Source: Candidatus Nomurabacteria bacterium RIFCSPHIGHO2_02_FULL_35_13
GTDB taxonomy: Bacteria; Patescibacteriota; Minisyncoccia; Phycocordibacterales; UBA9973
Length of the DNA: 38,962 bases
Direction of reading: 5' to 3'
Assembly (NCBI GenBank): GCA_001785515.1
Contig: MFTY01000002.1
Coordinates: 1-38,962 of the forward strand
How positions within the stretch are numbered: the first letter of the stretch is position 1; the number at the start of each line of letters is the position of its first letter. The notes below the pieces were generated by a model. It ran no database searches. It was not told the origin of the DNA and worked only from the letters and a program-made list of their open reading frames with translations. Made by a program: the position numbers and the translations under genes. Below, one piece after another: positions 1-38,962 of this stretch.

Positions 1-194
1 GGTTTGAAGATTTCGAGGCAAGGAGCATAATGATAAAAGCCCTAGAATCAAGATTGAATAATATTTTAAGCGCTCTAAAAGGGTTGCATAGAGAGTCTTT
101 TGGTAAATGTGAGGTGTGCAAAAAAGACATTGAAATGGATCGCATGGGAGTTAATCCAGCGGCTAGAACCTGTAAGAAACATTTAGAAGGATAG
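1..194 (+). CDS. DksA/TraR-family zinc-finger protein, C-terminal part
   Basis: The reading frame is open from position 3 to the TAG at 192-194, so only the last 63 residues are in the window. It has the usual C-terminal layout of DksA/TraR-type proteins: a helical stretch, then GKCEVCKKDIEMDRM, then NPAARTCKKH. The putative zinc ligands are the CxxC pair and the later Cys with a His three residues on, a C-C-C-H variant rather than four cysteines. Family members bind RNA polymerase through its secondary channel, or are small zinc proteins of unknown role. The N-terminal coiled coil, which would separate DksA proper from TraR/YocK-like proteins, is cut off by the window edge. The gene ends 3 bp before the inverted arm of a structured repeat. 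Confidence 0.75.
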   Translation, partial: FEDFEARSIMIKALESRLNNILSALKGLHRESFGKCEVCKKDIEMDRMGVNPAARTCKKHLEG

Positions 195-197
195 CTT

Positions 198-315
198 AAT
201 TAATGATAAAAGTAAAAATTTTACCGGTACGGATTTTTTGAAGCTTAAAAAATCCTGAAATTCTCGCGCCAGTCGCGCTCGAAACCCCTCAAAATCTTTC
301 CTTTTATCATTAATT
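198..315. repeat. Structured repeat family 1, copy A
   Basis: A conserved core (about 222-292) is enclosed by inverted arms: 198-212 is the exact reverse complement of 301-315, and the match continues inwards with a few mismatches to about 26 nt. The core holds hairpin b (GGATTTTTT, loop GAAGCTT, AAAAAATCC) and hairpin a (GCGC, a 5-nt loop, GCGC, with TC/TC internal mismatches). It fills the gap between the DksA-like stop and comM. Five more copies follow in the window. Confidence 0.9.
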
Positions 316-324
316 TAAATAATT

Positions 325-1905
325 ATGAGCTTTGCAAGAGTTTATTCGGCACAAGTAAACCTCCTTTCCGGACAAATCGTAACGATTGAGGTTGATTTAT
401 CACGAGGGTTGCATACTTTTAATGTAGTAGGTCTTCCGGACAATGCCGTGAACGAGTCGAAAGACAGAGTAAGTTCGGCTATAAAAAATTCCGGTTTTAA
501 ATCTCCCAAAGCTAAGAATCAAAAAATAATTGTTTCACTTTCACCGGCCGACCTTAAAAAAGAAGGGCCGTTTTTTGACCTTGCTATTGCCATATCATAC
601 CTGCTTGCTTCTGATGATTTGAAATTTGATTCAGAAAAAAAGATTTTTTTGGGAGAACTTGGACTTGATGGAACACTGCGACGCATTAGAGGCGCATTAC
701 CGCTCGTAATGGAAGCCAAGCGTGCCGGGTATGAGGAAATTTATTTGCCGAAAGAAAACGCGATTGAAGCAGCGTTGGTTGAAGGAATAAAAATTTTTGG
801 CGCAAATAGTTTAGAAGAAGTAGTGGAACATGTTTCTGAGAAAAAAGGAGAGAAACCTGCCCGCAATGCTTCGCATAGCGATGCAGGCGGGGAAAATAAA
901 AAAATAAAAATTCAACCGAAGACAAAAGTAGAGTATAAAAAGGAAAGAAAAAATTCCAACTTTTCTGACATTAAAGGGCAAGAAGGCGCAAAAAGGGGAC
1001 TTGAAATAGCGGCTGCCGGCGGACACAATATTGCTATGTACGGTCCACCTGGCACAGGCAAAACAATGCTCGCGCGGGCTTTCTCTCAATTATTGCCGGA
1101 CTTGAGTCTTGAAGAAGTGCTAGAAATTACCGGCATACATTCTGTTGCCGGAGCAACACGCGGGGAATTAATTTCTGCTCCTCCGTTTCGGTCTCCGCAT
1201 CATACCTCTTCTTATGTATCAATCATAGGAGGAGGAACTTATCCCAAGCCCGGAGAAGTGACACTTGCTCATAAGGGTGTTTTGTTTTTGGATGAATTTC
1301 CGGAATTTGAAAAGAGGGTGATAGAATCACTACGACAACCGCTCGAAGATAATGTTGTTTCTATTTCCAGAGCAAAAGGTTCGGCTGTTTTCCCGTCAAA
1401 TTTTATATTAGTTGCGGCGATGAATCCTTGTCCTTGCGGAAATGCCGGTTCAAAACAAAAAGCTTGTATCTGCAAACCCTCTGATTTAGACAGATATAAA
1501 AGAAAATTATCAGGACCAATAATAGACCGCATTGACCTTTGGGTTTCTGTTGGCAATGTTGATTATAAAAAATTAGGAGAAGAAGGAAATGGAGAAAAAA
1601 GCGAAAATATAAAATATAGAGTAACAAATGCGAGAAAAATTCAAGAAAAAAGATTTGAAAAATTTGGGAGAAATATAAAAACAAATAGTGAAATGAATGT
1701 GAAAGATTTATCGGGTATGGTAAAACTAAGCGGGGAAGTAAGAAATTTATTGGACGACAGCGCTGAACGTCTGGCTCTCTCCGCTCGAGCTTATCACCGA
1801 GTCATTAAAATCGCTCGCACGATAGCTGACCTAGAAAATTCCGAAGAAGTTAATTCAAATCATATTCTTGAGGCGATACAATATCGCCCAAAGGTGAATG
1901 CGTAA
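325..1905 (+). CDS. comM: ComM/YifB-type Mg-chelatase-like AAA+ ATPase
   Basis: The 526-residue protein has the full YifB/ComM layout: an N-terminal ChlI-like fold (about 20-140), a charged linker (about 170-215), an AAA+ core with Walker A GPPGTGKT at 240-247 and Walker B VLFLDEF at 319-325, the NPCPCG/ACIC cysteine cluster from about 367, and the C-terminal Mg-chelatase helical domain. In naturally transformable bacteria ComM is a hexameric helicase that drives branch migration during integration of incoming single strands. That fits the pilus, ComEC and RecJ genes further along. A palindromic repeat (856-892) is translated in frame within the linker, giving roughly residues 178-190. The gene converges on the minus-strand gene at 1914, with only 8 bp between stops. 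No Shine-Dalgarno is visible before the ATG. Confidence 0.93.
   Translation: MSFARVYSAQVNLLSGQIVTIEVDLSRGLHTFNVVGLPDNAVNESKDRVSSAIKNSGFKSPKAKNQKIIVSLSPADLKKEGPFFDLAIAISYLLASDDLKFDSEKKIFLGELGLDGTLRRIRGALPLVMEAKRAGYEEIYLPKENAIEAALVEGIKIFGANSLEEVVEHVSEKKGEKPARNASHSDAGGENKKIKIQPKTKVEYKKERKNSNFSDIKGQEGAKRGLEIAAAGGHNIAMYGPPGTGKTMLARAFSQLLPDLSLEEVLEITGIHSVAGATRGELISAPPFRSPHHTSSYVSIIGGGTYPKPGEVTLAHKGVLFLDEFPEFEKRVIESLRQPLEDNVVSISRAKGSAVFPSNFILVAAMNPCPCGNAGSKQKACICKPSDLDRYKRKLSGPIIDRIDLWVSVGNVDYKKLGEEGNGEKSENIKYRVTNARKIQEKRFEKFGRNIKTNSEMNVKDLSGMVKLSGEVRNLLDDSAERLALSARAYHRVIKIARTIADLENSEEVNSNHILEAIQYRPKVNA
856..892. repeat. GC-rich palindromic repeat inside comM (family 3, copy 1)
   Basis: The element starts CCTGCCCGCAATGC and ends GATGCAGGCGGGG. 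CCCGC can pair with GCGGG, or CCTGC with GCAGG, around an inner ATGC-TTC-GCAT hairpin. It shares both flanks with 2418-2455. Here it is translated as part of the linker between the ChlI and AAA+ domains, and its G+C content stands out from the surrounding A-rich linker codons. Confidence 0.85.
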
Positions 1906-1913
1906 AGTATAAT

Positions 1914-2291
1914 TTAACGAGAAGCAGGAAACCACTCAGGTTCTCTTTTAAAATATTTTCTATTCAGTTCTCTTATTCCCTCTATGTACAATTCTCTATT
2001 AGGATTACCTATCATTGAGTCTCTATCTAATATATTCATTAAAGATGCAAGCAAATTAAAAAAAATGGCACCCTTCTTTTCTTTTTCCGGTAATTCATTA
2101 ATAACTCTCATATTTCTTAAAAAAGCGTCTTCTGACACTTCTTCTGAAACAAAAGTGTAGCTGCCACTCTTCGCACGTTCATTAAATTCTTCCTCACTAA
2201 AATGCGGTTTCATAGCTAAAATTTTTTGAACACTGGGCAACAGCTCTATCTCTTCTGTTTTTGGCCTACTAAATTGATTAAATTCTTGCAT
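1914..2291 (-). CDS. Hypothetical protein, 125 aa
   Basis: I do not recognise this protein. It is acidic to neutral, with no signal peptide, membrane segment or metal motif. It appears helical, starting MQEFNQFSRPKTEEIE and ending REPEWFPASR. I chose the ATG at 2291. The frame continues upstream to a TTG at 2333, which would add 14 residues, but a TATAAT on the minus strand (2338-2343) lies only 4 nt from that TTG, so the ATG is the more natural start. It is divergent from the lexA operon, so its regulatory region may overlap the SOS promoter, and convergent with comM. Confidence 0.6.
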   Translation of the reverse strand: MQEFNQFSRPKTEEIELLPSVQKILAMKPHFSEEEFNERAKSGSYTFVSEEVSEDAFLRNMRVINELPEKEKKGAIFFNLLASLMNILDRDSMIGNPNRELYIEGIRELNRKYFKREPEWFPASR

Positions 2292-2362
2292 AATTGTTTT
2301 TACAAGGACTTGCCTTGATGTTATTAATAACAATGAAATTATACTGCAAAATAGCCATTTAC

Positions 2363-2371
2363 TTATCCACA
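2363..2371 (+). promoter_or_regulatory. DnaA-box-like 9-mer upstream of the lexA promoter
   Basis: The sequence is TTATCCACA, identical to the E. coli consensus DnaA box, 10 bp upstream of the lexA -35 hexamer. The same 9-mer occurs on the minus strand at 12799-12807 and on the plus strand at 13845-13853, each upstream of a predicted promoter. Whether DnaA binds here is inference. Confidence 0.4.
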
Positions 2372-2381
2372 GGTCTACTTG

Positions 2382-2410
2382 TTGACAGTGAACGCTCGTT
2401 CACTTATACT
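2382..2410 (+). promoter_or_regulatory. lexA operon promoter with SOS box
   Basis: TTGACA (2382-2387) and TATACT (2405-2410) are separated by exactly 17 bp. The spacer contains the 16-bp palindrome GTGAACGCTCGTTCAC (2388-2403), whose core GAAC-N4-GTTC matches the Gram-positive LexA/DinR box. A repressor bound here would cover the space between -35 and -10, the expected arrangement for LexA autorepression. Transcription should begin near 2417, almost exactly where the GC-rich hairpin at 2418 starts. Confidence 0.88.
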
Positions 2411-2417
2411 ATATTCA

Positions 2418-2455
2418 CCTGCCCGCAATGCTACGCAAGACGTTGCAGGCGGGGG
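2418..2455. repeat. GC-rich palindromic repeat in lexA operon leader (family 3, copy 2)
   Basis: This shares CCTGCCCGCAATGCT and GCAGGCGGGG with the copy in comM, but the inner sequence differs (here GCAA can pair with TTGC). It lies just downstream of the predicted transcription start, so the mRNA would begin with a stable hairpin. Confidence 0.8.
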
Positions 2456-2485
2456 TCATTTATTAGCAAATAACCTTTATATAAT

Positions 2486-2680
2486 ATGTCACAAAAACAA
2501 TATATTAAAACTGTAGAAAGGGAAATACAAAGAATTAATAGAATAATTGATTTAAAGATACTTCATGGAGAAACTTATTCTAAGGAAGCCAGAGACCATA
2601 AACTTCTTCTAAGAAAAATTCGTTTTAATAACAGACAAAATTTCTTCAGACGTTTGTTTCCCAGTATTCTATCCTTCTAA
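2486..2680 (+). CDS. Small basic protein in the lexA operon
   Basis: This 64-residue, highly basic helical protein (starting MSQKQYIKTVEREIQRINRI) is the first gene after the SOS-box promoter and ends 20 bp before lexA. It has no signal peptide, membrane segment or cysteine motif. Its pattern of K/R/E-rich heptads suggests one or two amphipathic helices, followed by a more hydrophobic end (FFRRLFPSILSF). I recall similar short proteins in other CPR genomes but know no function. Being co-transcribed with lexA, it should be damage-inducible if the SOS box works. It could act in the SOS response or simply be a small housekeeping protein sharing the promoter. Confidence 0.6.
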   Translation: MSQKQYIKTVEREIQRINRIIDLKILHGETYSKEARDHKLLLRKIRFNNRQNFFRRLFPSILSF

Positions 2681-2700
2681 ATATCGTTTCGTTTTTTTAA

Positions 2701-3267
2701 ATGAAAAATATTTACCAAACAAAATTAGAAACTTTTTATGGAAAAAATAAAAGAATGCCCACATATTCTGAAATGATGGAACTTTTCAGTTTCAAATCCA
2801 AGAATGCTGTTTTTAAAACTGTGAATAAACTTATTGAAGCGGAAATTGTGGCCAAAGACCATTTGGGAAGGTTGATGCCGACTAAATCTTTTGGTGAAGT
2901 TCCAATGCTTGGCTTTGTTACCGCCGGATTTCCAGCTACCGTAGAAGAAGAATTAGCTGATACTGTTAATTTGGATGATTTGCTAGTTAAAAATAAAGCG
3001 TCAACTTATATGCTAGAGGTTGATGGAGATTCTATGATAGACGCGCATATAGAAAAAGGAGATATGGTTCTAGTAGAAAAAACAAATCAAGCCAAAGACA
3101 TGGAAATTGTTATAGCTGAAGTGGATGGAGAATTCACAATGAAGTATTTTAGAAAAGATGGAAACAAAACTTGGCTCGAACCGGCGAATAAAAATTATAA
3201 ACCTATATACCCGACTCAAAGTTTGAACATTGTGGCAGTATTAAAAGCTGTGATTAGGAAATACTAA
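2701..3267 (+). CDS. lexA: LexA SOS repressor
   Basis: The 188-residue protein has an N-terminal winged-helix part (about 1-60) and a C-terminal S24 peptidase domain. The self-cleavage site is Ala75-Gly76 (within FVTAGFPA), the catalytic serine is Ser111 (GDSM) and the catalytic lysine Lys148 (EFTMKYF). All are in family positions, so RecA-stimulated autocleavage should be intact. The N-terminal domain begins close to the start and is slightly shorter than in E. coli LexA. No Shine-Dalgarno is visible, and translation may depend on the small upstream gene. The GAAC-N4-GTTC box in the promoter at 2382-2410 is its probable operator. I saw no second box of this form in the window, so any other regulon members lie elsewhere. 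Confidence 0.9.
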   Translation: MKNIYQTKLETFYGKNKRMPTYSEMMELFSFKSKNAVFKTVNKLIEAEIVAKDHLGRLMPTKSFGEVPMLGFVTAGFPATVEEELADTVNLDDLLVKNKASTYMLEVDGDSMIDAHIEKGDMVLVEKTNQAKDMEIVIAEVDGEFTMKYFRKDGNKTWLEPANKNYKPIYPTQSLNIVAVLKAVIRKY

Positions 3268-3349
3268 ACATATGGAAACATTTGAAAGATCATGATAATA
3301 AAAAAACTCTTTAAATTCTTATTAAACACCTTCTTTTTTAGCTCAGCAT

Positions 3350-3910
3350 TCAATTTATTTGTTTATAGCAATAGTCTCTATCTACACTATAACTTATCTT
3401 GTCACAAATAGATTTATCAGAAGAATTAATGGCCAAGACCAAATAACATTCATTCGGGGATGTTCTCATTTTCTCACAAATAGCGGGGTCTTTTTTTATC
3501 TTAACTATATCTCCATAACATACATTATAAATACCAGTAAAAGCTGGATGTATAAGTTCACATTTACTCTCATCTAATGTTCCAACAGCCACTCTCTGAT
3601 AACATACATCCTTCATCCCCTCCACAGCCTTTGTTTGACAATAAGATAAATCTCCTTTTGCCCCCGCAACATAAGCCTCACAATAATTTCCATCATCAAG
3701 ATTATTACAGATTGAGTAATCTTTATTTTCTATTGCTAATTGAGTTATACAACTTCTTTTTGCAGTATCATCTGTAATCCCCATACAGATTGATAATTGC
3801 GCATTCTGAGTATTTTCTTGTTGGTTACTAGAATTATTATAAAAAATAAAAAAACCAGTACCCAAAACAACCATTAACAAAATAATTAAAAAAATTGTTG
3901 GTCCTTTCAT
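3350..3910 (-). CDS. Membrane-anchored cysteine-repeat protein
   Basis: The 186-residue protein has one N-terminal membrane segment (about 5-24, IFLIILLMVVLGTGFFIFY) and then an exported domain built from repeats of about 25-30 residues. Each repeat carries paired cysteines in a pattern like ICxxxxD...CY or SICDKI...YC, and there are 13-14 cysteines in all. The regular spacing suggests disulfide-stapled helical repeats on the outer face of the membrane, which would need an oxidative folding system. I do not recognise a named family, although similar Cys-repeat proteins occur in CPR and some archaea. A TATAAT on the minus strand (3943-3948) about 33 nt before the ATG may be its promoter. It is insulated from hup by a terminator. 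Confidence 0.7.
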   Translation of the reverse strand: MKGPTIFLIILLMVVLGTGFFIFYNNSSNQQENTQNAQLSICMGITDDTAKRSCITQLAIENKDYSICNNLDDGNYCEAYVAGAKGDLSYCQTKAVEGMKDVCYQRVAVGTLDESKCELIHPAFTGIYNVCYGDIVKIKKDPAICEKMRTSPNECYLVLAINSSDKSICDKISYSVDRDYCYKQIN

Positions 3911-3953
3911 AATTAATTTTTATATAACTTAATAATGTCTGTATTATAACATG

Positions 3954-3989
3954 AATCAAAAAACCCGCCACTCGGCGGGTTTTTTGATT
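3954..3989 (-). terminator. Rho-independent terminator of hup
   Basis: AATCAAAAAACCCGCC pairs perfectly with GGCGGGTTTTTTGATT around an ACTC loop. It has a GC core and A/T tracts on both sides, so it can work in both directions. It lies 22 bp past the hup stop. A 14-bp palindrome, TTATCTCGAGATAA (3993-4006), lies between stop and terminator. Confidence 0.88.
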
Positions 3990-4010
3990 CTATTATCTCG
4001 AGATAAAAGA

Positions 4011-4283
4011 TTATGCAACTGAATCTTTCAAAGCTTTTGCAGCTCGGAATTTTGGAACTTTCTTAGCAGCTACTTTGACTTGTTCTCCAGTCTTTGGATT
4101 GCGAGCCATTCTAGCAGCACGTGCCTTTACGGAAAAGATTCCGAATCCAGCGATTGATACTTCACCACCTTTCTTCATGGTGCCAATGATAGCGTCAAAC
4201 AAACTGTCAACGATTTCTTCAGCTTGTACCTTTGTACCACCAAGCTTTCCATGTACTAACTCAGCTAATGCTTGTTTATTCAT
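4011..4283 (-). CDS. hup: HU-family nucleoid protein
   Basis: The 90-residue HU/IHF-type DNA-bending protein starts at the internal MNKQALAELV, because HU proteins begin there; the frame runs 12 codons further upstream without family similarity. It has the dimerisation helices (about 1-40) and the beta-arm region, with signature GFGIFSVKARAARMARNPKTGE at about 46-67 including the intercalating proline in RNPKTG. HU compacts and bends DNA and helps replication, recombination and repression. The gene stands alone between its own promoter and a strong terminator, typical of an abundant protein. No Shine-Dalgarno precedes the ATG. Confidence 0.93.
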   Translation of the reverse strand: MNKQALAELVHGKLGGTKVQAEEIVDSLFDAIIGTMKKGGEVSIAGFGIFSVKARAARMARNPKTGEQVKVAAKKVPKFRAAKALKDSVA

Positions 4284-4343
4284 ATTTTTAAAGGTTATTT
4301 TTATAATGCTTTCGACCATTACTTATATAAATACTATCTATAC

Positions 4344-4371
4344 ATTATATATCAAGGGTTTTTTAAGGCAA
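4344..4371 (-). promoter_or_regulatory. Probable hup promoter
   Basis: On the minus strand TTGCCT (4366-4371) and TATAAT (4344-4349) are 16 bp apart. This would give a leader of about 55 nt before the HU start at 4283. A second TATAAA closer to the gene (around 4300) is an alternative. Confidence 0.5.
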
Positions 4372-4374
4372 GTG

Positions 4375-4503
4375 TTTAAAAAATCTAAAAAATATGCACT
4401 TTTTCCGGGTACGGATTTTTTGAAGCTTAAAAAATCCTGAAGTTTTCGCGCCGTCGCGCTCAAAACCCCCTACAAAAGTCATATTTTATAGATTTTTTTA
4501 AAT
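4375..4503. repeat. Structured repeat family 1, copy B
   Basis: Arms 4375-4404 and 4474-4503 are inverted copies of each other with a few mismatches and are unrelated to the arms of other copies. The core has the same hairpin b as copies A, C, D and F. In hairpin a the outer stem is TTT/AAA instead of TTC/GAA. The right arm ends about 2 bp from the rny stop codon. Confidence 0.9.
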
Positions 4504-4504
4504 T

Positions 4505-6034
4505 TTAACGAGCATATTCAATGATTCTAGTCTCGCGAATCATTGTAACCTTTATTTCACCAGGATATTTGAGTTCTTGCTCTATTTTGACAGCAATATC
4601 ATGAGCCATTATTTTGGCTTCTGCATCAGATACTTTTTCTGGGGTGACAAATATACGGATTTCACGGCCGGCTTGTAGAGCGTATGATTTTTCAACCCCC
4701 GGGAATGCGTTTACCAATGCTTCAAGTTCCTGCAACCTCTTTAGATAATTTTCTACCGAATCTCGGCGAGCTCCAGGCCTGCCACCGGAAATAGCATCAG
4801 CTGTTTGAACAATTACCGCTTCTATTGTTTCATACGGGTAATCTTCATGATGAGATTTCATTGACGTGATAATGCGTTCGTCTGCTCCAAACTTTTGCAA
4901 AATTCTCATACCTATTTCGATATGTGTCCCCTGCACTTCGTGGTCAAGCGCTTTTCCGATATCATGCACTAATGCTCCGGCCTTGGCTATCGCAACATCT
5001 GCGCCTAATTCTTCGGCAATCATACCGGCAATATGCGACATTTCAATAGAATGTTGAAGCACATTTTGTCCATAACTTGTACGGAAGTATAATCGCCCGA
5101 TAATAGCGACAATGCGCGGGTCGAAATTGAATATTCCGCATTCATATACCGCTTGCTCTCCTTTTTCTTTGATGATTTTATTTATTTCTTCTTTGGCTTT
5201 TTCTACCAGTTCTTCAATCTTGGCTGGCTGAATACGTCCATCCAGAATCAAATTTTCAAGCGCAAGACGGGCAACTTGTCGTCTGATTGGGTCAAATGAA
5301 GAAATAATTATTGAACCAGGAGTATCATCCACAATAAGTTCAACTCCTGAAGCTCTCTCGAAAGCCCTTATATTTCGGCCTTCTTTTCCAATAACCTTTC
5401 CTTTTATTTCATTATTTGGAATACTTACTATGGTTGTCATTAATTCAGACGCGGTGCTTGATGCAAGACGCTGAATAGAAGTAGCTAAAATATCTTTTGC
5501 CCTTCTGTCTAATTTTTCTTCGTTGCTATTTTCAAGTTTTTGAATCCTAATTAGAATATCTTCTTCGTATTTTTTCTCAATGTCTCTCATCAATGCCTCT
5601 TTTGCTTCTTCTTCTGTTAATTTTGAGACTCTTTCAAGCTCAACTCTTTTTTCTGCTTCTATTCCCGATACTCTCTCTTGAATTTTTTTTACTTCTTCAA
5701 CCTTCAGTTTAATGTTTTCAGCTTCTTTGTTTATTTCAACTTGTCGAACATCCAAAAACTCGTCTTTTTTAATAAGTCTTTTTTCTGTTTCTTTAAATTC
5801 TTCTTCTTTTTTCTTTTCCTCTTCTTTTAATTCGGCTAACCCTTTTTCCGCTTTTTCTTTAGCTTCATCTGTAATCTTTTGCGCTTCTTCTTTTGCGCCA
5901 ACAAGCATTTGCTTGATATCTATCTCTATGGATTTACTTTTTCCCAACGCAACGACAACTCGCAAATAATACCCGATTCCCGCACCTAAAAGGAGTATTC
6001 CTACTCCGATCAAAATTATTATTAATGAGCTCAT
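4505..6034 (-). CDS. rny: Ribonuclease Y
   Basis: The 509-residue protein has the complete RNase Y architecture: an N-terminal membrane helix (about 4-27), a long charged coiled coil (about 30-190), a KH domain with GKEG at about 216-219, and an HD domain whose metal-binding His-Asp pair is H357-D358 (VHDIGK). RNase Y is the membrane-anchored endoribonuclease that starts mRNA decay in many bacteria lacking RNase E. The length matches the usual 510-520. The start codon lies inside one arm of a small hairpin (6033-6053) that may control translation. Downstream is repeat copy B and then hup. Confidence 0.96.
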   Translation of the reverse strand: MSSLIIILIGVGILLLGAGIGYYLRVVVALGKSKSIEIDIKQMLVGAKEEAQKITDEAKEKAEKGLAELKEEEKKKEEEFKETEKRLIKKDEFLDVRQVEINKEAENIKLKVEEVKKIQERVSGIEAEKRVELERVSKLTEEEAKEALMRDIEKKYEEDILIRIQKLENSNEEKLDRRAKDILATSIQRLASSTASELMTTIVSIPNNEIKGKVIGKEGRNIRAFERASGVELIVDDTPGSIIISSFDPIRRQVARLALENLILDGRIQPAKIEELVEKAKEEINKIIKEKGEQAVYECGIFNFDPRIVAIIGRLYFRTSYGQNVLQHSIEMSHIAGMIAEELGADVAIAKAGALVHDIGKALDHEVQGTHIEIGMRILQKFGADERIITSMKSHHEDYPYETIEAVIVQTADAISGGRPGARRDSVENYLKRLQELEALVNAFPGVEKSYALQAGREIRIFVTPEKVSDAEAKIMAHDIAVKIEQELKYPGEIKVTMIRETRIIEYAR

Positions 6035-6053
6035 AAGCCTTATCTCGGCTTAT
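6033..6053 (-). promoter_or_regulatory. Hairpin over the rny start codon
   Basis: On the minus strand ATAAGCC and GGCTTAT are exact complements around a 7-nt loop, and the second arm includes the AT of the rny ATG. The only SD-like bases (AAGG, 4 nt before the ATG) fall at the loop/stem boundary, so a folded mRNA would hide both. This suggests, but does not prove, translational control of RNase Y. Confidence 0.45.
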
Positions 6054-6238
6054 AAAAACAAACCACTATATTTGCGGTTCTATTTCTTTACTAGCAATTC
6101 TTGCAAAGATTTGAAAATTTACCTTTAAAAACTTCATAAATATATGGGATATTCCTATAAACCAATCGAAAATAAATTTGTAAAATTCAACATATACAAT
6201 ATAACAAATTACATATAATTTGTCTAGTTTTTTACAAA

Positions 6239-6838
6239 TTAAGATTTTGAAATAGGCGCTTTTGATTTGGTTACTATTTCATCAATGATTCCGTATTTTT
6301 TGGCTTCTTCGGCATCCATAAAGAAATCTCTTTCTACGTCTTTTTCTATTTGAGTTAGAAGTTTGCCTGTGTTTTTGGCCAAAATTTTATTTAAACTGTC
6401 TCTTGTTTTCAAAATATGTTTTGCAGTAATAGCAATATCGGTTGCTTGCCCTTCTACTCCACCCAAAGGTTGATGAATCATCACTTCCGCATTAGGCAAA
6501 ATAAAACGTTTGCCTTTTTTTCCGGCAGAAAGAATAAGCGCCGCGCCTGAAGCAGCAAGTCCTACGCAAAAAGTGGAAACATCCGGGCGCACATGGCTCA
6601 TTGTGTCCACAATTGCCATTGTGGAAGTCACTGACCCGCCGGGTGAATTTATATATAAAGAGATGTCTTTTTTCGCATCTTCTGATTCAAGAAAAAGGAG
6701 CTGGGCGATGACGATATTTGCCACATTATCATCAATTGGTCCCGCCAAAAACACTATTCTTTCCCTTAAAAGACGGGAATATATATCATAAGCTCTTTCC
6801 CCGAACTGTGATTTTTCTATGACTGTTGGGATTAACAT
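6239..6838 (-). CDS. clpP: ATP-dependent Clp protease proteolytic subunit ClpP
   Basis: The 199-residue ClpP has its catalytic triad in the canonical positions: Ser97 (GLAASGAA), His122 (MIHQPLGG) and Asp171 (ERDFFM). The oxyanion-hole glycines (SPGGSV, 65-70) and the N-terminal axial-pore loop region (about 1-20) are present. Fourteen subunits form the barrel that degrades proteins unfolded by ClpX or a similar AAA+ partner; no clpX is in the window. The -10 box lies 6 nt before the ATG, so the mRNA is probably leaderless. The next gene upstream is tig, the usual neighbour of clpP in many bacteria, but repeat copy C and the clpP promoter separate them. Confidence 0.97.
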
Positions 6839-6844
6839 AGATGT

Positions 6845-6873
6845 ATTATAGCAGAAATCAGTTGTTTTGTAAA
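6845..6873 (-). promoter_or_regulatory. clpP promoter, leaderless type
   Basis: On the minus strand TTTACA (6868-6873), a 17-bp spacer, TATAAT (6845-6850), then 6 nt to the ATG. Transcription should start at or next to the start codon. The -35 box touches the outer arm of repeat copy C. Confidence 0.75.
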
Positions 6874-6998
6874 AATAAAAAATAAAGAATGATATTTTTG
6901 CCGGTACGGATTTTTTGAAGCTTAAAAAATCCTGAAATTCTCGCGCCGTCGCGCTTGAAACCCCTTAAAAACATCATTCTTTGTTTTTTATTGATTTT
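6869..6998. repeat. Structured repeat family 1, copy C
   Basis: Left arm 6869-6899 and right arm 6967-6998 are inverted copies with few mismatches. The right arm contains the last codons and stop of tig (minus strand stop at 6988-6990), so the left arm is an inverted copy of a coding 3' end. The core is nearly identical to copies A, D and F. Confidence 0.9.
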
Positions 6999-8073
6999 CT
7001 AAAAACTGAAAGACTTTTTCGTTGGTTAAAACATTTTCTGCGTGAAGTGTGGCGCGTTCAGGGTCGGCATCTTTATAGTGTTCCAGTATTTGCGCTACCT
7101 CGCGGGCTACTTGTTCTTTGTCTGCGGAAATTTTTTCAACTTCAGCGATTTTATTTAAAACAAGACCTAATTTTGCTTTCTTTTCCGCGTCAACCCTGAA
7201 TTCTTTTCTTAAATCTTCAACTGTTTTACTTAAATGTTTTAAATAATCTTCAAATTTTAATCCCATTTGGGTGATATCAGATTCCATTTTATACAAAATT
7301 TTATTTAATTCTACTTCAATTAAAATTTCCGGCATTTCAACTTTTAAATCATCAATTATTTTTTCAACAATTTTTAATCTAGTTTTTTCTTTTAGCTGGT
7401 TTTCTTTTTCCAGTTTTATATTTTCCTTTAATTTTTCTTTAAAATCTTTCACGTCTGTGAAGGGACCAAGAGCTTGCACAAAATTATCGTTAAATTCAGG
7501 CAATTCCTCTTTTATTTCTTCTACTTTTTCATGGCTATGGTCGTCTTCTCCTTCCTTATGCACATGTTTTTCTGCCTCTTCTTTTACGTGTTTTTTAGGA
7601 GCGCGGGATTTTCTAATATCCATAATGGTGTTCTCAACCTCTTTCTCTGTCACGTCTGTGTTTTTTTCTTCTGTTTTTATTCCAGAAATTATCTTTTTAG
7701 CGATTTGTTTATAATCCGGAAGTTTCATTTCTGGCATGATGGCGGTTTTTATTTTAAATCCCAGAGGATTTTTACGAGCAAGTTTTGTAATAGAAATTTC
7801 CGGACGGCTGATGGAATCAATTTTTTCATCTTCTAAAATTTTTGGATAATGCTCACTGAGCGCCATTTCTGCCATCTCTTCCAATATTTGTATTTCCGGG
7901 ATATTTGAGAGTAAGACATTTTCTGGAACTTTTCCTTTTCTGAAACCGTCCAGCTTTATTTTTTCACCAAGTTTTTTTAATGCTTCATTAAAATAAGATT
8001 CAAAAATATCGCCTTCTAATTCTCCCTCAATCTCTATTTCGCTTTTAGGTAGTCTCTTAACAATTATTTTCAT
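6988..8073 (-). CDS. tig: Trigger factor without a PPIase domain
   Basis: I chose the internal ATG at 8073, giving 361 residues, because MKIIVKRLPKSEIEIEG is the usual beginning of the ribosome-binding domain; the 12 upstream codons look untranslated. The ribosome-docking loop GFRKGKVPENVL is at 43-54. After the N-terminal domain (about 1-125) the FKBP-type PPIase domain is missing. In its place is a linker rich in His, Glu and Lys (KHVKEEAEKHVHKEGEDDHSHE, about 166-187), and then the helical C-terminal chaperone domain. Typical trigger factors have about 430 residues. It should still hold nascent chains at the exit tunnel but not isomerise prolines. The His/acidic linker could bind metal, which is speculation. 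The gene lies upstream of clpP on the same strand. Confidence 0.88.
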   Translation of the reverse strand: MKIIVKRLPKSEIEIEGELEGDIFESYFNEALKKLGEKIKLDGFRKGKVPENVLLSNIPEIQILEEMAEMALSEHYPKILEDEKIDSISRPEISITKLARKNPLGFKIKTAIMPEMKLPDYKQIAKKIISGIKTEEKNTDVTEKEVENTIMDIRKSRAPKKHVKEEAEKHVHKEGEDDHSHEKVEEIKEELPEFNDNFVQALGPFTDVKDFKEKLKENIKLEKENQLKEKTRLKIVEKIIDDLKVEMPEILIEVELNKILYKMESDITQMGLKFEDYLKHLSKTVEDLRKEFRVDAEKKAKLGLVLNKIAEVEKISADKEQVAREVAQILEHYKDADPERATLHAENVLTNEKVFQFLENQ

Positions 8074-8117
8074 AGATTTCAGTTTATATTTTTTAATTCT
8101 TTTTGTCAAAAAAAAGA

Positions 8118-8236
8118 AAAATAAAGACCAAAAGTAAGTTTTTAAGGGGTTTCAAGCGCGACGGCGCAAGAATTTCAGGATTTTTTAAGCTTCAAAAAAT
8201 CCGTACCGGCAAAAATTTACTTTTAGTCTTTATTTC
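8118..8236. repeat. Structured repeat family 1, copy D
   Basis: Arms 8118-8143 and 8211-8236 are near-perfect inverted copies. The core is in the orientation opposite to A-C, reading AAGGGGTTTC, GCGC-GACG-GCGC, then the AAGCTT-loop hairpin. It lies between tig and the small membrane protein at 8247, antisense to both. Confidence 0.9.
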
Positions 8237-8246
8237 TACCTATTAA

Positions 8247-8483
8247 CTAGTTTATGCTATTTACATCAACATCAACATTAGTATCTGTCGCATCGAGGTC
8301 TTGCTCTAAGGCATCCAACGCGTTAGCATCTTCAGATACTACACTTTCTTCTTGAAGTTTCTTCTCATCTAATGCGTTTTTTACTTTTGATTGCCAAATG
8401 TATATTCCACCGACTACAAGAATGATGATGATAATTATTGAGCCAATAAGCGCTCCGTTTGATTTTTTTTCTTCTGGTTCCAT
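8247..8483 (-). CDS. Small single-pass membrane protein
   Basis: The 78-residue protein has a short charged N-terminus, one membrane helix (about 11-29, LIGSIIIIIILVVGGIYIW) and an acidic tail rich in Asp, Glu and Ala that ends DVDVNSIN. The tail should be outside the cell, given the N-terminal positive charge balance, though the topology is uncertain. I know no function. Proteins of this shape are common in CPR genomes. It follows the secreted coiled-coil gene (8523) by 39 bp on the same strand, so the two may be co-transcribed and act together at the envelope. Confidence 0.6.
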   Translation of the reverse strand: MEPEEKKSNGALIGSIIIIIILVVGGIYIWQSKVKNALDEKKLQEESVVSEDANALDALEQDLDATDTNVDVDVNSIN

Positions 8484-8522
8484 AATATTTGTAAGTCGTT
8501 TAGACTTAAGTTAATTAATAAT

Positions 8523-9242
8523 TTACTGATTGGGATTAGGTACCGCTGGTGTTACTGGAATCATTACTTTTTTAGTATAATAATCTTCATTATATTTAAT
8601 CATAGCTTCTCTTAATGACTTGACTGCGTCGCCGAGCGTTTTATGTGTTTCTTTTATGAGAGCTTGTGTTTCCGTTGCCAATGTTCTCAACTTTGTTTTA
8701 TTTTCCGCAGAAAGTTGATTGGTTGACCCCGCAAGCAAAGCATTCATTTCTGTAATCTTTATTTTTATTTCGCCTAATTTTGTTTCAGCTGTTACCACGA
8801 AACTTTCGGCTTTGGTAACATCAACTTCCTTTGCCTTAAATTTAGCTATTTGAGAATTAACCTTGTCTTTTAGCTCGCTCATTCTTTCCACCGCATTGTC
8901 AAATCTTTCTAACGCTTTTTCTCGGCCAAGGATTCTGGTCTCTGCGATTTTTACTTTAACTTCATCCTTTTCTTTTTTTAAGGATTCTTTTAAAACCTCC
9001 ATTTTATTTTTTGCTTCTTCTCGTAAATTTTTTACATCCTCCTTCATTTTTTCAACTCTGGCTTCAAATTCACTTTTAACTTCCTCTCTTTTGACTTTAA
9101 AATCACTTTCTAATTTTTTTACCCTCTCTCCCAAGTTTTTACTAGAATCATCAGAACCTTCAACTGCTTGTGCCATTGAAAATGACCCAAAAAGTGAAAA
9201 TATTAATGCACTAATCAAAAACAAATTTACATATTTTTTCAT
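8523..9242 (-). CDS. Secreted coiled-coil protein
   Basis: The 239-residue protein has a clear signal peptide (about 1-26, ending near SMAQAVEG). Next comes a long highly charged helical region (about 35-145, K/E-rich heptads) predicted to form a coiled coil, then a second helical part (about 145-225) and a short C-terminal segment with prolines. There is no enzyme motif. It could be a structural or periplasm-like spacer protein of the cell envelope. On the minus strand TACTAT ends 7 nt before the ATG, so the transcript may be leaderless. Neighbours are a small acidic membrane protein downstream and hppA upstream. Confidence 0.65.
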   Translation of the reverse strand: MKKYVNLFLISALIFSLFGSFSMAQAVEGSDDSSKNLGERVKKLESDFKVKREEVKSEFEARVEKMKEDVKNLREEAKNKMEVLKESLKKEKDEVKVKIAETRILGREKALERFDNAVERMSELKDKVNSQIAKFKAKEVDVTKAESFVVTAETKLGEIKIKITEMNALLAGSTNQLSAENKTKLRTLATETQALIKETHKTLGDAVKSLREAMIKYNEDYYTKKVMIPVTPAVPNPNQ

Positions 9243-9284
9243 AATTTTAATAGTATTAAGTTAGTAATATCGAACCTGCTTAAA

Positions 9285-11285
9285 TTATATCAAAAAAGCC
9301 ACTAAAAGCAATGCGACAATATTTAGTATTTTAATCATGGGATTAATAGCAGGACCGGCTGTATCTTTATATGGGTCTCCTACGGTATCGCCAGTAACAG
9401 CCGCCTTATGTGCGTCGCTTCCTTTACCGCCATGATTACCTTGTTCAATATGTTTCTTGGCATTATCCCAAGCACCTCCGCCGGATGTCATTGAAATTGC
9501 GACAAAAAGTCCCGTGATTATCGAGCCGACAAGAAGTCCGCCTAAAGCAACAGGTCCAAGCAAGAAACCTACTAAGATAGGGGCAAGAACAGGGATGAGA
9601 GCGGGGATAATCATTTGCTTAATAGCGCTCCCGGTCACGATATCAACACATTTTCCATATTCCGGTTTTGCAGTTCCTTCCATAATTCCTTTTATTTCTC
9701 TAAATTGTCGGCGCACTTCTTCCACGACTTTTCCCGCGGTTTTACCTACTGCTTCCATGCAAAGAGCTGCGAAATAATATGGCAAAAGTCCTCCTATAAA
9801 AAGTCCGACAATGACTTTTGGGTTGCTTAAATCAAATTTCATTATTTCTCCCGTTATTGATTTTATTTCTTCCGTATATGCGGAGAAGAGAACAAGCGCC
9901 GCAAGTCCGGCTGAACCTATGGCATAACCTTTTGTAACGGCCTTGGTAGTATTTCCAACCGCATCAAGAGGGTCCGTAACATCTCTAACAGAATCAGGAA
10001 GTTCCGCCATTTCCGCAATACCTCCAGCGTTATCTGTTATAGGTCCATATGCATCAATGGCCACGATTATTCCTGTCATTGAAAGCATGGACATAGCCGC
10101 AACAGCTATGCCGTAAAGACCGCCAAAATTATATGTTATTAAAATTCCCGCAACTATGGTAATGAGGGGAAGAGCTGTCGCTTTCATTGAAACAGCCAAG
10201 CCCTGAATAACATTTGTGCCATGTCCTGATACGGAAGCTTCAGCAATAGATTTAACAGGGTAGTATTTTGTGGAAGTAAAATATTCCGTGATTATTACGA
10301 GCGCCCCCGTGACCAAAAGTCCTGTAAGTGCGCAAATAAATAAATCCATTACAGAATATCCTTGCGGATTGTCTTGCATAAGCAATTTTGTAATCGGATA
10401 AAAAGAAATTGCCGCTAAAATACCGGATGCGATAAGCCCTTTATATAGCGCGCCCATAATATTTTTTGATTTACCTAATTTTACAAACCAGGTCCCGATA
10501 ATTGAACAAATTATCACTATGCCTCCTATCGCCAGTGGATAAAAAATAGCTCCTTCAAAATTTACAAAAAGAAGCGAACCCAAAAGCATTGTTGCTACAG
10601 ACGTAACGGCATAAGTTTCAAAAAGGTCGGCTGCCATTCCGGCGCAGTCTCCAACATTGTCTCCGACATTGTCAGCAATAACAGCTGGGTTCCTTGGGTC
10701 GTCTTCAGGAATGCCGGCTTCTAATTTTCCCACAAGGTCAGCGCCAACATCAGCAGCTTTGGTAAAAATTCCTCCACCGAGCCTGGCAAAGACTGATATA
10801 AGAGATGACCCAAATCCGAGCCCTATCAACGCTTTTATATCGCCAGTAAGCGCATAGAGGACCGATACACCAAGCAGAGCAAGTCCAACAACAAGAAGTC
10901 CAGTAACCGTGCCTCCTTTAAATGCTACCCCTAAAGCTTCTCCCAATCCGTTTTTTGCAGCTTCAGCTGTGCGCACATTTGCGCGAACAGAAACATTCAT
11001 GCCGATATATCCAGCTAAAGCTGAAAGTACTGCTCCTAAAATAAATCCAATTGCAGAATTAAAACCCAATCCAAAATAAAGAACAACAAAAAGCGCAACT
11101 GCGATAATTCCAATTGTTTTATATTGTCTATTTAAATACGCTTTTGCTCCTTCAGCTATTGCAGATGCAATAGATTTCATTTTTTCATTACCTTCGCTCT
11201 TTTTTAATATTATTTTGGCAAGCAATAAACCATAAACTATTGCCACAACAGAACTAATAATTGCAAACAATAAAAATTTATTCAT
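9285..11285 (-). CDS. hppA: Membrane-bound proton-pumping pyrophosphatase
   Basis: The 666-residue, roughly 16-helix membrane protein couples hydrolysis of pyrophosphate to ion transport. Substrate-binding motifs are present: [10 protein letters not shown] (about 178-187) and [16 protein letters not shown] (about 205-220), as well as the C-terminal [18 protein letters not shown]. The determinant segment [10 protein letters not shown] has Lys and Thr where K+-dependent enzymes have Ala and Gly, so it should be the K+-independent, H+-translocating type. For a cell with limited energy metabolism this would recover energy from biosynthetic pyrophosphate. Length and motifs match the family. It lies downstream of nusA on the same strand with a palindromic repeat (11295-11328) between them. 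Confidence 0.96.
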
Positions 11286-11294
11286 ATTTTTTTA

Positions 11295-11328
11295 CTTGCC
11301 CGTCCGAAGCTTTATGCGAAGGAGGGCA
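11295..11328. repeat. Palindromic repeat family 4, copy 1
   Basis: The repeat begins CTTGCCCGTCCG and ends GCGAAGGAGGGCA. TGCCC pairs with GGGCA and TCC with GGA around an inner loop. It lies in the nusA-hppA gap. The related copy at 33912-33943 lies between tmk and dut. Confidence 0.8.
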
Positions 11329-11343
11329 TTATTAATAATAAAT

Positions 11344-12558
11344 TTATTTTTTATCTTTCTTGGTTTTTTTAGTAGAAGTCCCCGCATCTTTTGGTGTTTC
11401 AGCTTCAATTATTTCAACTTTTTCTCCGTCGGTGGAAGTTACCGCCTTATCATCGCCTTTTATATCTATTCTCCAGCCGGTAAGTTTTGCAGCGAGGCGC
11501 ACATTTTGTCCGCCTTTGCCGATAGCCAAAGAAAGTTGGTCATTAGCGACTTCTATCACAGCCTTATGTTCCTTCTCATCCATTTCTATTGAAATAACTT
11601 TTGCCGGAGAAAGGGAATTTGAAACAAATTGCTTCGGGTCTTCTGACCAAGGGATTATATCAATTTTTTCACCCAAAAGTTCTTGAGTAATAGTATTTAC
11701 TCGAGTGCCTTTTTGTCCAACACATGAACCAACCGGGTCAATATGTTCGTCATTTGAATAAACCGCTATTTTGGAACGAGCGCCTGCTTCTCGGGCGATA
11801 GATTTTATTTCTACTGTTCCATTTTCTACTTCTGGCGCTTCAATGGCAAAAAGTTTTTCTATAAATTTTGGATGAGTGCGGGAAAGGCGAAGGTTTATGC
11901 CTCTTTGTGTGTCTTCAACTGAATACAAATAAGCTCGCACACGTTGTCCTCTTTGAAAAAATTCTCCCGGTATCTGTTCTTCAGCGGGCAGTATTCCTGT
12001 AGCGCGATTGAAATCAACATAAACATTTCCTCTTTCTATTTTTTGCACTACGCCTCCGACTATTTCTCCTTCTTTTGTTCCATATTCGTCTATGATAGAA
12101 GTTCTTTCAGCTTCACGAATTCTTTGAATAATAACTTGCTTGGCAGTTTGAGCCGCAATGCGTCCGTAATCCTCTTTTGCTTCAAGAGGAAAAACAATTT
12201 CATCGTTTAACTCCACACCCTTCTTTATTTTTTTTGCATCCTCCAACATTATGTGATGTTCTCCATTGAAACACACTCTTTCATCACTTTCATCTTTTAC
12301 TGAATACTCTTCTTCTTTTCCATTTTCTTCTTCCATTCTTACGACAGTGTCATCAACTACTATTTTTATCTGAAAAAAATCCGTTTTGCCGGTTTCTAAA
12401 TCAAATTTGGCGCGAACAATTTGCCCCTTTTTACCATAATCTTTTTTATAAGCGGCAGCCATTGCTTGCTCTATTGCGTCCAATATTTTTTCTTTTGGAA
12501 TTTTCTTCTCTTCCTCCAGCTGTTCCAATGCCGATTTGAATGTTTTTATGTCTAACAT
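11344..12558 (-). CDS. nusA: Transcription termination/antitermination factor NusA
   Basis: The 404-residue protein has the NusA N-terminal RNAP-binding domain (about 1-130), an S1 domain (about 140-205, GEIVGGVVQKIERGNVYVDF) and two KH domains (about 215-355, with GQKGTRV and GKGGQN as GXXG motifs). A short Lys/Thr-rich tail follows instead of the acidic repeats of proteobacterial NusA. It modulates pausing, intrinsic termination and antitermination. Many bacteria have rimP upstream and infB downstream; here neither is present, and hppA follows. A family 2 repeat starts about 10 bp upstream of the start codon, its arm covering the probable promoter region. Confidence 0.95.
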   Translation of the reverse strand: MLDIKTFKSALEQLEEEKKIPKEKILDAIEQAMAAAYKKDYGKKGQIVRAKFDLETGKTDFFQIKIVVDDTVVRMEEENGKEEEYSVKDESDERVCFNGEHHIMLEDAKKIKKGVELNDEIVFPLEAKEDYGRIAAQTAKQVIIQRIREAERTSIIDEYGTKEGEIVGGVVQKIERGNVYVDFNRATGILPAEEQIPGEFFQRGQRVRAYLYSVEDTQRGINLRLSRTHPKFIEKLFAIEAPEVENGTVEIKSIAREAGARSKIAVYSNDEHIDPVGSCVGQKGTRVNTITQELLGEKIDIIPWSEDPKQFVSNSLSPAKVISIEMDEKEHKAVIEVANDQLSLAIGKGGQNVRLAAKLTGWRIDIKGDDKAVTSTDGEKVEIIEAETPKDAGTSTKKTKKDKK

Positions 12559-12567
12559 GTTTTTTTA

Positions 12568-12661
12568 AATTATGAAAATTAAAAAATTTAAAGCGTCGTG
12601 GGTTCCCTGTCCTTTTGTCCCCGAGGGCGAAGGCGCCAAAATTTTTTGAATTTTAATAATT
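12568..12661. repeat. Structured repeat family 2, upstream of nusA
   Basis: Inverted AT-rich arms (12568-12594 and 12635-12661, a few mismatches) enclose a core that on the minus strand reads GCCTTCGCCCTCGGGGACA, then AGGACAGGGAACCCACGACG. The same core occurs at 27174-27223 and 34406-34452 with different arms. Confidence 0.85.
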
Positions 12662-12678
12662 CATACTATTATTAAAAA

Positions 12679-12702
12679 TAAAAGCCCTGTTGCGACAGGA
12701 CT
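12679..12702 (-). terminator. Orphan minus-strand terminator
   Basis: On the minus strand AAGTCCTGT, loop CGCA, ACAGGGCTT (one mismatch), then TTTATTTTT. The shape is right for an intrinsic terminator, but no minus-strand gene lies upstream of it. Confidence 0.5.
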
Positions 12703-12749
12703 TATACAATACATAGAATATCACCAACTATATTTAAATGCAAGCCCAG

Positions 12750-12790
12750 ACATCCCCCAGATAGGGCTTCGGGCCCTATCTGGGGGATGT
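12750..12790. repeat. Perfect 18-bp GC-rich hairpin
   Basis: 12750-12767 (ACATCCCCCAGATAGGGC) is the exact reverse complement of 12773-12790, with loop TTCGG. No U-tract follows on either strand, so it is not a standard terminator. It resembles the other palindromic repeats but occurs once here. Confidence 0.7.
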
Positions 12791-12798
12791 TTAAGGGG

Positions 12799-12807
12799 TG
12801 TGGATAA
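12799..12807 (-). promoter_or_regulatory. DnaA-box-like 9-mer upstream of the T9SS-type gene
   Basis: TTATCCACA on the minus strand, 15 bp upstream of the -35 box at 12823. See the matching boxes at 2363 and 13845. Confidence 0.35.
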
Positions 12808-12822
12808 CTTAGTCTGAAAATC

Positions 12823-12858
12823 TTGACATTTTTGTTTATTGGGTGTATTATAATACAC
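12823..12858 (+). promoter_or_regulatory. Promoter with operator-like palindrome
   Basis: TTGACA (12823-12828), a 17-bp spacer and TATTAT (12846-12851); TATAAT at 12849-12854 is an alternative -10. The perfect 16-bp palindrome GTGTATTATAATACAC (12843-12858) covers the -10 region and the likely start site, the right place for a repressor. It drives the gene at 12913 through a leader of about 55 nt. Confidence 0.7.
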
Positions 12859-12912
12859 AAATAATTCTTTGTCAATGTTTGACTCAATGTAGGACTTCGT
12901 GAAGGAGGATAT

Positions 12913-13761
12913 ATGAAAACCACACTAGTTCTTCTTGTTTTCTTGCTTTCTCCTGTTTTTTCACAGGGGATTCCAAGTGTAAACGGATGGTCATTCAATT
13001 TTGATTCATCCATGGATGTGGATTCATTCAAAACAAGGTCCTCACTGAAAAATGGTTTCCAGATATTTGGAAACTATGGCAAGGTGAGGGAAGGACGCAA
13101 CTTTGCCGAGTTCAACTGGTCAAAATACATGACAACCCAAACGCCAGATAGTGTCATTGTTGATGTTTTTTTTAACAATACAGACACTTCTGTAACAGGC
13201 ATGTGGATTGGTCTCGCAATAGTGGATTCAAATCACTATTGGTACCAGCTGAAACCTCTATTTTTGGATGCACCTTTCTGGTATCCAATATCTTGGGATG
13301 TAAGAGAAGCAAAGGCAACAATAAGTAGCTTCACCGAGATATATTTGATGTTTTTCTTGATTTCTAATAACTCCTCTGATGTCGGTGCCGAAGTAATGGT
13401 AGATAATCTAAGGGGGATAGATGGCACATTGGGTACTGTCATCTATGACAACTTCAGCAGCTCTACCACGGGAATTTCCGAGGAAGAGCAGATTCCACAA
13501 GGGTTTGCTCTTGAACAGAACTATCCCAACCCTTTCAATCCCTTCACAACAATCAGATTTACTGTTCCTCAACGGGAATATGTGAGTTTGGTTGTCTTCA
13601 ATTCTCTTGGACAAGAAGTGAGGAGCCTTGTCGAAAGAGAAGAGGGAATTGGAAGCCATGAAGTTGAGTTTGACGCCTCAAATCTTCCGAGTGGAGTATA
13701 TTTCTACAGACTGCGAGCAGGCAGTTTTGTAGAAACGAAGAGATTAGTTCTTTTGAGGTAA
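12913..13761 (+). CDS. Secreted protein with T9SS type A C-terminal sorting domain
   Basis: The 282-residue protein has a signal peptide (about 1-18, LVLLVFLLSPVFSQG), a beta-rich domain (about 20-180, Trp/Tyr/Phe-rich, looking like a carbohydrate-binding sandwich) and a C-terminal domain (about 200-282). That last domain begins LEQNYPNPFNPFTTIRF and ends LPSGVYFYRL...TKRLVLLR, the classic Por/type IX sorting signature of Bacteroidota, Ignavibacteria and relatives. CPR cells have no outer membrane or known T9SS. The gene is visibly richer in G+C than its neighbours and has AGGAGG 4 nt before the ATG, while many other genes here look leaderless. Together these suggest recent transfer from an FCB-group bacterium, or an assembly join. 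An adhesive role is a guess. Confidence 0.85.
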   Translation: MKTTLVLLVFLLSPVFSQGIPSVNGWSFNFDSSMDVDSFKTRSSLKNGFQIFGNYGKVREGRNFAEFNWSKYMTTQTPDSVIVDVFFNNTDTSVTGMWIGLAIVDSNHYWYQLKPLFLDAPFWYPISWDVREAKATISSFTEIYLMFFLISNNSSDVGAEVMVDNLRGIDGTLGTVIYDNFSSSTTGISEEEQIPQGFALEQNYPNPFNPFTTIRFTVPQREYVSLVVFNSLGQEVRSLVEREEGIGSHEVEFDASNLPSGVYFYRLRAGSFVETKRLVLLR

Positions 13762-13776
13762 TCAGGTGTGAGGTAT

Positions 13777-13823
13777 ACCGCCTGTAGAAAAACCGCTTTG
13801 CGTGTTTCTACAGGCGGTTTTTC
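13777..13823 (+). terminator. Rho-independent terminator of the T9SS-type gene
   Basis: ACCGCCTGTAGAAA (13777-13790) pairs perfectly with TTTCTACAGGCGGT (13805-13818), followed by TTTTTC. It is a strong 14-bp stem only 15 bp past the stop codon. Confidence 0.9.
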
Positions 13824-13844
13824 TTTGCTTAATTTTTTTAATAC

Positions 13845-13853
13845 TTATCCACA
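13845..13853 (+). promoter_or_regulatory. DnaA-box-like 9-mer upstream of the 13902 gene
   Basis: TTATCCACA on the plus strand, 35 bp upstream of the -10 box of the next gene. With the inverted copy at 12799-12807 it brackets the T9SS-type gene and its terminator. Confidence 0.35.
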
Positions 13854-13888
13854 GGGTAAATTTACTTTCTTTAAAACGATTTAGTATG

Positions 13889-13894
13889 TATAAT
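13889..13894 (+). promoter_or_regulatory. -10 box of the 13902 gene, leaderless type
   Basis: TATAAT followed by 7 nt and the ATG at 13902. No convincing -35 hexamer. Confidence 0.6.
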
Positions 13895-13901
13895 ATATAT
13901 T

Positions 13902-14264
13902 ATGTCTAGGAAAAATATTATTTTACTAGTTTTACTTTTGGTGCTCATTTCTTTATCTGCCGCTTTATATTTATACATACAAAATAAAAATCTTACCCAA
14001 AATGCGGAACAAAAAACCGCCGAGCAGATGCGCCAAAACGAGGTAACGAATGAACTTAAAGATTTCAAACTGCCTGATTCTTCTAAAACCTCAACCGATG
14101 TAACTCAAGAACTAGAATCATTTAAGGTCCCTACTACGAATACTACTACCACAACAAATTCTTCAAGTACAACTTCTGGAACATCAACAACTGAAACAAC
14201 TCCTAAAACCGCAGAAGATGTAACTCAAGAATTAGAATCATTTAAAATTCCTCCTAAAAATTAA
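13902..14264 (+). CDS. Membrane-anchored repeat protein, Thr/Ser-rich
   Basis: The 120-residue protein has an N-terminal membrane anchor (about 6-26, IILLVLLLVLISLSAALYLYI) and an exposed low-complexity region. A short motif occurs three times: NELKDFKLP, then DVTQELESFKVP, then DVTQELESFKIP. The last two are separated by a Thr/Ser-only stretch of about 30 residues that may be glycosylated or act as a flexible stalk. I recognise no family. It ends 4 bp before the next surface-protein gene, so the two are co-transcribed. The repeated amphipathic motif could be a docking site for a partner at the cell surface. Confidence 0.7.
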   Translation: MSRKNIILLVLLLVLISLSAALYLYIQNKNLTQNAEQKTAEQMRQNEVTNELKDFKLPDSSKTSTDVTQELESFKVPTTNTTTTTNSSSTTSGTSTTETTPKTAEDVTQELESFKIPPKN

Positions 14265-14268
14265 TTAT

Positions 14269-15216
14269 ATGATAAATAATTTAAAACAATTTTTAATTAT
14301 CAGCGCGACAATTCTAGTTTTTGCTTTCTATTTTGGTCTCAATCATCCCGTAAGTTCAAGTAGCGCGGAAAATGTTTCCGGATACGGGTGGGAAGCAAGT
14401 GATTCGGGTGGTATGGGTTGGCTTTCTTTTAATTGCATTTCAGGTGGGAATTGTTCTACTTCAAATTATGGCGTAAATATAAATGGAACCGATGTAATAG
14501 GTTATGCTTGGACACCCAATTACGGTTGGATAAAGTTCGGCGGGCTTTCCGGTTTTCCTTCAGGTCCAGGAACAACATCAGCTAACGCAAAACTAACAGG
14601 CAATACTCTTACAGGTTGGGCTAGATTTTGTAGTGTTTTATCAGATGCCAATTGTACAGGAACAACGATGAAATCAAACGACCAGACTGGTGGTTGGGAC
14701 GGATGGGTTAGTTTGAGTGGTAAAGGTTATAATGTCGCAGTAAATCAATCAAATGGAGTTTTTTCAGGTTATGCTTGGGGCGGTCCAGATGTTCTTGGCT
14801 GGATTAATTTTAATCAAGTTGTAACTGTTCCAAATAATAACAACCCGTTGTTATATTTAAAAGCAAATGGTAATACCGGATACACAACAATTGGAATTAG
14901 TGGTGAAGTTTTTCTTTCTTCTACCGGATATCAATTAAAGACTACGGGTGGTGTGGCAAGTGGTGAATGGTCGGGAAATAAAACATGCCCAAGTTCATTA
15001 ACTCCTCCAGGGACTCCTTACAATCCTTCCTTTAATCACAACACTTTAGGAACATACAGATATACCCTTACTTGCGATAAGGCAGACAACAGTGGCACTA
15101 TTTCAAGTTTTGTTGATGTTGTTGTTGTAGAATCGATAGATTTTTGTATAGCTAATCCATCCGACCCAACTTGTGCCCCTACTCCTCCCAAACAGCCAAA
15201 ATATATAGAACGTTAA
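14269..15216 (+). CDS. Secreted surface protein with Trp-Gly repeats
   Basis: The 315-residue protein has an N-terminal signal/anchor (about 8-25). The region at about 35-185 has repeated Gly/Trp motifs (YGWEASDSGGMGWLSFNC, GYAWTPNYGWIKFGG, GWDGWVSLSGKGY, GYAWGGPDVLGWINFNQ), each about 35-45 residues apart. This repeat type is often seen in exported CPR proteins beside pilus genes. The part after about 190 looks like an Ig-like or beta-sandwich module with paired cysteines (TCPSS...TLTCDKAD), and the tail is proline-rich. It probably sits on the cell surface, perhaps for attachment to a host cell. No enzyme motif is visible. Confidence 0.75.
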   Translation: MINNLKQFLIISATILVFAFYFGLNHPVSSSSAENVSGYGWEASDSGGMGWLSFNCISGGNCSTSNYGVNINGTDVIGYAWTPNYGWIKFGGLSGFPSGPGTTSANAKLTGNTLTGWARFCSVLSDANCTGTTMKSNDQTGGWDGWVSLSGKGYNVAVNQSNGVFSGYAWGGPDVLGWINFNQVVTVPNNNNPLLYLKANGNTGYTTIGISGEVFLSSTGYQLKTTGGVASGEWSGNKTCPSSLTPPGTPYNPSFNHNTLGTYRYTLTCDKADNSGTISSFVDVVVVESIDFCIANPSDPTCAPTPPKQPKYIER

Positions 15217-15267
15217 AAAACGTGTTATAATTATAAATAAATTTATTATTAAATAACAAAAAAAACT

Positions 15268-17553
15268 ATGAGTCAAAAAATCAAAATAATTTTAAAATCA
15301 ATTTTCATATTAGCGTTGTTTGCTTTATCGCTCTCTGTTTTTGCTGCATGGCAACCTCCTACTGCGCCTCCAACAGGAGACAATCCTGAGCCTCCGATTA
15401 ATGTTTCCAGAGCTCTTCAATATAAACCAGGCAGCGTTGTTGCTGACGGTCTTAGGGCAGCTTATAGTTTTTTAACTGATTCAGCTTCACTTTCAACTTT
15501 TAATGGGCCTGCAATCTTTAATGGAACTGCAACTTTTAATGGAGCTACAATCTTTAATTCCAGTATGGCTGTATCTAGCATGTCTGTGGGGAATCCAGCG
15601 GGTACAGCGGGAAATATAAACACAAATGCGCTTGGATTAAATGTATATAATTCTGGAAGTCGTTATTTAGAAATACGTAACAATGGTTCAGGTGCGGATA
15701 TAATAAGCACAGGCGCTCCATTGCTTTTAAACTACAGTGGTGGTCAAAATGTGAGTGTCGGACTTAATGCAAGCCCAAGCTATAAACTTGATGTAACAGG
15801 AACTTTACGTAATACACTAGGGGCCAATTTTGCCACTTCTTCTGGTAATGTAGGAATAGGTACAGCTACACCGGGGGCAAAACTGGAAGTTGTCGGACAG
15901 GTAAAAATTACTGGTGGAACACCTGGCGCTGGAAAGGTTTTAACTTCTGATGCGACTGGACTTGCTTCATGGCTTACACCAACTGGTGGTAGTGGTAGTG
16001 GTGTAACTGCTACTAGTGGCACTCTTAATCGTGTTACTAAATTTACATCTGGATCAGTTATTGGCGATTCAACAATTAGTGATGATGGTACAAGTGTAAA
16101 AATTGGAACAGTACCAGCATCGACAACAGTGTATAAATTAGATGTTAGTGGAAATGTAAGGTTAGGAACTGCAATTGATGAATTATTTATACCGGGAGGC
16201 GCTACATTAGATAATGGACTTGCCATAAACTCTGGAGGGCTTCAAATTCCTGGTGGTAGCGTCAATATCGGGACGGCGGCGGTACCTTTAAGTAAAGTAT
16301 TTATAGGAGGAGGTTCGTATAATACAGTAACAAATGGAGCAAACAATGCAGCATACGCTTTAGGTGCGCAAAGCATCGCTGCCAATGACAGTATTTATTC
16401 TTACGGAGCAATATGTTCTGGAAATGGTTATGGGGATTGTAAAGGCAGTAACGGAACTGTTATAGGTATCGTTAACACTGCTGCGAATAACAATATTCCA
16501 AATGTTGGAAATATTCTCTTGAACAGTGGTAATGTTGGCATAGGCACAGCAACAGTAACACCAGGAGCAAAGCTAGAAGTTGGTGGACAAATAAAAATTA
16601 ATGGGGGTTTACCCGGTATTGATAAAGTTTTAACTTCTGATAATAATGGGTTTGCCTCATGGGTTACACCCGAATGGACAAAAAATGGATCCGGACTTTT
16701 TTATGGTAAAAATATTCTTATTACAAATAGTAGTACTTCTTCAGTAACTAAAACTGGTTGGTGGCTCGAGAACACTGGCAACATTTCAATTGGCACTGAA
16801 AATAATAAATTTGTTTTTATAAATAGAACAGAAGCTGGAGTTGTTCCAAGTCCAAGACTAGATTGTGATGGTTCTGATTATTACAAAGATTGTGGAACTT
16901 TTTATTCTGGGGGACCTAATGAAGGAGGTAATCTTGGATACGATGTATGGGGCACATGTCCTTCAAAATATAAATATGATTCTATTAATGAAAATTGTGC
17001 CTGGGATGAAAGTGGTGGTATACTTGCTGCTTCAGGAGAGGAAACTGCACCTATGACAAACTATTATAACCAATATATATATGAGACCAGAACAATTGGG
17101 TCAAATACAAGTGAGAATACGACTAATTTAGAGGTTGGTTCTATAACTACTAAAAAAGTTACTACAACTTCAGGAAATTACTTTAATGGAAAATTTTATA
17201 GTAATGGTACCTATAGTTGTTCTCCAACGGATCAGAATGGTGTAGTAAATGATGCAGGTTTAGTATTTCAAGTAACTGTTACACCTAATGGTTTTTCAAG
17301 CAGATGTTATGTTGGAGATTGGGTTGACAGTGGATTTGTAAATGGATTGTTTTTATATTCCACTGCAAACGCTGCAAATGAAGATAGATGGTGTGCAATA
17401 AGTAATCCTATTTACTCAATAAGAGGTAATTCTATTAGTACATATGGAATTTCTGGTGATACTGGTTATGGTTTAATAACTGCTTCTGATAGGATAATTG
17501 GAATCGGACGAAATGGAGGAAACACACGTACATGTACGATACTTAGTCCTTAA
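15268..17553 (+). CDS. Large secreted fibre-like protein
   Basis: The 761-residue protein has a signal peptide (about 8-28, ending VFAAWQPP), then a segment PPTGDNPEPPINVS common at the start of such CPR proteins. A long Gly/Ser/Thr/Asn-rich body resembles phage tail-fibre shafts. A block of about 45 residues built on NVGIGTATPGAKLEV is duplicated (about 192-237 and 421-468), also at DNA level. The C-terminal part (about 540-760) is different: cysteines, CPSKYKYDSINENCAW, and a globular look. It is probably an adhesin or pilus-associated tip protein. It lies between another surface protein and the RAYT cassette, just upstream of the pilus operon. A TATAAT at about 15225 may be its promoter. 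Confidence 0.75.
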   Translation: MSQKIKIILKSIFILALFALSLSVFAAWQPPTAPPTGDNPEPPINVSRALQYKPGSVVADGLRAAYSFLTDSASLSTFNGPAIFNGTATFNGATIFNSSMAVSSMSVGNPAGTAGNINTNALGLNVYNSGSRYLEIRNNGSGADIISTGAPLLLNYSGGQNVSVGLNASPSYKLDVTGTLRNTLGANFATSSGNVGIGTATPGAKLEVVGQVKITGGTPGAGKVLTSDATGLASWLTPTGGSGSGVTATSGTLNRVTKFTSGSVIGDSTISDDGTSVKIGTVPASTTVYKLDVSGNVRLGTAIDELFIPGGATLDNGLAINSGGLQIPGGSVNIGTAAVPLSKVFIGGGSYNTVTNGANNAAYALGAQSIAANDSIYSYGAICSGNGYGDCKGSNGTVIGIVNTAANNNIPNVGNILLNSGNVGIGTATVTPGAKLEVGGQIKINGGLPGIDKVLTSDNNGFASWVTPEWTKNGSGLFYGKNILITNSSTSSVTKTGWWLENTGNISIGTENNKFVFINRTEAGVVPSPRLDCDGSDYYKDCGTFYSGGPNEGGNLGYDVWGTCPSKYKYDSINENCAWDESGGILAASGEETAPMTNYYNQYIYETRTIGSNTSENTTNLEVGSITTKKVTTTSGNYFNGKFYSNGTYSCSPTDQNGVVNDAGLVFQVTVTPNGFSSRCYVGDWVDSGFVNGLFLYSTANAANEDRWCAISNPIYSIRGNSISTYGISGDTGYGLITASDRIIGIGRNGGNTRTCTILSP

Positions 17554-17587
17554 GCAAGACCAGTAAGACTTTAATAAGAAAAGACTT

Positions 17588-17614
17588 AACTAGCAAGGAC
17601 TGTCCTTGCTAGTT
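17588..17614. repeat. Left palindrome of the RAYT cassette
   Basis: A 27-nt palindrome with 13-bp arms around a single T; the half-site is AACTAGCAAGGAC. The inner 23 nt are identical to the palindrome at the right end of the transposase gene (18321-18343). Confidence 0.92.
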
Positions 17615-17626
17615 GAACTACAAGTT

Positions 17627-17640
17627 GATATAATTTAACA
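17627..17640 (+). promoter_or_regulatory. RAYT promoter, extended -10, leaderless type
   Basis: TGaTATAAT (TATAAT at 17629-17634), 6 nt before the ATG at 17641 and 13 bp after the left palindrome. Confidence 0.7.
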
Positions 17641-18324
17641 ATGCAAAGGAAAGATCCATTTGTAGTTGGTGAGTGTTATCATGTCTATAATCGTGGTATT
17701 GATAAAAGAGTCATTTTTAAATCTATTTACGATTATCAGCGTTTTATAATGCTTTTATATATAGCGAATAGTCAAGATCCGATTCATCTTGATAATCTTA
17801 TAAATAAAAATCATAAAAATTATCAAGAAATTTTTGATACAGAACGTGGTAAGTCATTGGTATCAATCGGTGCATGGTCTTTAATGACTAATCATTTTCA
17901 TATTATTTTACGCGAAGAAGTAGAAAGTGGAATAAGTAAATTTATGAAAAAATTTGGTACTGGATATTCAATGTATTTCAATATTAAGTATCAACGTACT
18001 GGTGGACTTTTTGGTGGACCATTTAAGTCAAAACATATTTTAGAAGATTTACACTTAAAGCATTTATTTGGATATGTTCATCTAAATCCACTTGATATTA
18101 AATTTTCTGGTTGGGAAAAATTGATTGACAAAAAACAACCAAAAGAATGGAAAGATTTTTTAGAAGATTATTTATATTCAAGTTATCAGGATTATACTTG
18201 GACAGAACGAAAGGAAGCGAAAATTTTGAATAAAAATGCCTTCCCTAATTATTTTTCAGAAGAAGATTCCTTTGAAGATTTTATTGATAACTATTTGTCG
18301 TTTAATCCAGATAACCTCCACTAG
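17641..18324 (+). CDS. REP-associated tyrosine transposase (RAYT, Y1/HUH family)
   Basis: The 227-residue Y1 transposase (IS200-like fold) starts with FVVGECYHVYNRGIDKRVIF and has the HUH metal motif H85-F-H87 (MTNHFHIIL). Candidate catalytic tyrosines are Y109 or Y112 in the following helix (GTGYSMYFN), followed by the conserved LFGGPFKSKHI block. RAYTs are domesticated single-strand transposases that process REP palindromes. The gene is flanked by two identical 23-nt palindromic cores, and the right one overlaps its stop codon. All catalytic features appear intact. It interrupts the stretch between surface protein genes and the pilus operon. It is the only transposase-type gene in the window and so the best candidate to act on the many palindromic repeats. 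Confidence 0.93.
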   Translation: MQRKDPFVVGECYHVYNRGIDKRVIFKSIYDYQRFIMLLYIANSQDPIHLDNLINKNHKNYQEIFDTERGKSLVSIGAWSLMTNHFHIILREEVESGISKFMKKFGTGYSMYFNIKYQRTGGLFGGPFKSKHILEDLHLKHLFGYVHLNPLDIKFSGWEKLIDKKQPKEWKDFLEDYLYSSYQDYTWTERKEAKILNKNAFPNYFSEEDSFEDFIDNYLSFNPDNLH

Positions 18325-18351
18325 CAAGGACTGTCCTTGCTAGTGGAGGTT
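18313..18351. repeat. Right palindrome of the RAYT cassette, arms extended into the gene end
   Basis: A perfect 39-nt palindrome (19-bp arms, central T). The inner 23 nt equal the left palindrome. The outer 8 bp (AACCTCCA, mirrored by TGGAGGTT) are the last codons of the transposase gene and their inverted copy. The TAG stop lies in the conserved part. Confidence 0.9.
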
Positions 18352-18386
18352 CTGCTTTGTTTTATCAAGGCGAGACCCTAGTAGCA

Positions 18387-18401
18387 TGATATAATAGGAG
18401 G
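18387..18401 (+). promoter_or_regulatory. Pilus operon promoter, extended -10, leaderless type
   Basis: TGaTATAAT (TATAAT at 18390-18395), then AGGAGG, then immediately the ATG at 18402. The AGGAGG has no spacing to the start, so it cannot act as a normal Shine-Dalgarno; a leaderless start fits better. Confidence 0.65.
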
Positions 18402-20150
18402 ATGCAAATCAACGAAGAGCAATTAAAAAAAGTTATTTTGGAATCAGGACTCGTTTCACGTTCCGAACTTGATACATTAGTTAAAAAAGCTGAAACAAAA
18501 AATCAAAAACTCTCTAATATTTTATTATCGGACGGAAAAATATCTGAAACCGATTTAAAACGAATGGAAGCTTTTGTTTTAGAAATACCTTTTATTAGTT
18601 TGGTTAATAAAAAAATTGATTTTTCCATCCTTTCTCTTATTCCTGAACCGATTGCCAGAAACCACAACATAATTTCTTATAAAAAAAGTGAAGCGGGCTT
18701 GGAGGTGGCAATGCTGGACGTTGACGATTTGCCAATGATTGATTTTATTAAAAAACGTTCAGGAGAAAAAATCCTGCCTCGTCTCACTGACACTGATTCA
18801 ATTAAATCTGCGCTTGTTCAGTATAGAAAAAGTTTACAAGCCGATTTTGATAATATCATCCAAAAAGAATCTATTTCGCTTAAAAATATTTCTAAAGATG
18901 AACCGGAAAATACCGAAGAAGAATTAAAAGCCCTAGCTGAAGATTTACCGATAATTAAAATCGTTGACTCTCTGGTGTCTCACGCTATTTTGCAAAATGC
19001 TTCCGATATTCACATTGAACCAGGAGAAAACGAATTGACTGTAAGATACAGAATAGACGGTATGTTGCATGATGCAATGGTATTAGATAAAAATACTGCG
19101 CCAGGAATAATTACCCGAATAAAAGTATTATCTAATTTGAAACTTGATGAAAAAAGATTACCCCAAGACGGAAGATTCAAGATAGAACAGAATGGAGAAA
19201 AAGTTTCTTTCCGTGTTTCTACCTTACCTACTTTTTATGGAGAAAAAGCGGTGGTTAGAATTTTAAAAGAAGATTCGCATGGTTTTTCCCTTGATTCTTT
19301 GGGTTTTCATGGTGAAGGTTTGGAAAGAATTTATGACTCTCTAAAACAGAGAGTTGGTATGGTGCTTGCCACAGGGCCTACGGGAAGTGGAAAAACAACA
19401 ACTCTTTACACAATGCTTGAAATTTTAAACAAACCAGAAGTCAATATTTCCACAGTTGAAGACCCGATTGAATATCAAATACCCAGAGTAAATCAAACTC
19501 AAGTAAAACCGGAAATCGGCCTCACTTTTGCAAACGGACTTCGCTCTCTTCTTCGACAAGACCCCGACATAGTAATGGTTGGAGAAATTCGTGACGGTGA
19601 AACTGCAGGATTGGCAGTGAATGCTTCACTTACGGGGCATCTTGTTCTATCAACTATCCATACCAGTTCCGCATCTGGAGCAATACCAAGATTAATAGAT
19701 ATGGGTGTCCTACCATTTTTAATAATTTCTACAGTCAAAACAATTATTGCGCAGAGGTTGGTGCGAAAACTTGTATCAAGTAAAGAAAAATATCTTTTAT
19801 CAGTAGACGAGATAAAAAACTTGGCAAAAGTTGTTGATTTAGACCGCATGCTTTCAATATTAAAAAATGAAAAAATTATAGGACCGGAAGATAAATGGGA
19901 AACAATTCCTTTTTATAAGCCGGTAAAAAATAATGAGTCTCCGGACGGATATTTGGGCCGTGTTGGAATACACGAAGTGTTAAAAGTCACATCTTCCATA
20001 AAAGAAATGATTATTCGCGGAAGTTCTCAAGATGAAATAGAAGGGCAAGCAAAAAAGGAGGGTATGATGACAGTTTTAGAAGATGGAGTTTTTAAAGCAG
20101 TTTTGGGGCAAACGAGTTTAGAAGAAGTATTTCGTGTGGTTTCAGAATAA
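18402..20150 (+). CDS. pilB: Type IV pilus assembly ATPase PilB
   Basis: The 582-residue GspE/PilB-type ATPase has an N-terminal MshEN-like domain (about 1-150), then the ATPase with N2 domain, Walker A GPTGSGKT at 325-332, Asp box and Walker B (LRQDPDIVMVGEIRD), and His box (TGHLVLSTIHTSSA). It powers pilin polymerisation from the inner face of the membrane. The zinc tetracysteine motif of many GspE/PilB proteins is absent: after QRLVRKL comes VSSKEKY with no CxxC. Length and order are otherwise normal. It begins the pilus operon and is followed by pilC after an inserted repeat-like sequence of about 130 bp. No PilT is in the window. Confidence 0.95.
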   Translation: MQINEEQLKKVILESGLVSRSELDTLVKKAETKNQKLSNILLSDGKISETDLKRMEAFVLEIPFISLVNKKIDFSILSLIPEPIARNHNIISYKKSEAGLEVAMLDVDDLPMIDFIKKRSGEKILPRLTDTDSIKSALVQYRKSLQADFDNIIQKESISLKNISKDEPENTEEELKALAEDLPIIKIVDSLVSHAILQNASDIHIEPGENELTVRYRIDGMLHDAMVLDKNTAPGIITRIKVLSNLKLDEKRLPQDGRFKIEQNGEKVSFRVSTLPTFYGEKAVVRILKEDSHGFSLDSLGFHGEGLERIYDSLKQRVGMVLATGPTGSGKTTTLYTMLEILNKPEVNISTVEDPIEYQIPRVNQTQVKPEIGLTFANGLRSLLRQDPDIVMVGEIRDGETAGLAVNASLTGHLVLSTIHTSSASGAIPRLIDMGVLPFLIISTVKTIIAQRLVRKLVSSKEKYLLSVDEIKNLAKVVDLDRMLSILKNEKIIGPEDKWETIPFYKPVKNNESPDGYLGRVGIHEVLKVTSSIKEMIIRGSSQDEIEGQAKKEGMMTVLEDGVFKAVLGQTSLEEVFRVVSE

Positions 20151-20156
20151 ATTATG

Positions 20157-20287
20157 AATTATAAAACTCTTTCTTTGTACAAGTTTTTGCTAGACACGCA
20201 TAAAAATCTGCTGATTTTTTGCTATGCTCGGCTCGTCGGCCTGCGCAATGTCTTTCAAAAACTGCACCTGCGACGAGTTTTATAATT
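20157..20287. repeat. Palindrome-bounded insert between pilB and pilC
   Basis: AATTATAAAACTC (20157-20169) is the exact reverse complement of 20275-20287. Inside, CTCGTCG (20232-20238) pairs with CGACGAG (20271-20277), and AAAATC/GATTTT makes a small hairpin near 20202-20217. The G+C-rich part reads through the apparent N-terminal extension of pilC but is probably not translated. Confidence 0.6.
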
Positions 20288-20298
20288 TTTTATATAAT
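20281..20298 (+). promoter_or_regulatory. Possible internal promoter before pilC
   Basis: Two TATAAT boxes lie at 20281-20286 and 20293-20298. The first would give a start about 6 nt before the pilC ATG at 20299. It lies within or next to the right arm of the insert. Confidence 0.4.
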
Positions 20299-21516
20299 AT
20301 GCTTTTTTCATACAAAGCAAAATTAAAAAATGGAGAAATTTTTAAAAGCACAATGGATGCGACAGACCGTTTTTCTCTTTCTCGCGAACTAAAGTCTCGC
20401 GGAAATACCCCCATATCCATAAAAGAGAAAAAATATAATTCTTTTAATTTTTTGCCTACGTTTCAACGCATCTTTTCAAAAGTAAATACCGAAGAAAAAA
20501 TTATTTTTACTAAAAATCTAAGCGGAATGCTTAAAGCCGGGCTTTCGCTTTTTAGAGCTTTGTCAGTTTTAAAGAAACAAACAAAAAATCCCGCCTTCAA
20601 TGAAATTTTGACATCCTTAAGCGATGAAATAAATTCCGGAGGAACCCTTTCTTCAGGACTTGCAAAATTCCCAAATGTTTTTTCAAAACTTTTCGTATCA
20701 ATGACGCGCGCCGGCGAAGAATCCGGGAACCTCGATAATGCGCTTTCTGAAATCGGTATGAATTTGGAAAAAGCGCATTCCTTGACCAAGAAAATAAATG
20801 GAGCACTCATATATCCCGGAGTAATTCTTTCCGCCATGATTTTAATAGGTGTTTTGATGTTTGCTTTTGTTGTGCCGACACTTGCTGGCACATTTCAAGA
20901 ATTGGGAGTGCCGTTGCCGGCTTCCACAAGGTTTATAATTTTATTAGGCAACTTTTTTTATGAACATTTGATTTTATCTTTTGTCTTAATAATCGGGTCC
21001 GCTATTGCGATAGTTTCTTTCTTACGAGCATCTTTTATGAAGAAATATGTTGATTTTGTAATTATAAGACTTCCTATTGTTGGTAAATTATCCAAAGAGT
21101 TAAATACCGCCCGTACTACACGCACCATGTCTTCGCTTTTGCTATCGGGAGTTTCTATAACTCGAGCCATAGAAATAACAGAAGACGTGGTGCAAAATGT
21201 TTATTATAAAAAAGTTTTAAAACAAGCGAAAGAAGCGATAGAAAAAGGAGTTCCGTTTTCCAGAGTTTTCGAAGAAAATCAAAATCTTTATCCGGTAATG
21301 ATGACAGAGATGATTCAAGTGGGGGAAGAGACTGGAAAATTATCGGATATGTTATTTCAGATTGCTTCTTTTTATGAAGGAGAAATAGAAAATAAAACCA
21401 AGAATCTTTCCGTAATTATTGAACCCGTACTTATGATATTTATCGGAGTTGCTGTCGGATTTTTCGCTATTTCAATGATTTCACCTTTGTATTCGGTAAT
21501 GGATAATATAAAATAA
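20299..21516 (+). CDS. pilC: Type IV pilus inner-membrane platform protein PilC
   Basis: I chose the ATG at 20299 (405 residues), because PilC/GspF proteins begin with a segment like MLFSYKAKLKNGEIFKSTMDA. The frame extends 25 codons upstream into the repeat-like insert with a Cys-rich, non-family sequence. There are two GspF domains (about 60-185 and 265-385) and three membrane helices (about 170, 215 and 375-395). Conserved GLSLFRALSVL and GVSITRAIEI segments begin the two repeats. PilC is the platform on which PilB acts. The stop overlaps the next ATG (TAATG), indicating translational coupling to the first pilin gene. Confidence 0.93.
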   Translation: MLFSYKAKLKNGEIFKSTMDATDRFSLSRELKSRGNTPISIKEKKYNSFNFLPTFQRIFSKVNTEEKIIFTKNLSGMLKAGLSLFRALSVLKKQTKNPAFNEILTSLSDEINSGGTLSSGLAKFPNVFSKLFVSMTRAGEESGNLDNALSEIGMNLEKAHSLTKKINGALIYPGVILSAMILIGVLMFAFVVPTLAGTFQELGVPLPASTRFIILLGNFFYEHLILSFVLIIGSAIAIVSFLRASFMKKYVDFVIIRLPIVGKLSKELNTARTTRTMSSLLLSGVSITRAIEITEDVVQNVYYKKVLKQAKEAIEKGVPFSRVFEENQNLYPVMMTEMIQVGEETGKLSDMLFQIASFYEGEIENKTKNLSVIIEPVLMIFIGVAVGFFAISMISPLYSVMDNIK

Positions 21517-21980
21517 TGAAAAATTTTTATGAAAAAGGAATAAGTGTGATAGAAATGTTGGTAACTGTCGCTATTATTGGGATTCTTGTTACAATTGCAC
21601 TTCCTCAATTTTCAAAGATGAAAGAAAATCAAGTGTTTAAAAATGCAATAGAAGAAATCATGTCAGCGCTTCACAACGCGCAATCTCAAAGTTTGGCTTC
21701 GACAAATTCTTCGGAATATGGGGTGTATTTTCAGCCCGACCTTATTGTAATTTTTAAGGGTAAAACTTTTTCTCCAGAATCGACAGACAATACTATAAAC
21801 ATAATCCCCCCTGCAAATATTTCTAATGTTTTTCTTGACGGAAATAGCTCTACCACCGGAGATATTTATTTTCAGCGCCTTTCCGGTGCTCCCAGCAAGA
21901 CTGGCACAGTAACTGTTTCAACACCTTCTTATTCAAAAATTATCACGATTTCTGTGACTGGCGCAGTTAGTGTTAATTAA
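21516..21980 (+). CDS. Type IV prepilin-like protein (GspH/FimT-like)
   Basis: The 154-residue prepilin has a short leader ending in Gly (MKNFYEKG), cut before ISVIEML; Glu is at +5 of the mature protein, as required by the prepilin peptidase and for assembly. The hydrophobic helix continues to about residue 30. The C-terminal domain is small and beta-rich, with no cysteines. It resembles minor pilins of the FimT/GspH type more than a major pilin. It is translationally coupled to pilC and followed by a short palindrome-containing gap. It could prime pilus assembly or be part of a DNA-uptake pseudopilus. Confidence 0.85.
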   Translation: MKNFYEKGISVIEMLVTVAIIGILVTIALPQFSKMKENQVFKNAIEEIMSALHNAQSQSLASTNSSEYGVYFQPDLIVIFKGKTFSPESTDNTINIIPPANISNVFLDGNSSTTGDIYFQRLSGAPSKTGTVTVSTPSYSKIITISVTGAVSVN

Positions 21981-21988
21981 ATTTAAAT

Positions 21989-22013
21989 GACCCATTCGAT
22001 GAGCTCAGGGTCA
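21989..22013. repeat. Short REP-like palindrome between pilin genes
   Basis: TGACCC pairs with GGGTCA around ATTCGATGAGCTCA, which holds the 8-bp palindrome TGAGCTCA. It resembles the widespread REP motif built on GACCCTTCGA and CTCAGGGTC found in many bacterial genomes. Single copy in this window. Confidence 0.6.
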
Positions 22014-22035
22014 TAGTGAGTAAAAAAAACGAACT

Positions 22036-22512
22036 ATGAAAAAAAATCTAAAAATCGGCGGTTTTCTAATGATTGAGGTGGTGATAGTGGCATCTATCAT
22101 CACAGTTTCAGTTTTGGCTGCAATGTCCGTTACCCAAAAAGCTATTTATGTGTCTCGTCAGGCGCTTCATATTTCTGAAGCCTCTTTTTTGTTGGAAGAG
22201 GGAGCTGAAATAGTACGTATTTTTAGAGATAATTCATGGGAAAGTATTTCTTCTTTAGATGTTAAAACAAATTATTATCCATCTTTTGTTGATAATGTTT
22301 GGACTTTATCTGCTATTCCTTCTACCTTGGGGATTTTTACACGCACAATAAACATAGCGGATGTTAATCGCGATGTGTCTACTGAAGATATCGCAAGTTC
22401 TGGGGCAAATGATGACGGAACGAAATTAGTTACCATAACTGTGTCTTGGATGGAAGGCGGAACCACTGTAAATAAAACTCTGTCTTTTTATATAATGGAT
22501 ATTTTTTCATGA
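22036..22512 (+). CDS. Type IV prepilin-like protein
   Basis: The 158-residue prepilin has leader MKKNLKIGG, cleavage before FLMIEVVIVASIITVS, and Glu at +5. The rest (about 35-158) has alternating beta segments, ending WMEGGTTVNKTLSFYIMDIFS, similar to PilV/GspI-type minor pilins. The stop codon overlaps the start of the next gene as ATGA (22509-22512), a coupling arrangement. It probably forms part of a minor-pilin tip complex with the two downstream genes. Confidence 0.85.
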   Translation: MKKNLKIGGFLMIEVVIVASIITVSVLAAMSVTQKAIYVSRQALHISEASFLLEEGAEIVRIFRDNSWESISSLDVKTNYYPSFVDNVWTLSAIPSTLGIFTRTINIADVNRDVSTEDIASSGANDDGTKLVTITVSWMEGGTTVNKTLSFYIMDIFS

Positions 22513-23009
22513 TTAAAAATATAGGAAAAAACAACAAAGGTTATGCGATTTTAGAAACTATTTTTTACATTGCTCTTTTTGCAATTCTTTCTATCTCAGT
22601 AATTGACGCAATGATTATAATGACAAAAGCTTTTAAAGAAGTAACGATACAAACAGAATTAATGCGAAACGGAAACATCATGGAAAGAATATCACGAGAA
22701 ATAAGACAAGCGCATAATATAAATTCAATAAATACAACCAGTTTGAAACTTGATACTACAGATGATGTTGGTGCAGACAGGACTGTGGAATTCTCGCTTT
22801 CTGGTTCAGATATCAGGTTTTCAGAAAATGATGTATTTACAGGAAACCTAAACACACCCAATACAACAGTTGTAGATATTGCTTTTATGCAGATAAATAC
22901 AGCAAAAGGAATGGCGGTCAAGGTAATCTTAACGGTAAAATCCAACCGTGATTCACTAAACCGCAATGAAAGTTTTTATAATACAATCGTGCTTCGCGGA
23001 AGTTATTAG
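22509..23009 (+). CDS. Type IV prepilin-like protein (GspJ/PilW-like)
   Basis: The 166-residue prepilin has leader ending NNKG, mature start YAILETIFYIALFAIL, Glu at +5. The domain after the helix contains RISREIRQAHNI, typical of the GspJ/PilW group, then several beta strands and a final segment like NRNESFYNTIVLRGSY. No cysteines. It is coupled to the preceding gene by ATGA and is followed after 2 bp by the PilX-like gene. The order (H-, I-, J-, then X/K-like) matches minor pseudopilin operons, supporting one tip complex. Confidence 0.85.
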   Translation: MIKNIGKNNKGYAILETIFYIALFAILSISVIDAMIIMTKAFKEVTIQTELMRNGNIMERISREIRQAHNINSINTTSLKLDTTDDVGADRTVEFSLSGSDIRFSENDVFTGNLNTPNTTVVDIAFMQINTAKGMAVKVILTVKSNRDSLNRNESFYNTIVLRGSY

Positions 23010-23011
23010 TT

Positions 23012-24301
23012 ATGAAAAAATATTTTAAAGAAAATAAAAAGAAATTCTCGTTTGCCGATAGGCAAAAAGGCTCAGCGATGCTGATAGCCATTATTTTTTT
23101 CCTTTTTATTTCTCTTGCCATAATTTCCGGCCTTGTTTCACCTTCAATTCGTGAATTTAAAAACGCCAATACAAATTTAAATTCAAAAAAATCATTTTTT
23201 TTATCTGAGTCAGGGAGTGAAGATACTTTCTATCGTATACTTAAAAATAAATTAATTTCGGAAAATGAAACAATCGTCATTGATTCTAATTCGGTAAGCA
23301 CAACCATTACAACTCTTCTTGGCAGTATTAAACAAATTATTTCGCTTGGAGACGTATCTAGCTATCAACGAAAAAATAACCTAACGCTTAAAGCTGAAGG
23401 AACTATTATATTCAAATACGGGACACAGGCAGGTCAGGGAGGTTTTATTTTTCAAAATAATTCTTATGCAAATGGTAGCATCTATTCGAACGGAAATATC
23501 ATTGGTTCAAATGGCGCGTATGTCACCGGTAGCGCTTCTTCGGCCGGTAGTACTGGATTAATTTCAAATATGCGTGTTGGTTATAATGGTGCTGGCGATG
23601 CGCGCGCTAATACCGTTAGAGACTCGACTGTCACAGGCGTTATTTATTGCCAGACTGGTTCTGGTAATAATAGTTCATGCGATACTTCACAAGCTAATCC
23701 CGTAGTTCAAGATTTCCCAATATCCGACCTTGATATCGCTAAATGGGAGAATGATGCAACCAGCGGAGGAACGACTAATGGCAATTTAACAATTTTATCG
23801 CCTACCACAATTGGTCCAAGAAAAATAGAAGGCAATCTGACTGTGAGCAGTTTTCTTACTGTTTCAGGCACCATATATGTGACAGGCAATATTATAATCA
23901 ATGGAACGATGAAATTAAGTTCTTCTTATGGCGCAACATCAGCCGTTATAGTATCTGAGGGTTATATTATTATAAACAATGGCGCTGTGCTTCGAGATTC
24001 TGGAACCTTTGGCAGTTATATGTTGCTTTTATCTAAAAGCGGATGTGATGCAAGCATCCTGGAAAGTCTGTGTAATGGAAACAATGCGATTCAGGTTAGC
24101 AATAACTCAAATATTTCAATTATAAATGCGCAAAAAGGCACGGTTTATTTTAGTAATAATGCTAGCGTAAAAGAGGTGGTAGGTCATACAATATTTTTAA
24201 AAAATAATGTTGGTATTAATTATAGCGGTAGTGTAGTAAGCGCCAATTTCACCAGTGAGTCTCTCACTTCGTGGATAATAGATGGCTGGGGAGAGGAATA
24301 G
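23012..24301 (+). CDS. PilX/GspK-like large minor pilin with repeat domain
   Basis: The 429-residue protein has a 20-residue leader with basic residues, then QKGSAMLIAIIFFLFISLAI: Gly before the cut, but no Glu at +5 of the mature part (Ile there). That lack is typical of PilX/GspK, the tip subunit. From about 140 the protein is Gly/Asn/Ser-rich. Between about 275 and 330 it has short hydrophobic repeats (NLTVSSFLTVSGTIYVTGNIIING) like polymer-forming beta-helix proteins. One Cys cluster, around SGCDASILESLCNG, may form a disulfide. It ends the pilus operon. It may cap the fibre and carry an adhesive beta-solenoid head. Confidence 0.78.
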   Translation: MKKYFKENKKKFSFADRQKGSAMLIAIIFFLFISLAIISGLVSPSIREFKNANTNLNSKKSFFLSESGSEDTFYRILKNKLISENETIVIDSNSVSTTITTLLGSIKQIISLGDVSSYQRKNNLTLKAEGTIIFKYGTQAGQGGFIFQNNSYANGSIYSNGNIIGSNGAYVTGSASSAGSTGLISNMRVGYNGAGDARANTVRDSTVTGVIYCQTGSGNNSSCDTSQANPVVQDFPISDLDIAKWENDATSGGTTNGNLTILSPTTIGPRKIEGNLTVSSFLTVSGTIYVTGNIIINGTMKLSSSYGATSAVIVSEGYIIINNGAVLRDSGTFGSYMLLLSKSGCDASILESLCNGNNAIQVSNNSNISIINAQKGTVYFSNNASVKEVVGHTIFLKNNVGINYSGSVVSANFTSESLTSWIIDGWGEE

Positions 24302-24307
24302 AAGGTA

Positions 24308-24322
24308 TGATATAATCAGCTT
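24308..24322 (+). promoter_or_regulatory. tpiA promoter, extended -10, leaderless type
   Basis: TGaTATAAT (TATAAT at 24311-24316) ends 6 nt before the ATG at 24323. No -35 match; the TGn extension may replace it. Confidence 0.7.
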
Positions 24323-25105
24323 ATGTCTAAAAAAATAGCAAAGAAAATTGTTGTTGGCAATTGGAAGATGAATCCACTGTCTCTTAAGGAAGCAGAAAAA
24401 TTATTTATCAATATAGCAAAATCTGTCTCTAATTTTAAAAAAACAGGAATTATAGTTTGTTTACCATTTTTATATTTGGAAAAATTAAAATCTACTAGCC
24501 AGCGTACTAAAAAAATATCTTTGGGCGCGCAAGATGTTTTTTGGGAAGATGCTGGCGCTTATACGGGAGAAATTTCCGGGGATATGCTTTATGATATTGG
24601 AGCAAAGTATGTAATAGTAGGGCACTCTGAACGACGTGAAATGGGTGAAAGCAATAATGATGTGAATAAAAAAGTAAAAGCGGCAATTAGAGCCGGACTT
24701 GTTCCTGTACTTTGCGTAGGAGAGAGTATGCGAGACAAAAATCATGAATATTTGAATTTCATTAAAACGCAGGTAATAGAATGTCTAAATGGAGTTTCTA
24801 AAAATTTTATTTCAAAAGTTATTATTGCTTATGAACCCATTTGGGCCATAGGCAAGGGGGCATATCCTGCAACGCCGGAAGAATTTCGCGAGATGAATAT
24901 TTTTATCAGAAAAATTTTAAGTGATAAATTTGGCGTAAAAATAGTTGAGGATATTAAAATAATTTATGGCGGGTCGGTTGATGAGAAAAATACCGAAGGA
25001 TTTATCAAAGCAGGATATGCTGATGGTTTTTTAGTAGGCAGAGCAAGTTTGAACCCAAAAAAGTTTTCTGAAATTATAAAAATATGCGAAGCATCAGACA
25101 AATAA
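24323..25105 (+). CDS. tpiA: Triosephosphate isomerase
   Basis: The 260-residue TIM-barrel enzyme interconverts dihydroxyacetone phosphate and glyceraldehyde 3-phosphate. Catalytic residues are in place: Asn13 and Lys15 (VGNWKMN), the His of VGHSERR, the Glu of AYEPIWAIGKG (flexible loop 6 follows), and the phosphate-binding GGSV and DGFLVGRASL near the C-terminus. The length is slightly above the usual 250. Its stop lies 22 bp inside pgk, so the two glycolytic genes are translationally linked and probably form an operon from the promoter at 24308. Confidence 0.97.
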   Translation: MSKKIAKKIVVGNWKMNPLSLKEAEKLFINIAKSVSNFKKTGIIVCLPFLYLEKLKSTSQRTKKISLGAQDVFWEDAGAYTGEISGDMLYDIGAKYVIVGHSERREMGESNNDVNKKVKAAIRAGLVPVLCVGESMRDKNHEYLNFIKTQVIECLNGVSKNFISKVIIAYEPIWAIGKGAYPATPEEFREMNIFIRKILSDKFGVKIVEDIKIIYGGSVDEKNTEGFIKAGYADGFLVGRASLNPKKFSEIIKICEASDK

Positions 25106-26148
25106 AAAACTTAAAAGGAAAAAAAGTGTTAGTGCGAGTGGATTTTAATGTGCCTATAAAAAATGGGCGGATTCTTGATGATTTTAGAATTAAAAAAGCG
25201 CTTCCAACCATTAAATTTTTAGAAAAAAAGGGGGCAAAAATAATATTAATCACGCATTTGGGAAAAAATGGAAATGAGAGCCTTGCGCCAATAATTAAAC
25301 GTTTTTTTGAAATTTCAAAATGCTCAAAATCACAAGTAAGTTTTTTTGATAATATAAGAAAGTTTACTGGCGAAGCAAAAAACGATTTAAATTTTGCGAA
25401 AAAACTTTCAGTTCTCGGTGATGTTTATGTTAATGACGCTTTTTCTGTTTCTCACCGCGCACATGCCTCAATTGTCGGATTACCCAAATATTTGCCCGGT
25501 TACGCAGGGTTTCAACTGGAAGAAGAAATAAAAAATTTATCCAAAACAATAAAAAACATAAAACACCCATTTCTTTTTATCGCCGGAGGAGTTAAATTTT
25601 CCACAAAAATACCCTTAATCCAAAAATATTTAAAATTAGCAGACTATGTTTTTATTGGTGGGTCATTATTAAATATTTTTTTAAAGGCCAAAGGATATGA
25701 AGTAGGACGTTCCTTTTTGGAAAACATAAATTACAATTTTAAGAAAATTCTTAAAAATAAAAAGCTGATTTTGCCGGAAGATGTCGTTGTAAAATCAGGA
25801 AATAAATTGATTAATAAAAAAATAAATCAAATTAAAAAAGATGAGATTATTTTGGATGTTGGAAATAAATCAGTAAAAAGCCTGACTCAGTTAATTAAAA
25901 AATCAAAACTCATTCTCTGGAACGGACCTTTGGGTAAATATGAAGATGGCGGAGCAAGGGCTACTAAAAAAGTATTGAAAATGGTTTCCAAATCAAAAGC
26001 TCAAAGTATTATTGGAGGAGGTGATATTGTATATTTTGTATCTTTAATGAAAATGGAGAAAAAATTCTCTTTTGTGTCCACCGGCGGTGGAGCAACATTG
26101 GATTTTCTGGCAAACGGAACATTGCCAGGTATTAAAGCGCTGAAATAA
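25084..26148 (+). CDS. pgk: Phosphoglycerate kinase, compact form
   Basis: The 354-residue PGK makes ATP from 1,3-bisphosphoglycerate. It has the N-terminal signature VLVRVDFNVPI and substrate-binding residues (DDFRI, THLG, NDAFSVSHRAHAS). The hinge and the C-terminal nucleotide-binding part include GGVKFSTKI, LWNGPLGKYE and GGGDIVYFV...VSTGGGATLDFLAN. It is about 40 residues shorter than most bacterial PGKs (390-400), through shorter loops rather than loss of a domain. The start overlaps tpiA by 22 bp and fits the family start (RSIRQIKNLKGKKV). The 3' end overlaps the convergent hit gene by 17 bp. Confidence 0.95.
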   Translation: MRSIRQIKNLKGKKVLVRVDFNVPIKNGRILDDFRIKKALPTIKFLEKKGAKIILITHLGKNGNESLAPIIKRFFEISKCSKSQVSFFDNIRKFTGEAKNDLNFAKKLSVLGDVYVNDAFSVSHRAHASIVGLPKYLPGYAGFQLEEEIKNLSKTIKNIKHPFLFIAGGVKFSTKIPLIQKYLKLADYVFIGGSLLNIFLKAKGYEVGRSFLENINYNFKKILKNKKLILPEDVVVKSGNKLINKKINQIKKDEIILDVGNKSVKSLTQLIKKSKLILWNGPLGKYEDGGARATKKVLKMVSKSKAQSIIGGGDIVYFVSLMKMEKKFSFVSTGGGATLDFLANGTLPGIKALK

Positions 26149-26524
26149 TTTTTTTTAGTATTTCTTTTTCTTGTCCTTCTTTGTATTCTTTTGTGGGGAA
26201 ATTACGGAAATTATCGCTGTAATATCTAGGGATTAAATGAATATGAAAATGCGGTACTTCATTTCCCACCACGGATTGTTGCACATAATCGCAACTGAGA
26301 CCTTTTTTTAGCGCAAGCATAATTTTTTTAGTCAGTTTGAATATTTCAGAAATTATTTCATCATCAGCCTCTTGCATCCAGACGACATGTTTTTTAGGAA
26401 TTATTATAAGGTGTCCGTCTGAAACTGGTTTAATGTCAAGAAATGCCAAAAAGTTTTCATTTTCATAAATTTTATTGCACGGAATATCACCTTTTATAAT
26501 TTTGCAGAAAATGCAGTTTTCCAT
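26132..26524 (-). CDS. HIT-family nucleotide hydrolase (Hint-like)
   Basis: The 130-residue protein has an N-terminal CIFCKIIKG segment (Cys4, Cys7 as zinc ligands in many members), the core strand FLDIKPVSDGHLIIIPKKH, and the histidine triad H92-x-H94-x-H96 (PHFHIHLIPR). Hint-type enzymes hydrolyse adenosine phosphoramidates and remove AMP from lysyl-AMP-like adducts; the physiological substrate in bacteria is mostly unclear. On the minus strand TATAAT (26532-26537) lies 7 nt before the ATG, so the mRNA is probably leaderless. It is convergent with pgk (17-bp overlap) and divergent from recJ, with repeat copy E in between. Confidence 0.93.
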   Translation of the reverse strand: MENCIFCKIIKGDIPCNKIYENENFLAFLDIKPVSDGHLIIIPKKHVVWMQEADDEIISEIFKLTKKIMLALKKGLSCDYVQQSVVGNEVPHFHIHLIPRYYSDNFRNFPTKEYKEGQEKEILKKIISAL

Positions 26525-26531
26525 AAGATGT

Positions 26532-26537
26532 ATTATA
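26532..26537 (-). promoter_or_regulatory. hit -10 box, leaderless type
   Basis: TATAAT on the minus strand, 7 nt before the ATG. Repeat copy E begins 3 bp further upstream, so any -35 contact falls inside its left arm. Confidence 0.6.
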
Positions 26538-26540
26538 CCC

Positions 26541-26675
26541 GAATTGCAAAAATTGTTGAAGGCATATCTTTTTTAGGGGGTTTGGCGAGCGACGGCGAGC
26601 CAACTTCAGAACTTTTTAAGCTTCAAAAAGTTCGTACCCTAGAAAAAGATATGCCGAGAAAGATTTTTGTAATTC
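26541..26675. repeat. Structured repeat family 1, copy E (covarying copy)
   Basis: Inverted arms 26541-26574 and 26641-26675 are the longest of the family. Hairpin b is GAACTTTTT/AAAAAGTTC instead of GGATTTTTT/AAAAAATCC: two pairs changed, both compensated, loop kept. Hairpin a is TTGGC-GA-GC-GACG-GC-GA-GCCAA, again re-paired with new sequence. It separates the divergent hit and recJ promoters. Confidence 0.92.
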
Positions 26676-26676
26676 A

Positions 26677-26692
26677 TGTTAGAATTTGATTT
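26677..26692 (+). promoter_or_regulatory. recJ promoter, extended -10, leaderless type
   Basis: TGtTAGAAT (TAGAAT at 26680-26685), then 7 nt to the ATG at 26693. It abuts the right arm of repeat copy E. Confidence 0.6.
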
Positions 26693-28438
26693 ATGCAACA
26701 ATACTCGGAACTACTCCGAACGATTTTGGAAAAAAGAGGTATAAGAAATCTGGCTGAAGCTGAGATTTTTTTGAATCCCGATTATGAACGTGATTTATAT
26801 GACCCGTTTGAAATGAAAGATATGGAAAAAGCTTGTGTTAAGCTTTTTGAGGTAATAGAAAATAAGGAGAAGATAGTTATATATGCCGATTATGATTGCG
26901 ACGGCATTCCTGGAGCGGTTATCTTGCAGGATTTATTTAAAAAGATAGGCTATTCAAATTATGAGATTTATATTCCGGGGAGAAACTCAGAAGGTTACGG
27001 ACTTAATCTTTCTGCTATAAAACAATTTGCTCAAAAAAGAGTGAAACTTTTGATAACCATTGACCTTGGTATTACAGCAGTTTCTGAAATTGCACAAGCG
27101 GAAATAGATGGAATTGATGTGATTATCACCGACCACCACTTACCAAAACAGAAAGTTCAGGATGTAAAAAATTCTCCCGCCTTCGCCCTCGGAGACATAA
27201 GTCCAGGGGACCCACGGCTCCTTAATTTTTTACATCCTGAACTTTCTTTGCCGAAAGCTTATGCAATTTTAAATCCAAAAGTTGATAATTACCCTGAAAA
27301 AATATTATGTGGCGCCGGAGTAGTATTCAAATTAGTACAAGGATTTATAAAAAAATACGGAGAATTCTATAAAATAAATACTGGTTGGGAAAAATGGTTG
27401 CTGGATATGGCAGGTTTGGCTACACTTTCAGACCTTGTTCCTCTTGTGGGTGAAAATAGAGCCATGGCATATTTTGGAATAAAGGTTTTAAAAAAATCTC
27501 CTCGCCCTGGTGTGCAAAAACTTCTGTCTAAAATGAAAATTAACCCAAAATACCTGACAGAAGACGATATTGGTTTTATGATAACACCCAGACTCAATGC
27601 AGCATCGCGAATGGATAACCCTATGATGGCATACGAGCTTCTTTCTACGGAAGATGAAGTAAGAGCAGGAGTGATTGCAGACCACTTATCTAAAATAAAT
27701 GATGATAGAAAAACAATGGTCGCCGGTATTATGCGTGAAGTTAATAAAAAATTTGAAAAACGAGAAACTAAGAAAGTTATTGTTATAGGTAATCCCAAAT
27801 GGCGTGTGGGTGTATTGGGACTTGTAGCCAGCAAAATATCAGATGAATACAAAAAACCCGTTTTTGTCTGGGGTAAAGATGAAAATGATATTATAAAAGG
27901 TTCTTGTAGAAGCGATGGGTCAGTATCTCTTGTTGAGCTTATGACTGAAACTAATGAATTTTTTTTAGAATTTGGTGGACACGAATTTGCCGGTGGATTT
28001 ACGGTTCATAGCGAAAAGATCCATTTTTTGGAAGAAGCCCTTTCTCTTTCTTTTAACAAAGTGAAGCGTGATAAAACAGAAAACGAGATAATTTTTGATA
28101 TAAAATCTGATTTGAGTATGGTGAATATGAAAAATTGGCGTGAAATAGAAAAACTTGCTCCCTTTGGGCTAGCTAATCCCAAACCAATTTTTCTTTTTGA
28201 AAACGTGAATATAGAGAATATTAAAAAATTTGGCAAGAACGGGTCAGGGGAACATTTAGAAATTACTTTTTCAGATATAAGTAAAAATAAAGTTAAAGCA
28301 ATTTCTTTTTTCTCTAGCAGTGAATCTTTTAAAGTTCCATTATCAGAAAACATAAAAGTAAATCTTCTCGCAACTTTTGATTTATCCAGATTCAAAGGTA
28401 GAGAAGAGCTAAGACTTAGAATAATTGATATAATATAA
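26693..28438 (+). CDS. recJ: Single-strand-specific exonuclease RecJ
   Basis: The 581-residue DHH-superfamily 5'-3' ssDNA exonuclease has motif I ADYDCDG at 65-71, a further Asp in ITIDLGI (121-127), DHH at 147-149, the DHHA1 domain with SCRSDGSVSLVEL and EFGGHEFAGGF, and a C-terminal OB-like domain (about 460-581). RecJ acts in recombination repair, mismatch repair and processing of transformed DNA. Directly after DHHLP is an insertion of about 30 residues (about 153-186, including SPAFALGDISPGDPRLL). It is encoded by a family 2 repeat with perfect 24-bp inverted arms; in other RecJ proteins the chain goes quickly on to AILNPK. The reading frame is kept. rnhA follows after 7 bp. Confidence 0.95.
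   Translation: MQQYSELLRTILEKRGIRNLAEAEIFLNPDYERDLYDPFEMKDMEKACVKLFEVIENKEKIVIYADYDCDGIPGAVILQDLFKKIGYSNYEIYIPGRNSEGYGLNLSAIKQFAQKRVKLLITIDLGITAVSEIAQAEIDGIDVIITDHHLPKQKVQDVKNSPAFALGDISPGDPRLLNFLHPELSLPKAYAILNPKVDNYPEKILCGAGVVFKLVQGFIKKYGEFYKINTGWEKWLLDMAGLATLSDLVPLVGENRAMAYFGIKVLKKSPRPGVQKLLSKMKINPKYLTEDDIGFMITPRLNAASRMDNPMMAYELLSTEDEVRAGVIADHLSKINDDRKTMVAGIMREVNKKFEKRETKKVIVIGNPKWRVGVLGLVASKISDEYKKPVFVWGKDENDIIKGSCRSDGSVSLVELMTETNEFFLEFGGHEFAGGFTVHSEKIHFLEEALSLSFNKVKRDKTENEIIFDIKSDLSMVNMKNWREIEKLAPFGLANPKPIFLFENVNIENIKKFGKNGSGEHLEITFSDISKNKVKAISFFSSSESFKVPLSENIKVNLLATFDLSRFKGREELRLRIIDII
27150..27247. repeat. Structured repeat family 2, inside recJ
   Basis: Arms 27150-27173 and 27224-27247 are perfect 24-bp inverted repeats. 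The 50-bp core starts CTCCCGCCTTCGCCCTCGG and ends CAGGGGACCCACGGCTCCTT, matching the copies at 12568 and 34386. It is fully translated as part of RecJ. Confidence 0.93.
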
Positions 28439-28445
28439 TATAATA
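28429..28445 (+). promoter_or_regulatory. rnhA -10 region, tandem TATAAT
   Basis: Three overlapping TATAAT boxes (28429-28434, 28434-28439, 28439-28444). The middle one ends 6 nt before the ATG at 28446; the first has an upstream TGa. They overlap the recJ stop. Confidence 0.5.
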
Positions 28446-28925
28446 ATGAAAAAAGATAAAATCATAATTTATACCGATGGAGCAGCAAGAGGAAATCCTG
28501 GGAAAGCTGGATGGGCCGGGATTTTTATTATAGGAAAAAATATTGTTGAAATTGGCGGAGCATCTAAACATGCAACGAATAATCAAATGGAACTTACTGC
28601 ACCGATAGAAGCGTTAAAATACTTAAGCAAAATCCCACATGTCCGACATGTGGAAAATATAGAAATTTTTTCTGACTCAAAGTATGTGATTTTAGGAATC
28701 ACAGAATGGATATTTAATTGGCAGAAAAATAATTGGAGAAATGCCGCAAAAAAGCCGGTTTTAAATAAAGAACTTTGGGAAGAACTTTATAAACTTTCAG
28801 AACATTTAAAAATCAAATGGATTTATGTAGAAGGACACAATGGGGATAAATATAATGACCGCGCGGATGAAATAGCTACAAATTTTGCAGACGACCTCAA
28901 AATAGAACTTAAAAACAAAAAATAA
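28446..28925 (+). CDS. rnhA: Ribonuclease HI
   Basis: The 159-residue enzyme removes RNA from RNA-DNA hybrids (primers, R-loops). Active-site residues are D11 (YTDGAARGNPG), E49 (NNQMELTAP), D77 (FSDSKYV) and D141 (NDRADEIA), with the flexible H131. The WxxNxW element (NWQKNNWRNAAKKPV) is of the E. coli type. Between the helix LKYLSK and the strand NIEIFSD there is an extra IPHVRHVE (about 63-70), encoded by a perfect 19-nt palindrome (28635-28653). In other RNases HI this turn is only a few residues. It lies between recJ and comEC on the same strand. Confidence 0.96.
   Translation: MKKDKIIIYTDGAARGNPGKAGWAGIFIIGKNIVEIGGASKHATNNQMELTAPIEALKYLSKIPHVRHVENIEIFSDSKYVILGITEWIFNWQKNNWRNAAKKPVLNKELWEELYKLSEHLKIKWIYVEGHNGDKYNDRADEIATNFADDLKIELKNKK
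28635..28653. repeat. 19-nt palindrome inside rnhA
   Basis: CCACATGTC, central C, GACATGTGG: perfect 9-bp arms. It is translated in a surface turn of RNase HI. Confidence 0.8.
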
Positions 28926-28930
28926 ATTGC

Positions 28931-30409
28931 ATGCAGGATAGAGTTTTTTATACAACCTGTTTTGGTTTTATAATTGGAGTGCTTTTGCGTTCTTTTATTT
29001 TTATAAATTTATATTTTACTCTTTTGTTTCTAGTAATTTCTTTCGCATTTATTATATTTTTTATTTTTATTTCAAAAAATAAGTGGGGTATTATAGTTTC
29101 CGTTTTTATTTTAGTGTTTTTCATTGGAATTTTTCGTTTTTACATGGTTGATGTTTCCGCGCCTAGTGTTTTTGAATCTCATGTTGGTGAAAAAGTTTCT
29201 TTATCTGGGAAAATTATAGATGAGCCAAATATTGCGGAAAATAATCAGAAATTAACCGTGGAAATACAAGATGGAAAAAATAAAACAGAAATTTTAATGT
29301 CAGCAAATTTAAGTGAAGATTATAAATATGGAGACAATATAAATTTCGAAGGTATTTTAAAAAAGCCGGAAAATTTTATAACAGACCAAGGCAAGGAATT
29401 TGATTATATAAATTATTTACGAAAAGATGGAATTTTTTATATAATAAATTACCCAAAAATCGAAGTAATATCGCATGGAAATGGGAATTTTATAAAAAGT
29501 GCGTTATTTTACGCTAAAGAAATTTTTTTAAATAAAATAAATTTAGCAATTAGGGAACCGGAATCATTACTTATGAGTGGTCTTATTTTAGGCGAAAAAT
29601 CATCCTTTGATGAATCTCTAAGACAAAGTTTTGTGGATACAGGCACGATACATATCGTTGCGCTTTCCGGATACAATGTGACAATCGTTGCTGAATGGAT
29701 TATGAAATTTTTTTCTTCTTTTCCTAAAAATATAGGAATTGGTGCCGGCATATTTGCCATCTTGCTTTTTGTTTTAATGACTGGCGGGTCTTCAACAGCA
29801 GTGCGAGCGGGGATAATGGCAAGTCTAGCCTTATTTGCCCGTCTAATAGGCAGAAATTATGATGTCACGCGGGCACTAATACTCGCCGGTGTAGTTATGG
29901 TTTTAATAAACCCTTTTGTTCTCGTTTTTGATGTTTCCTTTCAACTTTCTTTTATAGCTACCGTGGCAGTTATCTTTTTTTCGCCTAAAATTGAAAAATA
30001 TTTTTTATGGGTTACGCCCCGTTTGGGATTGCGAGATATCGTATCAGTTACTTGCGCGGCTTATATTTTTGTTATGCCTTTTATTCTTTATAAGATGGGT
30101 AATCTTTCTTTAGTAGCGTTGCCCGCAAATGTATTAATTCTGCCTTTCATTCCGCCTACCATGATTTTAGGTTTTTTGACTGGTTTTGCTGGAGTTATTT
30201 GGTATGTTCCGGCAATTATATTGGGGTACATCTCATATTTTTTTCTTCACTATGAGCTTGCTGTCATAAGTTTTTTCTCCAACATACCATTTGCCGCATT
30301 AACTATACCTAATTTCCCGTTTATTTTTACACTGCTAATCTATCTCTATTTTATTTACAGACTTTTTGGGAAAAGCATAAAAAAATTTTTCTCAGAAACT
30401 CAAGAATAA
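28931..30409 (+). CDS. comEC: ComEC N-terminal half: DNA-uptake membrane channel
   Basis: The 492-residue protein matches the first part of ComEC/Rec2: a few N-terminal membrane helices (about 5-75), an extracellular OB-like DUF4131 domain (about 85-160, VGEKVSLSGKIIDEPN), and the Competence domain with about seven helices (about 210-480, including VALSGYNVTIVAEWIMKFF). It transports single-stranded DNA across the membrane. The metallo-beta-lactamase-like domain normally fused at the C-terminus is absent; it is encoded separately at 31113. The last codons and stop (FSETQE) form the left arm of repeat copy F. It follows rnhA by 5 bp. Confidence 0.9.
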   Translation: MQDRVFYTTCFGFIIGVLLRSFIFINLYFTLLFLVISFAFIIFFIFISKNKWGIIVSVFILVFFIGIFRFYMVDVSAPSVFESHVGEKVSLSGKIIDEPNIAENNQKLTVEIQDGKNKTEILMSANLSEDYKYGDNINFEGILKKPENFITDQGKEFDYINYLRKDGIFYIINYPKIEVISHGNGNFIKSALFYAKEIFLNKINLAIREPESLLMSGLILGEKSSFDESLRQSFVDTGTIHIVALSGYNVTIVAEWIMKFFSSFPKNIGIGAGIFAILLFVLMTGGSSTAVRAGIMASLALFARLIGRNYDVTRALILAGVVMVLINPFVLVFDVSFQLSFIATVAVIFFSPKIEKYFLWVTPRLGLRDIVSVTCAAYIFVMPFILYKMGNLSLVALPANVLILPFIPPTMILGFLTGFAGVIWYVPAIILGYISYFFLHYELAVISFFSNIPFAALTIPNFPFIFTLLIYLYFIYRLFGKSIKKFFSETQE

Positions 30410-30506
30410 TGTTTTTAAGGGGTTTCGAGCGCGACGGCGCGAGAATTTCAGGATTTTTTAAGCTTCAAAAAATCCGTACCGGCAAAAATATTATTCTTGA
30501 GTTTCT
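30394..30506. repeat. Structured repeat family 1, copy F
   Basis: Arms 30394-30416 and 30484-30506 match at 22 of 23 positions. The left arm includes the last five codons and stop of comEC; the right arm ends 1 bp before the sodA stop (minus strand, 30508-30510). The core is nearly identical to copy D. With convergent genes either side, the hairpin could act as a bidirectional terminator here. Confidence 0.92.
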
Positions 30507-30507
30507 A

Positions 30508-31098
30508 CTAAATCTTCTTGAAATTTTCTTCAATAGTTTCCCAATTTAAATTTTCAAAAAAAGCTTCAATATATTTTTTCTTATCTGCTGGAACATAGTC
30601 AAAGAGATAAGCGTGCTCCCACATATCCAGAGCAAGTATGAGTGTGCAGTCTTGAAGTTGACCAAGGTGTTGCTCATCAACCCAGGCATTCAATAATCTG
30701 TTTTCTTTTCTGTCAAAATAAAGCATTGCCCAACCGATACCCCTGGTTGTCGCAATCGCTTTGAATAATCCAAGCCATTTTTCGAATGACCCCCATTCTG
30801 CCGTGATTGATTTTTTTAGTTTGCTATTTTCCGATAAAATGCTTGCGTTACCTGACAACGAATCGAAATAAACTTCATGATTTCGCATTCCATTATATTC
30901 AAAACCAAATCTCTTTTGTAAACCGCTTAAAACTCCCATATTGTTTTCCGGGTCGCCGGATAATTCTTCTATTTTGGAAAGTACAAGATTAGCTTGGTTT
31001 ACATAACCAGTATAGAGCTTTAAATGCTCCTCTATGTTTTTAGTTGAAATACCTTTTAGTGCAGAGATATTAAAAGTTTTTTGTGTAAATGTTTGCAT
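30508..31098 (-). CDS. sodA: Fe/Mn superoxide dismutase
   Basis: The 196-residue SOD has all four metal ligands: H25 (NIEEHLKLY), H74 (MRNHEVYF), D158 and H162 (LDMWEHAYLFDY). Tyr32 in GYVNQAN corresponds to the conserved second-sphere Tyr. The usual HH pair before it (KHHQTYV in E. coli SodB) is KLYTGYV here. The region that normally distinguishes Fe from Mn enzymes reads WVDEQHLGQL, so metal choice cannot be settled by eye. It lies on the opposite strand between the two parts of comEC. TATAAT on the minus strand 6 nt before the ATG indicates a leaderless mRNA. Confidence 0.93.
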   Translation of the reverse strand: MQTFTQKTFNISALKGISTKNIEEHLKLYTGYVNQANLVLSKIEELSGDPENNMGVLSGLQKRFGFEYNGMRNHEVYFDSLSGNASILSENSKLKKSITAEWGSFEKWLGLFKAIATTRGIGWAMLYFDRKENRLLNAWVDEQHLGQLQDCTLILALDMWEHAYLFDYVPADKKKYIEAFFENLNWETIEENFKKI

Positions 31099-31112
31099 GT
31101 TAATATTATAGC
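31099..31112. promoter_or_regulatory. Overlapping divergent -10 boxes of sodA and comEC C-terminal gene
   Basis: The whole intergenic space is 14 bp. Minus strand: TATAAT (31105-31110), 6 nt before the sodA ATG. Plus strand: TAATAT (31101-31106), 6 nt before the ATG at 31113. The boxes overlap, so the promoters should exclude each other, and the -35 regions lie in the opposite gene. Confidence 0.65.
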
Positions 31113-31976
31113 ATGTTTGAAAATTGCAAAAAATACTTGTTGTTTTTCCTTATTTTTTTGCTTCTGCTGGCAAATATTTTTATTTTTTATCTTGATTGGC
31201 AAAGTTCTCATAGAGACCTTACTTTTGCAATGCTGGATGTTGGACAAGGAGATGCTCTTTTTATTGAATCTCCAACTGGCACGCAAATATTAATTGACGG
31301 AGGTCCTCCAAGAAAAATTTTAAATCAACTTTCTCGCGTAATGTCTCCTTTTGATAGAAGCATAGATGCTATTTTTATCACCAATCCGGACCAGGACCAT
31401 ATTGCGGGATTTTTGGATGTTTTAAAAATTTACAAAGTAGATAAAATATTTGAGCCGGGAACTCTGACTGATTCTAAAATATATCAAAACTTAAAAAATG
31501 AAATAAATAAAAATAATATTCCTGACATTTTGGCAAAAAAGGGAATGAAGTTAAACATAGGTGGTGGAGCAGTTATTGATATTTTATTTCCAGACCGCGA
31601 TGTATCGTCTTGGACGACAAATGACGGGTCAATTGTAGCTAGACTTTCCTATGGCAGTACCTCTGTTATGCTTACTGGCGATAGCACAACCAAAACAGAA
31701 AATATAATTCTTAAAGAAAATTCAGAAACGCGATTACGCAGTACTATTTTAAAAGTAGGACACCATGGTTCACGGACCTCTACTTCTCCGGAGTTTGTAA
31801 AAGCCGTTTCCCCCAGATACGCGCTTATTTCAGACGGTAAGGATAATAAATATGGTCATCCCCATAAGGAAACTCTGGACACACTTTCTCTGTTTGGCGT
31901 AGAGATTTTTCGGACTGATTTACTGGGAGCAATAATTATAAAATGTGCTAGAATAAAAGTATGCGAGATAAACTAA
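31113..31976 (+). CDS. ComEC C-terminal half: metallo-beta-lactamase-like domain
   Basis: The 287-residue protein has one N-terminal membrane helix (about 6-28) and then the MBL-fold domain that forms the C-terminus of ordinary ComEC: LDVGQGDALFIESP, ILIDGGP, ITNPDQDHIAGF, MLTGD, LKVGHHGSRTS, LISDGKDNKYGHPH. In family members this domain is a candidate nuclease that degrades the non-transported strand. The first His of the SHPDxDH motif is Asn here (TNPDQDH); the other metal residues appear present, so activity may be altered. The gene is separated from the channel half by sodA and repeat copy F. Its end overlaps glyA by 16 bp. Confidence 0.9.
   Translation: MFENCKKYLLFFLIFLLLLANIFIFYLDWQSSHRDLTFAMLDVGQGDALFIESPTGTQILIDGGPPRKILNQLSRVMSPFDRSIDAIFITNPDQDHIAGFLDVLKIYKVDKIFEPGTLTDSKIYQNLKNEINKNNIPDILAKKGMKLNIGGGAVIDILFPDRDVSSWTTNDGSIVARLSYGSTSVMLTGDSTTKTENIILKENSETRLRSTILKVGHHGSRTSTSPEFVKAVSPRYALISDGKDNKYGHPHKETLDTLSLFGVEIFRTDLLGAIIIKCARIKVCEIN
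31946..31960 (+). promoter_or_regulatory. glyA promoter, extended -10, leaderless type
   Basis: TGcTAGAAT (TAGAAT at 31949-31954), 6 nt before the ATG at 31961, inside the end of the upstream coding sequence. Confidence 0.6.
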
Positions 31977-33205
31977 TAGAAAAATTAATAAAAGGGGAAG
32001 AAAAAAGACAAGCAGAAGGTTTGGAGCTTATCCCATCGGAAAATTATGTTTCCGAAGATGTTTTAAAGGCAAATGGTTCCGTATTTACCAATAAATATTC
32101 TGAAGGATATCCAGGTCGCCGTTATTATGGTGGACAGGATTTTACAGACCAGGTAGAACGTCTGGCAATAGAACGCGTATGCAAATTATTTAATTGCAAA
32201 TTTGCCAATGTTCAGCCGCATTCCGGCGCTCCGGCAAATCTGGCTGTTTATGCCGCGCTTTTAACTCCCGGAGACACGGTTCTAGGAATGGATCTTTCGC
32301 ACGGAGGACATTTAACTCACGGACATCCAATGACTCTGCCTGCCAAAATTTACAAATTTGTCACATATAAAATGAAAAACCCGGATACGGGAGAAATAGA
32401 TTATGAAGACATGCGACGCGTGGCGCTTGAAACAAAACCGAAACTCATTATTGCCGGGTTCTCCGCCTATCCAAGAACATTAAATTATAAAAAATTCGTA
32501 GAGATTGCTCGTGAAGTTGGCGCCATTACTATGGCAGACATGGCTCATATTGCCGGACTAATCGCTGCTGGAGCGCTTCGCAACCCTTTTGATGACGGTT
32601 TTGATATTATTACTTCCACTACTCACAAAACTCTTCGTGGCCCGCGCGGTGGCATAATTCTCACTCGCGAGAATGAAGAAATTGCGAAGAAAATTGATAA
32701 AGCCATTTTCCCTGGCATACAAGGCGGTCCGCACATGCATACCATAGCCGCGAAAGCTGTTGCTTTTGGAGAAGCGATGACACCGTCATTTAAAAAATAT
32801 GCCAAACAAGTTCTAAAAAATGCCAAAGCGATGGAAGAAGTTTTCCGTAAAAATAAAATTAGAATGATCGGCGGTGGTACCGATAATCATCTTATTTTAG
32901 CCGATGTTTTTGGGTCTTTAGGCGTGACTGGTAAAGAAGCGCAGACTGTGCTTGATGAAGTGGGTATTACGCTCAATATGAATGCCATTGCCGGGGATAC
33001 CAGAAAGCCTCTTGACCCGTCAGGAATCAGATTTGGCACTCCGGCCATAACAACACGCGGATTTAGAGAAAAAGAATGCAAGTATGTTGCCGAACTTATG
33101 ATAAAAGTTTTGAAAAACAAGGACGACAAAAAATTAAAAGAATATATTCACAAAGAAATAAAAAAATTAGCAAAAAAATTTCCAATACCAAAAAAGTTTG
33201 TATAA
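31961..33205 (+). CDS. glyA: Serine hydroxymethyltransferase
   Basis: The 414-residue PLP enzyme interconverts serine and glycine and loads one-carbon units onto tetrahydrofolate, serving thymidylate and purine synthesis. The N-terminal signature is LIPSENYVSEDV, followed by NKYSEGYPGRRYYGGQ. The PLP-binding lysine is K223 in TTSTTHKTLRGPRGG, and DMAHIAGLIA precedes it. The length is normal (about 415). Its start lies within the comEC C-terminal gene, with its own -10 box. tmk and dut follow, so three genes related to thymidine nucleotide supply lie together. Confidence 0.97.
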   Translation: MRDKLIEKLIKGEEKRQAEGLELIPSENYVSEDVLKANGSVFTNKYSEGYPGRRYYGGQDFTDQVERLAIERVCKLFNCKFANVQPHSGAPANLAVYAALLTPGDTVLGMDLSHGGHLTHGHPMTLPAKIYKFVTYKMKNPDTGEIDYEDMRRVALETKPKLIIAGFSAYPRTLNYKKFVEIAREVGAITMADMAHIAGLIAAGALRNPFDDGFDIITSTTHKTLRGPRGGIILTRENEEIAKKIDKAIFPGIQGGPHMHTIAAKAVAFGEAMTPSFKKYAKQVLKNAKAMEEVFRKNKIRMIGGGTDNHLILADVFGSLGVTGKEAQTVLDEVGITLNMNAIAGDTRKPLDPSGIRFGTPAITTRGFREKECKYVAELMIKVLKNKDDKKLKEYIHKEIKKLAKKFPIPKKFV

Positions 33206-33218
33206 AAATTTTGAAAAT

Positions 33219-33926
33219 ATGAAAAAATATAAAGGCAAACTAATAGTTATAGACGGTACGGATGGTAGCGGAAAGGCGACGCAAGTTGAACTTTTGGCAA
33301 AAAGATTGAAGAGCGAAGGCAAAACAGTAAAAATTGTCGATTTTCCTGAATATTATAAAAATTTTTTTGGGGAATTTGTAGGGCATTGTCTTAGTGAACA
33401 ATATTATAAGTTTTTGGGTGTTCATCCCAAAATTGCGTCAGTATTGTATGCAGCGGACAGATGGGAATCTAAAAATGAAATAGAAAATTGGCTTAAAAAA
33501 GGATATATAATTATCGCCAATCGATATGTTAGCGCCAATCAAATACACCAGGGTGGAAAAATTAAAAACGCAAAAAAAAGAAATAGTTTCATAAAATGGC
33601 TTGATGAAATGGAATATGAAGTTTTTAAGATTCCTCGTCCCAACATTACTTTATACCTGAGTTTGCCCATAGAAATAGTTCTTAGACTTTTAAAAGACCG
33701 TGATAGTAGTAAAATGAAAAGAGCTTATTTGAAAAAGAAAAAAGACGTTCACGAGAAAGATGTGAATTTTTTGATAAATTCCCGCAAGAGCGCCTTGAAA
33801 CTGGTTAAAGAAATTCCGAATTTTATTAAAATAGAATGTTCTCAAAAAGGCGAGATTTTATCTCGTCAGAAAGTTCACGAAATGATTTATGAAAAAGTTA
33901 AAAAAGTTATACTTGCCCGTCCGTAG
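33219..33926 (+). CDS. tmk: Thymidylate kinase
   Basis: I chose the ATG at 33219 (235 residues), because MKKYKGKLIVIDGTDGSGK fits the family; the ATG at 33198 would overlap glyA. The P-loop is GTDGSGKAT at 13-21. A DFPEY segment follows, as does the thymidine-binding DRWESK and NRYVSANQIHQGGK, with a Lys/Arg-rich LID region (SSKMKRAYLKKKKDVHEKD). It phosphorylates dTMP. The last four residues (LARP) and the stop codon come from a palindromic repeat (33912-33943), so the natural C-terminus has been replaced or extended by it. dut follows 26 bp later. Confidence 0.93.
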   Translation: MKKYKGKLIVIDGTDGSGKATQVELLAKRLKSEGKTVKIVDFPEYYKNFFGEFVGHCLSEQYYKFLGVHPKIASVLYAADRWESKNEIENWLKKGYIIIANRYVSANQIHQGGKIKNAKKRNSFIKWLDEMEYEVFKIPRPNITLYLSLPIEIVLRLLKDRDSSKMKRAYLKKKKDVHEKDVNFLINSRKSALKLVKEIPNFIKIECSQKGEILSRQKVHEMIYEKVKKVILARP

Positions 33927-33943
33927 CTTTTAGCGAAGGAGGG
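33912..33943. repeat. Palindromic repeat family 4, copy 2, giving tmk stop and dut SD
   Basis: Shares CTTGCCCGTCCG and GCGAAGGAGGG with 11295-11328. The tmk TAG stop (33924-33926) lies in its loop region. Its 3' end AAGGAGGG (33936-33943) sits 9 nt before the dut ATG at the proper Shine-Dalgarno distance. Confidence 0.85.
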
Positions 33944-33952
33944 AAATAAATT

Positions 33953-34378
33953 ATGAAAATTAAAGTTAAAAAATTAAATAAAGATGCTAAATTACCGACA
34001 CACGGACATCCAGGTGACGCTGGAATGGATTTTTATGCTATTGAAGATGTGTTTTTTCCAGCTTCGGGACAGGCGCAAGTGCATACGGGAGTAGCCATAG
34101 AGATTCCCGAAGGATATGTTGGTCTTATTTGGGATAAATCAAGTGTTTCTTTTGGGCATGGTTTAAAAATTATGGGTGGGGTGATAGATTCCAGCTATCG
34201 TGGAGAAATAATAATGAGTCTTAGGAATTTATCCGACAAGGATTTTACTTTACAGAAAGGTCATAAGATTGCTCAAATGGTAATTCAAAAATTTGAGCAT
34301 TGTGATATTGTAGAGGTTGGGGAACTTTCGGAAACCGTACGAGGGCACGGACGGGAAGGGAGCACGGGGCATAAATAA
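33953..34378 (+). CDS. dut: dUTP diphosphatase
   Basis: The 141-residue trimeric dUTPase has its five motifs: AGMDFYA (motif 1), WDKSSVSFGHGLKIMGG (motif 2), GVIDSSYRGEI (motif 3), KGHKIAQMVIQK (motif 4) and the Gly-rich C-terminal arm RGHGREGSTGH (motif 5, with His where Gly is common). It removes dUTP and supplies dUMP. It is one of the few genes here with a clear Shine-Dalgarno, which is provided by the palindromic repeat that ends tmk. A family 2 repeat begins 7 bp after its stop. Confidence 0.95.
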   Translation: MKIKVKKLNKDAKLPTHGHPGDAGMDFYAIEDVFFPASGQAQVHTGVAIEIPEGYVGLIWDKSSVSFGHGLKIMGGVIDSSYRGEIIMSLRNLSDKDFTLQKGHKIAQMVIQKFEHCDIVEVGELSETVRGHGREGSTGHK

Positions 34379-34385
34379 TTAGTTT

Positions 34386-34472
34386 ATGCTCTGGTAAAGA
34401 ATTTTTGAGCCTTCGCCCTCGGAGTCATAAGGACAGGGAACCCACGACTCTTAAAATTCTTTACCAGAGCAT
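34386..34472. repeat. Structured repeat family 2, between dut and argS
   Basis: Perfect 20-bp inverted arms (34386-34405, ATGCTCTGGTAAAGAATTTT, and 34453-34472). The core reads GAGCCTTCGCCCTCGGAG, then ACAGGGAACCCACGACTC, so GAG/CTC closes it. The frame of argS is open through most of it, but its product does not resemble ArgS. Confidence 0.92.
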
Positions 34473-34482
34473 CACACACAGT

Positions 34483-36270
34483 ATGTATATGCAAGAAAAA
34501 ATAGAAAACTTAATAAAAAATACCCTTAAAAGTCTTAATATAGAGGCAAAGAGTATTTTACTTGAACATCCAGCAGATTTGAAGATGGGAGATTATTCCA
34601 CAAATATTGCTTTCATAAGTTATCGTGCATTAGCCGTTGCTACTGACTCTCACGTACCAGGGGGAAAACATAATGGAATAATTTGGGCTCAAAAAGCGGG
34701 AAGTCCATATGAGCTCGCAGAAAAAATTGTTAAGAAATTAAATAAAAAATTGCCTCTGGAAATTTTAAAAATTGAAGTTGCGGGTGCTGGCTTTATAAAT
34801 TTTTATTTGACACAAGATTTTTTTGTTAATTCCATAAAAGAAATTCTAGAAAATAAAAATTTTGGACAGAATAACCTTCTTACGGGGAAAAAAATAATGG
34901 TGGAATATACGGACCCGAATCCTTTCAAGCCTTTTCATATCGGACACTTGATGAGCAACACCATAGGGGAATCTATCTCCCGAATTATTGAATTTTCCGG
35001 AGCAAAAATTATTCGCGCCAATTACCAAGGTGATGTAGGTCCTCATGTTGCTAAGGCTATTTATGAAATAATAAAAAAAGGACTTCCCGATAAATCAAAA
35101 TCCGTATCAGAATCCGCTTTATATATAGGAGAATGCTACGCAAAAGGCAGCGATGAATACGATAATAATACTGACGCCAAAAAAGAAATAGATTTAATAA
35201 ATAAAAAAGTTTATGACAGAAGCGATAAAAGTATAAATGATATTTATGACTGGGGAAAAAGAGTAACGCTTGACGCTTTTGAAGAAATTTATAAAATACT
35301 CGGCACAAGTTTTAATTATTATTTTTTTGAAAGCGTTATGGCGCCGATAGGGCAAAAACTTGTAAATGAAAATTCGGGTAAAATTTTTGAAAAAGGTGAT
35401 GAAGGAGCTGTCATATTTCATGCCGAAAAGCATGACTCGAAACTTCATACTAGAGTTTTTATCACTTCACAGGGTTTGCCTACCTATGAAACAAAAGAGC
35501 TAGGTCTTACCAAAACAAAGTTTGAGAAAGAAAGTCTGGATATGTCAGTGGTAATAACAGCTCATGAACAGGAAGAATATATGAAAGTAGTTAGTAAAGC
35601 GCTTGAGATGATTAATCCTGAAATTGCGTCTAAAATGAAGCATATTGTTCACGGCATGATGCGTTTGGCAACAGGAAAAATGTCTTCTCGAAAAGGCAAT
35701 GTTATTACCGGAGAATCTTTGATTTTAGAATCTTGCGCGGAAATTTTAGAAAAAATAAAAGATAGAAATTTTACCGATGAAGAAAAAACACAAATCAGCA
35801 AAGATGTCGGGGTTTCTGCTTTAAAATATTCGATTTTGAAACAAAATATCGGCGGAAATATTATTTATGATTTTGAAAAATCTATTTCTTTTGAAGGAGA
35901 TTCTGGACCGTATTTGCAGTATTCATATGCCAGAGCCAATTCTATTTTGGAAAAAGCTAAAGTTGAAAATATATTGCCGGGTTTTCTATTAAATGACAAA
36001 AAATCTGATTCTCTGACTAAAGATATAGAAAAATTATTATATAGATTTCCCGAAGTTGTATTTAGGTCATCTAAAGAATTTGAACCGCATTATATTGCCA
36101 ATTATTTGGTAGATATTGCCCGTGCCTACAACAATTATTACGGCAATACAAAAATTATAGATAAAGATGACGCTATGTCGCCTTATAAAGTGGCTCTCAC
36201 TTTAGCTTTTTCTTTTGTTATGAAAAATGGGTTATATCTGCTCGGCATAAAAGCTCCGGAAAGAATGTAA
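34483..36270 (+). CDS. argS: Arginyl-tRNA synthetase
   Basis: I chose the ATG at 34483 (595 residues), because the frame upstream lies in a repeat and ArgS begins with a helix like MQEKIENLIKNTLKSL. The N-terminal tRNA-binding domain covers about 1-120. The HIGH motif is PFHIGHL, after VEYTDPNPFKP. The KMSKS equivalent is KMSSRKGN, and the C-terminal anticodon-binding domain covers about 460-595. It charges tRNA-Arg. In the N-terminal domain, after DYSTNIAFISYRA, there is an unusual stretch of about 20 residues (LAVATDSHVPGGKHNGIIWAQ) before the family-like KAGSPYELAEKI. It looks like an in-frame insertion. Confidence 0.95.
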   Translation: MYMQEKIENLIKNTLKSLNIEAKSILLEHPADLKMGDYSTNIAFISYRALAVATDSHVPGGKHNGIIWAQKAGSPYELAEKIVKKLNKKLPLEILKIEVAGAGFINFYLTQDFFVNSIKEILENKNFGQNNLLTGKKIMVEYTDPNPFKPFHIGHLMSNTIGESISRIIEFSGAKIIRANYQGDVGPHVAKAIYEIIKKGLPDKSKSVSESALYIGECYAKGSDEYDNNTDAKKEIDLINKKVYDRSDKSINDIYDWGKRVTLDAFEEIYKILGTSFNYYFFESVMAPIGQKLVNENSGKIFEKGDEGAVIFHAEKHDSKLHTRVFITSQGLPTYETKELGLTKTKFEKESLDMSVVITAHEQEEYMKVVSKALEMINPEIASKMKHIVHGMMRLATGKMSSRKGNVITGESLILESCAEILEKIKDRNFTDEEKTQISKDVGVSALKYSILKQNIGGNIIYDFEKSISFEGDSGPYLQYSYARANSILEKAKVENILPGFLLNDKKSDSLTKDIEKLLYRFPEVVFRSSKEFEPHYIANYLVDIARAYNNYYGNTKIIDKDDAMSPYKVALTLAFSFVMKNGLYLLGIKAPERM

Positions 36271-36284
36271 TTCTTATTTTTTAA

Positions 36285-38033
36285 ATGACAAGCAAAACAC
36301 CAAAATTTGATGCCGCCATAAGTGAAACTTTAAAATCGCTTATTCCTCATACGCGAACGTGTAAATGGAAAGGTATGCATTCTTACTGCGAAAACGAATT
36401 TAATATTGAAGAAGGGGATATTAAATTTCTAAAAATGTTTTCTATGCCTCCGCCAAATTTTTGTCCAACTTGTAGAAGAATGCGACGATTTGTGCATATG
36501 AATTTTTCACGACTTTTTAAGCGTGAATGTGATGCTCCCAGCCATAAAGAAAAAATGATCTCAATTTTTCCGGAAGAATGTCCGTTTCCTGTATATGATT
36601 ATCAATATTTTATTGGTGATGAATTTAATGCTTTTTCATTTGGGGTTAAATATGAAGAGGATGATAACCCGATAAAAATTTTATCATCTATTCGTAAAAA
36701 ATTTCCAATGCCATCGTTTTTAAATCGTGACCCATCTTCCATAAATAGCGAATATTCAAACGGCGGGCGTGATTTAAAGAATGGTTATTATGTTATGGCT
36801 TGTTATCACGTTGAAGATGCTTGGTATTCCAGTATGATTCAAAAAAGTCGTAATGTTATGGATTCCTTATATATTTGGGATTCGGAATTCATATATGAGT
36901 GTTTTTCTTCAGATCATTTGTATAAATCTTCTTTTATTTATTTTTCCAGCAATTGTATCGATAGTATATTTCTTTTTGATTGTCGTAATTGTCAAAATTG
37001 TTTCGGATGTGTAAATCTACGAAATAATAGGTATTGTGTTTATAATAAACAACTATCAAAAGAAGAGTATGAATCATTTATCAACTCAGTTTTTCCTCTC
37101 TCTAAAGAGGCTCTTAATAGTTATGAAAAAAAATTCTGGGATTTGGTTAAAACTTTGCCGGCAAACGGTCCCAGAAACATTGCGACTAGCAACGTTTCCG
37201 GGGTTAATATAACTAATTCCAAAAATTTATATGATGTTATTGATGCGGATAATTCCGAAAATATCAGACATGCAGATGGTGCTCTTTCCCATAGAGATTC
37301 GATGGATTTTCTTTTTTCAGGTGGTAATTCGAGTTTGTTATATATGACTACTAATATCGGTTCACAATCCAGTCGGGTAAAATTTTCTCTATCCTCGAAA
37401 GGCTGTACTGATTGTGAATTTATTTTTAATTCAAAAAATCTGAATAATTGTTTTATGTGTTTTGGACTTCAAAATAAATCATATTGTGTTTTGAATAGAC
37501 AATATACGGAGGAAGAATATTTTAAAATTATTGATGATATAAAATTTAAATGTTTGGAAGAAGGAATATATGGGAATGGTCTGGGTTTGGAATTTTCAGC
37601 TCAAGCATACAATTTTTCTTTAGCGCAAATTTCTTTTCCGCTTAGTGATAAAGAAATAGTAAAACTTGGCGGTTATGTGGCAAAAGAACCGGAGACAAAC
37701 GTTGGTAATATAGAAGTTATAAAATACAAAGATTTGCCAAAAACAATTCAGGAAGTGTCTAATGATATTTTAAATAAAGCAATACTTTGTGAAACGAGTA
37801 GCAGACCTTTTAGAATAACTGCTTCTGAGCTAGGATTTTATCGAAGAATGAATTTACCTCTTCCTGATATGCATCCATTATTACGTATAGAAAAAAGACT
37901 TCGTTTTGTGAAAGACGGAAAAAAATATAAAGCGGTATGTAAAAAATGTGATAAAGACATTGAAACTGTATTTAATCCGTCGGAAAATTTTCTTATTTAT
38001 TGCGACAAGTGTTATCAGCAAGAAGTATCATAA
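36285..38033 (+). CDS. CPR-type zinc-ribbon protein of unknown function
   Basis: The 582-residue protein has an N-terminal zinc-ribbon-like part (about 24-66, C...C, then FCPTCRRMRRFVHMN) and FPEECPFPVYDYQYF. The long middle region has repeated Cys/Asn/Tyr motifs (CRNCQNCFGCVNLRNNRYCVYNKQLSKEEYE at about 233-263; a similar NCFMCFGLQNKSYCVLNRQYTEEEYF at about 387-412). A C-terminal CxxC...CxxC ribbon covers about 547-578. Proteins of this family are frequent in Parcubacteria and often carry a misleading CaiB/BaiF name, although there is no CoA-transferase similarity. The repeats look like a right-handed solenoid with metal or disulfide sites. Function unknown. It lies between two tRNA synthetase genes. 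Confidence 0.7.
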   Translation: MTSKTPKFDAAISETLKSLIPHTRTCKWKGMHSYCENEFNIEEGDIKFLKMFSMPPPNFCPTCRRMRRFVHMNFSRLFKRECDAPSHKEKMISIFPEECPFPVYDYQYFIGDEFNAFSFGVKYEEDDNPIKILSSIRKKFPMPSFLNRDPSSINSEYSNGGRDLKNGYYVMACYHVEDAWYSSMIQKSRNVMDSLYIWDSEFIYECFSSDHLYKSSFIYFSSNCIDSIFLFDCRNCQNCFGCVNLRNNRYCVYNKQLSKEEYESFINSVFPLSKEALNSYEKKFWDLVKTLPANGPRNIATSNVSGVNITNSKNLYDVIDADNSENIRHADGALSHRDSMDFLFSGGNSSLLYMTTNIGSQSSRVKFSLSSKGCTDCEFIFNSKNLNNCFMCFGLQNKSYCVLNRQYTEEEYFKIIDDIKFKCLEEGIYGNGLGLEFSAQAYNFSLAQISFPLSDKEIVKLGGYVAKEPETNVGNIEVIKYKDLPKTIQEVSNDILNKAILCETSSRPFRITASELGFYRRMNLPLPDMHPLLRIEKRLRFVKDGKKYKAVCKKCDKDIETVFNPSENFLIYCDKCYQQEVS

Positions 38034-38057
38034 GATATAGTAAAAGTTCCTTTTTTT

Positions 38058-38073
38058 TGCTAATATCTTATCT
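38058..38073 (+). promoter_or_regulatory. ileS promoter, extended -10, leaderless type
   Basis: TGcTAATAT (TAATAT at 38061-38066), 7 nt before the ATG at 38074. Confidence 0.55.
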
Positions 38074-38962
38074 ATGGACGATAAAAGTAATATGAAGTCA
38101 GAATCTGCTCTTCGGGAAGAAGCGATATTGAAATTCTGGAAAAAAAATAATATTTTTGAAAAATCTTTAGACCAATCAGAGGGTAAAAGGGAGTTCATTT
38201 TTTACGAAGGACCTCCAACGGCTAATGGTAAGCCGGGAATTCACCATTTGGAAGCTCGAGCTTTTAAGGACGCTATTCCAAGGTATAAAACTATGCGCGG
38301 ATATCATGTCCGTCGCAAAGGCGGATGGGATACCCATGGTCTTCCGGTAGAACTTCAAGTAGAAAAAAAGCTCAATCTGGATTCAAAAATTGCTATTGAA
38401 AAATACGGTATTGCGAAATTCAATCAACAATGCAAAGAAAGCGTTTGGGAATATGTTGATATCTGGAATAAATTTACGGAACGTGTCGGTTATTTTGTGG
38501 ACCAAAAAAATGCGTATGTTACTTATCACAACACTTATATTGAATCCGTTTGGAATATCTTAAAGAAAGTAAATAGCCAAAACTTGCTTTATAAAGATTA
38601 TAAAGTTGTGCCATGGTGTCCGCGATGCGGTACAGTGCTATCTTCGCACGAACTTGCTCAAGGATATGAAGATATAAAAGATTTGTCGGTTTATGTGAAG
38701 TTTAAAGCTAAAATTAAGTCCGATAGTAATGTATATATTCTTGCTTGGACTACTACACCTTGGACATTGCCAGGTAATGTTGCTCTAGCTGTAGGTAAAG
38801 ATATAAAATATTTATGGCTTAAGAAGGATAATGAAATATTAATAGTAGCTGAAGAAAGAAAAGATGTTGTTGGTGATGGGTATGAGATTGTAAACTCATG
38901 GTTCGGAGAACAACTTATCGGTTTAGAATACGAACCGCTTTATCCATTTCTAAAAAATAACA
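38074..38962 (+). CDS. ileS: Isoleucyl-tRNA synthetase, N-terminal part
   Basis: The frame is open from the ATG at 38074 to the window end (296 residues seen; full length is usually about 950-1050). It has the family start with ILKFWKKNNIFEKS, the HIGH-region FYEGPPTANGKPGIHH, and the typical class Ia sequence RYKTMRGYHVRRKGGWDTHGLPVE. The first zinc-ribbon-like PWCPRCGTVLSSHE, together with ELAQGYED, and the beginning of the editing domain (AWTTTPWTLPGNVAL) favour IleS over ValS and LeuS. The gene charges tRNA-Ile. Transcription appears leaderless. Confidence 0.95.
   Translation, partial: MDDKSNMKSESALREEAILKFWKKNNIFEKSLDQSEGKREFIFYEGPPTANGKPGIHHLEARAFKDAIPRYKTMRGYHVRRKGGWDTHGLPVELQVEKKLNLDSKIAIEKYGIAKFNQQCKESVWEYVDIWNKFTERVGYFVDQKNAYVTYHNTYIESVWNILKKVNSQNLLYKDYKVVPWCPRCGTVLSSHELAQGYEDIKDLSVYVKFKAKIKSDSNVYILAWTTTPWTLPGNVALAVGKDIKYLWLKKDNEILIVAEERKDVVGDGYEIVNSWFGEQLIGLEYEPLYPFLKNN

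Follow-up and report, generated by a model that had tools for sequence, protein, structure and literature searches.

The window analysed here, a 38,962-nt stretch that makes up the whole contig G000:C2 of a 554-kb genome in 28 contigs, contains a compact unit at positions 17588-18351, consisting of a palindrome, 26 bp, a gene for a Y1 transposase, and a second palindrome. The 5′ palindrome (17588..17614; AACTAGCAAGGACTGTCCTTGCTAGTT) has 13-bp arms and includes a 23-nt core, CTAGCAAGGACTGTCCTTGCTAG, at 17590-17612. The transposase gene lies on the forward strand (17641..18324) and encodes a RAYT-like protein of 227 aa. The core of the 3′ palindrome (18321..18343) contains the TAG stop codon of the gene (18322-18324), and together with its private stem extension this palindrome spans 18313..18351 (AACCTCCACTAGCAAGGACTGTCCTTGCTAGTGGAGGTT; 19-bp arms) and resembles a terminator. 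Neither palindrome is assigned to a strand. The intact Y1/HUH gene between two palindrome copies was found exactly where the original prediction had placed it. A −10 box, TATAAT (17629..17634, forward strand), was recognized by promoter scan and by comparison of loci; the corresponding −35 box, TTGCTA (17606..17611, forward strand), is located in the right arm of the 5′ palindrome (10/12 match, 17-bp spacer, TG before the −10 box). Rfam matched nothing anywhere in the 38,962-nt window.

The product carries the HUH motif as NHFH (residues 84-87; 17890..17901, forward strand) and the catalytic tyrosine, Y145 (18073..18075, forward strand), within YVHLNP. N84, H85, H87, Y145, and N149 were invariant in an alignment of 36 homologs. 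Pfam profile Y1_Tnp (PF01797) matched with 25.3 bits; the NCBIfam profile for REP-associated tyrosine transposases (NF047646, REP_Tyr_transpos) scored 30.6 bits, which is below its cut-off of 80. At the sequence level, phmmer found no match in the PDB. The AlphaFold2 model (pLDDT 91.7), in contrast, had as its first structural match the RAYT-REP hairpin complex 4ER8 (E 4.7e-6), with the transposases of ISDra2 and IS608 among the next. HUH motif and Y-x3-NP tyrosine motif are those of the RAYT-like class 2 of TnpA-Y1 proteins, and the predicted fold is that of TnpA-REP. Of the C-terminal HTH domain of TnpA-Y1 subclass 2.1, no Pfam match was found in any of the 36 members, while the C-terminal region of the model is helical. 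Named close matches of the protein are mostly from Candidatus Nomurabacteria. Within the literature collection searched, no paper on RAYTs in the Candidate Phyla Radiation was found.

The Y1_Tnp domain and the structural resemblance to ISDra2 and IS608 might also be expected of an ordinary IS200/IS605 insertion sequence. However, transposases of that group comprise ∼150 aa and have a Y-x3-Q motif (PMC6006769), as opposed to 227 aa and Y-x3-NP here, the seven copies in the genome are divergent rather than near-identical, and symmetric perfect palindromes form both edges of the unit. The features tested thus disfavour an IS200/IS605 identity, which we regard as highly improbable.

Allowing for up to three mismatches, the 554-kb genome contains just two copies of the 23-nt core, both beside the gene, whereas the reversed control pattern did not occur at all. 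The transposase is not the only gene of its kind in the genome; a profile search revealed seven Y1_Tnp genes, divergent from one another and each with palindromic repeats alongside, usually ∼45 bp upstream of the start codon and again at the stop codon. For six of the seven the palindromes at both ends match; the seventh (on contig C14) is interrupted by masked bases. Clear palindrome copies away from the own gene were found only for the RAYT on C19 (on C20 and C23), and the palindrome of the C15 RAYT has one near copy elsewhere (C21). Palindromes also lie within two or three of the paralogous genes (RAYT C9b, C9:20900-21582, and the RAYTs on C23 and C19), two of these three being copies of the end palindrome of the gene itself. 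The palindrome CCACATGTCCGACATGTGG and its relatives (window positions 28635-28653; C20:9078-9121; C13:3706-3726) are RAYT-like in form; no RAYT gene was found adjoining them.

RAYT homologs are present in 100 of the 147 genomes of the GTDB family and in 16 of its 24 genera; all genomes compared are drafts, mostly assembled from metagenomes, with one genome per species. From these, 116 homologous loci were collected, 114 of which were testable for sharing between their ends. Upstream and downstream regions shared at least 11 nt in 110/114 loci, compared with 59/400 swapped controls, and an independent set gave the same picture (48/68 loci versus 9/300 controls). The apex of the palindromes is fixed within each clade (RRACNGTYY and AGGYCTTGCCT), and the apex of the window palindrome also flanks the close homologs. 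The 5 nt of stem beside the apex, in contrast, are private to each element and identical at both of its ends: such identity was observed in 29/34 cases within elements of clade A, versus 205/1122 between elements, and in 29/37 versus 28/1332 for clade B. The private stems track the protein tree. The promoter geometry is equally general: in the two clades, 37/39 and 35/37 loci have a −10 box, mostly 17 bp from a −35-like hexamer in the right arm of the 5′ palindrome. Since the −35 box is embedded in the palindrome, an enzyme binding there would cover its own promoter and may thereby repress its own gene. In six loci (L085, L086, L087, L094, L097, and L102), tandem or truncated palindrome copies resembling slippage products lie upstream.

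The architecture of the unit corresponds to that of the TIRYT/TIRtron elements (Di Nocera 2013, PMC3733652), and the motifs of its protein to subclass 2.1 (Quentin 2018, PMC6006769), a TIRYT-like group without a reported REP. Common to all are HUH and Y-x3-NP signatures (here NHFH and YVHLNP) in a protein of ∼230 aa. As in TIRtrons, matching inverted repeats, some of them self-complementary, surround the Y1 gene and have few or no further copies in the genome. The GGGGWSAS motif, which is present in the terminal repeats of most, though not all, described cases (PMC3733652), is absent from the palindromes of the window. Unlike in TIRtrons, each end is a short, perfect palindrome in which the apex is fixed by clade and the stem is private, the −35 box lies inside the 5′ palindrome, and the hosts are Patescibacteria. 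With the REPtron of E. coli (TnpA-REP; PDB 4ER8), the unit has in common the fold, the HUH motif, the tyrosine, and a cognate palindrome of its own flanking the gene. The GT[AG]G foot of the canonical REPtron is absent from the palindromes of the window and was seen at 5/556 homologous ends, compared with seven in shuffled sequences, and the dispersed intergenic REP copies of the canonical REPtron are likewise missing from the genome. The double-foot REPs of TnpA-Y1 subclass 2.4 (PMC6006769) are similar in being near-perfect palindromes, some of which reside inside transposase genes, but those of the window lack the GT[AG]G feet, and the protein has the motifs of subclass 2.1. Judged by sequence, the unit would be a variant of the known RAYT/TIRYT kind, from which it differs by its apex/stem palindromes and the embedded −35 box. 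We consider it probable that positions 17588-18351 constitute a self-contained, "TIRtron"-like RAYT/TIRYT unit comprising a promoter, the gene for an HUH/Tyr single-stranded DNA nuclease, and two private palindromes.

The right palindrome extends beyond the stem it has in common with the left one by 7 private bp, which corresponds to 8 bp past the 23-nt core. The inner arm of this extension is formed by the final codons of the gene, and the outer arm is TGGAGGTT; the 8-bp extension reading into the gene end, which had been described before, is confirmed at 18313-18351. Stem extensions of at least 6 bp were present at 7/89 5′ ends and 5/89 3′ ends of the homologous loci (5.6-7.9%), as opposed to 0.04-0.08% with mismatched flanks, and at 4/48 and 6/48 ends of the independent set (0-0.04% with mismatched flanks). 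Because such locus-specific extensions occur far above chance, the inverted-flank pattern, which the original prediction had likened to that of two other hairpin families of the window (families 1 and 2), is real and general. At L303, both ends have long extensions, which differ from each other. Comparing the arms for polarity, identity to relatives was 0.48 for the inner and 0.42 for the outer arms; in a single case, the inner CCTCCACTAG is common to the window and L083, whereas the outer arm is not.

One explanation for such extensions is that the palindromes serve chiefly to terminate transcription and that a longer stem was selected for this purpose. The right palindrome indeed scans as a terminator (18 pairs and a T-rich tail), its RNA fold is very stable (−40.5 kcal/mol, z −7.2), and in relatives an ordinary terminator precedes pilB. 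However, termination explains neither the identical private stem at both ends of the unit, nor the upstream copy at the position of the −35 box, nor the extensions devoid of a T tract (L099 and L100). Selection for termination is therefore unlikely to be the main cause and is at best a partial rival to a template switch during replication of the hairpin, which appears the likeliest origin of the extensions. There is precedent for template switching at hairpins (PMC8794818), in which the stem arms become uniform and longer as the sequence of one arm is copied to the opposite side, as seems to happen here; the present case differs in that the hairpins are transposase palindromes and that the mechanism is deduced from their sequence.

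The unit is inserted upstream of pilB. In relatives with PilB proteins 78-90% identical, a pilin-like gene and a terminator precede pilB, and no RAYT is present; the flanks are too diverged to define a precise empty site, but presence and absence are clear. The unit was thus most likely acquired at this site within the lineage of the window. Between different species, the homology of units with 82-85% nucleotide identity is bounded by the edges of the palindromes, the units residing in unrelated contexts (L186/L210, L198/L199, and L196/L211). RAYTs of clade A, to which the window unit belongs, recur in type IV pilus clusters at three positions: upstream of pilD (L080, L082, L085, L087, and L106), between pilM and pilN (L083, L084, and L086), and at pilB (the window). 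The pilD sites of L082, L085, L087, and L106 and the pilM-N sites of L083, L084, and L086 are orthologous across species, which points to long vertical residence of these units and counts against their movement. With one genome per species, no movement between close strains was observed either. At pilD, genome G086 has a single palindrome (L331, near 1426), while G142 has the arrangement palindrome-RAYT-palindrome (L164); the lone palindrome would fit a loss between palindromes and, equally, a site before insertion. An apparent truncated 5′ fragment of a RAYT lies upstream of L164. Insertion into a pre-existing palindrome was rejected as a general rule, as a palindrome is missing from most pilD loci that lack a RAYT.

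Hairpin family 1 is present in the window at 8143-8207, 26573-26638, 30416-30480, 6903-6967, and 4408-4473, with 14 more copies in the genome, and family 2 at 27179-27216, 34409-34446, and 12597-12634, with 11 more. Inverted flanks exceeded the 95th percentile of the mismatched-flank control in 17/18 copies of family 1 and 13/14 of family 2. One family 2 copy with long inverted flanks (27164-27231) is contained in the reading frame of recJ (26693-28438). A third family, AGATAGGGCTT..AAGCCCTATCT, occurs in the window at 12750-12790 and on contigs C4, C13, C15, C23, and C25; it also has locus-specific stem extensions, and 9 nt of it (GCTTAAAGC) are common with the palindrome of the RAYT at L238.

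The original prediction had proposed that the RAYT of the window acts in trans as the engine of several hairpin families, families 1 and 2 in particular, with which it shares the inverted-flank pattern. A RAYT-type enzyme with matching palindromes is indeed present, and the flanks, strongly inverted in both families, are so more weakly at RAYT palindromes. Within the genus, which comprises 80 genomes, the presence of families 1 and 2 is associated with that of any RAYT (odds ratios 5.3 and 6.0, p ∼0.005, ignoring kinship). On the other hand, none of the cores taken from the palindromes at 139 RAYT loci has more than 9 nt in common with families 1, 2, and 3, and every RAYT comes with a palindrome pair of its own. 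Among RAYT-positive genomes, copy number does not follow the number of RAYTs (rho 0.13 for family 1 and −0.05 for family 2), and the link with the window's own clade is not significant (p 0.18 and 0.06). Save for one hit, both families are confined to one genus, compared with the 16/24 genera that have RAYTs. In four genomes (G110, G113, G114, and G139), family 1 is present and two profile searches found no Y1 gene, although these carry just one or two family 1 copies each; in G133, 22 copies coexist with a single RAYT, the palindrome of which is unrelated. With no shared motif, no dose relation, and an association uncorrected for phylogeny, a role of the RAYT in trans on families 1 and 2 is unlikely, and that the window RAYT in particular drives them is very doubtful. 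These findings revise the view that a single RAYT serves every hairpin family of the window.

Taken as a RAYT/TIRYT unit acting on its own ends, the locus could function as follows. The palindromes would fold into hairpins on single-stranded DNA, such as the lagging-strand template, where the enzyme would recognize the clade-specific apex together with the paired stem. Cleavage at the foot of the hairpin via Y145 might then allow the unit to be moved or processed, while enzyme bound to the right arm of the 5′ palindrome, which doubles as −35 box, would keep its own gene repressed. Stem extensions such as AACCTCCA/TGGAGGTT would most likely result from a template switch in DNA synthesis at the hairpin, by which one flank becomes an inverted copy of the opposite one. 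More speculatively, and with rather low odds in our estimation, the RAYT reaction in Patescibacteria, or the replication that it provokes at hairpins, would rewrite both palindromes jointly and copy flanks in inverted orientation, and the same host process would also produce the flank inversions seen in families 1 and 2.

The loci provide well over 100 natural pairs of an enzyme and its private palindrome, in which the apex is fixed while the stem varies but matches at both ends. Recognition and co-evolution are thereby directly testable with proteins and oligonucleotides, in genomes of only ∼0.5 Mb, which bears on how RAYTs select and spread palindromes. If flanks are indeed rewritten as proposed, hairpin-primed snap-back synthesis would be a general route by which small elements spread and grow in the genomes of Patescibacteria.

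Follow-up and report, generated by a model that had tools for sequence, protein, structure and literature searches.

In the window analysed here (a stretch of 38,962 nucleotides from a 554-kb Patescibacteria genome, G000), a palindromic element, copy E (26541-26675, plus strand), sits between a divergent HIT-family gene and recJ. A preliminary description had proposed, from compensatory base changes in copy E, that pairing itself is conserved at this locus, which raises the question of whether a fold is under selection there and what kind of element would carry it.

Fold of copy E and its compensatory changes

Copy E is a long-form element that folds as RNA at -56.7 kcal/mol (z -8.4 vs shuffled sequences) and also as single-stranded DNA (z -7.6 vs shuffles). 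All parts of the fold were located on the plus strand. A 14-bp outer stem (26541-26554 pairing with 26662-26675) is followed by a 6x6 internal loop made of GTTGAA (26555-26560) and GAGAAA (26656-26661), by a 14-bp inner stem (5′ arm GGCATATCTTTTTT at 26561-26574, 3′ arm at 26642-26655) and by a three-way junction with hairpins a (26582-26603) and b (26609-26633), both included in the 62-nt core GGGGT...GTACC (26577-26638). The entire outer stem, which had been overlooked, belongs to the structure, and the internal loop recurs among other long-form copies, its GTTGAA side being kept. A covariance model, R1, matched copy E at 26566-26650 with 87.2 bits.

The coordinates and sequences of copy E agreed with the preliminary description, and all the changes listed there were found. 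Hairpin b reads GAACTTTTT-AAGCTTC-AAAAAGTTC in copy E vs GGATTTTTT-AAGCTTC-AAAAAATCC elsewhere, with two compensated pairs and an unchanged loop, as had been claimed, and the paired change reported for copy B (C-G to T-A) is present as well. Hairpin a, which had been described as fully re-paired, carries the sequence TTGGC-GA-GC-GACG-GC-GA-GCCAA vs TTC-GA-GCGC-GACG-GCGC-GA-GAA in other copies, with the tandem GA/GA mismatch and the GACG loop. The changes exist, but they are not compensated position by position, since the GA/GA internal loop is shifted by 2 bp, a register shift shared by a minority of the remaining copies. Comparison of copy E with a close long-form copy of the same genome (L335) revealed four doubly compensated Watson-Crick pairs; hairpin a includes a G-C to C-G swap, and hairpin b has one broken pair.

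Five further copies in the window share the 62-nt core: copies A (198-315), B (4375-4501) and C (6874-6992, between trigger-factor-like and ClpP-like genes) on the minus strand, and copies D (8119-8235) and F (30394-30507, between convergent ComEC-like and superoxide-dismutase-like genes) on the plus strand, the 5′ arm of copy F overlapping the 3′ coding end of the ComEC-like gene. All six copies score 87-98 bits with R1. A related element at 20143-20301 (minus strand; R1 17 bits, fold z -6.3) has a copy-E-type outer module round a different three-way-junction core (family 4-like). In the loci examined, this module surrounds three or more distinct cores, so that core swapping within an existing module is plausible for copy E.

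Covariation and strand bias of the stems

The preliminary description had proposed a covariation test of the R-scape type and expected covarying pairs in both hairpins. This test was approximated on 77 distinct copies by a G-test with APC, the null being obtained from substitutions re-dropped on a FastTree tree (200 simulations). Five pairs of hairpin a were significant (E<0.05; (8,25), (13,20), (12,21), (14,19) and (7,26) in core numbering), together with one pair of the outer stem, (-4,67), these values being those of paralogues that may exchange modules, placed on a tree from short sequences. Pair (6,27) gave an E of 0.065. Three couplings below 0.05 fell outside the base pairs of the structure, (10,24), (10,22) and (0,63), the first two as a result of the GA register shift. 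The expectation was thus borne out for hairpin a. Hairpin b and its flanks are near invariant in sequence, and hairpin b alone was not significant because it varies too little; when 143 copies were collected through the core ends and hairpin a only, the pairs that had changed in hairpin b comprised 10 double Watson-Crick changes, 5 single G-U and 2 broken pairs.

In an alignment of 36 sequences, 92.9% of the paired cells were able to pair vs 76.7% in shuffles, and the covariation score was 0.425 vs 0.139 in shuffled alignments (0/500 shuffles reached it), with at most 0.118 in slid-structure controls. Paired changes dominate the larger alignment, and the dominance of unpaired substitutions that would have spoken against the earlier claim was not seen. 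These data indicate a structured RNA or single-stranded DNA element with a conserved fold and significant covariation, in hairpin a and in the outer stem, which supports the selection on a folded RNA or folded single DNA strand put forward previously. In the long stems, DNA fold-back copying rather than selection may account for some of the covariation.

In general, the element is about 96-147 nt long and consists of a core of about 62 nt with two hairpins (exactly 62 nt in 118/123 parsed copies), made into a cloverleaf-like three-way junction by a closing stem of 17-30 bp. The arms of one copy pair with each other at a mean of -26.9 kcal/mol vs -9.1 kcal/mol for swapped arms, and the excess of pairing over swapped arms ends at a distance of about 36-40 nt from the core. 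The shared sequence information drops off after about 17 nt, both in G000 and in two related genomes, G080 and G081, indicating that the inner stem is part of the element and that the outer stem is locus-specific though complementary. Outer-arm 13-mers found elsewhere matched other hairpins in 2/73 hits in G080 and 20/104 in G081; these totals, which bear on a possible inheritance of the arms from donor copies, were not above flank controls.

The stem shows strand-specific wobble. Of the interior mismatches counted in unique contexts, 46 were G.T and 10 A.C up to 24 pairs from the core, and 12 and 16, respectively, farther out. This excess of G.T in the inner stem suggests selection on one strand as a folded molecule. 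The bias marks which strand folds and leans to RNA over single-stranded DNA; alternatively, more frequent C-to-T mutation on one of the strands may be its source.

Dispersal and turnover at gene ends

The family of copy E (family 1) has about 21-22 copies in G000, six of them in the window; 21 places were defined by hairpin b with at most three mismatches, a limit beyond which copy E lies, and the other long-form copies of this genome were retrieved by the pattern of the outer module. An exact 30-mer was found in at least 110 stretches from GTDB genomes labelled Nomura-, Yanofsky-, Vogel- and Yonathbacteria. Dispersal is multi-copy and patchy, the element being present in 41/80 genomes of the genus with 0-28 copies each, up to 28 in a genome of about 0.7 Mb. 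Across a sparse sampling of the phylum, R1 was positive in 7/286 genomes, five of them within the same order including G000, these counts being lower bounds with the best 15 candidates per genome scored. No match to the element above the gathering score was obtained in Rfam 15, where hits were at chance level, nor any match in phages, plasmids and viral contigs including IMG/VR, and no description of such an element in Patescibacteria was found in the open-access literature.

Crude gene calls around 142 copies placed 43 between convergent genes, 22 between divergent genes and 77 between same-strand genes, the convergent share (30%) exceeding the 14-18% of background gene pairs. The median distance to stop codons was about 30 nt, same-strand copies were antisense in 49 cases and sense in 28, and 7/142 overlapped a crude ORF call. 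A position only 3′ of genes, as expected of an intrinsic terminator, was not seen, given the 22 divergent copies and the divergent setting of copy E. At the site of copy F, relatives show either no hairpin or other cores, whose arms often overlap the 3′ coding end of the comEC-like gene. In several of them the gap measures 1-20 nt and contains neither a hairpin nor an inverted repeat, which does not support simple insertion into a pre-existing hairpin at this site. In one relative (L193, genome G003), a 5′ arm plus AAGGGGT is left at the comEC/sod junction, fused directly to the sod-like coding end, and the sod-like gene seems to take its stop codon from this residual arm.

Sites turn over quickly. 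Genomes G080 and G081, the sole two of their genus, are 89.6% identical over 376 kb, and a manual tally of about 15 comparable family-1 sites revealed the same core in the same orientation at 5 of them (one being a remnant deleted between TCAAAAA repeats), an inverted core at 2, another core family with other arms at 6 and no element at 2. At the recA site (L269 vs L293), the sequence GAGAACCAAGAATAA, with which the recA coding region ends in G081, is present in inverted form in the 3′ arm of G080, whose own recA coding end is GAGAGCCAGGAATAA; the inverted copy is missing from the G081 site. Such an inverted copy is the trace expected of fold-back template switching. The empty site of the L264/L285 pair is equally explained by a TTTTG-repeat deletion, leaving the polarity of gain and loss unproven. 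Filled/empty pairs were few and ambiguous, and no target-site duplication or transposition intermediate was found.

Other palindromes behave in a related manner. Within recJ, an in-frame insertion of about 100 nt (27138-27239, plus strand) with 24-bp perfect arms belongs to an unrelated family (family 6). Nine of the 30 relatives compared hold 9 nt there instead, four, G000 included, have this insertion family in common, and others hold different insertions. Its arms differ with compensation (for instance GTTCAGGATGT/ACATCCTGAAC vs CTCAGGATAT/ATATCCTGAG) and show no copying from the recJ flanks. Several palindromic families of the genus share this codon position of recJ as a hot spot of insertion, and siblings of the recJ palindrome occur at 12580-12647 (minus strand) and 34386-34472. 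G080 and G081 together contain 57 hairpins with arms of at least 18 bp, at least 44 of which fall into three core families. Insertions can be nested, some copies containing other hairpins; in the loci examined, only small nested hairpins were found between the halves, and no autonomous parent with an ORF there. Near position 1500 of locus L334, a long-form element is nested in short-form-like arms (AAAACAATGTTTTTAA...TTATTTTCTGATTTTT).

Nature of the element

We consider it reasonably probable that copy E belongs to a dispersed palindromic repeat that is non-coding and conserved in structure, a MITE/REPIN-like parasite of a Patescibacteria order. The maintenance of shape while letters change suggests a small parasitic element living or moving as a folded single strand. 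We read it as a new family of non-autonomous palindromic repeats of small size, which fold-back template switching may have remodelled. Such an element would persist and spread as a folded single strand, either a transcript or single-stranded DNA exposed at replication, and would be tolerated chiefly at gene ends, the strand-specific wobble tolerance of its inner stem reflecting selection on that fold. Template switching during replication might copy one arm onto the other and in this way build and repair the outer arms; the locus-specific outer arms, core inversions and core swaps could perhaps be its products. Unlikely, though conceivable, is a bolder version in which a hairpin parasite would do without any dedicated enzyme, its core inducing template switching, copying itself into gene-end sites and building a stem from neighbouring sequence, with nested interchangeable cores in competition.

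The enrichment at convergent pairs (43/142, above the background share), the nearness to stop codons and the very stable fold are also compatible with a role at gene ends, where the element would be retained as a cis-acting RNA, a terminator or a 3′-end stabiliser of neighbouring transcripts, and the same gene-end site does hold different core families in relatives. This explanation is rather unlikely in view of the 22 copies, and copy E itself, located between divergent genes, of the predominance of antisense over sense among same-strand copies, of the absence of the element from half of the genus and of the short hairpin-free gaps of several relatives at the copy F site; moreover, conserved hairpins a and b would be superfluous in a terminator. 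The conserved junction and loops, together with the invariance of hairpin b and its flanks, would also suit a multi-copy trans-acting structured RNA, or a protein-binding RNA, with a cellular function, and yet the copy number of 0-28 among congeneric genomes and the rapid replacement at sites make such a role very improbable. Pairing could, on the other hand, arise with no selection on the fold at all, entirely from DNA-level palindrome correction by quasi-palindrome template switching. Concerted arm changes between genomes of 90% identity, core flips, inverted copies of adjacent sequence in the arms and the compensated changes even within the recJ coding insertion all fit this account, the same one as given for nematomorph mitochondrial palindromes (PMC6649704), and a one-strand C-to-T bias could mimic the wobble bias. 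However, palindrome correction predicts equal numbers of G.T and A.C, where the inner stem has 46 and 10, and it leaves unexplained the conserved unpaired features (the register-shifting GA/GA loop, the GNCG loop, the AAGCTTC loop and the 62-nt core), so that we regard it as improbable as the sole source of pairing.

The search for a helper enzyme by co-occurrence of Y1_Tnp and RVT_1 genes across the genus established none. Y1_Tnp genes occur in 55/80 genomes and their number correlates weakly with copy number (rho 0.34, p 0.002, uncorrected for phylogeny), which, with the presence of a RAYT-like gene in the window (17641-18324), would favour a strict REPIN mobilised by a RAYT transposase. We find this hardly credible: the hairpin bordering the RAYT-like gene, CTAGCAAGGACTGTCCTTGCTAG, is a different one, hairpins a and b do not form an inverted pair of a single REP, and genome G066 has 15 copies without any match to Y1_Tnp. 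Reverse transcriptase did not co-occur with the element (RVT_1; rho -0.15, p 0.20), and a retroelement-dependent repeat was rejected. Since G066 lacks reverse-transcriptase matches as well, neither enzyme is required for the presence of the element, whose helper may be of an unrelated type or lost. None of the Y1_Tnp places of G000, among the matches listed, adjoins a family-1 copy.

Several known repeats resemble the parasite-like repeat proposed here in part. Rickettsia palindromic elements (RPE; Ogata et al.) are stem-loop repeats of 105-146 bp in a reduced genome, found in intergenic regions and in frame in conserved protein genes (PMC2229807), and the in-frame recJ insertion of family 6 behaves as they do. 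They differ in sequence and fold, the family of copy E forming a three-way junction, and the in-frame case here belongs to another core family than that of copy E; furthermore, RPE arms lose their identity over time (PMC6649704), whereas the stems described here are locus-specific and re-paired. Palindromes in mitochondrial coding sequences of nematomorphs also have arms kept complementary by concerted change, for which template switching was proposed (PMC6649704), but theirs are near-perfect arms in protein genes, compared with a conserved core and wobble-tolerant inner stems here. REPINs and REP sequences associated with RAYT are extragenic, palindromic and non-autonomous, with compensatory changes and a proposed clover-like alternative fold (PMC3116915). 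The family of copy E shares these first properties, compensatory changes included; in contrast, hairpins a and b are mutually unrelated and not paired identical REPs, the outer stem is locus-specific and, among the Y1_Tnp genes inspected, no RAYT flanked by this family was found. The difference from MITEs lies in the terminal arms, which are locus-specific beyond about 17 nt instead of being fixed terminal inverted repeats. The Nostoc repeats SDR4, SDR5 and SDR6 of Elhai et al. (2008) reportedly have differing sequences and one secondary structure with compensatory mutations, and form nested insertions. Families of different sequence sharing one fold and nested insertions are likewise seen here; SDRs are 21-27 nt long, vs about 96-147 nt with a three-way junction in this case.

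Patescibacteria genomes are held to be streamlined, a view with which the presence of the copy E family in about half of the tested genomes of the genus contrasts, and other families of similar architecture occupy the same sites. Given the strand-specific wobble and arms that are remodelled in concert, it can be tested if the unit works as an RNA and if a hairpin can spread through replication template switching alone. For annotation, it matters that gene ends are affected, with an arm of copy F in the comEC-like end and another family adding about 30 residues to RecJ.

Other features of the window were recorded. The region 17570-18357, with the RAYT-like Y1_Tnp gene between its two flanking hairpins, has the typical RAYT/REP layout and is unrelated to copy E. 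No tRNA or tmRNA was found within the window. An ORF at 12913-13761 has a Por_Secre_tail domain (type IX secretion sorting), unusual for Patescibacteria, for which lateral transfer or an assembly chimera is possible. The large ORF at 36285-38033 gave a weak C-terminal zinc-finger match alone (zf_Tbcl_2, slightly under the cut-off). A short repeat, CTTGCCCGTCCGWAGCTTTWWGCGAAGGAGGG, occurs at 11290-11331 and 33907-33948, and a similar repeat is found at the comEC/sod site of a relative (L212).

Follow-up and report, generated by a model that had tools for sequence, protein, structure and literature searches.

Organization of the recJ locus

The window, by which we mean the whole 38,962-nt stretch of DNA analyzed here, comes from a 554-kb draft genome of a Candidatus Nomurabacteria bacterium and carries recJ, within which lies a 98-nt hairpin (27150–27247) made of perfect 24-bp arms and a 50-nt core (Table 1). 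The arm ends are genuine, the next pair outward and the next pair inward each being C/T. Folded as single-stranded DNA, the hairpin reached −27.3 kcal/mol, compared with a mean of −10.2 for shuffled sequences (z = −7.0; 0 of 200 shuffles equal), and in a scan of 548.6 kb of the genome it was, with a stem score of 24, joint strongest among the hairpins lying inside ORFs. That scan returned 82 hairpins with a score of at least 14, whereas a Markov-2 random genome gave 6. Rfam models had zero matches in the window. A search of the arm sequence through its own genome yielded no second occurrence, ruling out that the recJ arms were taken from another copy there.

Table 1. Coordinates of recJ, the parts of its hairpin and further copies of the repeat family in the window.
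Feature	Position	Strand	Basis or remark
recJ, host gene, 581 aa, ssDNA-specific 5′-3′ exonuclease family	26693..28438	+	Pfam DHH, DHHA1, RecJ_OB; PDB RecJ 8y30, E = 2.8e-73; top Foldseek matches are RecJ
DHH motif codons (D147 H148 H149)	27131..27139	+	Translation and RecJ alignment
Left arm of recJ hairpin, 24 nt, AGAAAGTTCAGGATGTAAAAAATT	27150..27173	+	Empty-site comparison leaves AGAAA, the first ~5 nt, as possibly native
Core/loop of recJ hairpin, 50 nt	27174..27223	+	Family signature GCCTTCGCCCTCGGAG...CAGGGGACCCACG; translates as ..SPAFALGDISPGDPRLL..
Right arm of recJ hairpin, 24 nt	27224..27247	+	Exact reverse complement of left arm
Inferred inserted DNA in recJ, 93 nt = 31 codons	27155..27247	+	Length difference from empty relatives L032, L035, L038–L047
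Predicted peptide of RecJ insert, NSPAFALGDISPGDPR			
Second family copy, intergenic, upstream of argS	34386..34472	+	Own, different perfect 20-bp arms
Third family copy, intergenic	12565..12660 (core 12582–12635)	-	Different AT-rich arms

The insert begins about 4–5 codons past those of the DHH motif, and of the six frames across it the sole one open throughout is that of recJ. The DHH, DHHA1, and RecJ_OB domains are all retained in the insert-bearing protein. An AlphaFold model of RecJ (23 sequences) was poor overall, and the fold that it predicted matched RecJ in the PDB by Foldseek. Against a mean pLDDT of 59, insert residues 151–185 scored below 50 and residues 142–149 and 191 onward were clearly better; in this model, the insert is likely a disordered loop.

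Empty sites and the size of the insertion

We compared the spacing between the DHH(L/I)P and LP(R/K)A motifs across 23 aligned RecJ sequences of the genus and found that it is exactly 3 residues in 11 of them and 34 in this genome. Relative to the empty-site relatives, RecJ has therefore gained 31 residues (93 nt). The inserted DNA is 5 nt shorter than the palindrome, meaning that neither arm can be native beyond ~5 nt. This rules out that the arms are plain inverted copies of the recJ flank, and the overlap of the palindrome with ~5 native nucleotides leaves the register of the insert uncertain by a few nucleotides. Solved RecJ chains in the PDB align on both sides of the insert and skip residues 150–184, which, together with the empty relatives, leads us to reject a native extension of RecJ. 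We looked for a target-site duplication at recJ and found none that was clear. An orthologous insert is present in recJ of an independent assembly, G022, whose RecJ is 85% identical.

These comparisons bear out much of a first-pass annotation made from the window, which had described exact 24-bp arms around a 50-nt core in the open recJ frame and about 30 residues added without breaking the gene. That annotation had named conservation of the same residues in distant RecJ proteins as what would speak against an insertion, and both the solved chains and the same-genus relatives with empty sites lack them. Its expectation that one of the two arms would prove native failed.

A dispersed repeat family read in one frame

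The core gave 22 BLAST matches in its own genome; across the genus (Ca. Nomurabacteria, Patescibacteria), 28 of 80 genomes have it, and matches to the core pattern fell almost exclusively in Nomurabacteria/Patescibacteria records. We gathered 96 distinct copies of the family and counted a copy as intragenic if it lay inside a gene with 70 or more open codons on each side (n = 35; others, n = 61). Members lie in-frame in recJ, rsmH, pheT, cca, mnmA, glcD, uvrC, ligA, polA, and others across the genus, so that the recJ insert is one of many.

Nearly all intragenic copies (33 of 35) are read in one frame, ..N(S/F)(P/G)AFALGD... Antisense frame 0 is about equally open, in 30 of the 35, which rules out that stop codons alone impose the bias. 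Of the 61 non-intragenic copies, just 19 have an open AFALGD frame, and GAC (Asp) marks the intragenic copies while GTC (Val) is found mostly in the rest (Fisher p = 5e-11). Among same-genus relatives, full-length matches to recJ, cca, mnmA, and glcD were reported free of stop codons. Frame use, the GAC bias, and the open frames suggest that the copies are translated and that selection favors a peptide that does no harm; from sequence, translation of the recJ insert should add 31 residues to the protein, probably disordered ones. The earlier picture of a mobile palindrome turned into protein sequence beside an active site is thus borne out as far as the dispersed family, its absence from most RecJ proteins, and its in-frame position by the DHH motif are concerned; its mobility and translation are what we infer from these patterns.

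Two half-elements are still in-frame, one in rsmH of G004 (L126; ..KDFGAFALGDIS followed by GII..) and one in mnmA of G027 (L235; VKQGTHSSLNSSN..), and both are apparently in-frame deletion remnants of the recJ-type core. Of the two intergenic copies in the window, the one upstream of argS is open in-frame (34405–34470) from an upstream TTG (SLRPRSHKDREPTT). Automatic annotation may here give argS a false N-terminal extension, and the same applies at gene starts in several other genomes.

The window also holds other palindromes. One, CCTGCCCGCAATGCTTCGCATAGCGATGCAGGCGGG, lies at 855–892, in-frame in a ComM/YifB-like Mg-chelatase gene (325–1905) where it gives KPARNASHSDAGGEN, and has a second copy at 2417–2454. 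Another family of ~105 bp (core ..GGGGTTTCGAGCGCGACGGCGCGAGAATTTCAGGATTTTTTAAGCTTCAAAAAATCCGTACC..) is mainly intergenic, has copy-specific outer arms, and occurs at 191–305, 4373–4487, 6868–6982, 8123–8231, 26542–26675, and 30396–30504.

Host loops are insertion hotspots

The RecJ loop is used by several repeat families. In other relatives it contains a short GC-rich repeat, which by eye looks like the window's 11290/33907 family, or a longer unrelated palindrome, and the recJ-type core is found there in G022 and G021. On a RecJ tree from which the loop was left out, loop state changes 11 times, compared with 10.6 times for shuffled labels. G006, the closest relative, has an empty site and nests with two insert-bearing genomes (86/88 support), suggesting clean loss or replacement.

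A single site in glcD behaves similarly: three genomes have native 6-residue loops, and elsewhere we found inserts of several core families with stems mostly of 13–24 bp. Of the 21 inserts of 60 nt or more that we scanned at this site, 20 had strong stems. Loop state changes 17 times on the glcD tree (18.4 shuffled), and, for the recJ-type core, well-supported branches alone require 5 changes or more. Differing inserts at one site likewise occur in mnmA, cca, pheT, and rsmH. Host loops are hotspots: at the same codons, palindromic families unrelated to one another are gained and lost without phylogenetic inertia.

In mnmA, a single loop between ATGHYA and KGxDPSKDQSYFL (L213–L242) is filled in nearly every best-matching genome; the inserts there come from at least a dozen palindromic families that are unrelated, and some are nested (L222, L242). 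The rsmH gene of G018 (L125) carries an in-frame element of another kind, CCCGTTAGAAGC...GCTTCTAACGGG, flanked by a direct repeat, ATTGAT, that resembles what a 6-bp target duplication would leave.

Locus-specific arms with mirrored substitutions

Pairing between the two arms of the same copy averaged 7.2, compared with 0.34 for left and right arms drawn from different copies, and 64 of 93 copies exceeded the 99th percentile of this cross-copy null. Apart from a semi-conserved AT-rich inner part, the arms vary between copies. Between the orthologous recJ inserts of G000 and G022, the left arm differs at 4 positions and the right at 5, and 4/4 and 4/5 of these coincide (P ~6e-6 if the changes were independent), altering amino acids on both sides. 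In cca, arms are homologous in five genomes, pairs of which show as many as 4 mirrored changes, with two intermediates altered in one arm only; by eye, the glcD sisters L262 and L265 also show mirrored changes. The evidence for mirroring thus comes from a few orthologous sets, those of recJ, cca, and glcD. Since orthologous copies have acquired mirrored substitutions, their arms were kept matched after insertion; perfect arms are no clock, and a perfect inverted repeat should be read with caution, as it gives no evidence of recency. Here we depart from the first-pass annotation, which had seen in the perfect arms a sign of a recent event.

A probable palindromic repeat tolerated in proteins

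We put at roughly 70% the probability that the recJ insert belongs to a palindromic repeat of Nomurabacteria that proteins tolerate and that resembles in kind the palindromic elements of Rickettsia, with arms homogenized by template switching or quasipalindrome correction, a reading that would entail its mobility and translation. In such an element, locus-specific outer arms would enclose a core of ~50 nt that is conserved and bears AT-rich inner arms; the recJ copy would occupy a loop, short and variable, that links the DHH motif to the strand after it. The element would spread, and would survive in genes only within loops and in the frame that yields a harmless peptide. Replication across the hairpin would copy one arm onto its partner, so that a mutation in a single arm is mirrored even where amino acids change, and the insert could later be lost cleanly.

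How far the arms derive from the host is best seen in rsmH. That of G014 (L128) has a bare 20-bp hairpin, GTTTTGGGAGCCGAGCTCCC-ATTT-GGGAGTTCGGCTCCCAAAAC, in which the left arm is native gene sequence (the DKVLGxE segment) and the right arm repeats it in inverted form; this hairpin is likely a raw product of template switching. Less certainly, the right arm in rsmH of the present genome terminates in an inverted copy of native TCAAAAAGTA, and for mnmA both halves of the outermost CAAG/CTTG pair are possibly native. Overall, arms reach into the native flank clearly in L128, probably in L123 and L124, and ambiguously elsewhere. We entertain, as less likely than not, a bolder form of the main reading, in which only the loop core is mobile and inherited, the arms being written anew from host sequence at every site and kept perfect by template switching, so that the element would rewrite flanking host codons on both sides.

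The inverted flank in rsmH would also fit an integration that makes an inverted copy of its target, with arms that are locus-specific for that reason and perfect because the copies are young, as would the differences in arms among copies and the absence of the recJ arm elsewhere in its genome. We nevertheless think this unlikely, as the recJ arms overlap just ~5 native nucleotides and as mirrored divergence after insertion is seen among orthologous copies, both in recJ (G000/G022) and in several cca genes.

It is improbable that selection on an RNA or DNA hairpin, acting through mRNA stability, pausing, or a structure needed for mobility, keeps the arms complementary by compensatory mutations. 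Compensatory-looking changes are real, and the stem is kept in nearly all copies; an RNA stem should, however, allow G-U pairs. The outer arms are 94% Watson-Crick paired, and among their mismatches, counted on the sense strand, G-T (16) is not commoner than A-C (22), indicating that pairing in the mRNA is not what is kept and arguing against selection on mRNA structure. An apparent excess of A-C over all arm pairs came from the conserved inner arm, and the outer arms did not show it. The amino acid changes in RecJ also argue against selection on a hairpin, as do the freedom of the arm sequence to vary and the unrelated nature of the host genes.

We likewise give a low probability to the cores being swappable cassettes that enter the loops of resident hairpins, the arms then belonging to the site. 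Many cores with similar inner arms (AAAAATT/AATTTTT) do occur at the same sites, and the mnmA-B site holds different cores between similar outer arms. Across genomes, however, the outer 10 nt of the arms show a likeness of 0.25–0.33, which is chance level, at glcD, mnmA-A, cca, and pheT (0.37 for four recJ inserts), and sister genomes with different cores have no clearly shared arms. Finally, native RecJ sequence, an assembly error, or an insert removed from the RNA is very improbable and has nothing specific in its favor, since other RecJ proteins are without the insert, the independent assembly G022 has it, and an insert that is removed or bypassed would not need the stop-free inserts and near-single frame use that we observed.

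The dozens of filled and empty orthologous sites amount to a natural experiment on selfish DNA becoming protein sequence. The locus-specific, mirrored arms make it testable whether template switching or selection is the keeper of perfect long hairpins.

Comparison with known systems

The elements do not resemble MITEs: from copy to copy the outer arms differ in sequence, and neither recJ nor the family as a whole shows a clear target-site duplication. Nor did we see a transposition event, an excision product, or a mobilizing enzyme. REP/REPIN sequences, which are associated with RAYT (Y1_Tnp) genes, are also short, many-copy palindromes, and the window has a RAYT gene. RAYT genes were found in 55 of 80 genomes of the genus; a search for Y1_Tnp in the core-bearing genomes G022 (9 copies), G090, G071, G080, and G083 gave no match, an absence that is not absolute in drafts. 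Co-occurrence does not support a dependence of the recJ-type core on RAYT. The RAYT-type gene of the window (17641–18324) has the palindrome CTAGCAAGGACTGTCCTTGCTAG on both sides (17570–18347), a typical REP/RAYT layout, and this palindrome is unrelated to the recJ core.

Template switching, or quasipalindrome mutation, is known to make hairpins, homogenize their arms, mirror substitutions, and alter amino acids (Monttinen and Löytynoja, 2022, PMC8794818; for yeast coding genes, PMC8604942). Those cases concern ordinary inverted repeats, whereas here a dispersed repeat family lies within conserved proteins. Perfect inverted repeats also occur in functional protein genes of Nematomorpha mitochondria, where template switching has been named as a possible cause (PMC6649704). 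Unlike the Nomurabacteria elements, the nematomorph palindromes have arms that code for conserved protein and involve no inserted repeat family.

Our literature search for such elements in Patescibacteria found none. Rickettsia palindromic elements (RPEs) were reportedly described by Ogata et al. in 2000 and 2002. RPEs are palindromes of ~100–150 bp that occur between genes and in-frame in conserved genes, encode a conserved peptide, and may be represented by the same or different groups at orthologous sites (PMC10969869, PMC2229807, PMC3767692); in Rickettsia gmk, the host protein is made and active with its RPE insert (PMC2229807). The recJ element is likewise a stem-loop with terminal inverted repeats, its 98 nt falling slightly below the ~105–150 bp of RPEs (PMC2229807), and its family shares with RPEs an in-frame position in unrelated conserved genes, a single peptide frame (33/35), and different groups at shared loci. 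It differs in belonging to a distant phylum, in having perfect outer arms that are locus-specific and change in step, with only the core shared, and in its very fast turnover at the same codons. In-frame palindromic elements are known, in the literature that we read, mainly from Rickettsia and Wolbachia, and the set in Patescibacteria is independent and very active. By analogy of layout and frame, not of sequence, the palindromic elements of Rickettsia and Wolbachia are the closest known kind, and we call the Nomurabacteria element RPE-like, not an RPE.
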